From Coemansia sp. RSA 922 (taxonomy: Eukaryota > Kickxellomycota > Kickxellomycetes > Kickxellales > Kickxellaceae), in the NCBI GenBank assembly GCA_027577415.1, contig JANBQS010000021.1, forward strand, positions 1 to 60,242: 60,242 bases of DNA, in the 5' to 3' direction. Numbering within the stretch: the first letter of the stretch is position 1; each line of letters starts with the position of its first letter. Of the stretch, positions 1 to 60,242 are shown one piece after another. The position numbers were made by a program, and so were the translations under genes. Below the pieces are notes generated by a model. The model was not told the origin of the DNA. It was given only the letters and a program-made list of their open reading frames with translations, and searched no databases.

Positions 1-2022
1 CCGTACGAAAGTGTGTTGTCGGTCTGGGATATCCAGTACGGCTGCCTGCACGCCGAAAAGTCGCTTCCAATTGCGTCGGCACATCTGCTTGCTAGATCCA
101 AGGGCTCGTCACTGCCTCGGCTAATATACCAAGTGCAGACCCTGAACCCACGCCTGAGCGAGTCTGGTGCTCCCAATGACCAAATCTCGATTGCAGTCAC
201 GGTTGCGCACACTGCCGACTCGCATGCGGCGCTAGATAGTGCACATGACTTGTCTGCTGCTCGCCCTGCCAAGACTAAAAAGAAGGCAGCAACTGCTGTT
301 GCTGCTCTCGCCGACGCGAGTGTTGCGTGGGATGTGGAGACCTTTGTCGTGTCAGCGCTCCTTCCTCCCGTCACGCTGCTGGCGTCGCTGCGGCTAAAAA
401 ACAACGCAAAGTACTATGTCGATCCCGAGGAGCAGTCGACACGGGCAAAGTCCATCCACTCGTCTAACATTTTGCTCCACGAAGAGCAAGAGCAGGGCCT
501 AGGCGTTCTGCGCAGCGGATGGGAGGCCATTGTAGATGGCACGGCGTCTGCGCTAGCAGAAAAGCACTCGTCCGTCGGTGGCAAACTGTTCCAAGACGTG
601 CGTCAGCGTCGCGAAACTACGCAGCGCCACGAAAACGAAGTGCTACTGGCACTCACTGATGTCTCGGAGGCGGTTGACGGCGACCAATACACGCAGCTCT
701 TCATGGACCACATTGGCGTCAAAAATGTCTCTGGCGACCTGGCCGATGACGAGCACCCAACGTGGATCAGTGCGCATCTCATGACCTCTGTTATGCGTAG
801 GTGCTTTGCAGAGCCACTGGGCCTGTCGCGTTCGTCACAGCTCCCGCTCTTTGCGCCGCGCGTGGTTGAGTTTATGCTTACTAACTGCGGTCTGTGCAAC
901 ACCCACGCTCCAGCGCCCGGCCTACTGCCGCACTTGCTGGCTCGCGTCGACTTTAAAGGAACCCCCGTTCTTGCCAGCGACCCTGCCTGGACTCTGGTCA
1001 ACATCGCCTTGCGCCGCTGCCCCGATTTGCCTGAGGACCACGTAGTAGACGCACTCAAGCTCCAGCTAGAACACTACGGTGCTCACATTGGCGAGCTCTT
1101 TGTTGCCTCGCCCGATGCATTGATGGCCACTGACGATGTCGCAGATCGGGTTTCGGCCGACATTGTTAGCACAGTCAGCGCCATCACTGCTATTGCTGCC
1201 AACGACGACCTGATGCGCCTAGCTCTCTCTCGCCTCTCGCTCGAGCATGTCGCGTGTGTTGTTCGCCTGCTAATGACCTGGCTCAATGGTTGGACATCTC
1301 TTGGCGCGAATGTCGAAATCGCCGCCAGCGCAAAGCTTGCCGCAACACCCGACGTTGATATCCTTAACGGTCTTGACGAGGATGACGATGGCCACAGCGA
1401 TGCAAATGCTATTACGCGAGTGATTGCCGAGGCCAACGGCCTGCTTGCGCCGTCGCACGAGGGCGTGCCTGCTGTGGACGAGTCGCTGACTGTGTTTACT
1501 GTGCCCGCGCTTGCTGGCTCTGAGGGCAAGGAACCCGGAACCACTCTTGTTCGCACATTTACCAAAAAGTGGGCTCCAGCCCTCGATCTGCCCAGCCAGC
1601 TTGTCGGCGCTCCCGAGCTCGGCCAAGTCGTCGATTTCGTGTCTCTGGTGCTCGACGCCCACATCTCCAACATCATGCTATCCACAAACTACCGCGGTCT
1701 AATCAAGCAGCTCTCTAGTGCGACCAATGCCGCTCTGGCCATATCCGACCAGCTCAAGCTGTTGCGAATCGGTCTGATTCCCTTCCATCTGGTCTGGGAA
1801 ACCCAGAGAGAGGAGCGTGCTGCGAATGACCTGGCCAAACAGAGACGCGACCTTGGTCTCGACGAGGTTGTTCTTGCCAATGGTATGACAAAGACTCAGG
1901 CTGAGCGCCAAAAGGAGATCCAGCCCAACGCCAAGTGTGCTCAGGGCGTTGGTTCCTCGGGAACGTACTGGGAGCGTGTACAAAAGCTCGAGAAATACCG
2001 CGTCGAGGTCATGCACTGGTAA
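1..2022 (+). CDS. NOL11-like nucleolar protein, 3' part (5' end outside window)
   Basis: The frame is open from base 1, so the gene starts upstream; 673 codons are visible and it ends at TAA. I recognise the layout of NOL11, a t-UTP/SSU-processome factor needed for rDNA transcription and early pre-rRNA cleavage in the nucleolus. The visible part opens with the last beta-propeller strand (LSVWDIQYG), like the LSVWNIKF segment of animal NOL11. An alpha-helical C-terminal region follows, with a segment resembling the NOL11 'CLQQFPDIPE' stretch (here RRCPDLPEDHV) and a late segment like 'IMDWICLLLDAN' (here VVDFVSLVLDAH). The middle carries acidic low-complexity sequence (DEDDDG). No intron is needed in this part. 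It converges on the SPO7-like gene, with stops 68 bp apart. The family assignment rests on remembered similarity, not a search. Confidence 0.62.
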   Translation, partial: PYESVLSVWDIQYGCLHAEKSLPIASAHLLARSKGSSLPRLIYQVQTLNPRLSESGAPNDQISIAVTVAHTADSHAALDSAHDLSAARPAKTKKKAATAVAALADASVAWDVETFVVSALLPPVTLLASLRLKNNAKYYVDPEEQSTRAKSIHSSNILLHEEQEQGLGVLRSGWEAIVDGTASALAEKHSSVGGKLFQDVRQRRETTQRHENEVLLALTDVSEAVDGDQYTQLFMDHIGVKNVSGDLADDEHPTWISAHLMTSVMRRCFAEPLGLSRSSQLPLFAPRVVEFMLTNCGLCNTHAPAPGLLPHLLARVDFKGTPVLASDPAWTLVNIALRRCPDLPEDHVVDALKLQLEHYGAHIGELFVASPDALMATDDVADRVSADIVSTVSAITAIAANDDLMRLALSRLSLEHVACVVRLLMTWLNGWTSLGANVEIAASAKLAATPDVDILNGLDEDDDGHSDANAITRVIAEANGLLAPSHEGVPAVDESLTVFTVPALAGSEGKEPGTTLVRTFTKKWAPALDLPSQLVGAPELGQVVDFVSLVLDAHISNIMLSTNYRGLIKQLSSATNAALAISDQLKLLRIGLIPFHLVWETQREERAANDLAKQRRDLGLDEVVLANGMTKTQAERQKEIQPNAKCAQGVGSSGTYWERVQKLEKYRVEVMHW

Positions 2023-2090
2023 GCAGCCTACCTTAGACATGGGACGCTAGCCTATCTCGCATTCTTTCTTTTATATATTTGATTTACTTC

Positions 2091-3629
2091 CTACATTGCT
2101 GGTGGTGCTACGTGTGATTCGTTCTCTGAGCTGGATGCATGCTCCGACAGTGAGTACGCTAGACTTGATCGAGCACGTCTGCCTCTATCCTCAGACGTGG
2201 GGCGTCGCGATATAACAGATGATGTAGTTGTTGAGCTGTCGTCAGTAGCACTGTCAGCTCCGGATAGGAACGAGGCCAATCCCAAGCTGTTGCCACTGTT
2301 ATAAGCAGTGGATGCGCTGGCTGACAGAGGGCTTCCCTGAGGACTGCTGTCATGATAGTGAGAGAAACTGTCGTTCTGCGCACGTTGCTTGTGTCTACGC
2401 TCACCAGACTTGAGAACAGGCGTGCTGACTAGCGGCCTTTGCTGCTTGTCTCTTCGCAGCCGCTCCTGTAGACGCCTTTTCGCCGCATCACGCTTGCGGT
2501 AGTACGTTGCTTTGAACTCCGTATAACCATCTCGAAGCTGTCGCGGCACAGTTGGGAAAAAGGACAGCTGCGACTCTGTCATAAAACTCGGCGGTCTGGC
2601 TAAGGAGGGTGCGTCACTAGCAGAACTGCCTCCGTGCGAGGGACTAAAGGCTGGCTTGGACGACTCTATGCCTGGACTAGATATACCTGGCGTCGACGCT
2701 AATATAGCTGCACTGTCTGTCGAGGTAGCAGCAGAGATGGCGGATGCAACCATAAAGGGATTCGGAGTATGTAGTGGGGTGGTTTCGAATCGCATTCGTA
2801 GCTGATGCAGCGCTCGATTGCACTGCGTAGGATACTTGATAGACTGGAGGAACCGCCGGTTGGTGACAATAAGGTAGATACAGTACGCAGAGCCCGCGCT
2901 CAGTAGCTTGCACGTAAATCGGTACGACTTGGTGCCAAAGAACCCAAACCAAGCAAAGTAAAATACAAGTATGCCAAATGCAACGATTTGGACTACATGA
3001 TAGAAAGTAGAACGCACAGACCGCTGAGTGAGCATGCATACTGAGCCAACCCCTAGCCAAGCGTAGGCATTGTGAATAAGCACGCGATACAGAGACAATG
3101 GAGCACCGCGAAATCAATAGGAATGAGACCCCACTTTCTACCAAAGGGTAGCCATGTAGGTCGATGCCGGGCATCTGTGCGGCTTGATGTGGAGTGTACA
3201 ATGGAAAATGCAAGAGGCGCACACTCTTTGCCGCAGAGCAAAAACCTTACCTAGATAGTTGCGCCGTTTGCGTTGAAGGCGGCGATAGCTTTGCTTTAGT
3301 CGCTCCTCGAATATGAGCCAGTCACGGTACACGTGAGGATCGACTGGTGCTCGCGACCGCGCACACTGCAACACCGTTAGGCCATGCGTGTATGTTTGGT
3401 TGGCAGTAGCGGCTGCTGCTGACACGGCTGCTTGGTAAATGTTAGGCACGGTTGTTTTAGACGCGGCAAACTGCCGCGTATACATGGAGGTGAGGTCTGA
3501 CGGCGATGGCATAGCCTGAGCTCGAGGCAGTCCGCCAGCACCCATTCCGACAGTACTGTACGTAGAGGAATGTAGCGAAGTTTGCCGGCTCTGTGCATTC
3601 GCGTTAGAGGAAACAGGCGTCTGCCGCAT
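2091..3629 (-). CDS. SPO7: Spo7-like regulatory subunit of the Nem1-Spo7 phosphatase
   Basis: Two exons: 3629-3251 and 2992-2091, with a 258-bp intron (GTAAGG donor, ATGTAG acceptor, phase 1). The join makes the classic Spo7/CNEP1R1 signature: a basic helix RDWLIFEERLKQSYRRLQRK followed at once by a hydrophobic segment (VQIVAFGILVFYFAWFGFFG). A second hydrophobic segment and the YPTQCNRALHQL motif come after. Nem1-Spo7 sits in the nuclear/ER membrane and dephosphorylates lipin (Pah1), switching phospholipid synthesis to triacylglycerol. The C-terminal ~200 residues are Ser-rich and low complexity. Reading straight through without splicing hits stops, which supports the intron. Start is the first ATG of exon 1 (MRQTPVSSN). 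It diverges from FKBP12. Confidence 0.78.
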
Positions 3630-4027
3630 GGCAGGGCGAAAATACTAGCGAGGGAAGCGGCGAGTCGGGACAGAATGGAGTTTTGGATTTGCGGTCTAGG
3701 GAAGAGGAAGAAAAGTAAAAGGTAAGGAAGAGAGTAACAAGGAGCCCTAGGGGTGCATTGCGGCAACCACTTGGGTGTATCAAATAGTGAGTAGAGTAAA
3801 AGAAAAGGGAGGTGTAAAGGGCGTGCGGAAGAGAGTAAGTGCCGCGTCCCCCTTAAAGGCGCAGACACCAAAAGCGAAATCGCCACGTGATTGCAGCGGC
3901 TCAACTCGAGAAGCTACAGGTCTCGGCTCGCGCACTAGACCGTCAAATTTTATTCTCAGCGCGTGGCGTGTTATCTTTTTTCGTCTTAACATAAACTGAT
4001 TTTATTTCTGCAATCTTTAAATTAACA
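3630..4027. promoter_or_regulatory. Divergent promoter region SPO7 / FKBP12
   Basis: About 400 bp between two divergent start codons. It becomes AT-rich towards the FKBP12 start, ending in TTTAAATTAACA just before the ATG. No gene or recognisable factor site was seen. Confidence 0.35.
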
Positions 4028-4354
4028 ATGGGCGTCGAAACCAAAGTGATCAAGCCAGGAGACGGTGTTAACTACCCCAAGGCCGGCGACACCATCACGA
4101 TGCACTACGAGGGAAGACTCGAGAATGGCGACATTTTTGATTCCTCGTACAAGCGCAAGAAGCCCTTTACCAGCAAGATTGGCGTAGGACAGCTTATTGC
4201 TGGCTGGGACGAGGCAGTCCCAAAAATGAGCATCGGCGAGAAGTCCACGCTCACTATCTCCAGCGACTTTGGCTATGGCGCTCGTGGTATTCCAGGTCTG
4301 ATCCCCGGCGGTGCCACTCTCATCTTCGATGTTGAGCTACTTGCCATCAACTAA
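4028..4354 (+). CDS. FPR1: FKBP12-type peptidyl-prolyl cis-trans isomerase
   Basis: A single-exon gene of 108 aa, the exact length of FKBP12. The FK506/rapamycin pocket is complete: Tyr27, Phe37, Asp38, the VGQLIAGWDE loop with Trp60, Tyr83 in the FGYGARG loop, and Phe100 in IFDVELL. The family catalyses prolyl isomerisation in the cytosol. With FK506 it inhibits calcineurin, and with rapamycin it inhibits TOR, so drug sensitivity is expected (inference from residues). It has no signal peptide, membrane segment or extra domain. It starts at the ATG in TTAACAATG and ends just before a short gap to the next plus-strand gene. Confidence 0.95.
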   Translation: MGVETKVIKPGDGVNYPKAGDTITMHYEGRLENGDIFDSSYKRKKPFTSKIGVGQLIAGWDEAVPKMSIGEKSTLTISSDFGYGARGIPGLIPGGATLIFDVELLAIN

Positions 4355-4537
4355 CAAGCTAGTGACTGTTCTTAAATGACAGAAAAGTACTATCAACAAA
4401 GATATCTGTTCGCTTTGCTCAGCAATACTGGCCCCATTACTCACTGATCAAGGACGGATGAAGCGTTCTAGAGAGAAAGTTGAGCTTTTCTGCTGTGCTC
4501 GACATCTTTGCCACTATTGTCGACTTTTTTTCTTCTC

Positions 4538-5272
4538 ATGGATGAGTTACAAAACACGGATAACGAGATGCACTGGCAGTCGTCTGGAGAATCGGCCATA
4601 GAAAGTCCGAACATCTCCAGACATAACTCGTCCAGCAGCTTGCTCGAAGAATCTGCAGAACAGAGCCCAGAGCTGCCGCCGCAGGCAAATGACACGGGCG
4701 GCCCAAGGAAACAAATCGCTACTCTCATGTGTGTGCGCTGTCGCTTGCTCGAGAGGTCGTGCAGCCGCCACTTACCCAGCTGCCAAGAGTGCTTGGACCT
4801 GTCCCTCGACTGCCTGTACATGTTTCCGACTGACAACGACAAGCTGTTCAAAACCTTGCCTGTGGGCGCGATCATGGGTAATGCACCAGTTATACCCATG
4901 GCTTGGCGAAGTTCAGGTGCTTGGAATCTCTTGCCGACAAGCCGCGAGTTTTTGCAAGAGAATGTCAGCGAGTTTCAAGCTCCCGAGGACGTATACAGCA
5001 CTACCGAAAACCCGCTGCGACGTCAGCAAGAGCCGAGACGAGTGGATAAGCTGATGTCTGGCCAGCTACAGGACATTATTGCACAGTACCCGGAAGACCC
5101 AGATGCTGCTGATCAAGCGCAGCTCCCGCTCCCGTCATCGGAGTTACTGTCCAGCATCAGCAATTCGATCGCACGCCGGGAAGCCGAAAAGTTGTCGCAG
5201 CAGATCGCGCCAGGGCAGAGATCGCTTAACGAGGCAATGAGCGGGAGCAGCTTGCTCGCACTAGGTGAGTAG
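4538..5272 (+). CDS. Protein with degenerate Zn2Cys6 (GAL4-type) cluster
   Basis: A 244-aa frame from the first in-frame ATG (4538). Residues 65-92 hold six cysteines at C-x2-C-x6-C-x6-C-x2-C-x6-C (Cys65, 68, 75, 82, 85, 92), the spacing of a fungal Zn2Cys6 DNA-binding cluster. The usual basic residues between the second and third Cys are weak (RLLERS), so DNA binding is uncertain. The rest is acidic and Ser-rich with no fungal transcription-factor middle-homology domain. The frame stops immediately after a good donor (AG|GTGAGT at 5265), so a downstream exon may be missing and the protein may be longer. It could be a diverged transcription factor or another zinc protein. Confidence 0.5.
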   Translation: MDELQNTDNEMHWQSSGESAIESPNISRHNSSSSLLEESAEQSPELPPQANDTGGPRKQIATLMCVRCRLLERSCSRHLPSCQECLDLSLDCLYMFPTDNDKLFKTLPVGAIMGNAPVIPMAWRSSGAWNLLPTSREFLQENVSEFQAPEDVYSTTENPLRRQQEPRRVDKLMSGQLQDIIAQYPEDPDAADQAQLPLPSSELLSSISNSIARREAEKLSQQIAPGQRSLNEAMSGSSLLALGE

Positions 5273-5292
5273 TGGCAAAAACGTGCATATTA

Positions 5293-5592
5293 TTACCAAT
5301 TTTGCAATCCGATTTGGCTCGCTAACTCTTGAATCTGCATATGCGACATGTAGGCATCCTGCTTCAAGAGTATAGCCGGTATCTCTTGTGAGGACTGTGA
5401 ATCAATCACGCCCTGTTCGCAAAGCGCCATTGCACGTTCTTTGCACGGGACTGGCGTCAAAGACCGCCTGTAGCTTGGCCAATCTCTTCCTGTTTTTGTC
5501 TCGTGCCTAGAAAGAGGATGGCTCAGGCTTTCCACAAGGCGCAAAAGGTCCTGCCGGTCCACCTTTCTACAATGATTGTCCCTGGCACTCAC
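5293..5592 (-). CDS. Possible small hypothetical protein
   Basis: A minus-strand frame of about 99 codons fills the gap between the Zn2Cys6 gene and the arrestin gene. I do not recognise it. It is charged, with Cys and Gln and no signal or membrane segment. An in-frame TGA lies just upstream of a GTG, so if real the first exon is upstream and spliced in. A splice site is suggested by CTAT|GTGAGT near 5592 on the minus strand, but I could not build a convincing join. An ATG further upstream (about 5725) opens a short Cys-containing frame that might be a first exon. Confidence 0.25.
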   Translation of the reverse strand: MSARDNHCRKVDRQDLLRLVESLSHPLSRHETKTGRDWPSYRRSLTPVPCKERAMALCEQGVIDSQSSQEIPAILLKQDAYMSHMQIQELASQIGLQNW

Positions 5593-5844
5593 ATAGCAAC
5601 TTTTTTTGTTGTGTCAGCTATGGCCAGAAAGAGAGTGCAATTCCTCTTTGTCGGTTTGCTCTTTTGGCACCTGTGTTGGTGGGAGCTTGGCACCTACACT
5701 TTGCCCCCGGTGAAGACGAACACATCTTAGTTCTTCACTCTCCTCGTCAAACATCATCCTTGCATTTTCCTTCACGTTGTTCTATTCGCATTGACCTTCA
5801 ATATAGCTAGTGCTTCAACATTGGCGGCCACACACACACAAGCA

Positions 5845-7272
5845 ATGCTCAATACAACATCAATCAACATACTTTTGGACTCGCCCGAAGCCATTCTCTA
5901 TGGAGGACCCGGCGAGGCGAGTGGCACGCTTATCACGGGTCGGGTATCGGTATCGACAAAGCACACAAGTCAGCTCACATCGCTCATGGTCACCCTTCGT
6001 CCCCAGCGAGCACGGTTGTTCCAATCGCAGAACCCAGTTGCTCCAGATATTTGCCTGCAAACCGTACTGGTGTCCAATGGTCTTACGGCGCCTCAGATCT
6101 TGCACAGAGATATCTCTGACAAGGAGCACGAGTGGAGATTCTCCATTGGCATCCCGGGCTCTATCGCAGAGACTGTCTTTAGCAGTGACAGCTTTGTCGC
6201 TTACGAGCTAGTTGCACAAGCACGAGCACCCGGAACATTGGCGTCGGTCGTACAGTCAAAGGCAGTCCCCATTGCGATTAAGCGCGCGCCTTCCATTGAC
6301 TCGCAGTGGGCACTCCTTGCCAGCGAGCCCATTTCAGAAAGCGCAGTCTGGCAAGACCGACTGGATTTGATGCTTATTGCAGAGTCTCGTATCATATATG
6401 ACCAGCAGGTTCTGTCTGTGCGCGGCGTAATCAGGCCGTTGGTGAAGGGAATGTCGCTGGTGCGCACTGGCTTTCAGATCACTGAACGCATTAGCCACAG
6501 CATCGGCACCCTTGGAAGCGCCCATTCATTTGCCATGCGCAAGGTGGTGGTCGACAACTCGGTAGACATGCCCAGTCCTCAGTCGACAAAGCCTGCTGGC
6601 AACGGCATGTCCACTGAGCAAGTAGGACTGCCGCTGATTGAGGAGATATGTACTTCGCGCAGCCTAACTGTGCCCGAGGCTTACACGGGCATCCAGTACG
6701 ACATTCGGCGAGGCCCAATTCGCGTCAGCCACGAGCTGTCTCTATTTATCACAGTTGCTGACGCAGCCGGGCGCTCGCAAAATCTGCGGCTGGTAACGCC
6801 AGTGTTTGTTATGCCAATGTCCACTCGCAAGCGCGTCGACCTTCCACGCTATGAGGATACTATCGCCGATGAGCTCATCGAATCGGGAGTGGGCGCAGCA
6901 GTGCAACGAGACGAGGATCTCATGTCCGAATATGTGCTAGTTGACACGACATATCCTAGCGAGTCTGGCAGCATGGAATGCTACAGCTCTGAGGCACCCG
7001 ATAGCTGTCCACTTGCTTTGGATGGCTACCAGTGCTTGGGCGATGTGCTTCCGCCGCCAGCCTACCCTGGCGCTGGCGCAACTTTGGTCGAGCGCACGCT
7101 AGTTTCGCCCGATTCTGTTTTGCCAGGGCAGGACGTTGTTCGTACAAGCAGGATCCGCAAGCTATGCTCTCGAGCGCGACTCAGAGCACCACTCTCAGAA
7201 TCGATGGTTCCTCCCATCCCACCACCGCACCACACCAATGCCAATGTCTCTGCCGATGCTCTGTTCGTCTAG
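5845..7272 (+). CDS. Alpha-arrestin (ART-like ubiquitin-ligase adaptor), copy 1
   Basis: A 475-aa protein counted from the first ATG (MLNTTSINI). It opens with an arrestin N-terminal beta-sandwich (ILLDSPEAILYGGPGE, then GRVSVS and MVTLRP) and continues into an arrestin C-domain (GVIRPLVKGMSLVRTGFQI, YDIRRGPIRVSHEL). Near the C-terminus is LPPPAYPG, which contains a PPxY motif (PPAY) for WW domains of Rsp5/Nedd4 ligases. Fungal alpha-arrestins bring Rsp5 to plasma-membrane transporters for ubiquitination and endocytosis; the cargo cannot be read from sequence. Its closest relative in the window is the gene at 18913-20154, which matches it along the whole length, including RVDLPRYE versus PVDLPRYE. 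No intron is needed. Confidence 0.82.
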   Translation: MLNTTSINILLDSPEAILYGGPGEASGTLITGRVSVSTKHTSQLTSLMVTLRPQRARLFQSQNPVAPDICLQTVLVSNGLTAPQILHRDISDKEHEWRFSIGIPGSIAETVFSSDSFVAYELVAQARAPGTLASVVQSKAVPIAIKRAPSIDSQWALLASEPISESAVWQDRLDLMLIAESRIIYDQQVLSVRGVIRPLVKGMSLVRTGFQITERISHSIGTLGSAHSFAMRKVVVDNSVDMPSPQSTKPAGNGMSTEQVGLPLIEEICTSRSLTVPEAYTGIQYDIRRGPIRVSHELSLFITVADAAGRSQNLRLVTPVFVMPMSTRKRVDLPRYEDTIADELIESGVGAAVQRDEDLMSEYVLVDTTYPSESGSMECYSSEAPDSCPLALDGYQCLGDVLPPPAYPGAGATLVERTLVSPDSVLPGQDVVRTSRIRKLCSRARLRAPLSESMVPPIPPPHHTNANVSADALFV

Positions 7273-7453
7273 ACCGCCTGATATCTGTTGTTTCTACTCT
7301 TTGTATAACTATTTTTAAGCTCGTATTTGTATATATATTCGCAGTCCATAATTGCTTAGTGCACGCTATGACGGTTTGCTCACAGGCCCACTAGCGGTCT
7401 TGCGACTTCAAGCTCTTCCATTGTTCTTGACATTTATCTTTTTCTTACTAAAA

Positions 7454-8779
7454 ATGGACAGCAGAGAGCGTATCCGCGAGCTCAAGGCGCGTTTAAGCGC
7501 CATTCGCAACGAAGAGCTAGAGATCATGGCCGAACTTTGCGGGCTAGAAGCAGCCGAGAGCACTGTTCCAACAGCCAAGTCTTTCGCTGAGGATAAGCTC
7601 TCGCTTGAGGAGATCCGGCGGTACAGCCGCCAACTGCTGATCCCAGAGATCGGCACCAAGGGCCAGCGGCAACTGCGAGACAGCTCGGTGCTTGTAGTGG
7701 GAACTGGCGGCCTGGGTTCTCCATGTGCTCTCTACCTTGCGGCAATGGGCGTCGGCACACTAGGCCTAGTTGATCACGACACAGTCGACTACAGCAACCT
7801 GCACAGGCAAATTATCCATACAGAAGCCGCCTGCGGCGTTTCCAAAGTGATATCTGCGTGTACGGGCCTGTCGCGGCTGAACCCACTATGCCGCGTGCGT
7901 GCACACGACGTCCTACTCGACAGCTCAAATGCCAAAGAGATCATGCGCGGGTACGACTTGGTCGTCGATGCCACGGACAACGCTGCCACCCGGTATCTGA
8001 TCAACGACGCGTGTGTAATGCTCGACCTCCCTCTGGTTTCCGGCAGCGCAGTCAGACTAGATGGCCAGCTAACTGTATACAACTACAACGGCGGGCCTTG
8101 CTACCGCTGCCTATTCCCAACGCCGCCACCAGTCGACGCCATGGCGAGCTGCTCGGAGACTGGTGTGCTGGGAGTCGTGCCCGGAGTAATAGGCTGCTTG
8201 CAAGCCATGGAGGTCGTCAAAGTGCTTACCGGCAGAAAGGCGGCGGAGGACCCAAATTTGCTGATATTCTCGTACAAGAGTCAGCCGCACTTTCGCTCGA
8301 TAAAGCTGCGTTCGCGCAAGCCTACATGCGCAGTGTGCGGTGACATTCCAACCGTCAAGGAGCTGGTCGACTATGCGGCATTCTGCGGATCTGGTCCCAA
8401 CGACAATGCGCCAGATTGGAAGATCTTGGACGACCCGAGCCAGCGTGTAACGTGCACAGAGTACAGTCGAGTTGTGAGCGACGCAATGGCCAAGCACTTG
8501 CTGCTAGACGTGCGTGACGAGGTGCAGTTTGACATTTGCAGTCTCCCCAACTCGCTTAACATCCCCATCGACCAGTTTGACCAGCGTCGTGACGAGCTGG
8601 AGCAGGCCATCCGCACGCTTGACGGTGCGCCCGTGTATACTGTGTGCCGGCGTGGCAACTTGTCCCAGCTGGCGGTGGTGTACATTCGCAACAAGCTTGG
8701 CTACGAGCAGTGCTATGACATTGCCAAGGGCCTAGTTGGATGGCAGCACGAAGTAGATAACAACTTTCCAGCCTATTAG
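7454..8779 (+). CDS. UBA4: UBA4/MOCS3: Urm1/MoaD-activating E1 with rhodanese domain
   Basis: A 441-aa protein from the ATG at MDSRERIRE; in-frame sequence upstream is probably 5' UTR. The E1-like adenylation domain shows the GTGGLGSP nucleotide loop, DHDTVDYSNLHRQ and VDATDN. Zinc-binding CYRC and CAVC pairs follow. The E1-type active-site Cys is about Cys233 (ASCSETG). The C-terminal rhodanese domain has its persulfide Cys at about 398 (VCRRGNLSQ). The enzyme adenylates and thiocarboxylates Urm1 for tRNA wobble-uridine 2-thiolation and protein urmylation. In species with molybdenum cofactor it does the same for MOCS2A/MoaD. A molybdoenzyme gene lies about 6 kb away. The 3' end is only 32 bp from that of HOM2 (convergent). 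Confidence 0.93.
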   Translation: MDSRERIRELKARLSAIRNEELEIMAELCGLEAAESTVPTAKSFAEDKLSLEEIRRYSRQLLIPEIGTKGQRQLRDSSVLVVGTGGLGSPCALYLAAMGVGTLGLVDHDTVDYSNLHRQIIHTEAACGVSKVISACTGLSRLNPLCRVRAHDVLLDSSNAKEIMRGYDLVVDATDNAATRYLINDACVMLDLPLVSGSAVRLDGQLTVYNYNGGPCYRCLFPTPPPVDAMASCSETGVLGVVPGVIGCLQAMEVVKVLTGRKAAEDPNLLIFSYKSQPHFRSIKLRSRKPTCAVCGDIPTVKELVDYAAFCGSGPNDNAPDWKILDDPSQRVTCTEYSRVVSDAMAKHLLLDVRDEVQFDICSLPNSLNIPIDQFDQRRDELEQAIRTLDGAPVYTVCRRGNLSQLAVVYIRNKLGYEQCYDIAKGLVGWQHEVDNNFPAY

Positions 8780-8811
8780 CAGTGAGATATCTTATTTAAA
8801 AAAACTTTTAT

Positions 8812-9897
8812 CTAGATCAGGCCCTTCTTGGCGGCATACTCGGCATTTAGGATGCTGGCGCCAGCAGCACCCAGAACCGTGTTGTGAACGAGCAGCGTGA
8901 ACTTTACGTGGAACACGGGGCAGGGGCGGATGCGGCCAACGGTAACGGACATGCCCTCGCCAGCATTCCGGTCCAGGCGCGGCTGAGGGCGATCTTCCTC
9001 CTCGGTGACGTGGATGACCTGCGCAGGAGCCGAGTAGCAGCCGAGGGTCTGGGCCTCGCATGTGTACTCTCGCAAGCACTGCTTGATCTCGTCGATGGTA
9101 GGCGGCGGGCCTGCAAACTCGACGTTGGCGCACTCGGTGTGGCCGTCCACAACTGGCACGCGATTGCATGTGGCCGACACTCGGAGATCGGACAGTGGTG
9201 CACAGGCAGAGGCGTCGGCGTTGATGCCGCCCAGGATCTTTAGCACCTCCTCCTCGATCTTTGGCTCTTCGCCAGATATCAATGGCACAATGTTGTCAAG
9301 AATATCCAGCGACGCCACTCCAGGATATCCGGCGCCAGAGATTGCCTGCAGTGTAGTGACAACCACGCGCTTTAGCGGGCCAAACTTGTCCTGCAAGGCC
9401 TTCAGTGGCACGACAAGGCCCGATGTTGAGCAGTTGGAGTTTGTAACGATGAATCCCTTCGTCAGTCCCATCTCGGCTCGCTGCCCAGCGATAAGCGCAT
9501 AGTGGTCGGTATTGACAACGGGCACGCAGAGTGGCACGTTGGGCGTCATGCGATAGTTCTTTGCATTGGAGAAGACCGCAAAGTTGGCCTCGAAGAAGGC
9601 CTTTTCGATATCTCCAGCCACGCTGGCATCGAGGCCAGAGAATATAACGTCGCATCCGGCAAACAGAGCTGGGTCACAGGCCTTGACAACGACGCTCCTG
9701 GCCTCAGTTGGCATCAGTTCGCTCATCTTCCACTTGGTTGCGCTGCTGTAGGGCTTGCCAGAGGATCTCTCAGAGGCCCCGAGCGAGTGGATGCGGAACA
9801 TGGGGTTTTGAGACAGCAGCACGATAAAGCGCTGGCCGACGGTGCCTGTGGCGCCAAGCACACCGGCGTTGAGGACACGGTCAGAGGGCGACGACAT
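8812..9897 (-). CDS. HOM2: Aspartate-semialdehyde dehydrogenase
   Basis: A 361-aa single-exon gene starting at MSSPSDRVL. It reduces beta-aspartyl phosphate to aspartate semialdehyde with NADPH, at the branch to Met, Thr and Ile. The N-terminal Rossmann loop is GVLGATGTVGQRF. The catalytic cysteine is Cys156 in TNSNCSTSG, the same number as in yeast Hom2. Substrate and dimer-domain motifs (ISGAGYPG, then CNRVPVVDGHT with its conserved Arg/His) are present. It is the fungal/archaeal-type subfamily, absent from animals. The upstream side faces the Fanzor-containing region. Confidence 0.96.
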   Translation of the reverse strand: MSSPSDRVLNAGVLGATGTVGQRFIVLLSQNPMFRIHSLGASERSSGKPYSSATKWKMSELMPTEARSVVVKACDPALFAGCDVIFSGLDASVAGDIEKAFFEANFAVFSNAKNYRMTPNVPLCVPVVNTDHYALIAGQRAEMGLTKGFIVTNSNCSTSGLVVPLKALQDKFGPLKRVVVTTLQAISGAGYPGVASLDILDNIVPLISGEEPKIEEEVLKILGGINADASACAPLSDLRVSATCNRVPVVDGHTECANVEFAGPPPTIDEIKQCLREYTCEAQTLGCYSAPAQVIHVTEEEDRPQPRLDRNAGEGMSVTVGRIRPCPVFHVKFTLLVHNTVLGAAGASILNAEYAAKKGLI

Positions 9898-10859
9898 GGT
9901 ATCAGAACGAAGGTGCAATTAGTAAATAGTAGAGGAGGAAAAAAAAGAAGAAAAAAAAAAGGAACAACGTAAAAGAAGAGGAGAGATAGCGATCTTACAA
10001 TCTTGCTGACTCACACAGGCCAAAGCGCCAATCAATCACGCGTTCAGCCTGCTGTGTACACAGCCGGCTGTGAGTGTGCGAGGATGGATGAGTGAGTGTG
10101 TGGGTTAGAGGCTCTGAGTCCACCTTTAAAATTTCCCAAAACAAAGAATGGGCTGCCGACAATGGCAAGGGTCAGAGACTGGAAAGACATTAGCAGCAGA
10201 TCGCAGTTACCCACAACCAGCCACCCGCCTAAACAGCCTCATAAATCCCCCGCGACAACCTCTTGCCCGCATGGGGCCCTTATGGACGCTGAACCAGAAA
10301 TACAGAACGAATCTGCACAACTGTATGCGCCACTTATAGTGCTATAAAGTGAATTCTGGAAAAATCCAAAAAAAAAAAAACACGCAAGCACAAATCCAAC
10401 AAACCAACAGCAGTTCTTCTGTCAGTAATCTTGACCTACAACAAACAAGCACACATATGCACATATGCACATACGCATAACTACTGTTAGCAACCATATA
10501 TATACATGCAAAAAATCCACAGATAGTCAAAAAAAATCCACAATATATAGCAAATTCAGTCCAAAAAAGAAAAGAATATTTCACTGGAGTGGGAAGCATG
10601 GGCCCTTTTATAGCTGTTATACTCCAACTCTGTTCTCCCTCTCCCATTTGCTTACAGACAAAAAAAACACTTTTGCCCCCTCTCACCAATCACTACATTT
10701 TCTTGCTTTCTCTTGTACACCTGCTGACATCACCAAATAAAAAATGTATTACCCAATCAAAACCTTAAAATGTTCAAAAGAACTTAGCGAGATTCAGGTT
10801 CTCTTAGACATGTTTTATTCTTGCAACTTTATACTCTTTTGTTTTATTGACAACTCAAT
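9898..10859. other. AT-rich intergenic region between HOM2 and the Fanzor gene
   Basis: About 960 bp without a convincing gene. The HOM2-proximal part carries purine and poly-A runs and a CCAAT box (near 10030). The Fanzor-proximal part (10340-10740) is AT-rich, with A-tracts, a short AAAAATCCACA sequence repeated near 10508 and 10537, and CATATGCA repeats near 10453. It probably holds both promoters and the left edge of the Fanzor-bearing insertion. I could not identify a terminal repeat or target-site duplication. Confidence 0.4.
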
Positions 10860-13800
10860 ATGGCACTACCTGGTAAAGAACAACCAGACCCAAGGGCTGG
10901 GCATTGGTGGAAAGATTTCTGCCATGTCTTACGCATGAGCTTAAGCTCAGTTTTCAAAAATGACAAGGTATTAGATGGAATTGACTTGCTTGTAAGATAT
11001 TCCGCATATTTGCGGTTTGAGGCAAGTCAATTATTCTTGCTGTTTTTGCAACGCAAAATGGAGTACAGAGGAAAACTTCCTCTGATCTCTGAAACGACTT
11101 TTAATCATATGCTGATTATGATTCGCAATGGTCGCAAGGCCAAAGCAAAGATTAAGTGTCCTCTAGAAAGGGCAGCATTTAACGAGTAAGTAATTTTACT
11201 ATTTATTTATTTATACACTAAAATTTACACAATGTATACAACTTAACTATTAATCAAATGTGAAGAAAAGTTCATTTTATATTTTGTATAGATACTATGA
11301 AACGTATGCGCCCCCTCCTATCAGTCCAGGTTCATTTGTTGGCAGGCCAGGGTATTCTGGCCCAGGCCCCCATCCAGCCGCCATTCCGTATATCATGCAT
11401 TATATACTCAACGATTATATGCAAGATTTACGAATGCATTTACTATGCAATCTACCTCTTATGGTTCGTCGGATTATGGTTGCCGAGCTAGCAAGCGAGG
11501 AGCTGGCTAGCAGACAGAGTGCTTTTGTAGGGCCGGTTAATCTTGTCGACAGGCTTGGCGATACACCTGAGGCTTGCCTGGCTCAGGGGGATGGGATAGG
11601 TGTCGACCACACTATCCCCGACCGGATCGTCTGCACTCGTTGTGAAGCCGAGTCTAGTCGCAGACAGCACACAGTAAGTAGTTTTGTTCTAATCGTGTTG
11701 ACAATGTGTATATTGTAAATACTTGTTGAACGCTACTAAATTTGATTTACTTATTATTACTACGAATAGCACGCTACTCCAAACATAACCCGTCAACAAC
11801 CCACAAAGTCTGCTGGTTCCAACTCTGCCTCGGACCACAAGGGCAAGGGTGTTGCACAGGACGTTGACGATTCGGTCACTATGGATGGGGATGACTCTAC
11901 TGACGAAGACGGTTTCAATGCAGATTTGGAGCAGGCCATTCACAACAGCCTACTTCCGCAGTCTGACACATGCGCCAGCGATGGTGCTTTAGCTGCTAGC
12001 ATCAATAACAATGGCAGCAGCAGTAGCAGTCGGTACCCTGCGATCCAGCCGTCCACCAACAGCCATCCTAAAAAAGCCGCACATGCGAACGCCAAGAAGA
12101 AAGCAAGGGAGATCAGTCAGCGCGAAAAGGACGCCAGGTATCGCGCAAAAATCATATTCAATCTGCTGAAGAAAGTCGTTGCTACGCAGGTCGACGACGA
12201 TGACAACAAGGGCAAAGCGGCTGACGACGACGACGATGACAATAGAAAAAATTGGAGCCCTCCTGATGGCGTTGGTAACGATAACGATGATGATGACGAT
12301 GATGATGATGCTGCTGCTGTTAGCGCTACGACTGCCGAACAAGACATGCAGAGATTTGGCGCTGAGGTCGCGGAGGTGCTAAAGTCGGCGAAGAAGAAGA
12401 CCTTTTACCAAGACGCCCTCTCCCTCATGTATCGTCTTATCATCCGGCTGCGTGACTTAGGTGGTAATCCGGTCACACTTGTTCCGCTCTACCACGCGTC
12501 CGCCGGCTATATTACCATAGACACGCGCGGCCGGTATTATATTCTGAACGACCTTGCCAAAACGTCCGACATCGAGTGCCCCGAAACTAATGTCACCAAC
12601 TTCGAGCAACATAGGCTTCAACACTGGCCGGAGAAAATTACGATCCCTCGAAAATTGTTCCTTCAGCCTGGTAAGACTGTGGTCGGGCACAAGACCTACT
12701 TTCGCAACTCGCTCTCTACTGACTGCGTCGGCGCCTCCTTGTTCACCCGTCGCTGGGAGAGTTTCCCAAATGCGCCTAAGGAGCGCGAGTCGGTCAAGAA
12801 GAGGGCCACTCGTCTGGCGAATGCTGCTGCCGAGGCTGCTAGGGCTGCTGCTGCTGCGGCCAGGGGTTGGACGGCTGACCACTTTGACAGAGAGTTTGTG
12901 GGTATTGACCCTGGCCGCAAGTCGATTATGGTCGCACGGCGCCTGCGGGACCCAAACTGGAGATACTCGCTCTCCACGGATGCCTACTACGAGCGGTGCG
13001 GGATAAACGATGACAGGGACGCAGATGCTGACGAGATTGACCGCATCAAGGGGCTCCGCCAGTGGATGTCCAAAATACCAACGGCAAAGACAGCTACGTC
13101 GCAGGAGACGCTGAAACGGCTGCGCTACTTGTACCGGTCTCCGTACTTCCGGGATATGATGGAGACAAACATCGACTTCAAGAGGCGCATCCGTCGGTGG
13201 GTGACCTACAAGCGCAAGCGGAGCTTTATTGCGGAAGTGTGCCATCGGCTGACGGAGGGCCTCGAGAAGCACAAGGCGACGATCTGCTTTGGAGATGGTG
13301 GATTCCCTAACAGCAGCAGTGGTCATCGCGCGAGCATCTCGATGCAGCCCTTTGTTGACTTTTTGCGTCGGGAGGGCTGGCACGTCGTCGAAGTAAGCGA
13401 GTTCAACACTTCGCAAGTGTGCTCTCATTGCTGCCGGCAGTTTGAGGATGACTACTTACCTTACAAGATGTGCGATGTCGGCGACGCTGCCGACGGCCAC
13501 GCCTTCTACTACAAACCGAGCAACAACCATTTCGTTCGCCGGTGCACGCGTTGTCATGTCATCTGGGATAGAGATGGCAACGCCGCTCGTAGCATTGGAT
13601 ATCTCGGTATGCTCGAGTACTATAAGCGTCAGAGACCGCTCTGCTTCATAAAGCGTCTACAAAAGCCACCGGCATACGACGCCAGGAGACTAGCGGCTCA
13701 GGCAGCTCAGGCGGCGGAGAGGGCAGCAGCGGCGTTTGACACTGAGACCCTAACGGCTCCAGTGGATGATGCAGATGTACCATTGTCTAATAGTAAGCAG

Positions 13801-14274
13801 CGTCGTGTCGAACGTCGTGTCGAGCGTCGTGTGACTCGTAAGATGGACGCTAAGCGTAGTCAAGATAGGCAGGCTCAAGAAGTGGCCGATATCCTTGCGT
13901 CTCCTAATGAGTACGTTCAGAGACTGGTTATGGCGCGTCCAGGGCTAGACCCAGAGGCCGAATGGGCGCAAGCGTACGAAAGGGTAACAAAGGGACAGAA
14001 GAAGCAAGACGAAAAGAAGGCGGCGTCTGACAAGGCCAAGACTAAGACCAAAAGGACAGCTGATAGCTTAACGACAGAGGAGCCTGCGCCAAAGAGGAGG
14101 GCCAAGACAACGACGACTGGACCAAAGAGGAAGGCCAAGACGACGACTACTCCCGAGGGGCCTGTGCCAAAGAGGAATTCGCGTAGGAGGACTACTCAGG
14201 AAGAGCCTGCGCCCAAGGAACCTGCGTCCAAAAAGTCCAAGACGAAGAAGGATAAGAATAAGAAGAAAGACTAA
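10860..14274 (+). CDS. Fanzor: eukaryotic TnpB-like RNA-guided nuclease, three exons, apparently intact
   Basis: Exons 10860-11185, 11292-11673 and 11770-14274 (introns 106 and 96 bp; GTAAGT donors, ATAG acceptors; phases 2 then 0). They join into one open frame of about 1070 aa. The N-terminal ~220 residues form a helical region and an acidic/basic linker. RuvC-I is FVGIDPGRKS (Asp616). The usual RuvC-II position reads CFGDGG (Asp745, not Glu). About 35 residues later comes VEVSEFNTSQVCSHC with Glu777/Glu780, fitting the displaced glutamate described for Fanzors. The OrfB-type zinc finger uses Cys787/790 and Cys828/831. RuvC-III is WDRDGNAARS (Asp836/838). The Lys/Arg-rich tail resembles nuclear-localisation sequence. 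Fanzors use a guide RNA made near the 3' end of the element to cut DNA in the nucleus. No partner transposase is adjacent. An in-frame TGA 10 bp upstream fixes the start. Family call strong; activity inferred. Confidence 0.9.
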
Positions 14275-15105
14275 ATAATCTTTTTCAATGATCTCGACAA
14301 TAACAAAAACTCTGCTGTGTCATAAACGGTGTACTTACCAACAATTACTCTAGTTGCCAAAAAAACAAAAGTAAATTACACTATTTTTTAAAAGGCGGCT
14401 AAAGTCTACCTCAGCCGACGTGATCGCAGAGAGCAAAAAGATGAGAAAGAAAGTGCTGTTGTTGAGACAAAAAAAAAATCTTGAGAAATGGAAGAGATGC
14501 ATATTTTTGCACTAGCTCGAAGTCGCACCCAGTCCCGTGATTCGCTGATCCTTGAGTGGTTGGTCCGCGGAATCCGTGACAATGCCTTATTTCTCCGGTC
14601 CTTGCCATCGTCTGCTCTCCTAAATAGCTTTAATTATGCAAGACATATTTACAGGCGATCGGGGGAAAGTGCTTTGGTTTGGTTTCTTTGTTAACAACTT
14701 CTGATTGTAATAAATCTATCTTAGTAAAAGTTATTGTGCCACTGATCAGCCTCCCGTCTGATCCTCGCCCGACGACTCTACTTAGTCTCTCGCCAGCCTT
14801 CCGCCTGGTCTCTGCGACAGCACCAATCAATCACAATTGTTGGCAGGGGCTTCTTGGGCCTGCCAGCGGCGTCGATTAGAAAAGCCCTTTAGGCGGTTGT
14901 CAAATAGTTATCGACTGTATTAAATAAAGGGGTTGTAAAAGTAAGAAGAAGGTATCTATCAAGGCTGCTGTTCCGCACCGGCAGATAATAGTCTGGCAAA
15001 AGGGGGGATGGGCAGCAGATCGATGATCGGAGTGAGGTCGTATCCGGTTAGTACAGCGCTGTGCGTGCCAAAGCAAACGAGAGAAACAACAACAATCACG
15101 CACGC
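14275..15105. other. Fanzor 3' flank: candidate guide-RNA region and element edge
   Basis: About 830 bp with no supported gene. The first 200 bp are AT-rich, with a small hairpin (stem CGGCT/AGCCG, 14396-14400 with 14413-14417). Further on is a stronger one (stem TGGCAGG/CCTGCCA, 14841-14847 with 14859-14865, 11-nt loop). In known Fanzor and TnpB systems the omega/f-RNA overlaps or follows the 3' end of the nuclease gene, so this is where to look. The hairpins alone do not prove an RNA. The far end also contains the 3' UTR of the sulfite oxidase gene. No inverted repeat pairing with the 5' flank was found. Confidence 0.35.
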
Positions 15106-16368
15106 CTACAACCGGCTGTGTGCCGAGCTAGTGGTCTGTGGTTTGACGCGGAAGACGGCATTGTTCATCACTCCCCGGTAGTTCCAAACAGCGGCGCTGG
15201 GCTGCTTGTTGCCTCCAGAGTCCCAGGCGCGACAGGCGATGTTGCAGTTTGGCGGCACACTGTCGATGCGGTACGACCACAGGACCCACGACCATTGCTT
15301 TTCAGCCCAGTCCCGCTCATTACTGCTCTCCTTGCCCTTGGAGTGCATCGTGTATAGGCTGGCTAGATCCCAGGTGTTGCCATCGTCCAGCGATATCTCG
15401 ACGCGATCGACTGCTCTCCCGCCACCCGAGAGCGCATAGCCTCGGACCAAGTACGGCTTGCCGACGCACAGGCGCTCGTCGGCGGTGGGTCGGCAGATAA
15501 CGCCCTGGATGTTGAGCTCCATCAGCGCCGGGAACTGGGGCCAAAACTCTTCGCAGTTGCCACCGTTGGCCATCGGCGGCAAGATCTTGTAGTCTCGCTT
15601 TTGGTAAAAGTTGTCCGACTCCTTGTCCTGCACGCGAATGTACTTGAGCCACTTGACCCAGCGCGCTCCAATAAGCCCAGGCGCTACAATGCGAGCGGGG
15701 TATCCGTGGTCTCGGCACAGCGGCTTGCCGTTCATCTCGGTGGCCACCAGCACCATGTTTAGCGGGTTCATCACCCACTCAAGCGAGATCGACGAGGCAT
15801 AGTGCACGTCGTCAGAAGCCTCGCCATATGCCGCAAACTCTACATGACGAGGCGTCTCGTAGAAGGGATCGCAGAGGTTAGCAGGAACTCCCGCTGTGAC
15901 CAGCACATCGCGCAGCCGGCACCCGCCCCATCGCGAGTTGGATGCCGTACCAGGTCCCCATATGACGCCATTGACAGGCTTTATCGCCTTTAGACCGTCG
16001 CGCCGGTTGCCAGCGCACTCGAGGACGGCAACCACCTCAAATTGGCGGAGGCTGACTAGATCCTCCAGGCGGATGGTTTTGGTGCACGACTTTGCTGGCG
16101 CCGCTCTGCAGCCGATCTCGACAGACATGGACCACTCGGCGCCATCAATGTTGGGAATTGGCCCATGGTTGCGCCGGAAGTGCTTGTCGGTAGGCGTGAC
16201 AAAGTCCTCAACTAGCTTGTCGAGTCGAACCTCGGCGTTGAATGGGTGCTCAGCACGGACAATGTAGTTTGAAAGTGTGCGGTCGCTCCACGGCTCGTCT
16301 GCGTATGCATTAGCCGCACTGCTGCTGCTGCTGTCCTTGCTTGCTTGTAACGTCGATGATGATGCCAT
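15106..16368 (-). CDS. Sulfite oxidase-family molybdenum enzyme
   Basis: A 420-aa single-exon protein from MASSSTLQ. It has the oxidoreductase molybdopterin domain, with the molybdenum-ligating Cys at about residue 118 (VLECAGNRR), and HGYPARIVAPGLIGARWVKWL. A C-terminal Mo-co dimerisation domain follows (DRVEISLDDGNTWDLA, WSWVLWS). It lacks a haem b5 domain and a clear mitochondrial presequence, so it resembles plant-type, stand-alone sulfite oxidases, often peroxisomal or cytosolic; the last residues HSRL are only weakly like a peroxisomal signal. The expected reaction is sulfite to sulfate. Nitrate reductase shares this fold, but the lack of b5 and FAD domains argues against it. Confidence 0.9.
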   Translation of the reverse strand: MASSSTLQASKDSSSSSAANAYADEPWSDRTLSNYIVRAEHPFNAEVRLDKLVEDFVTPTDKHFRRNHGPIPNIDGAEWSMSVEIGCRAAPAKSCTKTIRLEDLVSLRQFEVVAVLECAGNRRDGLKAIKPVNGVIWGPGTASNSRWGGCRLRDVLVTAGVPANLCDPFYETPRHVEFAAYGEASDDVHYASSISLEWVMNPLNMVLVATEMNGKPLCRDHGYPARIVAPGLIGARWVKWLKYIRVQDKESDNFYQKRDYKILPPMANGGNCEEFWPQFPALMELNIQGVICRPTADERLCVGKPYLVRGYALSGGGRAVDRVEISLDDGNTWDLASLYTMHSKGKESSNERDWAEKQWSWVLWSYRIDSVPPNCNIACRAWDSGGNKQPSAAVWNYRGVMNNAVFRVKPQTTSSAHSRL

Positions 16369-16806
16369 GGTATTAATAAAAGTAGCAGAGTAAAGAGAAA
16401 AGAGAAAAGAAGATGTTTTTCTTTCCAGATCTGTCGCCACTTCCCCTCTTTCTGGCTCGTATGATACGATTTCAGGGGCTCCTTGAGCCCCTCACCCCTA
16501 TTCAAAATTTTCCCACCTTATGCAGAGACGGAGTTCCACCCTACCCGTGATCTCTGAGACTTGGCAGATCAGCGCTGACAATTTTAGTGCTGTGACGTCA
16601 GATACCGTTTTGGTAAATCCAGGAAAAGCCTAATTCGGCGAGGATTCTTCTCTTTTGCTTCCGTAACACCTCCATTTGTATTATATATATTATTTTATAT
16701 TTTCATTCACAACTTTTTCTCTTGTACTTTATCTGTACTATTTCTCTTTGCTTTGATAATTGTAAAGGTACAGCGCCAAGTCTTGGTAAGTCCTATAAAG
16801 ACAAGG
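16369..16806. promoter_or_regulatory. Divergent promoter: sulfite oxidase / ketopantoate reductase
   Basis: About 440 bp between divergent genes. It holds a TGACGTCA site (CRE/ATF type) at about 16592 and an AT-rich stretch (TATATATATTATTTTATATTTTC) before the plus-strand gene. A donor-like TTG|GTAAGT near 16784 may belong to a 5'-UTR intron. Confidence 0.4.
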
Positions 16807-18121
16807 ATGTCAAGGTATGTCGTTGGCATTGTTATCGGCGGCTCCACTGCCTCTTTTTTTTCGCCTTTGGCGCATTAGAGCCAATGTCAATAACTGACTA
16901 GTTTTGCTGTGCTTTCTGGCTTGTAGTCGTCTATACTTTTCGGGGGTTTCAATGGCGCTCGAGGGCAGAAGCACTGGGTCACGCATACATGTGCTGGGTG
17001 CAGGTGCCGTGGGCCTGCTGTTTGCAGCGCATCTTCGGAAATCTGGCCACCCAATCACGCTATTGCTCCGGTCACAAGCCTCGGCTGAGCGCTTTGCCCG
17101 TAGTGGCGGGCGCATCAGCGTTGTCGACGATTGGGCACGCTCGCAACCCTCCAGAAAGCTGCTACGCATAGACAGCAGCAGCAGCGGCGGCAACGACATG
17201 GTTCCGTGGCTAGCCGAGGATATACAAGCCATGTCAACAGCATCCTTGCATAATGACAAGGACCAGCAATCGCACATTGACAAACTAGTTATTACGACCA
17301 AAGCGCACGATGCATTGCAGGCATACTGGTCGGTGCGAGGCAGTCTCAACTCAAAGTCAACTGTTGTGCTCTTGCAAAACGGCATGGGTACATACGAGGC
17401 GATTCAGCGAGAGTTTTATCCATCGCCACAGCAACACCAGCGAGAGCTTATCAGCGAGATACCGACATTTATTATTGGAACGAACGCAAACGGATGTCTT
17501 CGTGTGCCTGAAGACGAATTCACGACACATCACACTGCTAAAGTGAGCTGCCAGTTTGCCGTGCGACCTTCGCTCTTGAATCCCCCACCGCCGCTGCCGC
17601 CATCCACGCTGGATATGCTAAAGGCGCTGAGCTCTCTGCCATTGGGGGCGACGATCATCAACTGGTCTGACTTGCACTTGCAGCTATTGCTCAAGCTGGC
17701 GGCAAACGCAGTCATCAGCCCTGTGACCGCGCTGACTGGTTGTCGCAACGGGTACATTGTTCCGCCGCCACTAAATGGTACCCAGCAATGCGCCGACGCG
17801 GGATACTATGATTCAATGCGGAGCTATCTATCGTCAGCATGCGCCGAGATTGCTGCTGTGTATGCGCGAGCTCATCCTCACTTGCACTGTGAGCTGACGA
17901 CGCAAGCGATTGAAGAGTATGTCTCGCACATTGCATATTCCTCTGCTCGCAACCGCTCATCAATGCTCCAAGACATCGACGCAGGCAGGCAAACCGAAGC
18001 AGAGTGGATCAATGGATACTTGGTGCGCCTAGGTCAGCAGCACGGAGTACCTACACCCGTCAATACGTTGTTATACACGCTAATCAAGCTCAAGGAGGCA
18101 GCCAGATATCACATGTCGTAG
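16807..18121 (+). CDS. PAN5: 2-dehydropantoate 2-reductase (ketopantoate reductase)
   Basis: Proposed exons: 16807-16814 (only ATGTCAAG) and 16927-18121, with an intron of 112 bp (GTATGT donor, TTGTAG acceptor, phase 2). This gives MSSRLYFSGVSMALEG. A start at the internal ATG 16952 is the alternative. The enzyme reduces ketopantoate to pantoate with NADPH for coenzyme A synthesis. The N-terminal nucleotide loop is VLGAGAVGLLFAAHL; TTKAHD and LLQNGMG follow. The C-terminal ApbA_C domain has LLKLAANAVISPVTAL with the catalytic Lys and the Asn after it. The protein ends with PTPVNTLLYTLI, as expected. Several low-complexity inserts (SSSSGG, Pro run) lengthen it beyond the bacterial enzyme. Confidence 0.88.
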
Positions 18122-18912
18122 TCAAATATTAAATGAATGCAACAAGTAACTATGACACTCATTTGGCGATATAGACCTAAGTGTAGCACAAATACAAGAA
18201 CGTATTTCTGGTACCGCCACTACATGCATTAATATACAATTGACGCCCACATAAAAATATTTAGGTAGAACACATCCCTCTCGCACAGCGTGTATGGTAA
18301 AATCAGGGAGAGCATGAATTGCATCTTTGTGATGTGATGAAGGATACGCGGGATTAAATACAGTTGTAAATTGTTGTTGCGGTGGTCGCTGGAGATGTTA
18401 CTAGCGATTTGACCATGTGGAGGGACTTTGCAGCTACAGAAAGCCAATACACTCTGTGTTGAGGACTACTCTTGGTGTGCATAAGTCGGTGTGCCATTGC
18501 ACGTTGCACCACTCCAGTGCTGTTGTTTGTTGTACTACTATATGCGCCTTAAATGCCACACAGCTACCAAACACGCGATGGCAGCCTGTACAATGGCAAA
18601 TATTCATTGATATCGCTGCAGACAATGTGTTTACAACGGTGTGACATTCCACCGAGAGCATGCAAATAGGAATGATTTCACGCACTGGTGGCATTAACCT
18701 GCTATAGTTGCCTATACCTGAATCGCAAGGATGCTCTAACATCGCTGTTTCACAACAGATCGCATCTTTAAAAGTATGCAAGTAGAAATGCGATGCTATG
18801 TTAGGTGCTCTGAGTCCACAAGTTAAATACGTCTATATACATTGGAAAAAGATACAAAAAAAGAAAAACAAAAACAAAAACATCAATATTTTTTTTTGGG
18901 TCATACTCATAC
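18122..18912. other. Gap between convergent PAN5 and arrestin copy 2
   Basis: About 790 bp. It holds 3' UTRs and, on the minus strand, a Cys/His-rich frame that looks like a decayed GFA domain (separate entry). Nothing else is supported. Confidence 0.4.
18434..18781 (-). pseudogene. Possible fragment of a GFA (glutathione-dependent formaldehyde-activating-like) domain
   Basis: A 115-codon minus-strand frame contains ICHCTGCHRVFGSCVAFKAH. This resembles the CHCxxCRRxxGSxF motif of the GFA/CENP-V fold, which binds zinc. The normal first CxCG pair is reduced to one Cys (VECH) and the downstream CxxC half is not visible, so the domain is incomplete. It may be a pseudogene relic, or an exon of a gene whose other exons I could not join. 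Confidence 0.3.
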
Positions 18913-20154
18913 TCATGAGCTTTGAATGATCATGTGCGAGTAGGCTGGCGGCGGAGAATCCTGGCATATATGTTGGGCATTCATGGACTGGGTCCACGAG
19001 GGCAAGCATGAAACGGTAGAGCTGTCTAGTGACCAACGCCGGCCAGCGGCGAGGAGGATATCCTTGTCGGAGTGCTCATATCTGGGAAGATCCACGGGAA
19101 CTTGTGTCGACTTTGGCAAGACGTAAATGCCAGACGACAGGCGGACATTGTGCACCTGCCCATGCTCGTCGACTATAGAGGCAGAGAAGACCAGCTCGTG
19201 TGATACGCGGATAGGACCAGTGGCAATGTCGTATTGGATCTCTGTGTATGCGCGCGGTACATTGACCGTCCCAAACACCTGGATCTCCTGGTCGATGGCG
19301 ACGCCAGCGCGATGTGGAATAGACACGGGCGGGTACTCCATCTTGAAGCGCACTCCGCCGGCCATGTCTGAGCTAACAGGGTCGGAGCGGCGGGTAATTC
19401 CTAGTGATGTGGTGGTGATGTCGCACGAGCACTTTGCTACAGTGGATCGCTGAGAGGTCTCTTGTGCTGGGCAGCGCAAGTAGCCCTCCAGAGACTCGCG
19501 GATCTCAAAGCCAGCGCACAGCAGACGCATGCCCTTGTGTAGTGGGCGGACTACGCCAGTGACCTCAAACGACTGCGCGTCGTGCATGATCCGCGATCCG
19601 GCGATGGCAGTCATCTCGACGCTGTTGCGCCATACCGCCGAAGCATACATGGGCTCATTGGCAATCGTCGCCCAAGCCGAGTCAGTAGCTGGCAGGCGCT
19701 TAATACAGATGGGCACAGAGTGCGATAGTTTGCTAAAGGGAACCCAGTGGGACACCGATGTCGTGCGCATCTCCACCACCAATTCGTACGCTACGGATAC
19801 CTCGGGCGTGTATACTGTCTCGAATATGTTGCCTGGGATGGCCATGGCGAAGCGCCACTGCTGCTGGCCCGTGCTAGAGTCATACGGTATCTCGACCGAC
19901 GCGTCATCGATCTGTCCGTCCTTGACGATAGCGTATGTGATATCCGACATCCACAAAAGGGATAGCACTGGGTTGAATGGGTTTTGGTGCTTTGGCTTGA
20001 GCCTGACTATCAGCGAGCTCGTCGGCTGAGCCGACTTTGATGTGAGAACAACACGGCCAGTAATCTCTGTGAACCGTGCTTCTCGAGGTGAGCCGTAGAG
20101 AACAACATCTGGTGAGTCGAGGACGACCTCGAGCTTGCCCTTGGTGAAAAGCAT
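18913..20154 (-). CDS. Alpha-arrestin (ART-like ubiquitin-ligase adaptor), copy 2
   Basis: A 413-aa single-exon protein starting at MLFTKGKLEVV; open sequence upstream has no suitable ATG context. Arrestin N-domain strands (VVLDSPDVVLYGSPRE, GRVVLTS, IVRLKP) and C-domain strands (GVVRPLHKGMRLLCAGFEI, YDIATGPIRVSHEL) are clear. The C-terminus has SPPPAYSH, again a PPxY (PPAY) motif for a Nedd4/Rsp5 WW domain. It aligns throughout with the gene at 5845-7272, so the two are paralogues, but they are clearly diverged. Probable role: adaptor for ubiquitin-driven removal of a plasma-membrane transporter; target unknown. Confidence 0.83.
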   Translation of the reverse strand: MLFTKGKLEVVLDSPDVVLYGSPREARFTEITGRVVLTSKSAQPTSSLIVRLKPKHQNPFNPVLSLLWMSDITYAIVKDGQIDDASVEIPYDSSTGQQQWRFAMAIPGNIFETVYTPEVSVAYELVVEMRTTSVSHWVPFSKLSHSVPICIKRLPATDSAWATIANEPMYASAVWRNSVEMTAIAGSRIMHDAQSFEVTGVVRPLHKGMRLLCAGFEIRESLEGYLRCPAQETSQRSTVAKCSCDITTTSLGITRRSDPVSSDMAGGVRFKMEYPPVSIPHRAGVAIDQEIQVFGTVNVPRAYTEIQYDIATGPIRVSHELVFSASIVDEHGQVHNVRLSSGIYVLPKSTQVPVDLPRYEHSDKDILLAAGRRWSLDSSTVSCLPSWTQSMNAQHICQDSPPPAYSHMIIQSS

Positions 20155-21044
20155 TTGAACTAATAAGGGCTGTCTTTGGCAGCGCGGGTGTGTGTGTGTA
20201 TGTAGGCAGAAGCAGATAATAAATACAAATAAAGCGCGAGTGTGTAGATATGTGTCAGAAATGAATACTAGAGAGAGAGGGAGAGGGAAAAAAGACAGAC
20301 AGATGTGCCTATATTTATTGGCGATGTGTCGCGGGTGCTGGGTCAATTAATAGAGCATTAGAAAGGACAATGTTCCTGGAGCGGATGAGACAAGATTCGA
20401 GCAGGAAGGAACCAACAATTGCCCGATGCACGAGGGATGCAAGGGAGGCCATTTGCACTGTTAGCTGCAGTGTTGAAGCAGACAATGTGTCTTGCTACTG
20501 CTACTTCGGGGATGATGCAGCAACATTCCCCTCCCCCCTCCACTTTCAGCGGCTTAGCTTTGGAGCTTCCCCCCTCCCCAGCATGCCGCCCGCAGTCTGC
20601 ATCCCCGGACCGGCAGTAGCGGCTATCCCCATTTAGCTGGACCGTTTCAGCAAACAGTTAAATGTATGGACATACTGCCTGTTTGGCGGCGGCGGCGGCG
20701 CCAGTGGTGATGTGGGGGAGAAGAGGCCCATTGTGTGGCCGACTCTATTCCGGCAGCTGGCCGATCCCACACTTCCGGCTAGCCTTGTTATCGGCAACTG
20801 GTCCCTGCGAGCAAGCGAGTGGGCAGGAAGAGATGTCAAAACTCAATTTACAGCAACCAACGCTATTAAAATCACAACAAATAGGCAACAAACAACCACG
20901 TGCGGGGGGAGGATGGCTCCGGACAATGTCCCGCCGGGTTGGTCTAATTATAAATATCGCAGCAAAAAAATAAACAAAGCGTCTCAGGAGCTATCTCTCT
21001 CTTGTAGCAATTCAGCATTGCTACAAACTGGAGTTGTGCTCAAC
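20155..21044. other. Promoter of arrestin copy 2 and 3' region of the CDK gene
   Basis: About 890 bp with no supported gene. It contains GT- and GA-rich stretches next to the arrestin start, C-rich runs (about 20528-20580), a GGC-repeat at about 20690-20705 and an AT-rich end near the CDK stop. Open frames here lack any recognisable family. Confidence 0.35.
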
Positions 21045-22145
21045 TCAGATGGCGTTGTTGCCTCCACCACCGCTGATGTTTCTGAGCTCGTCAAAGTACG
21101 GGTGCAACAGAGCTTGCTCTGCAGATATCCGCTTCTCTGGAGCGTACTCTAGCAGCCGGCGCAGGAGATCAATGCCCTTGGCGCTAAGTTTCGGCAGCAA
21201 TGGCTCAAGAGGAACACTGGCGTAGATTGGCGCATTCGACTTCCACTCTGGCAGCTGTGTGCACCCTGGCCACGCTCGCCGCGCATAGTCGTCGTTGACC
21301 GCGCCAAGGCCCATCATCATTGGCTGTTGTTGTTGTAGTTGCTGCTGCTGCTGTTGTGCTAGTGTGCCAGTCAGCGTGTCTATTGGCGTGCCCATGATCT
21401 TGAAGATCTGCAGGACTTGATCATCGATAGAATTGCCAGCGAAAAACGGCCGGCCGGTCGACATTTCGGCAAATATACAGCCAACAGACCAGATGTCAAT
21501 TGAGGTATCGTACTGGCGCGATCCCATCAGGACATCGGGCGCGCGATACCACAGGGTGACGACTTCATGCGAATAGGATCGGACTGGAATACCAAATGCT
21601 CGTGCCAGGCCAAAGTCGCCCAGCTTCAGATCTCCGCGCTTGTTTATCAGCAGGTTCTGAGGCTTGAGATCGCGGTGCAGTACGCGATTGCGGTGGCAAT
21701 AAGCAATTCCACACAGCAGCTGATAGAGCAAGTGCTTGACAGTCAATGGGTCCAGGTCGCCACCATAGGCATCGGCAAACTTTTTGAGATCAGAGTCCAT
21801 AAACTCAAAGACCAAAGTCAGCTTCTTTTCTGTGTGTAGCACGTCAAACAGGCCCACGATGTTTGGGTGCTTCAGCTCCTTTAGCAGCGATATCTCGCGG
21901 ATGGCAGTGCAGGGAACGCCTTCTTCCTCGTTATCTAGCCGAATGCGCTTCAGAGCCACTACTTCGTTTGTTTCGCGGTTCTGGGCCTTGTACACTATGC
22001 CGTATGTGCCCTCGCCCAGCTTTTCAATCTTCTACAGGGGTTTTTTTTTCCGCAACAAGAGTGGTGAGAGGTTTTTTATTCTGTAGTCCAAACTCAGCAT
22101 GGAGATTCGAGCAATATAAACGGGGCTTACCTGGTACTTTTCCAT
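21045..22145 (-). CDS. PHO85: CDK5/PHO85-type cyclin-dependent kinase with poly-Gln insert
   Basis: Exons 22145-22131 (only 5 codons, MEKYQ) and 22031-21045; the intron is 99 bp, phase 0. The product is 333 aa. Kinase motifs are complete: GEGTYG loop, Lys33, a PCTAIRE helix (45-51), [11 protein letters not shown] and [12 protein letters not shown]. Sequence around [12 protein letters not shown] is CDK5/Pho85-like rather than Cdk1-like. Pho85/CDK5 kinases pair with several cyclins and act in nutrient, polarity and cell-cycle control. Unusually, a ~30-residue Gln-rich insert (about residues 224-257) splits the normally compact IMGTP...WPG loop after helix G. The C-terminus ends in a short Gly/Asn run. 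Confidence 0.9.
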
Positions 22146-22370
22146 TATATAGGTCTATTTGGGTAGTAATACAAGTACTTGCGAGTGCGTCAACAGCAGC
22201 ACCAAAAAAAAAATAATAGAGATAAAAACACGCGTTAAAATGGAGGTGAAATTCGACAAACGAAAGAAAGAAGAAGGGGAGAAAAGTGGCGAAAGTAGCT
22301 TTCTCTTTTCTCCTAACCCCCCAACTTTAAAATTTTAAAATATTTTTTCTTTTTCATTTTGCATCTAGCT

Positions 22371-24572
22371 ATGGCTCAGAACCAGGGCAGGCGGGCTAGT
22401 AAGCGAGCAGAGGCGCCTATGCGGCGGTTCCGTGAAATGCACTACCACCGGTTCCAGTTAGGCAGTCGTAGCAACATTCACGGAGCGTGTTTGATGCGGT
22501 CACTACTACCCGTACGACTGCCGCGACCTCACACGATGCAAATGATATACACGCACCCGCCGCCAGGGGTCGGGTTTCAGCGGCTGGGGCTGCCACAGGG
22601 ACAGGAGGCCAAGGACCAGGCATCGTATATGCGCATGGCTACCGAGCACGAAGAGGCAGTCATGGGCGAGATTGCCGAGGAGAGGGAGCGCACAGCACAG
22701 TGGCTCGGCAGTAACAAGGCCATTGCGCGCACGCATGTTGTTGTGGCAACGCAGTCGGGGCTGCAGTTTTTTGTAGCAGGGTTTGGATACTGGAACATCC
22801 TCGACATTGACCTCAAGCTGAGTAGCGAATCCTGTGTGGGAGTCAAGGCGTTTGAGATGTGGGCAGCATCACCACCACCACCACCACCACCACAGAATGA
22901 AGACGAGGAGCCAAAGGGCAATGATAGCGAAGAAAGGCCAACAGAGGCCGAAAGTAGGCAGATGGCGGAGCTACCAGTCCTCATCATCGCGCTGACCACG
23001 TACGTCAAGCGACCCAGTGAGGTAAGGAACCGCACAACTGACGAATTGGGAATGTACCGGCTGTACGCGCTAGGGGCTGACTCACTGCCGCCTCTCTCGC
23101 AAGAGTTTGTGGATAAACATGCAGTGACGGCCCGAGGGCCTTTATCGGAAGGCAGCACAAGCAGCAGCCGCAATGAGAGCTTGTCGCCGCCACACGATGA
23201 CCCAAGGCAGGGCCCCCGAGGTGGACCTCCAGCGGAGACAGGAGCACGGCCTGGTCTGGATACCAGCCCAGATGTAGCCTCTGTGGCACAGGCAGAGGCG
23301 TCTGCAGATAGCTTTGGCAGCGACGTTGGTGCCAAGGCATCTGGCAACTATTCCGCGGCAAACACTCAGGGCGAGGACGTGCTGCCCATCAACACGTATG
23401 CGTATCTGGAAGAGCGGCTGTTCAGCCTAAAGGTAAACGAAAAGACAGTGTTCCTGGACCTCGACTACCTGCCGTTCCGCATCTCGCAGGACGTGGCGCC
23501 AGGGATGCCGGCTGTGCTTCTTGTGGCGGGCAACGACAACAAAGTGCACCGGTACGCACTGGGGAGCGATCGCATTGTCGAGATCGAGCCGCTGCTGTGC
23601 CCAAAGACCGACATTCCAATGACATTCACGGCGTTCGATGCGCGAGTGATCGGGCCGTACCACGTCCAAATAACAGCACACCAGGAGTTTGCCGTGGCAC
23701 TGCAGGCCAGCCGGGCTCTGACTAGTGCCGAGATGGCGGTCGAGGCCGAGAAGGGCGGCGAAGGGGATCCTTCGTTGAGGCGGCGGCTGCTTATTGCCGA
23801 CGAGGAGGTTTATGACGCAGCGCCGATTCTAACGACGGTGTTCACGCCAGAGGCCAAGCAGCTGGATCGCACGGCGTTTGACTATGCGATCACGCACCGG
23901 GTCAGCCCTGCGGCGCGCAGGGAGGAGGAGGGCGGCGGGATAGTGGCAGGCGACATCTACGACAGCAAGTGGCCCATTGGCACAATGGGGGCAGCGCGGT
24001 CGCGCCGGGGCGAGGTGGTTGAGGCGGACGGCGACGGCAAGCAGCCTCGCGTGCATGCGATGATTGGGTTTGTCGGCGAGGAAGCGGTGGTGTACCACGA
24101 CGTGGCAGTGGCAGGGCTGGACCCGGTGCCGACGCTCGTGGGCGGAGTGGCGTGCAAGGTGCCGGACACGGCGCCGCACATAGCGGGGCGGCTGGGCGGG
24201 CTGGGCGGGGTGTTTTCGCTGCCTGGAAGCGCCAAGGAGGGCCTGATTACGTCGGTGCACTTTGACGACCTGGACTACAACGGCACAAAGGAGATCATAG
24301 TTGGGACGGTCTCTGGCGCAGTGCTGATCTACAAGGAGGTGGAGGGCAGCGGGTACATGCTGGTGTGGAAGCGGCGGTTCCCAGCGCCGGCGTACGGGAT
24401 ATTCAGCGTGGACATCAACTGCGACGGCGCCAACGAGTTGGTCGTGGTGACGCTGCTGGGCGTGCACGTCATGCAGCCCAACCTGTCTCTGGTGCGGGCG
24501 AAGCTGCTGCGGAAGCTGATTCTGGCCAAGAAGGCTGACATTGGAGACGAGGACGACGACGACAGCGAGTAG
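22371..24572 (+). CDS. Kaptin-like protein (KICSTOR subunit family)
   Basis: A 733-aa frame from ATG 22371; an acceptor-like CATCTAG lies just before it. The C-terminal part has paired beta-propeller/FG-GAP-like blades: ITSVHFDDLDYNGTKEIIVG with VLIYKEV, then IFSVDINCDGANELVVVTL followed by GVHVMQPNL. This matches my memory of kaptin (KPTN), and more loosely ITFG2. Both belong to KICSTOR, which tethers GATOR1 to lysosomes for amino-acid control of TORC1. The first half holds another propeller region (VVVATQSGLQFFVAGFG) and long low-complexity inserts, including a poly-Pro run at about 22869-22893. The tail is acidic. The kaptin name is moderately supported; a generic integrin-alpha-like propeller protein is the alternative. 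Confidence 0.55.
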   Translation: MAQNQGRRASKRAEAPMRRFREMHYHRFQLGSRSNIHGACLMRSLLPVRLPRPHTMQMIYTHPPPGVGFQRLGLPQGQEAKDQASYMRMATEHEEAVMGEIAEERERTAQWLGSNKAIARTHVVVATQSGLQFFVAGFGYWNILDIDLKLSSESCVGVKAFEMWAASPPPPPPPQNEDEEPKGNDSEERPTEAESRQMAELPVLIIALTTYVKRPSEVRNRTTDELGMYRLYALGADSLPPLSQEFVDKHAVTARGPLSEGSTSSSRNESLSPPHDDPRQGPRGGPPAETGARPGLDTSPDVASVAQAEASADSFGSDVGAKASGNYSAANTQGEDVLPINTYAYLEERLFSLKVNEKTVFLDLDYLPFRISQDVAPGMPAVLLVAGNDNKVHRYALGSDRIVEIEPLLCPKTDIPMTFTAFDARVIGPYHVQITAHQEFAVALQASRALTSAEMAVEAEKGGEGDPSLRRRLLIADEEVYDAAPILTTVFTPEAKQLDRTAFDYAITHRVSPAARREEEGGGIVAGDIYDSKWPIGTMGAARSRRGEVVEADGDGKQPRVHAMIGFVGEEAVVYHDVAVAGLDPVPTLVGGVACKVPDTAPHIAGRLGGLGGVFSLPGSAKEGLITSVHFDDLDYNGTKEIIVGTVSGAVLIYKEVEGSGYMLVWKRRFPAPAYGIFSVDINCDGANELVVVTLLGVHVMQPNLSLVRAKLLRKLILAKKADIGDEDDDDSE

Positions 24573-24644
24573 CAATAGCAGTTTATTAAGACAATGTACA
24601 TTTAGAGACCAGGTGCAGGAGAGAGACTAGGTGCAGGAGAGAGA

Positions 24645-26405
24645 CTAGTTGCAGGTGGTCTGCAGGGCCCGCGAGCTTAGGCGCGTAAAGGACACGGCGG
24701 GGGCCAGGGCGCGCAGCTCGGCGACGGTCTGGCGGTGCGAGCGCGCGTGGTTGGTGCAGCACTCGCGCAGGGCCGGGAAGCGCTGGGCCAGCCAGGCCGA
24801 CAGCCACAGCGGATCGGCCAGCACGTCCTCGTCGGCGCGCAGGGCCAGGCGGCGCAGGGCCAGGTGCGGGCGCGGCGGGTTGTCGCCAGCAAACAGAGAG
24901 TCGCTGCGCAGCGTGGCCGACAGAAACGCGAGGCTGGGCAGCTGGTGCACCAGCGTATCGAGGGCCGGGGCGGTGAACGACGCGTAGGGGATGCACAGCG
25001 AGCGCAGGCGGAGGGCGGAGAAGCTATCAGTTGCTGCGGAGTCACCCAAGGCCAGTGAAGAGGTGCCCGGCGAGGCCGGCGGCGACATGCGGCGGAGCAT
25101 GCGGTCGCCAAAGCGCGCGTCGTCGTCAGCACAGCCCAGCAGGCGGCACAGCGCGGCGCCCGCTATGTCGTAGCCGGGCGAGCCGTCGGCGCGGCGCTGC
25201 TCGATGGCCAGGTGCGTCAGGCGCGGCAGGCGGCTCAGCACGCACACCAGCCCAGCAGCCGACAGCCGAGGCCCGGCGTAGTCGAGGCTGTGCGTCACCA
25301 GGCGCTCCAGCCGCGGGCAGGCGAGCGCCAGGGCCTGCGCGTCAACGTCGTCGATGGCCGGCAGAGCCAGCACGCGCAGCGACCCCCAGCAGTGCGCCCA
25401 CACCGGCGCCAGCCACCGGTCGTTCTGCAGCGACACCGCCCCGCGCGCGCTGTCGGCCGCGTTGTCGGCTGCGCGCCACACGTGCCGCACCGACAGCGTC
25501 GTCAGCCTGGGCAGCATGGCCGGCCGGAGCGGGAGCACGCCGTCAGCTCCCACCAGTACGTGCTCGAGCCGCAGCGTGGTCAGCGCGCCCAGGCACGCCG
25601 CCGAGCGCAGCGCCTCGACGCACGCGTGTTCGATGTGAAGCGTGCGCAGCCGCGCCTGCGTGGCGTGCAGAGCAGAAAGAAGCTCGGCCGTGACGTCAGA
25701 CCCTCCCACCGCCAGCAGCCTCAGCTGTCCCGCCATGCGCCGCACAGCCGCCGCCGCCCCCCGCTCGCTCGGCAGCAGAGCCGCCCAGTGCTGGTTGAAC
25801 CCGTACGGCGTGACTGCCAGCCGCGCTACCCGTGTGGCGACGGCGCCCAGCAGCGGCACCATCTGCGCCACAGACGCCGCCTTGTCTCGCAGGTAAAAGT
25901 CGCGGATGCGCGGCGCGTACCGCTGCACAGCTGTGGCAATGCGAATGTGGTCCGAGCTGTCCGAGCTGAACCAGTCGACCGCCACTGCTGCGAGCGAGGG
26001 CCACGTCAGCGCCAGCGCTGCCTCAAGCTCAGCACACACGCCACTGCCAGCACTGTGCCGCCCGCTGTGGTATGCGTCGGACGACCGAAACACCAGCCGC
26101 CGCACATGGTGCCCATGGTGCTGCCGGATCGCTGCCAGCCTTGTGCCATCGCCGCCATGCATCCACCGGCTGCTGGCCACCACCACACGCAGGCCCTGCC
26201 CCAGCGCTGCTGCGCGCCACGCCCGGCTAGTCTGCCTAAGTGCTGACAGCTCGCCGCCTCCAAACGCTCCGGGTGCGTGGTCTCGCGCGCATCCCAGCGC
26301 ACGTGTGTAGTCGCCGCGCTCGACACAGGCGCAAGCCGGGAGCTGCCCACATATTGCGAGGAGTACATCAAACGGAACCCGGTCTAAAGCAGACAGGGAG
26401 GACAT
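24645..26405 (-). CDS. F-box / leucine-rich-repeat protein
   Basis: A 586-aa single-exon protein. It opens with an F-box-like start (LDRVPFDVLLAICGQLP) that is interrupted by an insert of about 27 residues before the closing helix (LSALRQTSRAWRAAAL). Irregular leucine-rich repeats follow (LRTLHIEHACVEAL, LTTLRLEHVLVGAD, LRVLALPAIDDVDAQALALACPRLERLVTH, LRSLCIPYASF). Such proteins usually recruit substrates to an SCF ubiquitin ligase through Skp1; no substrate can be inferred. Codon use is strikingly GC-rich and Ala-rich compared with neighbours. Large families of this type occur in early-diverging fungi. The start at ATG 26405 matches the F-box position. Confidence 0.7.
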   Translation of the reverse strand: MSSLSALDRVPFDVLLAICGQLPACACVERGDYTRALGCARDHAPGAFGGGELSALRQTSRAWRAAALGQGLRVVVASSRWMHGGDGTRLAAIRQHHGHHVRRLVFRSSDAYHSGRHSAGSGVCAELEAALALTWPSLAAVAVDWFSSDSSDHIRIATAVQRYAPRIRDFYLRDKAASVAQMVPLLGAVATRVARLAVTPYGFNQHWAALLPSERGAAAAVRRMAGQLRLLAVGGSDVTAELLSALHATQARLRTLHIEHACVEALRSAACLGALTTLRLEHVLVGADGVLPLRPAMLPRLTTLSVRHVWRAADNAADSARGAVSLQNDRWLAPVWAHCWGSLRVLALPAIDDVDAQALALACPRLERLVTHSLDYAGPRLSAAGLVCVLSRLPRLTHLAIEQRRADGSPGYDIAGAALCRLLGCADDDARFGDRMLRRMSPPASPGTSSLALGDSAATDSFSALRLRSLCIPYASFTAPALDTLVHQLPSLAFLSATLRSDSLFAGDNPPRPHLALRRLALRADEDVLADPLWLSAWLAQRFPALRECCTNHARSHRQTVAELRALAPAVSFTRLSSRALQTTCN

Positions 26406-26786
26406 GATACAATATTACTCTTGAAATGATTAATAGAAACCGAAAGAAAGAGGAGTCGAAAGGTGGTGGTGTGCTTATAGAGGCCGCAAATTGCGCCATC
26501 TCCAGTGTGCGCACTGACCATATCCGCTAATCCTCGTCAGCCGTCGTGGCTCAGGGAAACTCCACCCCGCCCATTGGCCCCACTCTCGTAAAAAGGCTGT
26601 GTGTGAGTATTCCCTGAAGCCCTATCAATCCACTTACCCACGTGCCAGCCGAGTGCTGCTGATCCGTGCGCAATATGAGGGTCATGCGTAGTAGACAAAG
26701 CGCCTCGCATGCCGCACTGACCGTGTTCCATTGTGAACACCACAGCATTTGTATTCAAATATATATATATAATATATAAATTCTCT
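26406..26786. other. Intergenic gap with AT dinucleotide repeat
   Basis: About 380 bp between two minus-strand genes. It contains a TA-repeat (about 26757-26777) just beyond the RTT107 stop and the presumed promoter of the F-box gene. No gene seen. Confidence 0.4.
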
Positions 26787-29684
26787 CTACGCCTCATTGT
26801 CCAGGCTGCTGTCGCTGCGCCGAATCTCCTGCCGCAAAAGCCCCGTCAGAAGCACCTCCGTGGCATAGATAGGCATGCGCTTATCTGCCGACGGCCGGAA
26901 CATTGACCACATATGGCTGTCCTCGTAGCACGACACAACTAGCAATGGCGGGATTTCGCTTGCAGAGCTCGGTCTCTTTTGCATGCGTATGCTGGCGTTG
27001 ATCAGACTCCGCAGCTCCGACTCTCCCAGGCTGTCCACTACCTTGCCACCAGCAGCGTCAACCAGCGGCCGGAACACGCTCATCTTTGGCACCGACTGCG
27101 GCGTCAAAAACACTGTCACGCCCTCCAGCAGCCGCCGCTTACGCGCACGCCGGATCGACTCTTCCAACGAAAAGTTCCATTTCCTCTCCGACTCACGATC
27201 TACTACATGGCACTCGTCTGCGAGCGGGTCGCCGTCTGTCGGGTCCATTGATATCCACCGACGCTGCTCCACTGAGTGCTTCAGCCACTTTGGGCTGACA
27301 ATCGTCATACGCCCACCGGACAACGCCATAAGCATCTTAAACGTGCGCTTGATCTCGTCACACACGAGATGCGTCGCCGTCGCCGTCTCTTCTTCACCCA
27401 CAACCTCTCCGCCCAATCCGATGATCTGCTGTGTCTCCTCTGGCGTTGCCCGCAAACCAGTAAACAGTACACGTACGTGCCCAGCCTTCTTGCTGCTACT
27501 GTTACTGTCGTCGATCCGAGCCCGCTTGTTGCTGCCAGCCTCCGCCTGCTGCTCTTCACCTTCTCCCGGTCCCAGCGCCAGCGACCGCCGTGCATTGTGG
27601 CTCTTGCGGTACTTGTACAGCCGCTCTTTGCGCATGTCCTCCTCAAACGTATTAGCTGCTTGCATCATCACTCCCAGGCTCTTTGATGCTGCCATCGCCG
27701 CTGCTCGCGACGTATGTCGTCTCTGTCCGAGCACCATAGGCTCCTCGCTAGCCTGTGCGTCGTTATTGGGCTCATCCGACGAATCAATCTCGCTCTTCAT
27801 TTCCTCGCCACTGTCATCGTCAATATGCATTTCCATTTCACGCGCGCCGTTGACTGCCACCTCCCTCCTCATCGGCTCCAAGTCGCTGTCACCCAGTACA
27901 TCCATGTCCGACGACTCGGCAATGCTGCTTCCCTGTGGTGCCTCAACCCATGTCTTGAGCTTGTCGACTATTATTTCCGTGTCACCCACCATTGAGTTGA
28001 GTACCGGCAGATCGGGAAAGTACGTGAAATTCGGGTGGCTGACCGTCAGCACCTTCCACCGCTGGTAGCACTTCTCCACCCAAAGGTGGTTGACCACATT
28101 AACGTTCCATTTCACGGCTGCCGCGTACTTTCGCCCCCCTGGCGTCGCCGTAATCAAGTGCGTGTTATCCTTGCTCATCTTGGCTGTGTACCGCGCCCCC
28201 ATTGCTGTAATCAGCCGAGAAAGGTACTCACGCGACGCTCCTTTATAGTGGCTGATTGTAATAACCATGCGCTCCATTCCTACAACCACTGCTGGCGGCA
28301 CAGGGTAGTGCAGTAGCCGCTGAGTAGGTACCGTGAGCTGCTCACTCAAAAATGCCTGATACAGCCACACAAACGTCCCTACTATCTTGCCCAGCCGCGA
28401 TGCCTTTGAATAGTCATACCCAGACCGGTGCTGACACAACAGGATATCCACGCTGTCCCAGTCCGCGACAACAGACTCGGGCAAGTTGGCTTTGCTCGAG
28501 CCCACTCCGCCCCCAGCAGTCCCAAGCCGCAGTTTGGCCAGCGTCGCACCGGCCTCTCCTAGTCGCTGCCCAAGCCGAGCAAACGCCCCCTCGCTAAGTG
28601 AGTACACAAGCTGCGTGTCGATCGCCACCGTGTATCCACGCATAAATGCCACCGATGGCTTGGGTAGCTCATACGCGCTGCCGTTGTGTGTATCAGTACT
28701 CGGAACTGCCAAAGCCGCATTGTTGGCGTTTGCGCCATCGCTGTGAGTCAGCTTTCCCTCCAGCATAGGCGGATTCGGGAACAGGTACGGCTCCAATGGC
28801 ACAGCGTGAAGCAGGTTGAGCGTCTCCTTGAACCAGTGCGGGAGAAGTGGCCGGATCCCAAGCTCCGGTTTCCTATTGACAAACTCGTATTTTGGCCCCA
28901 CATCCTTCATCAAAATGAGGTGCGTCACGTCATCCCGTATCTTTTCTCGCCACTGCCCACCCAACGCCATTATCGACGACATCAACGACTCCTTGTCCAA
29001 TATTGGCATGTGCGTGGCCGTCACCACCATCCCAGAGAATATGTCTTGCGGGCGAGCCGAAAAGAACTTTTCAACGTATTGCAAACCGCTCATCAGAGAC
29101 CGCTCCACCCACTGACTGGTCACCACATATACTCCAGCCTTGATGCACGCCTGGTACTCGCCAAAGTGAGTGTTTGGCGATATTGCATGGGTTACGCACC
29201 GCACATCGCCATTGTTATGCAGTCCAGTAGACGGCAGGTAAAAGCGCGAGATATGGCTAACCATCTGTGGGAAAGCCCGTACCAATACGCCGTTCAGCTT
29301 CTGTACGCCATCCTCACTCATTTTGCCGTCCCGCGCTGCCTTGCCATGGTGCCGGATTGTAGCTGGCCTGCCTCCGCCATGCTCCAGCATCTGAGCTATC
29401 TACACATAAAAAAATAAACAACAACACTCTGCAAAGGAGGGATATTAGATCATGGGCATCGTCTCTCTGATCTACGGAGCGAACTAAATAAACAAACAAG
29501 TCAGCTTAGTACTTACGCGCGCGCTCTCCAAACTTCCAAAAATCGGGTTTATCCAAAACACCACACCGTTAAATACTGGGTCAGAGTATCTCGTAAAGTT
29601 TACTCTTTCTGCCTCAGATAGCTGAACAGCCGCTGTAGTTGAGGGCTGGTGCGAGCTCAGCACAAGTTCCGAATCGCCCGTCAT
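26787..29684 (-). CDS. RTT107: Six-BRCT genome-stability scaffold (Rtt107/Brc1 type)
   Basis: Exons 29684-29517 and 29399-26787; the intron is 117 bp, phase 0. The join gives SLESARIAQMLEHGGGRP and completes the first BRCT. The product is 926 aa. Four BRCT repeats sit in the N-terminal half: FNGVVFWINPIF, FSGMVVTATHMPILDKESL, FMRGYTVAIDTQLVYSLSEG and MVITISHYKGASREYLSRLI. An acidic/basic linker (about residues 500-640) follows, then a C-terminal pair, VRVLFTGLRATPEETQQI and GVTVFLTPQSVPKMSVFR. This 4+2 layout is that of Rtt107/Brc1, whose C-terminal pair binds phospho-H2A at stalled forks and recruits Slx4 and Smc5/6. PTIP is the animal relative. Start at ATG 29684; diverges from NOT2. Confidence 0.85.
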
Positions 29685-30024
29685 TGCTGCGCACGATTTG
29701 GAATCAAGAGAAACGAGGTGCGTATCTGGCAAGGTCCGGGCTATTCTTGTACACAAAAAGGAAAAGCGAGCAAAAAGTGCAGATTAAATAGAGTATGATA
29801 AAATGCAGAAGAGAAAGATATACTCGTTAGGCGCGTTTGTGGTTACGCGCGAGATCTCTCATTAAATCCCTGCTGATCGCTCGAGCCGATCAAAAAAATA
29901 CTGGTTGCTTTCTTATTTGTCCATTTCGAGTTGACATTCAACTGCACTTCTCTCTTTTCAATTTTTTTTATTTTATTTTGTTTAACTTTTTCAAACAAAA
30001 AGCAGCGCACTGAAAAAGAGTCCA
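29685..30024. promoter_or_regulatory. Divergent promoter RTT107 / NOT2
   Basis: About 340 bp. A GCGCG...CGCGC inverted motif (about 29831-29850) lies on the RTT107 side and T-rich sequence precedes NOT2. No factor site is assigned. Confidence 0.3.
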
Positions 30025-31806
30025 ATGAATAGTAGACAAGGTATTTCATTTGGCGCTAGCGTGGACTTGATTCAATCCAGGCAACCGGACTGCATATACG
30101 ACAAACGCCAAACACACCTTGCTAAATCTTTTCCTTCTTTCCATAAAACGTGGCATTTTATTTGTTGTGTAGATGCGTGGAATGTAGCGGCGAGCGCTTC
30201 GCCTGGCGGCGGTGCCACTGGCCCTCGAGCTTCAATAAGCTATGAGCGAACAAATCCAATCGTTGGAATGGCTAATGCATTTGGAAATTATCCTGCGCAA
30301 GGCTTTTCGCATCCCAGCCAGCAGCAGCAACAACAGCAACAACAGCAACAACAATCGGCCGCGGTTGCTTATTTGCAACACCAGCAGCAGCAGTTACGGC
30401 AACAGCAGCTTGAACAGCAACAACAACAGCAACAGCAGCAGCAGCAACCACGGCCCGATATGTCTGATTTTCCATCGTTAGGGAGTCCACCTGGGTTGGT
30501 CAACATGTCTGCAGCTCAGCAGCAACAGCTCTCGCAACAAACCCAGATCTACCGCGCGGCTGCTGGATCCAGACCCGACGTACTACAGGCCCAGGCTGTA
30601 CGACCAAACCTGACACCGGACGATTTTCCCGCGCTTTCGGGGACCTTGGGGAACAACGCTGCTCCGACCACTGCCTTTGGTGCCTCAGTCGATCTAGCAC
30701 CTGGCGCAGGTGTTGTTGACCACTCATCATCGCTAGGCGCAGGATCCGACCAAACTTTGGCTCTGCCAAATGGTCTGGAGACGACATCTGCTTATAAGCC
30801 ACCGACTGCCAACCTGGCCAAGGTTGCTAGCTCAGTGGATGTTCAGGGACCAGTAAATGCTGCCGACCGATTTGGCATGCAGGGCATATTGTCAATCAAC
30901 GACTATGGATTTGACATTTCAAAGTTTGGAATTCCGCTGCCATCGGCTGGAGCCGTGTACCCGACGTTCGGATCGCCCTGGACAGACCAGGCCCAGTCAT
31001 ACGGCATTATCGAGCCCGATTTTAAGCTGCCTTCTTGCTATAATGCTAGTCAGCCGCCGCCTGCTATAACGAGGATACAGTTGTTTTCCGAAGAGACGCT
31101 GTTCTACATTTTCTATACACTGCCCCGCGAGGAGCTGCAGCTTGTGGCTGCCGAGGAGCTTTACCGGAGACAATGGCGGTATCACAAGGAGCTACATTTA
31201 TGGCTGACAAAGGACCCCGATACGCAACCAACGGCGCGCACGCCGCGAGGCGAGCAGAGCATGTTTATCTTCTTTGACCCAGGCGTGTGGCAAAAGGTCA
31301 AGAAGGAGTTCTTGGTTATATACGAGATGCTCGAGGATCGTGGCGCCTCCTTGGCTGGCGGTGAGCCTGCTAACGCTAACTTCCGAGCGGGTGCTCAATC
31401 TGTACCGCCGGCCCTGCAGCAGTACCAGGGCCAGGCGCAGGGCGGCATGGACCAGGATGGCTCGGCTGCTGCCCAAGCCCAATTGCAAAGTATGCTCCAG
31501 CAAAGTAACGCCTCAGCTAGTCACCAACAACAGCAGCAGCAACAGTTGATGATGTTGCGCCAGCGTCAGCAGCAAGAAAGCGCGCAAGCAGCCAGCCGTG
31601 GGATGGGCGGGCAGATGGGCTATGCCAGCGCTCAAATGAATGAAATGAATGCTGCCGCTGCCGCCGGCTCTATGTACAACGCTGCAGCCTCCGGCGTGCG
31701 CAGCATGCCACCGCCGCACATGGAGGTCCCGACAACCTCAGCCGCCGGACAGCCATCATCATCGTCTAATCTTGCTGAAGACGTAGCCACCGCGTCCATG
31801 GCATAA
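30025..31806 (+). CDS. NOT2: CCR4-NOT complex subunit NOT2
   Basis: Proposed exons 30025-30040 and 30173-31806 (549 aa). The 132-bp intron (GTATTT donor, GTGTAG acceptor) is a multiple of three with no stop, so an unspliced 593-aa form is also possible. The NOT-box region (GILSINDYGFDISKFGIPLP, YPTFGSPWTDQ, EETLFYIFYTLPREELQLVAAEELYRRQWRYHKE in parts, MFIFFDPGVWQKVKKEFLV) is complete and typical of NOT2. Two DFPxL peptides (DFPSLG, DDFPALSG) precede it. Long Gln runs lie at about 30307-30450 and 31515-31570, with a Ser/Gly/Ala-rich tail. NOT2 pairs with NOT3/5 on the NOT1 scaffold for mRNA deadenylation and transcription control. Confidence 0.93.
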   Translation: MNSRQGISFGASVDLIQSRQPDCIYDKRQTHLAKSFPSFHKTWHFICCVDAWNVAASASPGGGATGPRASISYERTNPIVGMANAFGNYPAQGFSHPSQQQQQQQQQQQQSAAVAYLQHQQQQLRQQQLEQQQQQQQQQQQPRPDMSDFPSLGSPPGLVNMSAAQQQQLSQQTQIYRAAAGSRPDVLQAQAVRPNLTPDDFPALSGTLGNNAAPTTAFGASVDLAPGAGVVDHSSSLGAGSDQTLALPNGLETTSAYKPPTANLAKVASSVDVQGPVNAADRFGMQGILSINDYGFDISKFGIPLPSAGAVYPTFGSPWTDQAQSYGIIEPDFKLPSCYNASQPPPAITRIQLFSEETLFYIFYTLPREELQLVAAEELYRRQWRYHKELHLWLTKDPDTQPTARTPRGEQSMFIFFDPGVWQKVKKEFLVIYEMLEDRGASLAGGEPANANFRAGAQSVPPALQQYQGQAQGGMDQDGSAAAQAQLQSMLQQSNASASHQQQQQQQLMMLRQRQQQESAQAASRGMGGQMGYASAQMNEMNAAAAAGSMYNAAASGVRSMPPPHMEVPTTSAAGQPSSSSNLAEDVATASMA

Positions 31807-32312
31807 GCGCCGACCATCTTCAATTTGTAGTCTTTACAATTATATTTCTTCTTCGCCAGTTTGCCCTTTGCGCCCACCAGATCCACTCGCCTCATGTTGC
31901 AAGAGTATGCCTGATACTCTTTCTCCTGCACCCCTTATCCGGTCAAGTGACCTTCATGTTGGCGCTGTTCCTGCAGATGCCAGCTGTCCTGTAAATGCCG
32001 CCAGCGCTACCCACAGCTTTGCTCCGAAGAAGCGGATTTAGAGCCCGACTGCAAGAGAGAGTGCTGAAGGATATTTCTTTCTTTTATTTTTACTCTTTCT
32101 TTTACTCTTATTTTCAGCATCTCTTTTATTAATTCTCTTTGATTTGACACAACTTTATTTTACTTTGTCCCCTGACGACGACCACGCCAGCGCCGCCAGC
32201 GCCTATTGCCTCCCTTACTACAATTTAACGACGCCAAGCACAACTGTAGCGACTGGCCTTCTTTTTATTTATTGGAAATCCCCCCGTAGTTGACAAGTAC
32301 AGCACAGCATCA
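31807..32312. other. NOT2 3' UTR and BRO1-gene promoter
   Basis: About 505 bp. It contains a perfect 8-bp stem (AAGAGTAT/ATACTCTT, 31901-31921, 5-nt loop) some 95 nt after the NOT2 stop, then T-rich sequence leading to the BRO1 start. No gene seen. Confidence 0.45.
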
Positions 32313-35300
32313 ATGCCAAGGCCGCCGTGTATTGCCATACCGTTTAAGAAGACGGCGGAGTTGGACTGGGTCCGGCCGCTGAGGCACTACATTGTCCGGA
32401 CGTACCAAGAGGATCCGGATGCATACGCGAACGACTGTCAGGTTCTCCAGCGCATGCGACAGGACATGCGTGGCGCCAATGCAGATGAAACTGGACGGGA
32501 CCTCATTTTCCGCTACTACAGCCACTTGGAGACTCTAGAGCCGCGCTTCAGGATCAACGAGCAAGGCGTAAAGGTCACCTTCCGGTGGTAAGTACCAATT
32601 CTATCCACCTGCACAGAGCCTAATTTGGGGATAAGGGACAGGCATCTGTCGCTATGACCACCAGGGTCCTTGGCTTGATGCGTACTATACATTCCGCTCA
32701 TGCCTGCCTTGTTCTATCATGTCTCTGTCCTGATGCTGCGGCGGCGGCTGCTGTTTTTATGCGCATGCATACTCCACCTCCCCCGTCTATCCGCCAAACT
32801 CCCGTATGGCGATTGTATAATAAAAAGGCGACCTTGCAGTCAAGCGCATGTTGCCAGCCTGACACGTGGCCGTGTCCCTCTGCCAGAGGCGTCCAAGTCA
32901 TCTCGTTTTACCGCTGGCTTGTGTTTTAATGCAAAGCAAAAGCCGATGCAAGTGACAATTGCCTGCAAATATCCTAACACACGTCTTTTCCTTTGGCGAG
33001 CCATTGCACATGTAGGACAGATGCGTTTACCAGCGAAAGTACGCAGCAACACTCGCTGGCGTTTGAAAAGGCAGGCATGTTGTTCAACTTGGCCGTCGCC
33101 TTTGCCATGCATGGCGCGAACCTGTTTGCCGACCTGTCGTCCGAAATGGAGCTGACTACAGTCCACATGGCCGGGATTTACTTCCAGGTCGCCGCCGAGC
33201 GATTCCACTACATCAACGAGAATTTTTTGCATGCACCCTCGCTTGACCTGCAACAAGAGACGGTAAATGTGCTGAATGGGATAATGCTGGCCCAGGCTCA
33301 AGAGTGTGCATTGATAAAGTGCCGCTTGGAGAAGAAGAAGGACGCGACGCTGTCAAAGATCGCTCAGCAGGCGGCCCTCATGTACTCGAGCGTCTTTGAC
33401 AACTTAAAAGCCATCATCGACAGCCACCAGCTTCCCCGCGGCTGGCTGCTTCTGGTCGAAACCAAGTTGCGCTACTACCAGGCCATGGCCCAGTACCATG
33501 AGGCTCACGCCGAAGAAACCAAGAGTCGCCACGGCGTGGCAATTGCTCGTTACTCGCTGGCCGATCAACAAGCACGCGAGGCAGCCAAACTTGTTGGCCA
33601 GTTCTCCGAGACCTTCTTTTCGACGTCGAACCTAGTCGAGGACTTGTACCCTGAAAGCACGCAGGGCTTGCAAGACCTGATTGACAGTCTCGCGGCCAAC
33701 ATTAGCGAGGAGCTCCGCAAGGCAAACCATGACAACGACGTTATATACAACGATCCCGTGCCGAACACCAGTACTCTGCCCCAACTTGAGGCTGCTAGTG
33801 TTGTGTCAAACTTTGACATTAACAAGTTTTACGCATCGGAGGAGCGCAGCAACGTAGTAGGCAGCGAGCTGTTCTCGCGCCTGATCCCCATGGCCGTACA
33901 CGAGAGTTCCAGCATGTACAGCGAGGAGAAGGCTAAGATGCTGCGTGCCGAAGAGGACAAGGTCAACCTCGCAGACGGGGAGCTACACGATGCCCTGTCA
34001 TTTATGAAGATACCAGGCAGCCTCCGACGCTTTGAGCGCTCGCCCTCTGGCGCTGGACTTGGCTCTATCCTCTCCAATTTTGCCGATCCGAGCAAGGAAG
34101 TGCGCGAGGCAGTTTACAGCGTGCAGTCAATCGAGCGAACTGGCCCACTTGCGGAGATACGGGCTCAGGTAGAGGGCCAGCGGTCTCGCGCCAACGACGA
34201 GCTTGCCGAGTTGAGCCGCATGCTGGACGAAGAGCAGAACGCTAGTGAGCGGGTTCTGAGCGAGCATGCCTCTGACCCTCTGTTTGTCAGCTACCAGCCG
34301 TCGTCTCGCGCAGCGTCGTTTTACCGCGACCAGATCGCAGACAACCAGAAGAAGCTCGACGATGCGGCTGGGCTCGACAACTCCATACTGAACGACTACC
34401 AGACGGTTGTCGCCGCGTGGCTGCCGACCTTGCAGCGAGGCAGCGAGGGTGTCACCAGCGCACTCCTCGAGCAGCTAAAGGAGGTAAACTTTGACGAGGC
34501 GTACTCGGCTCAGGCCATGGGCGGCGAGAGTCTTGTCGACATTGGCCAAGACCAGCCAGTCGGGCTATCCGGCTACGTCCAAGCAATTCGTGATATTTAC
34601 GAGCAGCTTTTAGATCTCAAGACGATACGGCGCACGGCGCTGGGCGAGCTCAAGGCTGCAGCTCAAGATGACGACATCTCTAGCTCGCTGATCAAGGCCA
34701 CGAGCGGCAAGGACTTGCAGTCGCTGTTTGCGCGCGAGCTGAAAAAGTACGACCCGTATGTCCAGCGCTTGCAGGCTGCGTCGGCCAAGCAGAGCGCGCT
34801 TGTCAAGGGGATCTCAGAGGAATTTAGGCGTCTGATGGAGCTGCCACAGGCTCGCATCATCAATGACAAGTGGGAGATGGCCGAAGTCAAAAAGGCGGCT
34901 GTCGAGGCCGAGCTTTTGGACGCGATTCAGGTGTACACCCATGTCAGCGACGGCCTCGGCAAGGCGAATAGGTTCTACTCGATGCTCAAGGAGGCGCTGG
35001 GACCATTCCACAGGCAGGTCAGTGATTTTGTTGTGGCCCGGGCCAAGTTGCGCGACCAACTGTCGAAGCAGTCGTTGCAGGACTCTGCTGCGCGTAACCA
35101 AGCTGCCCTAAAGGAGCGACTTAACCAATACGCCGCCCCTCCGCCGCAACAGCAACAGCAGCAACAGCCACAGCAACGGTCGTACCAGCCTCCACCTGCC
35201 TATAGCACGTACCCAACGCAGCATATCCCTGCCACCTCCCCAGCGGCAGTCGGAACGCAGGCCTTTGATATTGGCCAACTTACCAACCAGGCAGCGCAGA

Positions 35301-36787
35301 TGTCACTCTCTTCGCCCCCCGTGGCCACCATTGGGATGTCCATGCAGCAACAGCCGCTGTTCTCGCCAAGTGGCGCGAGCGCTCCTCAATATCAGCCCAG
35401 CGCTCCTCCTCAGCAGATGAGCCAGCAGCCACCGCAGCAGTATATTCCAGCCCAGCCAATGCAGCAATTGCCACCGCCGCACCAACCGTACCAGCAGCCC
35501 CAGCAGATCCAGCAACTACCGCCACCGCAGCAACAGCAGCCACAGGCATATGGCGCGTCGGGTCTTGGCTACCAACAGACCGCGCCCAACGTCAATACTG
35601 CATATTCCCAGAATGCAGTTAGCGCGCCTTACACATCTGGACCACTCTCTGCTCCAGAAGCTGCACTCGATCCATACTCAGCTAGGGTGCGGCGAACTAC
35701 GGCTCCAGAAGCGAGTGGCATTCAGAATGCAAACAGCCCCAGCTTCAAGCCCGGCTACGGCGGCTACGCTCTGACATCTGCCCCGCTTCAGCCTCCCGCC
35801 GCTGGCCCGTCGCCAAGCTACGGTGGTACGAGTGGTGGCTACCCAGTTAACGTTAGCGGCCCAGTCAATGCTAGCCCTGGATATGTTCCAGCACCGATCA
35901 ACATTCACCAGCAGCCCGTCTATGGAGGGTATAGTGAGCCACATGCTGCCAACATGTCTACCTCGCCATCTCGCCAAACAATGACACTGCCGCCAGTAGC
36001 TGGGTACGCACCACCCCACTTCTCACAGCCAACGCAGAGCCAACCTGTTAGCTACAACAGCACAGTGGCGAGTAACCCTCCACAGAACCAGCACCAGCAA
36101 CCGCAGCAACAGTACCACACGCCTCCCTCGCAAGCTCCACCGCCCCAGCATCATTCGGGGCCTCAGGGACCGGTAGCTGGCCCCATGGCCTCCCAGCAGT
36201 ACATTGCACCGCCGACGCAGCAACAACAGCAACAGCCTTATCAGCAGTCTTATCAGCAGCAGCAACCTCCGCCGCTTCACCAGCAACAGCAGCAGCAGGT
36301 GTCATACCAGCACTACGCCGGCATGGACGCTGGCTATGCACCACCTCCCGCTCAGGCCAGTCCGAATGTGCTAGCCTACTCAACACCTGGTGGTGTATCC
36401 ATTCAGGCCAGCGTTGCTCCGGCGTCACTTGGGTACCAGCCACCACACTATGCCCAACAGCCATCCCAGCAGTATAGCGCGCAGCCTCAGTACCAGCAAC
36501 CACCGCCACCGCCACCAGCAAGCCAGGGATATGGTTACCAGTATCCGGCTGCGCAGCCACAGATGGCCATGTCTGCGCCCTATTCTGGCTACCCTATGGT
36601 CTCGCAGCCTCCGCTACAGCAGATGGCGCCGCCAGTGACTGCCCCACATGGCTACTTCCAGCAACAGCAGCCGCCCTATATGGCTCCGCCTAGCCAGCAG
36701 CAGCAGCAGCAACAACAACCTCAGCAGCAGCAGCAGCAACCGTATCACCATGGCTATGGCGGCAACCACGGATCGTTGATGGACTAA
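32313..36787 (+). CDS. BRO1-domain protein (ALIX / Bro1 / PalA family) with very long Pro/Gln tail
   Basis: Exons 32313-32587 and 33016-36787; the 428-bp intron is phase 2. The join gives VTFRWTDAFTSES, the conserved continuation of the domain. The product is 1348 aa. The BRO1 domain (about residues 1-380) begins IAIPFKKTAELDWVRPLRHY and includes HSLAFEKAGMLFNLAVAFA. A helical V-domain (about 380-730) follows. The last ~600 residues are almost all Pro, Gln, Tyr and Ser, with many PPxY-like and YPxxQ-like peptides. ALIX-type proteins bind Snf7/CHMP4 and ESCRT cargo. In fungi one member (Bro1) serves multivesicular-body sorting and another (PalA/Rim20) pH signalling. I cannot separate the two from sequence alone. 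The tail is far longer than in known homologues of ~850-870 aa. Confidence 0.88.
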
Positions 36788-36952
36788 ACATTATATCATG
36801 CTTACCAAATATATTAAATACCTATTTGTCAACTATTTAGCGCGGGATGACAAACTTCGAAGCTTCGTAATGTCCAGCTGTTGATTTTAGCGCTGTTGAT
36901 TGGCTGACAAAATGCCGATAAGCCTGGGCTATCATCAGCAGGGTCGGGGGTT

Positions 36953-37038
36953 GGCCTCAGATATCTATCTGAGCGCACGTTGGCAATTGAGATAGCGCCA
37001 TATATTTAAACGTGGCCTCCTCAGATATCTGAGCGCAC
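36953..37038 (+). repeat. Two imperfect direct repeats in the PGI1 promoter
   Basis: Copy 1 (36953-36978) and copy 2 (37014-37038) share GGCCTC...CAGATATCT...GAGCGCAC. Copy 1 has ATCT inserted and copy 2 has CTC inserted. They lie about 60 bp apart, 65-150 bp upstream of the start codon, with a TATATTTAAA box between them. Probable cis-elements for PGI1; the binding factor is unknown. Confidence 0.6.
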
Positions 37039-37102
37039 CTTTTCTCTTCACTCTGACTACACTTTTCTTTTTTTGGCTCTTTGCTTTCTTTTAACCAAAA
37101 CC

Positions 37103-38955
<1,853 letters not shown>

Positions 38956-39042
38956 GAGAACACCAAGCGCCGATCTAACTTTAACTTGACAAATATTTTA
39001 ATTCTTTGGTCTTTAAGAACGAGAAATCTGACTACTCTGGCT

Positions 39043-39432
39043 CTATTGCGGCGGCGTTGCTTTTTGGGCCTCCTCCCAGGCTAGTCGGCGCTCATTAAGC
39101 ACCGTCTTTATCCGTGCCATAGACTTTTTGCACTTGATAACGCGGCTCTTGTTGCTAAAGAACTTGCTGGGGATGCTCAAGCGCCTTGTTTCTTCGGCTT
39201 GGCTGGCTAGCACATTGCGCTCCTTAAGAACAACATACCACAGCTTTTGCAGATCCTCCCAGCTCTTCTGTCTCAGCTCGCTGGCTGACCACGCCCGTCC
39301 TGTCTGGTCCCGGGTAGCTGGCAGTCGCTGGCTATTCTCGAAAAACTCCTCAAGCCCGCGGCCGACAAACCCGCTCTGAGTTGCGCGCCGTGTCGACAAC
39401 TGCCGTGTGAGAACGCAAAAACGACCAAACAT
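39043..39432 (-). CDS. Mitochondrial large-subunit ribosomal protein uL29m (MRPL47 family)
   Basis: A 129-aa single-exon gene from [16 protein letters not shown], an N-terminal Arg/Ser-rich presequence for import into mitochondria. The MRP-L47 domain is clear: [41 protein letters not shown] and [20 protein letters not shown]. It is the mitochondrial counterpart of bacterial L29, at the exit tunnel of the mitoribosome. It converges on PGI1 with a gap of under 100 bp. Confidence 0.9.
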
Positions 39433-39586
39433 TTCCAATTAAAAAATATGAAGATAAGTATTAATTTTTTTCGATTGAATCGAGTGAAGCTAAAAGACGA
39501 AATTCGTAATTTGCCATCGCTTTTATCGCAGTGATCGAGCCGAGTCGAGCTGGCTGCTCTAACAAAGACTATCCTTCGAGTCGAAG

Positions 39587-40012
39587 CTAGTCAATGGAGC
39601 TCAAGGACCCTTCGTCGTTTGCGGCTTCGCTTTGCGCGCTATGGATGTCGCTAGTGGCCGACATGCTACTATCAAGGCCGTCCATATCCAAATGCAAACT
39701 ACCCAGTTCGCTCGGCGCAACTTTGCCACTGGAAGTCGGGATTTTAAGCGTCGAACCATCAAAATCAATCGGCAGATTGGCAAAGCTGAACGCAAATACT
39801 CGGCCGAAGCGAGAGATGTTTGACTTTGCTTCGCGAAAGGCATTTGCAACTTCTTGAAGATAGCTAAGCGCAATTACGGGCAATAGGCCGCTGGTGTTAA
39901 TAGTTTGTTTGTCAGGCTGCTGCGAAGCGCTCTGCAATGTTGGCGGCACTGGCGAGCCATTGCACATAGTGCTAGCTACGGCGATGGCAATAGCAGGATG
40001 TAGGCACTTCAT
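39587..40012 (-). CDS. Small predicted secreted protein
   Basis: A 141-aa frame. From the first suitable ATG it begins with a hydrophobic segment (MKCLHPAIAIAVASTMCNGSPV) that looks like a secretory signal peptide, probably cleaved near NGS|PVPP. The rest is Ser/Asp-rich with few cysteines and no recognised domain. I do not know its function. It lies between the uL29m and PREPL-like genes on the same strand. It could still be a chance frame. Confidence 0.4.
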   Translation of the reverse strand: MKCLHPAIAIAVASTMCNGSPVPPTLQSASQQPDKQTINTSGLLPVIALSYLQEVANAFREAKSNISRFGRVFAFSFANLPIDFDGSTLKIPTSSGKVAPSELGSLHLDMDGLDSSMSATSDIHSAQSEAANDEGSLSSID

Positions 40013-40255
40013 ATTTATAATGTTAAAATTTAGTCGAACCAAATGTTGATGTGGCAGGCTAGTCAAAAGAGTTTTCTAGCTCGGAGCATGCCCAATACAA
40101 ACCATCAGCTAGCATAAATAGTATTTTTTATCTAACAAACCTATACGGCATTTTACTGTTGACAAGAGGTGAAATCGTCGTCTGTACACAGTCACAGCTA
40201 TTATATGGCAATTGCGCGAACAAGTAGTAGCAGCTGCCCTGCACACAAATCGTCA

Positions 40256-43014
40256 CTAACAAGGAATAGTCGAGGTTTCACTGATCAAAAAGGCGTTGCG
40301 CAACGCTTGGGCACTAATGAAATCCCCTCCATTGTCAGCGCCAGCTTTGGACTCGCTGGAATCGGCGTGAAAGTGGCCGGCATTCATTTGCGGGTAGAAC
40401 AAAAGTTTTGGCGTGCAGCCGGTGTCACTTGGAACTGGCATGCCGTACCCGCCAGTACTGCGCAATCTGGCGACCCATTTTGTTGGCTGCCAGACAGAGA
40501 CGCGCTGATCCAAGCCGCCAGCTGTCACAAGAATGGATGGCCTCGGCCGGTCGCCGCTCATATCGTGGATATTGTCGTACGGCGCATACTTACGGATGGT
40601 CGTGTAGGAGGCTGCACTGGAAAGCGGGTTCCCCCACTCGGAAATCTCGACGCCAGTAAGTGGCAGATCCGGACTGAGCATGGCTGACAATGGATCCACA
40701 AAGGGGACATGAAGCGCCGCAGCACGGAAGTACTCGGGGCTTATATTCAGCGCCGCGCCAACAACCAGACCACCCGCCGAGACGCCTGTAGCTGCTAACC
40801 GACTGGAACTGGCCCAGCCTTTGTCGAGGAGGAAGCGTGTGCACGAAAGATAGTCGGCTATCGAATTAATCTTGCTTGCGCCCTTTCCAGCAGCGTACCA
40901 CTCGCGACCCAGCTCACCGCCACCCCTAGACCGTTAAAATACCAAATCATGTTAGTACTTGCCTCCACAAGGACAACCGTTGTGCCGATGCATTGGTGGC
41001 AACAATCGATATGTTCTTACATACCTTACGTGAGCCAAGGCAATCACCCATCCGCGGAGTAAAAGTGGTACGTCCTCTAAACGGAACTCGGGCTCCAACG
41101 ATACGCCGTACGAACCATACACGCGAACTAGCGTAGGTGGTCTACAAGCCAGATACAAGAGGCTGCTGTATAGCAGTGTGGTATGTTTAGTCGACTTGGT
41201 GTCCTAAAACATACTTCAATTGCAACTAATCATGGATGACTACACAGTACTTACGCCTTTGATAGCTCCGTTGACTCGTGGTGAATCAGAGTCATTGGGA
41301 TATCGAGATTTCCACATGGCACCTTTAAACGCCGACATATGTACTCACTAGAGTTTATATGCAGCGGAGTAGACGCCCATGACTTGCACTGCTTCATCGA
41401 GGTCATGTCATACTCGACAACGGACTCTAAATGAACTGGCGAACTGAACCCAAGCCGTACCGTCGTGGCCTCAAACTGGGGGTTGGGTTCTGGACGTACC
41501 GTGCAATTGCCGTTGTATGGCAGAGGCAGCTCTGAGCGACGCCCCGAGGCGCGGTCATAGATATACACTGCCGGCTGCCCCTGACGCTTCATACTGACCA
41601 TTATATGGTTTTTGAATATCTCGACGTCTTCAATTAGCTCATCCCCGCCTACGCTCAGCAGCTCAACCCAATGCTCCGAAGTTGGGCTATCAGTAGGTGC
41701 ACGCACAAGTCGAAATGGCAAAGGCTCGGCTGCTGGCAAGCCTGGTCCATCGTCCTTGGGTGAGTTTGTTAGGATGATAAACTCGCCGTCGTGGTGGTCA
41801 ATAAAATACTCGACGTTATCCTGTCTTGGCCGAACCAGCCGCAGTACCTGTGCGCTGGCGTCTTTGGACGAATGTTGCCAAAAATCGTGAGCGGATGGGA
41901 ATAGATACGCCTTGGACGAATCGAGCTTGCTACTGTTGATAATGTGGAATCGCTTATCCTTGGTACGAGTGATATCGACAAAGCACTCGTGACAGGGCTC
42001 GTCAAATATGACAATGTCTTCGCTCTGTCCAAACCCGATTCGGTGGGCCATCACTTTGCTCGCACGCAACTTGGCATCAAGCACAGTGTAGAATAGGGTG
42101 TCGTTCATGCCAAATACAAAGTTAAACACGCCCTCCAATACCTCGACAAGCTACAATGGCAAATGTTGAGCAAATTAGGAATGGATACTGCTGGCAATAT
42201 GTCGTCTGCTAAATTTAGTTGATGGCTGCAAGTGTTGGATTCCTACCTTTGGGGAGCCAACATCGCCGAGGGTGTACAATAGGAGGCTGCTCGACTCAGA
42301 GCCCCCATCGAGACCTCTATGCTTAGCCGCAAGACATCCCATGTACTGGTTGTCATCCGATATAAGCAAATTCCTTAGCACATACCCCTGGTCGCGTGTT
42401 AGCCTTTCCGAGTCTAGGAGAACCTGCTCAGCCCTGGATTCAGCTGTGCGATTCGCCAGATACCGACAATACACTAGCGCCCCATCGTTGCTCTTCCTAG
42501 TAAAATATACATAATCGCCACACCTTGTCTCGATTGGTGGTGGTAATTGGTCCACCTCTGTTGCTCGCGACATTTCCTATGCAGCACGTAGCAGGCGTTA
42601 AGAAGAAGCGAAACAGCCAGTTTCTTTTTTTAACATTGCCACATCAAGTGTATTTCAAACTGCGTGTCGTCATCTACCACATACCTTCCTCAGCAGCTTT
42701 TGCAGGCGTTTAGTGCTGTTCATCATTCGGTTCGTGTATGCTCGCTCTTCCTCCAAGTACTTTTGCAGCCGATCGCTTGCCTCGGAACGCTGCATCCATT
42801 CATACTCATCCACTCGCTGGTGGTCGTGCCACATCTTGAACGATCCTGGCTCTTGATGGACTACGGGTGGAAGCGGTGCTAGAGCTCGCCGAATCGCTTT
42901 CCTCATAAACAACGATCTGGTACTGACATGGATCGTTCTATGGTATTGTTGTACCGGTTTACTGCCCCGCACTGATAGTACTCTAGCCGCCACATTCCAC
43001 ATATGCGTACTCAT
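40256..43014 (-). CDS. Prolyl-oligopeptidase family serine peptidase (oligopeptidase B / PREPL-like), five exons
   Basis: Exons 43014-42685, 42576-42247, 42150-41255, 41165-41025 and 40925-40256 make 788 aa. Exon 4 can begin at 41165 or 41162 (CAGCAG tandem acceptor). Introns are about 90-110 bp with GT-AG ends; a GACTAAAC branch-like site precedes exon 4. The first ~50 residues are basic and Ser/Arg-rich, consistent with a mitochondrial presequence. A seven-bladed propeller region follows, then the alpha/beta-hydrolase domain with RVYGSYG, HVRGGGELGREW, nucleophile Ser615 (GVSAGG), Asp705 (GGLDQRV) and His750 (NAGHFH), a full triad. The family cleaves short peptides; PREPL members may act mainly as esterases. 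The substrate is not inferable. Diverges from FOL1. Confidence 0.87.
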
Positions 43015-43285
43015 TGTTGTGTATAAAAATTAAATGAAGGCAGCGTTAGATCCAGATCTAGCTGCCGCCGTAAAGCCATTGAGATTGATTTTTACGCGTA
43101 TCACAAGGGCTACTATGGTCATCCGTGTTACCATCCCCGTCACTGGTCACACCGAAAATAACATGGCGGCGCCTTTCTACCACAAGGAAACGCTTTCTCG
43201 ATCTCCGCTTCCCCTGGCCCTCCCTCTCCTTTCAACCCTGCTTTTCGCTTGAATCTCAAATTTATGCCCTGTCCTTTTCTCGAGT

Positions 43286-45781
43286 ATGTCTGACAAAATC
43301 ATATTCCGCGACCTTCAAGTGCGCACTGTGCTTGGCAATGACTCGTGGGAGAGAAAGAAGCAACAGCCGTTGCTAATTACGGCCGAGATACACACGTCCA
43401 TCGCCTCGGCAGGCAAGACAGACAAGGTGACCGAAAGTGTACACTACGGAATTGCCTGTAAGCGGGCCACGTCCTTTGCTGAGAGCAGCCACAAGCTGCA
43501 CTCGCTCGAAGCCTTTGCCGAGGGCATCGCCAAGGCTTGCTTGGGCGTCACCAACCGCGCGCTGGCAGTGCACATTATCGCTCGCAAGCCCCGTGCGCTT
43601 CTTCACGCAGAGTACGCTGGCGTCGAGATATTCCGCACTCGCAAGGAAGCCCTAGGCAGCTGGGGCGACGACATAGCACAAGAGGGCGACGAGACTGAAG
43701 ACGAGTTTGCTCGCCGCAAGGCTCTTGTCGACGCTGAGCGCGCTGCTGCAGAGGCAGAGGCGGGAAGGCTTGCGCAAGAGGATCGAATCATTGTCAAGAC
43801 GCTGTCACTGAGCACTATTATCGGCGTCAACCTCTGGGAGCGTCACTACAAGCAGCTAGTGCACATCGATCTTGTTCTGCACACGGCAAAGCCAACTGGC
43901 CTGGCTGCTCTTGAAAGCGACAAGGTTCCTCGTTACCGCAACTTCCGCACTGTTGTTGACGCAGTCACCGATCTTGTCGAAAAGAGCTCGTATCGCACGG
44001 TCGAGGCGCTGGCAACGGCCATTGCCAGAACAGCAACAAAGCAGTGCAAGGTGCCCAAGATTACAGTCCGGGTGGAGAAGCCCAGCGCTCTGGTGTTTGC
44101 TGCCTGCTCGGCAGTCGAGATCACTCGCGTACTTGGCGACTATGCGGCCATGTCATCGGCTGCCGTCAGTGTTGCGCCGACGCCGGCCCGGGCAGCATCA
44201 CCCGTGGCAGCCGCATCAAGCGACGATGCTGACAAGGCTGCAAAGTCGGGCACGCATTCGGCCTATATTGCGTTGGGCACAAACTTGGGCAACCGCTTGG
44301 AAAACATGCACCAGGCCCTGCACCGGCTCAACACCGACCTGCCAACCTCCCACGTGGTCGAGTCTAGCTTCCTCTACCAAACCGCGCCCATGTACGTAAC
44401 CGACCAGCCAGCCTTTTTGAACGCCGCATGCCTGGTCAAGACTGGGCTCGAGCCGCTGGCGCTCCTCGACGAGCTCAAGCGCATTGAGGCTGAGATGGGT
44501 CGCGACTTTGGCATGTACCGCAACGGCCCTCGCATCATGGATCTGGATATTCTGTTCTACGACGAGATCGACATGCAAACAGAGCGGCTGACGATTCCCC
44601 ACGCCCTGCTGCACGAGCGCCGGTTCCAGCTGGGTCCTCTATGTGACATCGACAGCGACCTCATGCACCACCGGCTCGGAAAGACGACCGGCGCCCTCTT
44701 ACGCCATCTCACTACCCACAGCGATGCGCCCGATGACATTGTGCGAGTGACTCCGCTTAGAGCCGTCAACGCCGCTGTAGACGCTGGTGCTGGCGCTGGT
44801 GCTGGCGAGTGCAACGAAAGTGCTATTCTCAAGGCGCTCTCGCCCTCATCGCAAAAGGAGACCGTCTTCATGGGCATCCTCAATTGCACTCCCGACAGCT
44901 TTAGCGACGGTGGCGACTTTGCCACGCTTGACCTGGCTGTCGAGCATGCTGCAGCACTGATCAAGAGTGGTGCCGATATAATCGATATTGGCGGCCAGTC
45001 GACGCGTCCAGGCGCGACTCAGGTTGGTGTTGACGAAGAAATCCGTCGTGTCGTACCAGTGATCCAGCGCATACGCGAACTGGGCATTACCGCGCCGATA
45101 TCGATCGACACGTTCTATGCCGAGGTTGCTGCCGCAGCGCTTGATGTTGGTGCCGATATCGTTAACGACGTGTCGGGTGGAAGCTTTGACGCCAAAATGC
45201 TGCCACTAGTCGCCCGCCGCCAGTGTCCATATGTTATGATGCATATGCGCGGCGATCCGTCGACTATGGCCAAGATGAACGACTATAGCGACTATGGCAG
45301 CGATGTTGTGCGTGGCACGCGCTTTGAGCTTTCCCAGCGCGTCCGTGCGGCCCTTTATTGTGGCGTGCCACGGTGGAACATTATACTGGACCCTGGAATT
45401 GGCTTTGCCAAGGAGGGAGCTCAGAACTTTGAGTTCCTTCGTCGTCTCCCAGAGCTTACGGCTAGGAACATTCGCGCATCGGCCAAGAACGCAGCCGCTT
45501 TACTAGCAACTGGCAGTGCTGACAGTGAGGAAGGTGAAGAGGGCTACATTGACGAGGACTTGGCTACAGGCTTGGCACACTACCCGGTGCTAGTTGGTAG
45601 CTCGCGCAAGCGCTTTATTGGCCAGGCCACGGGTAAGACTGAGGCCAAGGACCGCGTGTGGGGAACTGCCGCTACGGTTACCGCTGCAATTCAAGGAGGC
45701 GCGTCTATTGTCCGTATACACGATGTGGCGGAAATGGTCGATGTAGCTCGTGTATCTGACCACATCTATCGCAGGAAATGA
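43286..45781 (+). CDS. FOL1: Trifunctional folate synthesis protein (DHNA-HPPK-DHPS)
   Basis: An 831-aa single-exon protein with the fungal FOL1 layout. There are two dihydroneopterin aldolase-like domains (about 5-115, IIFRDLQVRTVLGNDSWE; about 170-285, IIGVNLWERH). The HPPK domain starts at about 325 (YIALGTNLGNRLENM, NGPRIMDLDILFYD). The dihydropteroate synthase domain runs from about 520 (GILNCTPDSFSDGG, DIIDIGGQSTRPGA, ISIDTFYAEV, NDVSGG, ILDPGIGFAK, VGSSRKRF). It converts dihydroneopterin to dihydropteroate, the pathway hit by sulfonamides. The STRPGA motif, where Pneumocystis resistance changes lie, looks wild type. An Ala/Pro linker joins the second DHNA domain to HPPK. Confidence 0.96.
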   Translation: MSDKIIFRDLQVRTVLGNDSWERKKQQPLLITAEIHTSIASAGKTDKVTESVHYGIACKRATSFAESSHKLHSLEAFAEGIAKACLGVTNRALAVHIIARKPRALLHAEYAGVEIFRTRKEALGSWGDDIAQEGDETEDEFARRKALVDAERAAAEAEAGRLAQEDRIIVKTLSLSTIIGVNLWERHYKQLVHIDLVLHTAKPTGLAALESDKVPRYRNFRTVVDAVTDLVEKSSYRTVEALATAIARTATKQCKVPKITVRVEKPSALVFAACSAVEITRVLGDYAAMSSAAVSVAPTPARAASPVAAASSDDADKAAKSGTHSAYIALGTNLGNRLENMHQALHRLNTDLPTSHVVESSFLYQTAPMYVTDQPAFLNAACLVKTGLEPLALLDELKRIEAEMGRDFGMYRNGPRIMDLDILFYDEIDMQTERLTIPHALLHERRFQLGPLCDIDSDLMHHRLGKTTGALLRHLTTHSDAPDDIVRVTPLRAVNAAVDAGAGAGAGECNESAILKALSPSSQKETVFMGILNCTPDSFSDGGDFATLDLAVEHAAALIKSGADIIDIGGQSTRPGATQVGVDEEIRRVVPVIQRIRELGITAPISIDTFYAEVAAAALDVGADIVNDVSGGSFDAKMLPLVARRQCPYVMMHMRGDPSTMAKMNDYSDYGSDVVRGTRFELSQRVRAALYCGVPRWNIILDPGIGFAKEGAQNFEFLRRLPELTARNIRASAKNAAALLATGSADSEEGEEGYIDEDLATGLAHYPVLVGSSRKRFIGQATGKTEAKDRVWGTAATVTAAIQGGASIVRIHDVAEMVDVARVSDHIYRRK

Positions 45782-45916
45782 TGCACAAATGTAGACTTGT
45801 AGATTGCGCGGCTTAGGGTAGATTTTTTTTGTAGCAGACCAAACATCAATGTTAGAGTTGATGCTTAATATTGCTTAGAGATAAGAGGAATATGTTAAAG
45901 AAAAGAGCTGTGGAGA

Positions 45917-48900
45917 CTATGCTTGCCTCTGACTAAGGTTCATGCTCTCGACGAGCTTTGAAAAGTGGCCATCTATGGCCAGCAAGTTGGCTGGCGTGTC
46001 AAACTCGGCCACTTTGCCTTCGTCCATCACTAGAACTCGGTCACTATCCATGATCGTATTGAGTCTGTGTGCAATAGTTAGTACCGTGCAGTCCTTAAAC
46101 TCCTGGCGGATTATTGACTGCATGGTCCGGTCGGTTTCATTATCGACATTGGCCGTTGCCTCATCCAGTACGAGTATCTTGCGCCGCCAGAGGAGTGCGC
46201 GACACAGGCTGACTAGCTGCCGCTGACCGACGCTGAAATTGGAGCCATTGTACTCGATCCACTTGTCTAGCCCCGTTCCCTCAACCCAACGACCCTTGCC
46301 TATTTTGTCATCGTCGTCTTCGTCGTCAGCTGTAACAGGCTTCTCGGTGTACTTGCCAGTCGGAGTATCCAACAAATCAGCAATACGACAAGTATTTATC
46401 GCCGCCCGCACTTCGTCGTCCGTGTACTGGTGAGTCGGATCCAAATTGTCACGAATGGTTCCTTCGAATAGCGATGGGTCTTGAGGAATAATACTGATGC
46501 GCGAGCGCAAATCATACAGGCCAATGGTGGAAATGTCAGTGCCGTCAATAATAATACTCCCGCCATCAGGCTCGACTAGTCGCATCAGCGCATTGGTCAG
46601 CGAGCTCTTGCCTGCACCAGTACGCCCGACGATACCGACCCTTTCCTTGCTGTGTATAACAAAACTCAGGCTGTTGAGGACAGGCTTTAGCTCGGGGCGA
46701 TAGCGTAGGCTGTATTGTCGGAACTCTATCTTGCCGGTCTCGGGCCAGCTAGCGTGTGGACGACTGTCCTCGATAATGCGCGGCCGTTCGCGCGGAGCGC
46801 CTTCCATATACGCAATATATCGAGAAAATTGTTCCATGTGGTGGTCGCTAAGACTTTTTTGTGTTATCACTCTGCGTGTTCGGTGGAAGAGGTTGAGTGC
46901 CAAATTGGTCACCGCGTCCAACTCGCCTGGTGACGCCGGAATAGACGCATATAGTTGCTGGTATAGCTTGAATGTCAAAACGGCCGTCGCAATGGTCTCC
47001 GTGCACAGCGTCGTCGTCAAATAGAGCGATCCATTTACGGCACTAACACACGAAGCATACTGGAGCTTCATGAAGCCGAATCGGCACAGCTTGTCCGCGT
47101 GGGTACGAGTCATGCCGTGAACTCGTAGGAGCGGTCGGTTCGATTGAAAGACTGCCTCCAGTTGCTCTTTGTGTTGGTCGAGTGAATCACGACGCACATC
47201 GACAAGCCTTGACGCTGTGTCTCCATACCAGCACTCTATCGCATAGTTTAGTGCAATGATCGGTCCACATAGCAGTATCAACCCCGGCGACGACTTGACA
47301 ACTTGAGCGATAGCCGAAACTGCTGAGAGCGAGTCGTGAAGCGTCTCCCGGCTCAGAGTGCTTGGCAAGTCGCGGGAGACTGACCATCTGCTCTGGTAGA
47401 ACAGATCGATCTTGCTCGAATATGGCAGGGACTCGAGCAAAGGAAGAGGCATTGAAAGGATAAGGCCAAGCGCCTGCTTGCGCATCTTTTCAGCAAGTGT
47501 GGCTGAAACCACTACCTTTCGTGCCCAAGCCTCGAGGTTGTTGAGCTGGTGGCGACCGATCTCCACAAGCGCGTTAACAACCAAGTAGTGCTTTAGTGAC
47601 TGCACCATTGTGGCCGGGTCGCCGTCAGTCATAAGCTTGGTTCGAAGGCTCTCGCTATAGTACAGCGCGTATGCCTTGGCACATTGCGCTATCATCACGA
47701 ATGCCACCGTGCCATAGCCGCTGATCTGGATAAAGTGCCGGATGGCAGACCAAACACTTGTCACAGCACGATATCCCGGGAGCTTGTTGTAGATGTCCAC
47801 CTCGCCTGCTTGCTGATCGGTACAGTTTGTGTCGCCACTGCCGCACGCACTACCCTTTGGCTCAGCTGCTTCGTTAACAACGTTGCCCAAAGTAAGCGGA
47901 GTCTGTCGAACAACGCTCATACTGCCATCGACAAACGTAATAACGGTGTCGCTAAGCGGGACCAAATGCTCGGCATGTGTGACCAAGATCCGTGTCTTGT
48001 GGCCGATAATGCCGTCAGTGGCCAGAACGCGCTCGACGATATGGCGCTCCACATGTGGGTCAACCGCCGACAATAGATCGTCAAGAACGTAAATGTCCGC
48101 TCGCAAGTACAGTGCTCTATATGACGACATGTAACAATGTTATCCAGAATAGTGTTTATCATAAATGACCAAGCGTATACATGTCAATCTGCATTGAAGA
48201 CATTAAACATATTTTGCTTACCTTGCCAGTGCCAGGCGCACTTTTTGTCCGCCAGACAAGTTCACGCCGTTCGTGCCAATCATCGTCAAGTCGCCTTTAG
48301 GAAACAGTCCAACATCGGCAGCCAGCGCGCATGCGTCAACGACTTGCCAAAAGTACGCCTCGTCAAAGTCGGCGCCCATGAGCACATTGTCGCGGAACGT
48401 GGCATTCATAATCCATGGCTTTTGCTGGACATAGCCAATACGACCATAAACGCAACCCTGGCCACTTGTCAGCGGCATTTCGCCACAAATGGCTGACAAG
48501 AACGATGATTTACCGCTGCCAATACGTCCAACGACGGTAACAAAGTTGCCTGCCTTTACTTGCAGAGTAATTGGCGCCAGTGAGTATGTATCGGTACCCC
48601 AAGAGAAGACACACTCGTTGAGGTCGACCGCCAAGTCTCCAGCAGCCGATGAGCGCTCAATGTACTTGGTTGTGTCGGGTTCGATATAGCGTTGCAGAAA
48701 CCGCAAGTTCTTGCGAAGGTCCTCGAGCATCTGGCCAAGTCCAGTGACAGTGGATGTAAATGTTGTCAACGACTCAATCGACCCCATCAGCAGCGCAATA
48801 TCGGTGTAGCCAATCGTTCCAGCAGCGTTGATATAGGACGTAATAGCAAGAGCCGCTGACACCTCCGCTGTAGCGCTGCCCAAGATATCAAGGCCAAACC

Positions 48901-50276
48901 GTAGCACGCGCCAGACCATTGGCGGCACGTACTCCTTGAGGTCCAATGCCGGCCACTGAACATCGCAAAAGATATCCTCCCAAGCGTAGAACTTAACGGT
49001 TCGGATGTTGTTCAGCAAGCTCCAAAACTCCTTCCGAAAGTTGGGCGGCTTGCTGATTCGGTTTTGCTTACGAAGACGTTCAATCTGTCGGTTTACCGCT
49101 CGAGAAAGCAGCCAGTGAGCAAACGCAACGACGACCGGTACTAGAACGCGCAAGCCTATCTTTCTTGCCGCCACCCACGCGCTAAGGGCCTCGGCTAAGG
49201 CTGTGCTGATGACGAACACAACAAAATCTACGTCGCCCACAAGATTATTGACCTTGTTTTCGATCTCCCAAAGACCACAGGACCTGTTTCGAGAAACGGC
49301 ATAGACTGCTACCATCTTGCTGTAAATAAGCGCTTGTCTGCGCTTGCTGAGGCTAGTCCTAATCTTGCTAAAGTGCTCTTGGGCGGGTATTGTGAATGCC
49401 AGCAGCTGCCAAACCACAAAAAGTGTGCCCAACTCAAGCATGGTCAGCCCATTGCTACTACGGCTAACGGCAGTCAATAGGGTGATGAATACCAATCGAC
49501 GAGCATTGCCAGCGAGCCCGAGGAGCGTGTCTATAATCAACATACAGGTCATCGTCATCCACTCCGACATCAAAAAACCGGCAACAGTAAACCTATTAAA
49601 GAATCAAAGTAGATAGAGTCAAATGGCAGGCATGTGGATTAAATAAATGCTAGCCGATACGTAGCAAGGGGGCTTCTCACAGCAACAATAAAATAGAGCG
49701 TTTAGCTTGCCTTTGTTTGCTGTTGTCGCAAATAATCCTGCTCTTGCAGAGCAGCTCATCCTCTAACTCGGGATCGCGGATATCCTTGGCAGTAAATGGG
49801 CGCTGCTTGCCCAACACGACCAAGGCAAATCCTCGAACCTCAAAAATATCATAGAGGCAGCGCAAGACGAGTGCCTTTATCCCCACATCCAACAGCTGCC
49901 AGGCAATGAATAGGTGAGTAAGAGCGCTGGCTGCCGCAGCTGGTAAGAATGGTAACGAAAGATTCGAGGCCGTGCTTAGCGCTCGTGCGAGGTGCAGACA
50001 CGCCTGAAGATTGCCGCGGGACACGCTAACTACCGACCACATGGAGAGGGCCAATGTCGCCGCCATAGATGCAGCGAACCTATCCGTGGGGCTTTTCGAG
50101 TTCGACATTAGCAGGGCAAAATTGACAAAATTAGCAGCAACAGCAGCAGCTATTGGTCGCTTGGGCATCGTTCTACGCCAGGAGGGTGTCGATGTTAGCA
50201 GGCACAGAACGGCCAAGCACACCACCGCAATGTCAACCACAAGGCTGATTTGTAGTGTGGTAAAATAAAATGACAT
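45917..50276 (-). CDS. ABCC (MRP-type) ABC transporter
   Basis: Exons 50276-49681, 49592-48222 and 48116-45917; introns are 88 and 105 bp, both phase 2. The product is 1388 aa. The joins give LLLLFTVAGFLMSEW and LALARALYLRADIYVLDD. The layout is a membrane-spanning N-terminus, TMD1, NBD1 (Walker A GRIGSGKSS, signature LSGGQ), TMD2, and NBD2 (Walker A GRTGAGKSS, signature FSVGQ, ILVLDEATANVD, AHRLNT). The asymmetrical signatures are typical of ABCC. Members move glutathione conjugates, bile acids or metals into vacuoles or out of cells; the substrate is unknown. NBD2 carries an acidic insert (DDEDDDDKIGKG) between the Q-loop and the signature. Additional upstream exons cannot be excluded. Confidence 0.9.
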
Positions 50277-50863
50277 TGGTCAGTTAGATATCTCGTCAAC
50301 TAGTGAAGCTAAGCAAAGAGATACTTGATGGAGTAATAATTCTAGTAGGGACAGCCAGCACCCCTACATTAAGTAGTTCGCCAGGTGCCATCCCATGCGC
50401 AATGGGCAACTGTGCTATTTAGAAAGTGGAGAGCTGGAATGTAGGTCGGTAGACAATCTACTTGCAGGGTAGGCAATTGGGATACCAGCTGGGATTGCGC
50501 AGCCCTTCTTCTAGATTGTGTCTGTAGTAATATGGAACAATGCGTTAATGTCGACTGCGGCCACCAAGTACCTGCTTGTGCGTATCCTCTCAGTGACGCC
50601 AGTGAGAGATAGTTGCGCAGTTTTTTTTTGAGCAATAAATCAGTGCACGAGTCAAACAAAGGCAATTAGATACACGCTCTACAAACCCAACGTGTGAAAC
50701 TCTTGCACAATGGCCTGTCACGAAAATCAAGCTGAGATGGGTTGTGCTTCGGCTTTGGCAATTTCGGGTACTGGCAGATATCAAACCACGCATATGTGTA
50801 AATGGCAGCTAGACAATAACGAGGCATTTCTGCTTGTCTAGAGCGCTCGTTGCGCAGCAAGTC

Positions 50864-50908
<45 letters not shown>

Positions 50909-51071
50909 GCAGGCCACATTTGCTGCAAATATGCCTCTCAAGTGTCCTCTTCCGGCACACCGCTGGTAACATAAATATGCAGCAGATCAAGGTAATTTGG
51001 ATAGAGCTAGGATTAAAAAATGCGTGTTATGTAGGTCACTAGAAAGGTGGCTTTACAAACAAGAACTCATG
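50277..51071. other. Intergenic region with GA microsatellite
   Basis: About 800 bp between two minus-strand genes. It includes a long GA-repeat (see separate entry). Frames here have no recognisable family and one is only a product of the repeat (Leu-Ser run). Probable promoter of the ABCC transporter and 3' region of SEC11. Confidence 0.35.
50868..50906. repeat. (GA)n microsatellite
   Basis: An uninterrupted run of about 19 GA units. Polypurine on the plus strand; likely length-variable between isolates. Confidence 0.9.
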
Positions 51072-51723
51072 CTAGTCGTTGCTGAACAGCGACAATACGC
51101 ACAGTGTTCCCAAGAGACCGAGTTTGAGCTGAGGGTAGTCGTTCATCCAGATTGTACCCATTCCAGCATAGGGGACAAAGCCCTTTACGCGGCCAATGAT
51201 CTCATCACGCTGAATCCATAGCTGGCCAGGGTTGTACAGCCCACGGTCGTCGGCGTTGTTATTGTCGCCCTTGGTCAGGAGGAACTGCTCACCAGTCTCG
51301 CGCTGAGTGTGGACCTTTAGCACACGATGTACAATCGGGATGGGCTTATCCTTCAGCTTGTACACTACGACTTCTCCGACCTCAATGGGACTATATCCGT
51401 TATTCAAGAACAGAATATCTCCACGGTAGTACGCTGGCTCCATGCTTCCCGAAAGTACGACGACAACGGGACTCTCGCTGTTGGTGAACAAGGACAGCCC
51501 TTTCCAAATCATAAACGCCGACGTCAGCACGCTGAGAAAGGTCAGACCTTGCAAGAGCAGCTACCGAGACCGACAAAAAAAAGTGTAAAAGCGTGTTCGC
51601 AAAGTGCTTTGACGTGCAATTTAGCTCAATGAGTGACATTAACCACGCAAGCTGGCTATCCACAGGGAGTAATCTACTTACCGCGCGCACGCCAAACTTT
51701 TTGGCATTTGTTACAAAATCCAT
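51072..51723 (-). CDS. SEC11: Signal peptidase complex catalytic subunit Sec11
   Basis: Exons 51723-51682 (14 codons, MDFVTNAKKFGVRA) and 51560-51072; the intron is 121 bp, phase 0. The product is 176 aa. The protease removes signal peptides in the ER membrane. One N-terminal membrane segment (LLLQGLTFLSVLTSAFMIW) precedes SPVVVVLSGSMEPAY, in which Ser53 is the catalytic serine. VHRVL supplies the active-site His and GDNNNADDRG the Asp box. A second hydrophobic segment near the C-terminus (LKLGLLGTLCVLSL) matches the family. The length equals yeast and human homologues. It is divergent from GPI19. Confidence 0.95.
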
Positions 51724-51998
51724 AGCTCTCGTAAGAATATGTAAATGTGTGTGAGTATAAAGCGAGTAATGTAACAGATAAGAGCAAAAGAAAAGAGAGA
51801 GAAACCGACGCGTTAAATACGCCTGAAAAAATAATGCCAGCACTACCAGTTAACTGGAAACCGCTAATCCCCACAAACACGTCAGGCAAGTCTATTGGCC
51901 CACGTGCATTTCTCGAAATTGCACAACCCTTTTCTTCTTTCTCCTCGAATTGTGTTCGTTGTCTCTTTTAATTACTCTATCCTGGTTGTCTGCTTTAC

Positions 51999-52787
51999 AT
52001 GAGCATGTATGCTCCTCTACAATACTACCACAGTGCCCCACGTCGAGGGCCCGCAAGCAAGAGTGGTGCCAACGCCAGCGCTAACGATATCGGTACCGCC
52101 GTAGCCGCTGAAGAAGGCACCTTTGCTGGCAGTAGCGGCAGCAGCACAGCAGGCAATTCCGGCCCAATCCACACATCAAGCCATAGCGGGATGCCTCGTG
52201 GCCGCCCTTTACTCGACCAGAACACATACTTACAACCAAGCAGCTTTGGCGGTCACCACTCGGGTGATCCCGCGTCAGTTCACCGAAGCGCAGCGAGCCT
52301 GCGCTCCATATCTTCAATGTCGTCGATGCGGCACGAGCAAGAGTCAGTTGGAATACTCGAGTCTCGCCCTAGTTCGCCGTCATCGGCGGCTGGAGCATCT
52401 ATGATGGCCAAAACACCGACATTCGAGTACTACGGCTTTGTCGTGTACTTGGTATCCCTGACAACCTTTGCAGTGTATCTGTTGTGGGCCTACTTGCCAG
52501 ATCCGGTCCTTGAGGCCGCCGGAATCACTTACTATCCTGAGCGTTACTGGGCCCTGGCCATGCCTGCTTGGTGGATGTCGGCAGTGGCGGCCATATTCCT
52601 TTTCAATATGGCTGCTAACATGTACCACACCCCGCTGCTAAACTCGATCAACAATATCACAGACTTGCAGTCGCTGTTGCCAAGAGAGATGAACTGCGCC
52701 GACAAGTTCTTCTGTGACGAAGTCGGCGGCATTCCACCTATCGGTGACTTGCCAATATCTCTAGTAAACATGTGTCTCTACCAGTAG
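51999..52787 (+). CDS. GPI19: GPI19 / PIG-P subunit of GPI-GlcNAc transferase
   Basis: A 262-aa single-exon protein. The C-terminal half is the PIG-P domain: EYYGFVVYLVSLTTFAVYLLW and, after a loop with ITYYPERYWALAMPAWW, a second membrane segment (AVAAIFLFNMAANMY). It is a small subunit of the ER complex that adds GlcNAc to phosphatidylinositol, the first step of GPI-anchor synthesis. The N-terminal ~140 residues are Ser/Gly-rich and disordered, an extension not found in yeast Gpi19 (about 140 aa). The ending GGIPPIGDLPISLVN also fits the family. Confidence 0.9.
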   Translation: MSMYAPLQYYHSAPRRGPASKSGANASANDIGTAVAAEEGTFAGSSGSSTAGNSGPIHTSSHSGMPRGRPLLDQNTYLQPSSFGGHHSGDPASVHRSAASLRSISSMSSMRHEQESVGILESRPSSPSSAAGASMMAKTPTFEYYGFVVYLVSLTTFAVYLLWAYLPDPVLEAAGITYYPERYWALAMPAWWMSAVAAIFLFNMAANMYHTPLLNSINNITDLQSLLPREMNCADKFFCDEVGGIPPIGDLPISLVNMCLYQ

Positions 52788-52838
52788 GCAGTGATGATAA
52801 TAATAATGTACATTATGATAGTTCAAGTGGAGTTTGCG

Positions 52839-53237
52839 TTAAAAGTCCGACACGCGGCCTCTGCGCTCCCAGTCGCCAAACCGGGTCGGCTCAGGGCCCC
52901 GTGGTCCGTTTACCTCGCCAGTAGTCGGATTGGTGTTGTTTGGAAATGGCTTGAGGACATCCGAGTCGTCCTTAACAGCCTCATAGAACTCTTCCAATTG
53001 CTCTGGCGTCAAGCCCGGTGGAGGCGTGTTGGCTTGATTAACCTTTTGGATCATTTTTGAAATCCGCGCTTGCTCCTTCGCGTCTCCAAGCGGCAGCGGC
53101 CCTGGCGCATTCGCAAATGGCGATTTTGCACCCGAGTCGTCATTCTTCTTCTGCACTGTGAATGCGCCAAATGCACGCGTTGCCTGATAACGTGTGGCGG
53201 CGCGTATGCAGCGACGCTGAAACGCAAGAGCATTCAT
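52839..53237 (-). CDS. Succinate dehydrogenase assembly factor 4 (SDHAF4/Sdh8)
   Basis: A 132-aa protein counted from [17 protein letters not shown], an Arg-rich presequence for mitochondria. An upstream in-frame ATG (53276) would add 13 residues. The C-terminal signature [20 protein letters not shown] and the final RVSDF are diagnostic of the SDHAF4 family. This factor binds flavinylated Sdh1 in the matrix and helps it join Sdh2, while limiting radical production. The middle is hydrophilic linker. Convergent with GPI19, stops about 50 bp apart. Confidence 0.93.
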
Positions 53238-53322
53238 GTACTGGTAGCTGAAAATCATCGAATTCGAAAAGGGCATTAAATTTGATAAAAAAGAAAAGGA
53301 AGTGAAAGAGAGATCCAAGCGA

Positions 53323-54713
53323 TCATCTCTTTTTGAAGCGCTTGTCTTTGATAAGTGGCACGGGCCAGCCTCCCTCGACCCTGCATGGGAACTGGCTGTC
53401 AACGCGCTTCATGGCATCAGTGATAGCAAACGTAGAGCTGCAGGTAGTGCGCGGCTCTTGGATAAAGTGGTAGACCGAAACAAAGTTTGGGCTTGTCGTA
53501 ACAGGCAACGGGGCCAGCTCCAATGAGGGCAGTTGCAGCGACAGTGGAGGAGGTGGAGCGCTCAGTTGATCAGGCTGAGAAAGTGGCAGCAATGGCATGT
53601 CGCCAAGTGACATTGGCAGTAGTTGGCCACTGGTATGCAATGAGGATGGCTGGATATTCTACATGTGCCAATATTTGGCGAAGAGAGAGAGAGAGGCAAA
53701 AGTTTAGCAATGAATATATGGCTTGACTGCCGTCGCAAAATTAATGTTATTTATATCTTACCTGAGCTGTCGCACAAGGCTGATTCGAAACAGAACTTTC
53801 TACTGGCCGACAAGCCTTGATCTCGTCTTGCAAGTCTGAAACCATGGCTTTGAGATCGCTGGCAAGACTAGCAATGGCAGACTGGACTTGAGCAATGTCC
53901 TCTTTAACAGTGCCCAGCTGCGTTCCAAGTCTGCGTTCTGCTTGTCCGAGCTCATTGCATAGTCGTTTTTCAATTGACACAGATACGGTCTCGGATATAG
54001 CAGAGCGAATGTTGGCTTCAATACTGTGTACTACATTGTCAGCGACAGTTAGTGACCATGTGGAATTGAGCAGAGAGCTAATTATCAAGTGCCATGAGCA
54101 ACGTTAAAATATGTAGTACTTACCAATATTGCTCAACTTGATCTCCATATCGACTGCGCTAGTACGTGCGGGCTCGTTGTTGCAAACTACTACTCGCTCC
54201 AGTCGCTTCAAGTCAGAGTGTAGGTCACTAATGCTCAGGTTGAGTCTGCTCGCTTTTTCATGGAGCGACGAAAACGACGATGCTGAGTCTTGGCTTGCAC
54301 GATCAATTGTACGCTTTAGCGTCTTTTGGCCCTGGTGCAAGCGCCTGCTGTCATCTGACTGTGCTAAAATTGCTTATTTAAAGTAGTTCGGCGGCAAGCC
54401 AGTATTAGAATACATACTTTAATGTTTCGTTTTGGGTAGTACGCACTTTTTTTAGCCCTACTCCATTCTTACCTGTGGTTTGCTGTCGTGGATACGAATA
54501 ATCCGCCCTTCCAGATATCTGTGACTGTGTATCATACTACACCCGTGATATTCAAAGTTAGGTGGGTCATGTTATACAAACAACAACTAACACACGACAC
54601 AGGTGAACGGCTGTTCTTACCAGAGTATCATTTTGCGAGTTGCTTCCTGACATCTGCCCTCCAAGCCACGGCGTGTCAATGGTGCCATCTAGAAACGACT
54701 TGTGCACTGACAT
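53323..54713 (-). CDS. Five-exon coiled-coil protein of unknown role
   Basis: Exons 54713-54621, 54536-54473, 54363-54124, 54030-53762 and 53658-53323 make 333 aa. Introns are 84-109 bp; all donor/acceptor phases agree (0, 1, 1, 0), and a CTAAC branch site lies before exon 4. Central residues form heptad-rich helices ([40 protein letters not shown]), then comes a Pro/Leu/Ser-rich stretch. The C-terminus is basic and conserved-looking ([17 protein letters not shown]). I do not recognise the family. A chromosome- or spindle-associated coiled coil, including a Mer2/IHO1-like meiotic factor, is possible but unsupported. An upstream frame (about 54790-54950, minus) could hold an earlier exon. Confidence 0.6.
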
Positions 54714-55017
54714 TACTAAGAAGATGAGCTACACAAGGGCCTACAATAGTGTGGTCAGAAATGCGAACAAACTGCTTTGCAAGGATACGACATTGCGTCT
54801 TCGTCTTGCACAAAGACTACCTGAAGCGAGTCGGCTATATGCAGCATAGCATTCAGCACATTGCGTTGGTGATCTAGCGGATCATCTGATCGAAAATTTG
54901 AACGAGAACATTTTTTTGATTCAAGCTTTGAATATACGCGGCATCCTGGCTCTCGCTTGTGTCAAATTAAACATACTCTATTTGTATTAAAGTCTTTTTT
55001 GAATTTATTTACCCAAA

Positions 55018-55212
55018 ATGCATCTTATGTTTACCGAGGACGCCAGCGGCAAGCGCGTCTACACGCTGAAGAAGGTCACGACTGACGGACAGATCACAAA
55101 GTCGGCTCACCCAGCCCGGTTCTCGCCCGATGACAAGTACTCCCGGCAGCGCGTGACTGTCAAGCGTCGCTTCGGCATTCTCCCGACACAGCAGGCCGAG
55201 ATCAAGGTTTAG
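55018..55212 (+). CDS. NOP10: H/ACA ribonucleoprotein subunit Nop10
   Basis: A 64-aa single-exon gene, the normal Nop10 length. The start [19 protein letters not shown] and end [17 protein letters not shown]...FGILPTQQ are near-invariant family motifs. Nop10 binds the pseudouridine synthase Cbf5 in nucleolar H/ACA particles that modify rRNA and snRNA, and in telomerase in animals. The zinc-binding cysteines of archaeal Nop10 are absent, as in other eukaryotes. Confidence 0.97.
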
Positions 55213-55302
55213 ACGGCAGCGATACATTTTCAAAGACTTCGATATAATAATAAAAAATACTTGGCTATCGTGGCTGAAGGAGTACAAAATGTCTTTTTGT
55301 GT

Positions 55303-55707
55303 TTAGCGGCTGCAGTCCAGACATACTGCTCGAGTCTCGTACTCTGCGTAGTCAAGGGTAGAGCACATCGAACAAAAGTTCTGTCCGCAGCAGCAGCACT
55401 GGTTCTGACATCCAGCACATAGCACACGACTACAGTAGTTACAGCGGCCTACAGCCGCCTGCTTTCCAGCTGTAGGACAACGGGAGCAAAGCACATCATC
55501 GCTGGCTGGCTCTGGTGCTTGTTTGGCTGCTCTCGATTTTTGTGCTTGAAGGACCTGTCCAAACTTTAGTAGCATTTGTGTTTTGCTGGCGGCATCGACT
55601 GTTTGACCCCTGTTTGTCGTTTTGTGCGGTGTACAGTTTGTGTATGCGCCGCCATTGCCTCCAGCATCGTCGCCTTCATCCAGATCGAGCCTCCGCTTAA
55701 TGGGCAT
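55303..55707 (-). CDS. SIVA-like zinc-binding protein
   Basis: A 134-aa protein starting at MPIKRRLDLDEGDD. The C-terminal half is a Cys-rich module: CSRC, CNYC, CAGC, CCCC, CSMC and CLDC pairs, with the Siva-like spacing (VGRCNYCSRVLCAGCQNQC then FCSMCSTLDY). It resembles the cysteine region of Siva, which folds as zinc/B-box-like fingers. The N-terminus is acidic then basic with no membrane segment. In animals Siva is an apoptosis and E3-linked adaptor; the fungal role is unknown. Upstream in-frame sequence may be UTR. It lies between NOP10 and POL3. Confidence 0.65.
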   Translation of the reverse strand: MPIKRRLDLDEGDDAGGNGGAYTNCTPHKTTNRGQTVDAASKTQMLLKFGQVLQAQKSRAAKQAPEPASDDVLCSRCPTAGKQAAVGRCNYCSRVLCAGCQNQCCCCGQNFCSMCSTLDYAEYETRAVCLDCSR

Positions 55708-55820
55708 CGTCGTAAGACACAAGAGGAGAATATAAAATAGATCACGAAGCAGAAAGCATGTCTGTACTGCCTTTGAAGCGAGGTTAGTAAAGTGGAGCGC
55801 AGGATTAAGATAATCTGCAT

Positions 55821-55828
55821 AACGCGAA
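55821..55828 (+). promoter_or_regulatory. Possible MBF/E2F-type site upstream of POL3
   Basis: AACGCGAAA, about 180 bp before the POL3 start, resembles the ACGCG / CGCGAAA core used by MBF and E2F at S-phase genes. A single short match, so weak. Confidence 0.3.
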
Positions 55829-56008
55829 ACAGCCGCGCGTGCCAGCTCTAGCGAAACAGATCGCAACGTGGTGTTCGCTCTTGTTTATGCGACATGCCTT
55901 TTTCTCTCTCTCTCTCTCTTCTATCGTCGCAACAGCAAATTCTTCCGCTTGTGTTTATCAATTTAACTTTATCCAACCTACACTCGATAATAAGTGCGCG
56001 AATTTCCA

Positions 56009-59000
56009 ATGTCTGACGCCAAGGACACAGCGTGCGGCTTTAATAAGCAGACCACACATTCCGCTGCTGCGGCGCCAACAGCGAGCTCGCAAATGGCTCA
56101 GAATAAGCGCGCGCGACTGAACAAAGCAAAGTCACAAACCGGCAGCATTCTTTTGGACGATGCATCCAACGACGAGCTGCCCGCCGACTTTGCCATGGTG
56201 CTGGAGAAGTTCGAGCTTGAGGACGCCCATGTCAGTGACCCCACTGCGATATGGCCGCGCCCAGAGGCTCCGCCGTTGGATCCACAGACCACAAACCTAG
56301 TGTTCCAGCAGATGGAGATCGACCAGGAGCACAACCCCTCTCGCAACGCCGTCGCGTCCCGTCTGTTCGGCGTGACTGAGGACGGTCACTCTGTCGTTTG
56401 CTACGTACAGGGCTTCTTTCCCTACTTTTATTGCCCGGCTCCCGACGGCTTCAAGGAGGAGCATGTGCCGCAGGTGATTGCTGAGCTCAACCGCCTGGCT
56501 CAAAGCGCTGCGGGTGGCGGTAACTCCGGTGACGCGGTCGTCGCCATCGACATGTGCATGAAAGAGCCATTATTTGGGTACCACGGAAACTCCAAGGCGC
56601 CGTTTTTCAAGATTAGTGTACGCAATCCCAAGCTCATGCGGCCGCTGAGCCAAGTGGTCAAGCGTGGTTTCAACGTCCCCGGCGTCGGCTTGTATTCGGG
56701 AACGGCGTACGAGACCAACCTTGAATACACTATTCGGTTTATGGTGGACACGGACATTGTTGGCGCTAGCTGGGTCGAGCTCCCAGCTGGAAAGTACAGC
56801 GTGCGAAACAAGCGCAGCACATTTTGCCAATATGAGGTCGATATCGAATATAAAGACCTCATAGCGCACGAGCCGATTGGCGACTGGTCAAAGGTCGCTC
56901 CGCTGCGAATTCTTAGCCTCGATATTGAGTGTGCTGGTCGGCCGGGTATTTTTCCAGAAGCCAAGACCGACCCTGTTATTCAGATCGCCAACGTTGTCAC
57001 TCTGCAGGGACAGAAGCAGCCGTTCATTCGCAATGTCTTTACGCTAGACACCTGCGCGCCCATTCCTGGCGTCCACGTACTGAGCTTCCAAGACGAGGGC
57101 GAGATGCTGTTAAAGTGGTCGCAGTTTGTACAGGCGTGCGATCCCGACGTTATTATCGGCTATAACACTACCGACTTTGATCTTCCGTACCTGTTGGAGC
57201 GCGCAGAGGCGCTTCGCGTTACAAAGTTCCCCTTCTTGGGTCGCATCAAGGACGTCGCGACTAAGGTCGGCAATACGCACTTTTCGAGCAAGGCCTATGG
57301 TACTCGCGACTCTAAAGTCATCAACATGGAAGGACGCGTCCAATTTGATGTCCTGGCGGCTATGCGTCGCGAATACAAGCTGCGCTCATTCTCGCTCAAT
57401 GCGGTTTCAGCAAAGTTTCTAGGCGAGCAGAAGGAGGACGTCCCGTATTCGATTATTACCGACTTGCAAAATGAGAGTCCCGAAACTCGTCGGCGGTTAG
57501 CCGTGTACTGCTTGAAGGACGCTTTCTTGCCACAGCGACTGGTCGACAAGCTGATGTTTTTGGTCAACTCCATGGAGATGGCGCGCGTAACGGGTGTGCC
57601 GTTCAACTACCTGCTGTCGCGTGGTCAACAGATCAAAGTCGTTAGCCAGCTGTTCCGCCACTCTTCTCGTCAGGACCTAGTCATCCCTGTGATAGAGTCT
57701 CAGGGCGGCGATGGCCAGTACGAGGGCGCTACGGTTATCGAGCCTAAGCGCGGCTATTACGACCTGCCAATCGCCACGCTTGACTTTGCGTCGCTGTACC
57801 CGTCGATTATGATGGCGCACAATCTGTGCTACACGACATTGCTCAACAAGTCCACGATTGACCGACTGAACCTTGTACGGGATGTTGACTATGTGGTGAC
57901 GCCAACCAACGACTGCTTTGTAAAGTCAACCAAGCGCGTTGGGCTTTTGCCGCACATTCTCAAGGAGCTGCTTACAGCGCGCAAGCAGGCCAAAAACGAA
58001 ATGAAGAAGGAAACCGACCCCTTCAAAATCCAAGTGCTCAACGGCCGCCAGCTCGCCCTCAAGATCAGTGCCAATTCGGTATATGGTTTTACTGGCGCGC
58101 TCAATGGACGCCTGCCCTGCTTGCAGATATCGGCCTCGGTGACTGCCTTTGGTCGCGACATGATTGACGCGACTGTTACAGAAGTCGAGCGCCAATTCAC
58201 GGTTGCTAATGGCTACGAGCACGACGCCGTGGTCATCTATGGCGACACTGACTCGGTCATGGTCAAGTTTGGTGCCAAAACGCTCGAGGAGGCCATGCGG
58301 CTGGGCCAAGAGGCTGCGGAGCATGTAACGTCAAAGTTTATCAATCCGATCAAGCTCGAGTTTGAAAAGGTCTATTTCCCGTACCTACTGATCAACAAGA
58401 AGCGCTATGCGGGCCTGTACTGGACCAGGACCGAAAAATACGACAAGCTCGACACCAAGGGTTTGGAGACCGTTCGCCGTGACAATTGTCCGCTCGTGCC
58501 GCTCGTCTTGGACACTTGCCTCAAGATGCTGCTGATTGACCAGAACGTCACGGGCGCCGTCGAGTATACCAAGGGCGTTATCGCCGACCTGTTGCAGAAC
58601 AAGATCGACCTATCGATGCTCGTCATCACCAAGCAACTGTCAAAGACTGACTACGCCGGCAAGCAGGCCCACGTCGAATTGGCTGAGCGCATGCGCAAAC
58701 GCGATGCTGGCTCTGCGCCGCAGCTGGGCGACCGCGTGCCCTACGTCATTATCAGCGGAACCAAGAACGCCAAGGCGTACGAAAAGGCCGAAGACCCCAT
58801 CTTTGTACTGGACAACAACTTGCCCATTGACACCGGCCACTACGTCGAGCATCAGCTCACCAACCCTTTAACGCGCATTTTCGAGCCGATTCTCGGCAGC
58901 AAGGTCAGCACGCTGTTCAAGGGCGAACATACGCGCACCATCCATGTGGCCGCGCCTACGACGGGCGCCATGGCGCGCTTTATGGTGAAGACCAATACGT

Positions 59001-59287
59001 GTCTGTCGTGCAAGACGCCACTAAAGAAGGAAGACCAGCACAAAGCCGTGTGCAGGCACTGCGAGCCCAAGTTGCCAGAGATCTATGTGCGCAACACGGA
59101 CACCATGCGTGAGCTCGAGATGCGCTACGCCAGACTGTGGACAGAGTGCCAGCGGTGCCAGGGTTCGGTCAACCATGAGGTTGTGTGCACCAACCGCGAC
59201 TGCCCCATCTTTTACATGCGCAAAAAGAGCCAAAAGGACAGCGAAGAGCAAGCCAAGGTCATGGAGCGCTTCGACTACAGCTGGTGA
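56009..59287 (+). CDS. POL3: DNA polymerase delta catalytic subunit
   Basis: A 1092-aa single-exon protein from MSDAKDTACG, close to yeast Pol3 (1097). The 3'-5' exonuclease has LSLDIECAG (Exo I), GYNTTDFDLPYLLERA (Exo II) and YCLKDAFLP (Exo III). The polymerase has DFASLYPSIMMAHNLCY (motif A), KISANSVYGFTGA (motif B) and VIYGDTDSVMV (motif C). The C-terminus carries CysA (CLSCKTPLKKEDQHKAVCRHC) and the CysB iron-sulfur site (CQRCQGSVNHEVVC...C). All catalytic acids are intact. It is the lagging-strand replicase and also acts in repair, recruited by PCNA. Confidence 0.97.
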   Translation: MSDAKDTACGFNKQTTHSAAAAPTASSQMAQNKRARLNKAKSQTGSILLDDASNDELPADFAMVLEKFELEDAHVSDPTAIWPRPEAPPLDPQTTNLVFQQMEIDQEHNPSRNAVASRLFGVTEDGHSVVCYVQGFFPYFYCPAPDGFKEEHVPQVIAELNRLAQSAAGGGNSGDAVVAIDMCMKEPLFGYHGNSKAPFFKISVRNPKLMRPLSQVVKRGFNVPGVGLYSGTAYETNLEYTIRFMVDTDIVGASWVELPAGKYSVRNKRSTFCQYEVDIEYKDLIAHEPIGDWSKVAPLRILSLDIECAGRPGIFPEAKTDPVIQIANVVTLQGQKQPFIRNVFTLDTCAPIPGVHVLSFQDEGEMLLKWSQFVQACDPDVIIGYNTTDFDLPYLLERAEALRVTKFPFLGRIKDVATKVGNTHFSSKAYGTRDSKVINMEGRVQFDVLAAMRREYKLRSFSLNAVSAKFLGEQKEDVPYSIITDLQNESPETRRRLAVYCLKDAFLPQRLVDKLMFLVNSMEMARVTGVPFNYLLSRGQQIKVVSQLFRHSSRQDLVIPVIESQGGDGQYEGATVIEPKRGYYDLPIATLDFASLYPSIMMAHNLCYTTLLNKSTIDRLNLVRDVDYVVTPTNDCFVKSTKRVGLLPHILKELLTARKQAKNEMKKETDPFKIQVLNGRQLALKISANSVYGFTGALNGRLPCLQISASVTAFGRDMIDATVTEVERQFTVANGYEHDAVVIYGDTDSVMVKFGAKTLEEAMRLGQEAAEHVTSKFINPIKLEFEKVYFPYLLINKKRYAGLYWTRTEKYDKLDTKGLETVRRDNCPLVPLVLDTCLKMLLIDQNVTGAVEYTKGVIADLLQNKIDLSMLVITKQLSKTDYAGKQAHVELAERMRKRDAGSAPQLGDRVPYVIISGTKNAKAYEKAEDPIFVLDNNLPIDTGHYVEHQLTNPLTRIFEPILGSKVSTLFKGEHTRTIHVAAPTTGAMARFMVKTNTCLSCKTPLKKEDQHKAVCRHCEPKLPEIYVRNTDTMRELEMRYARLWTECQRCQGSVNHEVVCTNRDCPIFYMRKKSQKDSEEQAKVMERFDYSW

Positions 59288-59507
59288 GCACAGCTTATTT
59301 TTTTCATATTTTTTTCAACATGTCTTTCATTTGCCCATAGGCTTTGAGATTAGGCTGATGCGCATAGATATTTACGGAACATTAAAAACGACTCGCCCCT
59401 CAAGTGATTAATCGGCATCTACGTGTAACATATCTCTACAACAACTCACTTTGAATACGCCGATCCATACCACACTATCCGTGGCGTCAATAACTTTACA
59501 CAGAATA

Positions 59508-59986
59508 ATGGAGCCCGATACACCCAAAGGTAGGAGCCGAGCTAGTAGACCTGATCTCATTTTTATATACACGCGTTGATGTTAACCAAATCAAATAACT
59601 ATCCTTGCGAATGTGTAGAGCAGCCCGTCGTTCGAGACTTTGCGTACCCGACCGACGATCCGAGACATGAGGGCAAATACACAGTTATCGCCAGTGAAGA
59701 GGATGGGGACGCCGGTAGCGATTCGGATCCGTGGTCATCGTTCGAGTTGGGTGGACCCAGTTCGTTTACTGACGAGGGAGGCAATGGAACGACAATCCTA
59801 GGCAAAGCCCGTGCGCTGTACGACTTTGAAGCGGAGAACCCCACAGAGTTGGAATTCGCCGAGAATGATACTCTCTATATTACATACAAACAATGTGATG
59901 GCTGGCTTGTCGGGTACAAGGGGAACCAGGTTGGATTGATTCCCGAAAACTATGTGGAGTTGCTTGATACCTCCGAGTCGATTTAG
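59508..59986 (+). CDS. SH3-domain protein (Nbp2-like)
   Basis: Exons 59508-59529 (ATGGAGCCCGATACACCCAAAG, 22 nt) and 59619-59986; the intron is 89 bp, phase 1. The product is 129 aa. The C-terminal SH3 domain is complete: ARALYDFEAENPTELEF, then DGWLVGYKGNQVGLIPENYVEL with the ALYDF, Trp and PxxY positions in place. An acidic linker (EEDGDAGSDSDPWSSFE) precedes it. Yeast Nbp2 has this same acidic-SH3 layout and brings Ptc1 phosphatase to HOG and cell-wall kinases. The SH3 call is sure, the Nbp2 name only likely. Confidence 0.72.
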
Positions 59987-60242
59987 CAAAAGTCATTGGG
60001 CTGTGCGTTTTCATATTTTTTTTCTTCTATATTTGTCTTTTTTTTATCGTATTCTATCGCCATTTTCTTTTAATGTGGATAACGGAGCGGAACCATGATG
60101 GACCGGCAGCCTTGTAGTCCATGTGGCGAATGGCGTACGGCGACCACACTGGCACTTTGACATGACTAGCTACGGCTCGGACCGATATTGGTGTGTCACA
60201 GCTCGGGTATTACGGATAACACAGTTGCTGACATTTAGCCAA
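59987..60242. other. Window end, no gene seen
   Basis: The 3' UTR of the SH3 gene (T-rich), followed by 150 bp of unique sequence without a supported frame. Confidence 0.4.

Follow-up and report, generated by a model that had tools for sequence, protein, structure and literature searches.

Fanzors are programmable RNA-guided DNA-cutting enzymes of eukaryotes and are carried by mobile DNA. A REC2 with paired kinked helices is one of the marks of Fanzor1. The fungal Fanzor1s described with structures in PMC11423790 come from Spizellomyces and Parasitella, and the same paper gives 600–700 residues as the length of most Fz1s. SpuFz1 of Spizellomyces punctatus (PDB 8gkh, 9ceu-9cez) is encoded in a 2.1-kb locus whose inverted repeats are well conserved (PMC10432273), and its catalytic triad D383, E541 and D606 is spaced by 158 and 65 residues (PMC11423790); PpFz1 of Parasitella parasitica (PDB 9cf1) has a feature of its own, a cyclophilin-binding insertion in RuvC (PMC11423790). 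As described by Yoon and colleagues (PMC10711439), the Fanzor fingerprint consists of a DPG motif in RuvC-I and a glutamate that precedes the zinc finger by six residues, and TDG in the WED is a characteristic Fanzor1 motif.

In the present study, 60,242 nt of contig JANBQS010000021.1 from Coemansia sp. RSA 922 (the window) were analysed. We think it probable that the window holds a Fanzor1 gene, intact by sequence, which a mobile element carried to its place between the genes for aspartate-semialdehyde dehydrogenase and sulfite oxidase, and whose product would be a guide-RNA-directed nuclear DNA cutter serving that element. The predicted protein has ∼15% identity to SpuFz1, its catalytic triad is spaced by 164 and 58 residues, and inverted repeats such as those of the SpuFz1 locus were not found around the gene. 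It is also longer, with 1070 residues against the 600–700 given for most Fz1s in PMC11423790; the 19 homologs picked for comparison span 575-710 residues and P0048, outside those 19, has 801. The extra length lies mainly in an acidic linker (residues 237-430) and in the long basic tail (residues 876-1070). Apart from this unusual length, the complete-looking two-intron fungal gene would be an ordinary member of the Fanzor1 family.

The first-pass annotation had proposed two in-phase introns and three exons of about 1070 codons, and its coordinates proved exact: by translation, the exons in Table 1 join to 3213 nt, i.e. 1070 codons plus a stop, while the unspliced frame meets a stop 109 codons from the start codon. 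Joined residues 1-236 matched a Fanzor N-terminal profile with E 7.1e-12, the match crossing the join of exons 1 and 2, and the best score of 500 shuffled versions of these residues against the same profile was 3.5. The profile was built from 17 of 18 picked N-termini of Fanzor homologs without organism name, P0044, in which the WED motif was not found, being left out. In a single-sequence BLASTP, residues 1-180 gave no significant match to P0036, one of these homologs (E 0.78). Contig C360 carries a broken copy with 87% identity over 580 bp that extend from upstream of the start codon across intron 1 and into exon 2; the splice sites of this copy are altered, and thus it backs the layout of exons and intron and not the splice sites. 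Contig C591 matches exon 1 and exon 2 in order. The N-terminal profile and the C360 copy thus support the prediction that exon 1 is real and joined to exon 2. For intron 2, the one line of backing is the identical join in the homolog P0001, itself a gene prediction, and the database models of P0001 and P0002 begin within exon 2.

Table 1. Positions of the gene parts, protein motifs and flanking repeats in the window
Feature	Position	Strand	Basis or remark
Upstream repeat	10249..10565	+	genome matches; 78-79% on C112, C491, C413; shorter on C34, C125, C32, C746
Exon 1, residues 1-108 and 2 bases of codon 109; Fanzor N-terminal region begins	10860..11185	+	open frame, N-terminal profile, C360 copy
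Intron 1, 106 nt, GTAAGT...TAG, phase 2	11186..11291	+	frame; broken C360 copy has same layout, altered splice sites
Exon 2, remainder of codon 109 to residue 236; N-terminal region completed	11292..11673	+	frame, N-terminal profile; P0003 aligned over much of exon 2
Intron 2, 96 nt, GTAAGT...TAG, phase 0	11674..11769	+	frame; P0001 has identical join
Exon 3, residues 237-1070 and stop	11770..14274	+	frame, PF07282, fold match
Acidic low-complexity linker, residues 237-430	11770..12351	+	composition; net charge -17; Asp runs of 4, 6, 8
Thr-Asp-Cys, residues 553-555	12718..12726	+	alignment A6; Thr-Asp-Gly in other Fanzor1s, motif as described in PMC10711439
RuvC-I Asp616 of DPG motif	12907..12909	+	translation, alignment
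Alternative RuvC-II glutamate Glu780	13399..13401	+	translation, alignment; 6 residues ahead of Cys787
C4 zinc finger, Cys787/790 and Cys828/831	13420..13554	+	PF07282, E 2.9e-8
RuvC-III Asp838	13573..13575	+	translation, alignment
Basic tail, residues 876-1070	13687..14271	+	composition; net charge +21; includes 33-bp/11-residue repeat at 14089-14151
Last Fanzor codons and 190 bp past the stop	14216..14464	+	genome matches; ∼84% with remnants on C32, C746; match ends at 14464
Dispersed repeat	14499..14823	.	pieces on C154, C77, C86, C5, C68; halves opposite in relative orientation, 14582-14633 between
52-bp TTAA-ended terminal repeat	14582..14633	+	genome matches; 96-98% to inverted terminal repeats of the Fanzor-bearing element on C602
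255-bp dispersed repeat	14838..15092	+	genome matches, whole or partial on ten other contigs

Identification as a Fanzor, already made from the sequence in the first pass, was borne out by Pfam PF07282 (34.2 bits against a cut-off of 26.3), by the fingerprint of DPG (Asp616-Pro617-Gly618) and displaced glutamate, and by the fold match to Fanzor1 described below. The positions named earlier for RuvC-I, the displaced RuvC-II glutamate, the four zinc-finger cysteines and RuvC-III Asp838 are correct. In alignment A6, among the 29 homologs without a Coemansia name, all 29 have Asp at the position of Asp616, 27 have Glu at that of Glu780 (the other two being a Lys and a gap) and 25 have Asp at that of Asp838 (four gaps). 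The Arg837-Asp838 pair of the RuvC-III RD.NA pattern is present. Asp836, which had been proposed together with Asp838, occurs in the Coemansia gene and in P0001, and the same 29 rows have 23 Asn, 2 Gln and 4 gaps there; hence Asp836 does not count among the conserved catalytic residues, and Asp838 alone is the conserved one of RuvC-III. Since all conserved catalytic residues are present, the enzyme may be active, as first suggested.

The WED segment characteristic of Fanzor1 is present with the letters TDC in place of TDG. Cys at the third position is shared by this gene and P0001, against Gly in all 29 rows that bear no Coemansia name; of the 16 further Coemansia rows, 8 have Gly (P0002-P0005, P0009, P0011 and P0014 among them), 3 have gaps and 5 have His or Ala where they are poorly aligned, and the sequence of P0013 itself contains TDG. 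The tail is basic, as noted in the first pass, and its description as nuclear-type is one of composition only. The part of the tail-coding sequence at 14089-14151 is a 33-bp tandem repeat of 1.9 copies, where P0001 carries 11 extra residues.

Sequence searches of the PDB were weak, and the fold search settled the family. With the exon-3 ORF as a single-sequence query nothing meaningful was matched, and the profile search gave weak matches only, the best being 9b0l (TnpB-like protein L79) with E 0.0012. A first core model from 8 rows was poor (pLDDT 49.2) and was not used. With a predicted model that omits the N-terminal exons, the structure prediction proposed earlier as a check gave the best match to Fanzor1 8gkh (16.1), followed by 9cey (15.8) and 9cf1 (14.1), with Cas12f (12.0) and Fanzor2 9b0l (11.9) below. 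Fanzor2 (9b0l) and TnpB (8h1j) are weaker fold matches than SpuFz1, and the Coemansia gene has the segment that holds the TDG motif in Fanzor1, as TDC. Two other Fanzor1 structures, GtFz 9cer and PpFz 9cf0, score only 10.7 each and do not surpass Cas12f or TnpB; against SpuFz1, Foldseek gives a TM-score of no more than 0.45-0.46. Among solved structures, the match of the predicted model points to Fanzor1.

All homologs that bear an organism name are from Coemansia. In a tree of 43 of 47 rows, which contains no named Fanzor1 or Fanzor2 reference and from which the short P0014, P0016, P0022 and P0045 were left out, this gene and 14 Coemansia-named proteins form one clade of 15 rows (support 98/95), and the gene pairs with P0001 (100/99). 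The Coemansia hypothetical proteins P0001-P0014 (e.g. GGF41_000531 of Coemansia sp. RSA 2531) belong to the same clade, the 98/95 support covering 12 in or near the 15-row clade. One of the Coemansia relatives, P0007 of Coemansia sp. S146, is Fanzor-like and has lost 2/4 zinc-finger cysteines. Its annotation puts an LSM domain (Lsm7) into the same protein, perhaps through the merging of gene models or through a read-through fusion.

P0001, whose model lacks exon 1, represents a cluster of 11 member sequences. It agrees with this gene at 893 of 905 aligned residues, with 12 differences and one 11-residue gap in the tail. Half of the differences (6/12) fall in 30 residues (765-794, positions 13354-13443) around the alternative catalytic glutamate. 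Of 100,000 random draws, 10 were clustered at least as strongly, which suggests exchange or gene conversion between copies. Against a broken fragment on C593, dN/dS was 0.36 over 168 codons; three shorter comparisons gave 0.41 (C593), 0.40 (C193) and 0.33 (C591), and exon 1 against C360 gave 0.63. The partners are all broken copies, and the pairs with C38, C12 and C602-C38 were unused, being saturated or between other copies. These ratios are signs of purifying selection that would have acted on the Fanzor gene in the past.

Nine other contigs of the same genome carry pieces of relatives: the exon 3 search gave 10 matches, one being the locus itself, with seven other contigs represented, and the search with exons 1-2 added two, C360 and C591, with weak matches also on C769 and C265 (E 0.02-0.04). 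On the other contigs, the three longest Fanzor stretches that stay open measure 459, 457 and 414 residues and several matches contain stops, so that this copy is the only full-length open one among those detected. The searches were run exon by exon with only the best candidates scored, and diverged parts or copies could escape them. PF07282 matched the genome 14 times, 9 times below the cut-off and 5 times above it, all 5 at loci found already. In a scan of viral contigs for relatives, 58 stretches fitted a pattern and none was confirmed. Among the broken copies, the one on C360 (L068) has a second copy of its 5′ end in head-to-head orientation, forming an inverted repeat, and C38 and C292 (L010, L013) share a duplication of ∼5.5 kb at 90-95% identity that includes a Fanzor piece and neighbouring ORFs. 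On C602 (L011, 567-3100), a broken Fanzor is enclosed in a 2.5-kb element that has TTAA at both ends and inverted terminal repeats of 74 bp (89%).

The neighbouring genes are of ThiF-rhodanese, aspartate-semialdehyde dehydrogenase (the HOM2 of the first-pass annotation), sulfite-oxidase and ketopantoate reductase type, and the gene is indeed located between the second and the third. The interval around it measures 5187 bp, whereas the next gaps between genes measure 32 and 463 bp. The statement that this copy sits alone does not hold: repeats lie on both sides within the 5.2-kb interval (Table 1), with a further short upstream match at 10136-10187, and together with the relatives on nine other contigs they weaken the hints at isolation and domestication. 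C32 and C746 are near-duplicates of each other and hence count as one witness only. Both (L062, L063) share the Fanzor 3′ end and part of the upstream repeat, and between internal direct repeats they hold unrelated small ORFs, as if the same flanks carried other cargo.

The 52-bp terminal repeat begins 307 bp beyond the Fanzor stop codon, in an orientation that fits the end of a Fanzor element. It is also found on C38, C292 and C19 (91-94%); of the four other contigs that have it, C602, C38 and C292 hold Fanzor pieces, C19 having no Fanzor match in the exon searches. The 15-base tip of this repeat with at most two mismatches gave 42 matches against 48 for the control, i.e. background, and only its 4 exact matches were used. 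A left end matching the 52-bp repeat was not found, and therefore no element was drawn. Two inverted pairs surround the gene, 10836-10855/14352-14371 (20 nt, 18/20) and 10155-10178/14592-14615 (24 nt, 19/24), without confirmation from another copy. Neither a pair of terminal repeats nor a target-site duplication nor a transposase could be assigned to this Fanzor copy; the search for MULE transposase gave no match with a working control, and that for piggyBac gave none in the control either. For a guide RNA, Rfam had no match in the window, and seven stretches over and after the Fanzor 3′ end were no more stable than shuffles (fold z 0.0 to 1.1).

Observation thus provides the open reading frame, the family, the conserved catalytic residues, the predicted fold match, the broken relatives and the flanking repeats as a basis for the reading that we favour. 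A mobile element would have inserted the Fanzor1 gene into the interval, its ends now being blurred by other repeats, and the two introns would be removed in vivo to give the 1070-residue protein. By analogy with studied Fanzors, the N-terminal and WED regions would bind a guide RNA (omegaRNA) from the element itself, and the Asp616-Glu780-Asp838 RuvC site would cut guide-matched DNA. The basic tail, judged from those Fanzors or from composition, would bring the protein into the nucleus, and cutting would favour the spread or retention of the element. Weighed against this are the missing guide RNA fold, element ends and transposase, TDC in place of TDG, the 9cer and 9cf0 scores, the low TM-score, the lack of references in the tree, a nuclear signal read from composition only, and dN/dS values taken against broken copies.

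A relic, whose frame is intact and whose guide RNA or nuclease activity no longer works, is unlikely but is the alternative that fares best. It would agree with the genome, where every detected relative is a piece or broken, with the missing guide-RNA-like fold at the 3′ end, with the change to TDC in this copy and P0001, and with flanks scrambled by other repeats; however, 1070 codons have stayed open with conserved catalytic and zinc residues, P0001, which represents 11 member sequences, is nearly identical, and dN/dS is 0.36 against C593. Domestication, with the Fanzor1 kept by the fungus for a task of its own, e.g. silencing or defence against other elements, could account for the single full-length open copy detected, the 11 member sequences represented by the nearest relative P0001 and dN/dS below 1, but the repeats close on both sides and the degenerate relatives are what a mobile family would leave, and we hold it to be quite improbable. 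Very little credence is likewise given to the proposal that Coemansia retains one enlarged, spliced Fanzor1 (acidic linker, long lysine-rich tail, altered WED motif) as an enzyme that works in the nucleus and has a function for the host, its element mobility lost. Least probable is a partly wrong gene model, with exon 1 or intron 2 unused as drawn and a shorter protein starting in exon 2 as in the P0001 model: the P0001 and P0002 models, a splice model predicted from DNA alone, GC3 of 0.41 in exon 1 against 0.61 in exon 3 and the BLASTP result would fit it, whereas the N-terminal profile across the join and the order of parts in C360 and C591 speak against it.

The mobile Fanzor1 gene that we favour adds an intact, unusually long Coemansia Fanzor1 together with its broken relatives. 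It could be used to test the effect of disordered acidic and basic extensions on targeting, and the survival, beyond its transposon, of a copy without visible element ends. A literature search found no paper with both words Fanzor and Coemansia, and surveys beyond the searched literature may list the gene. Elsewhere in the window, the GC content at 24001-26000 is 0.66-0.73, well above that of the remainder.
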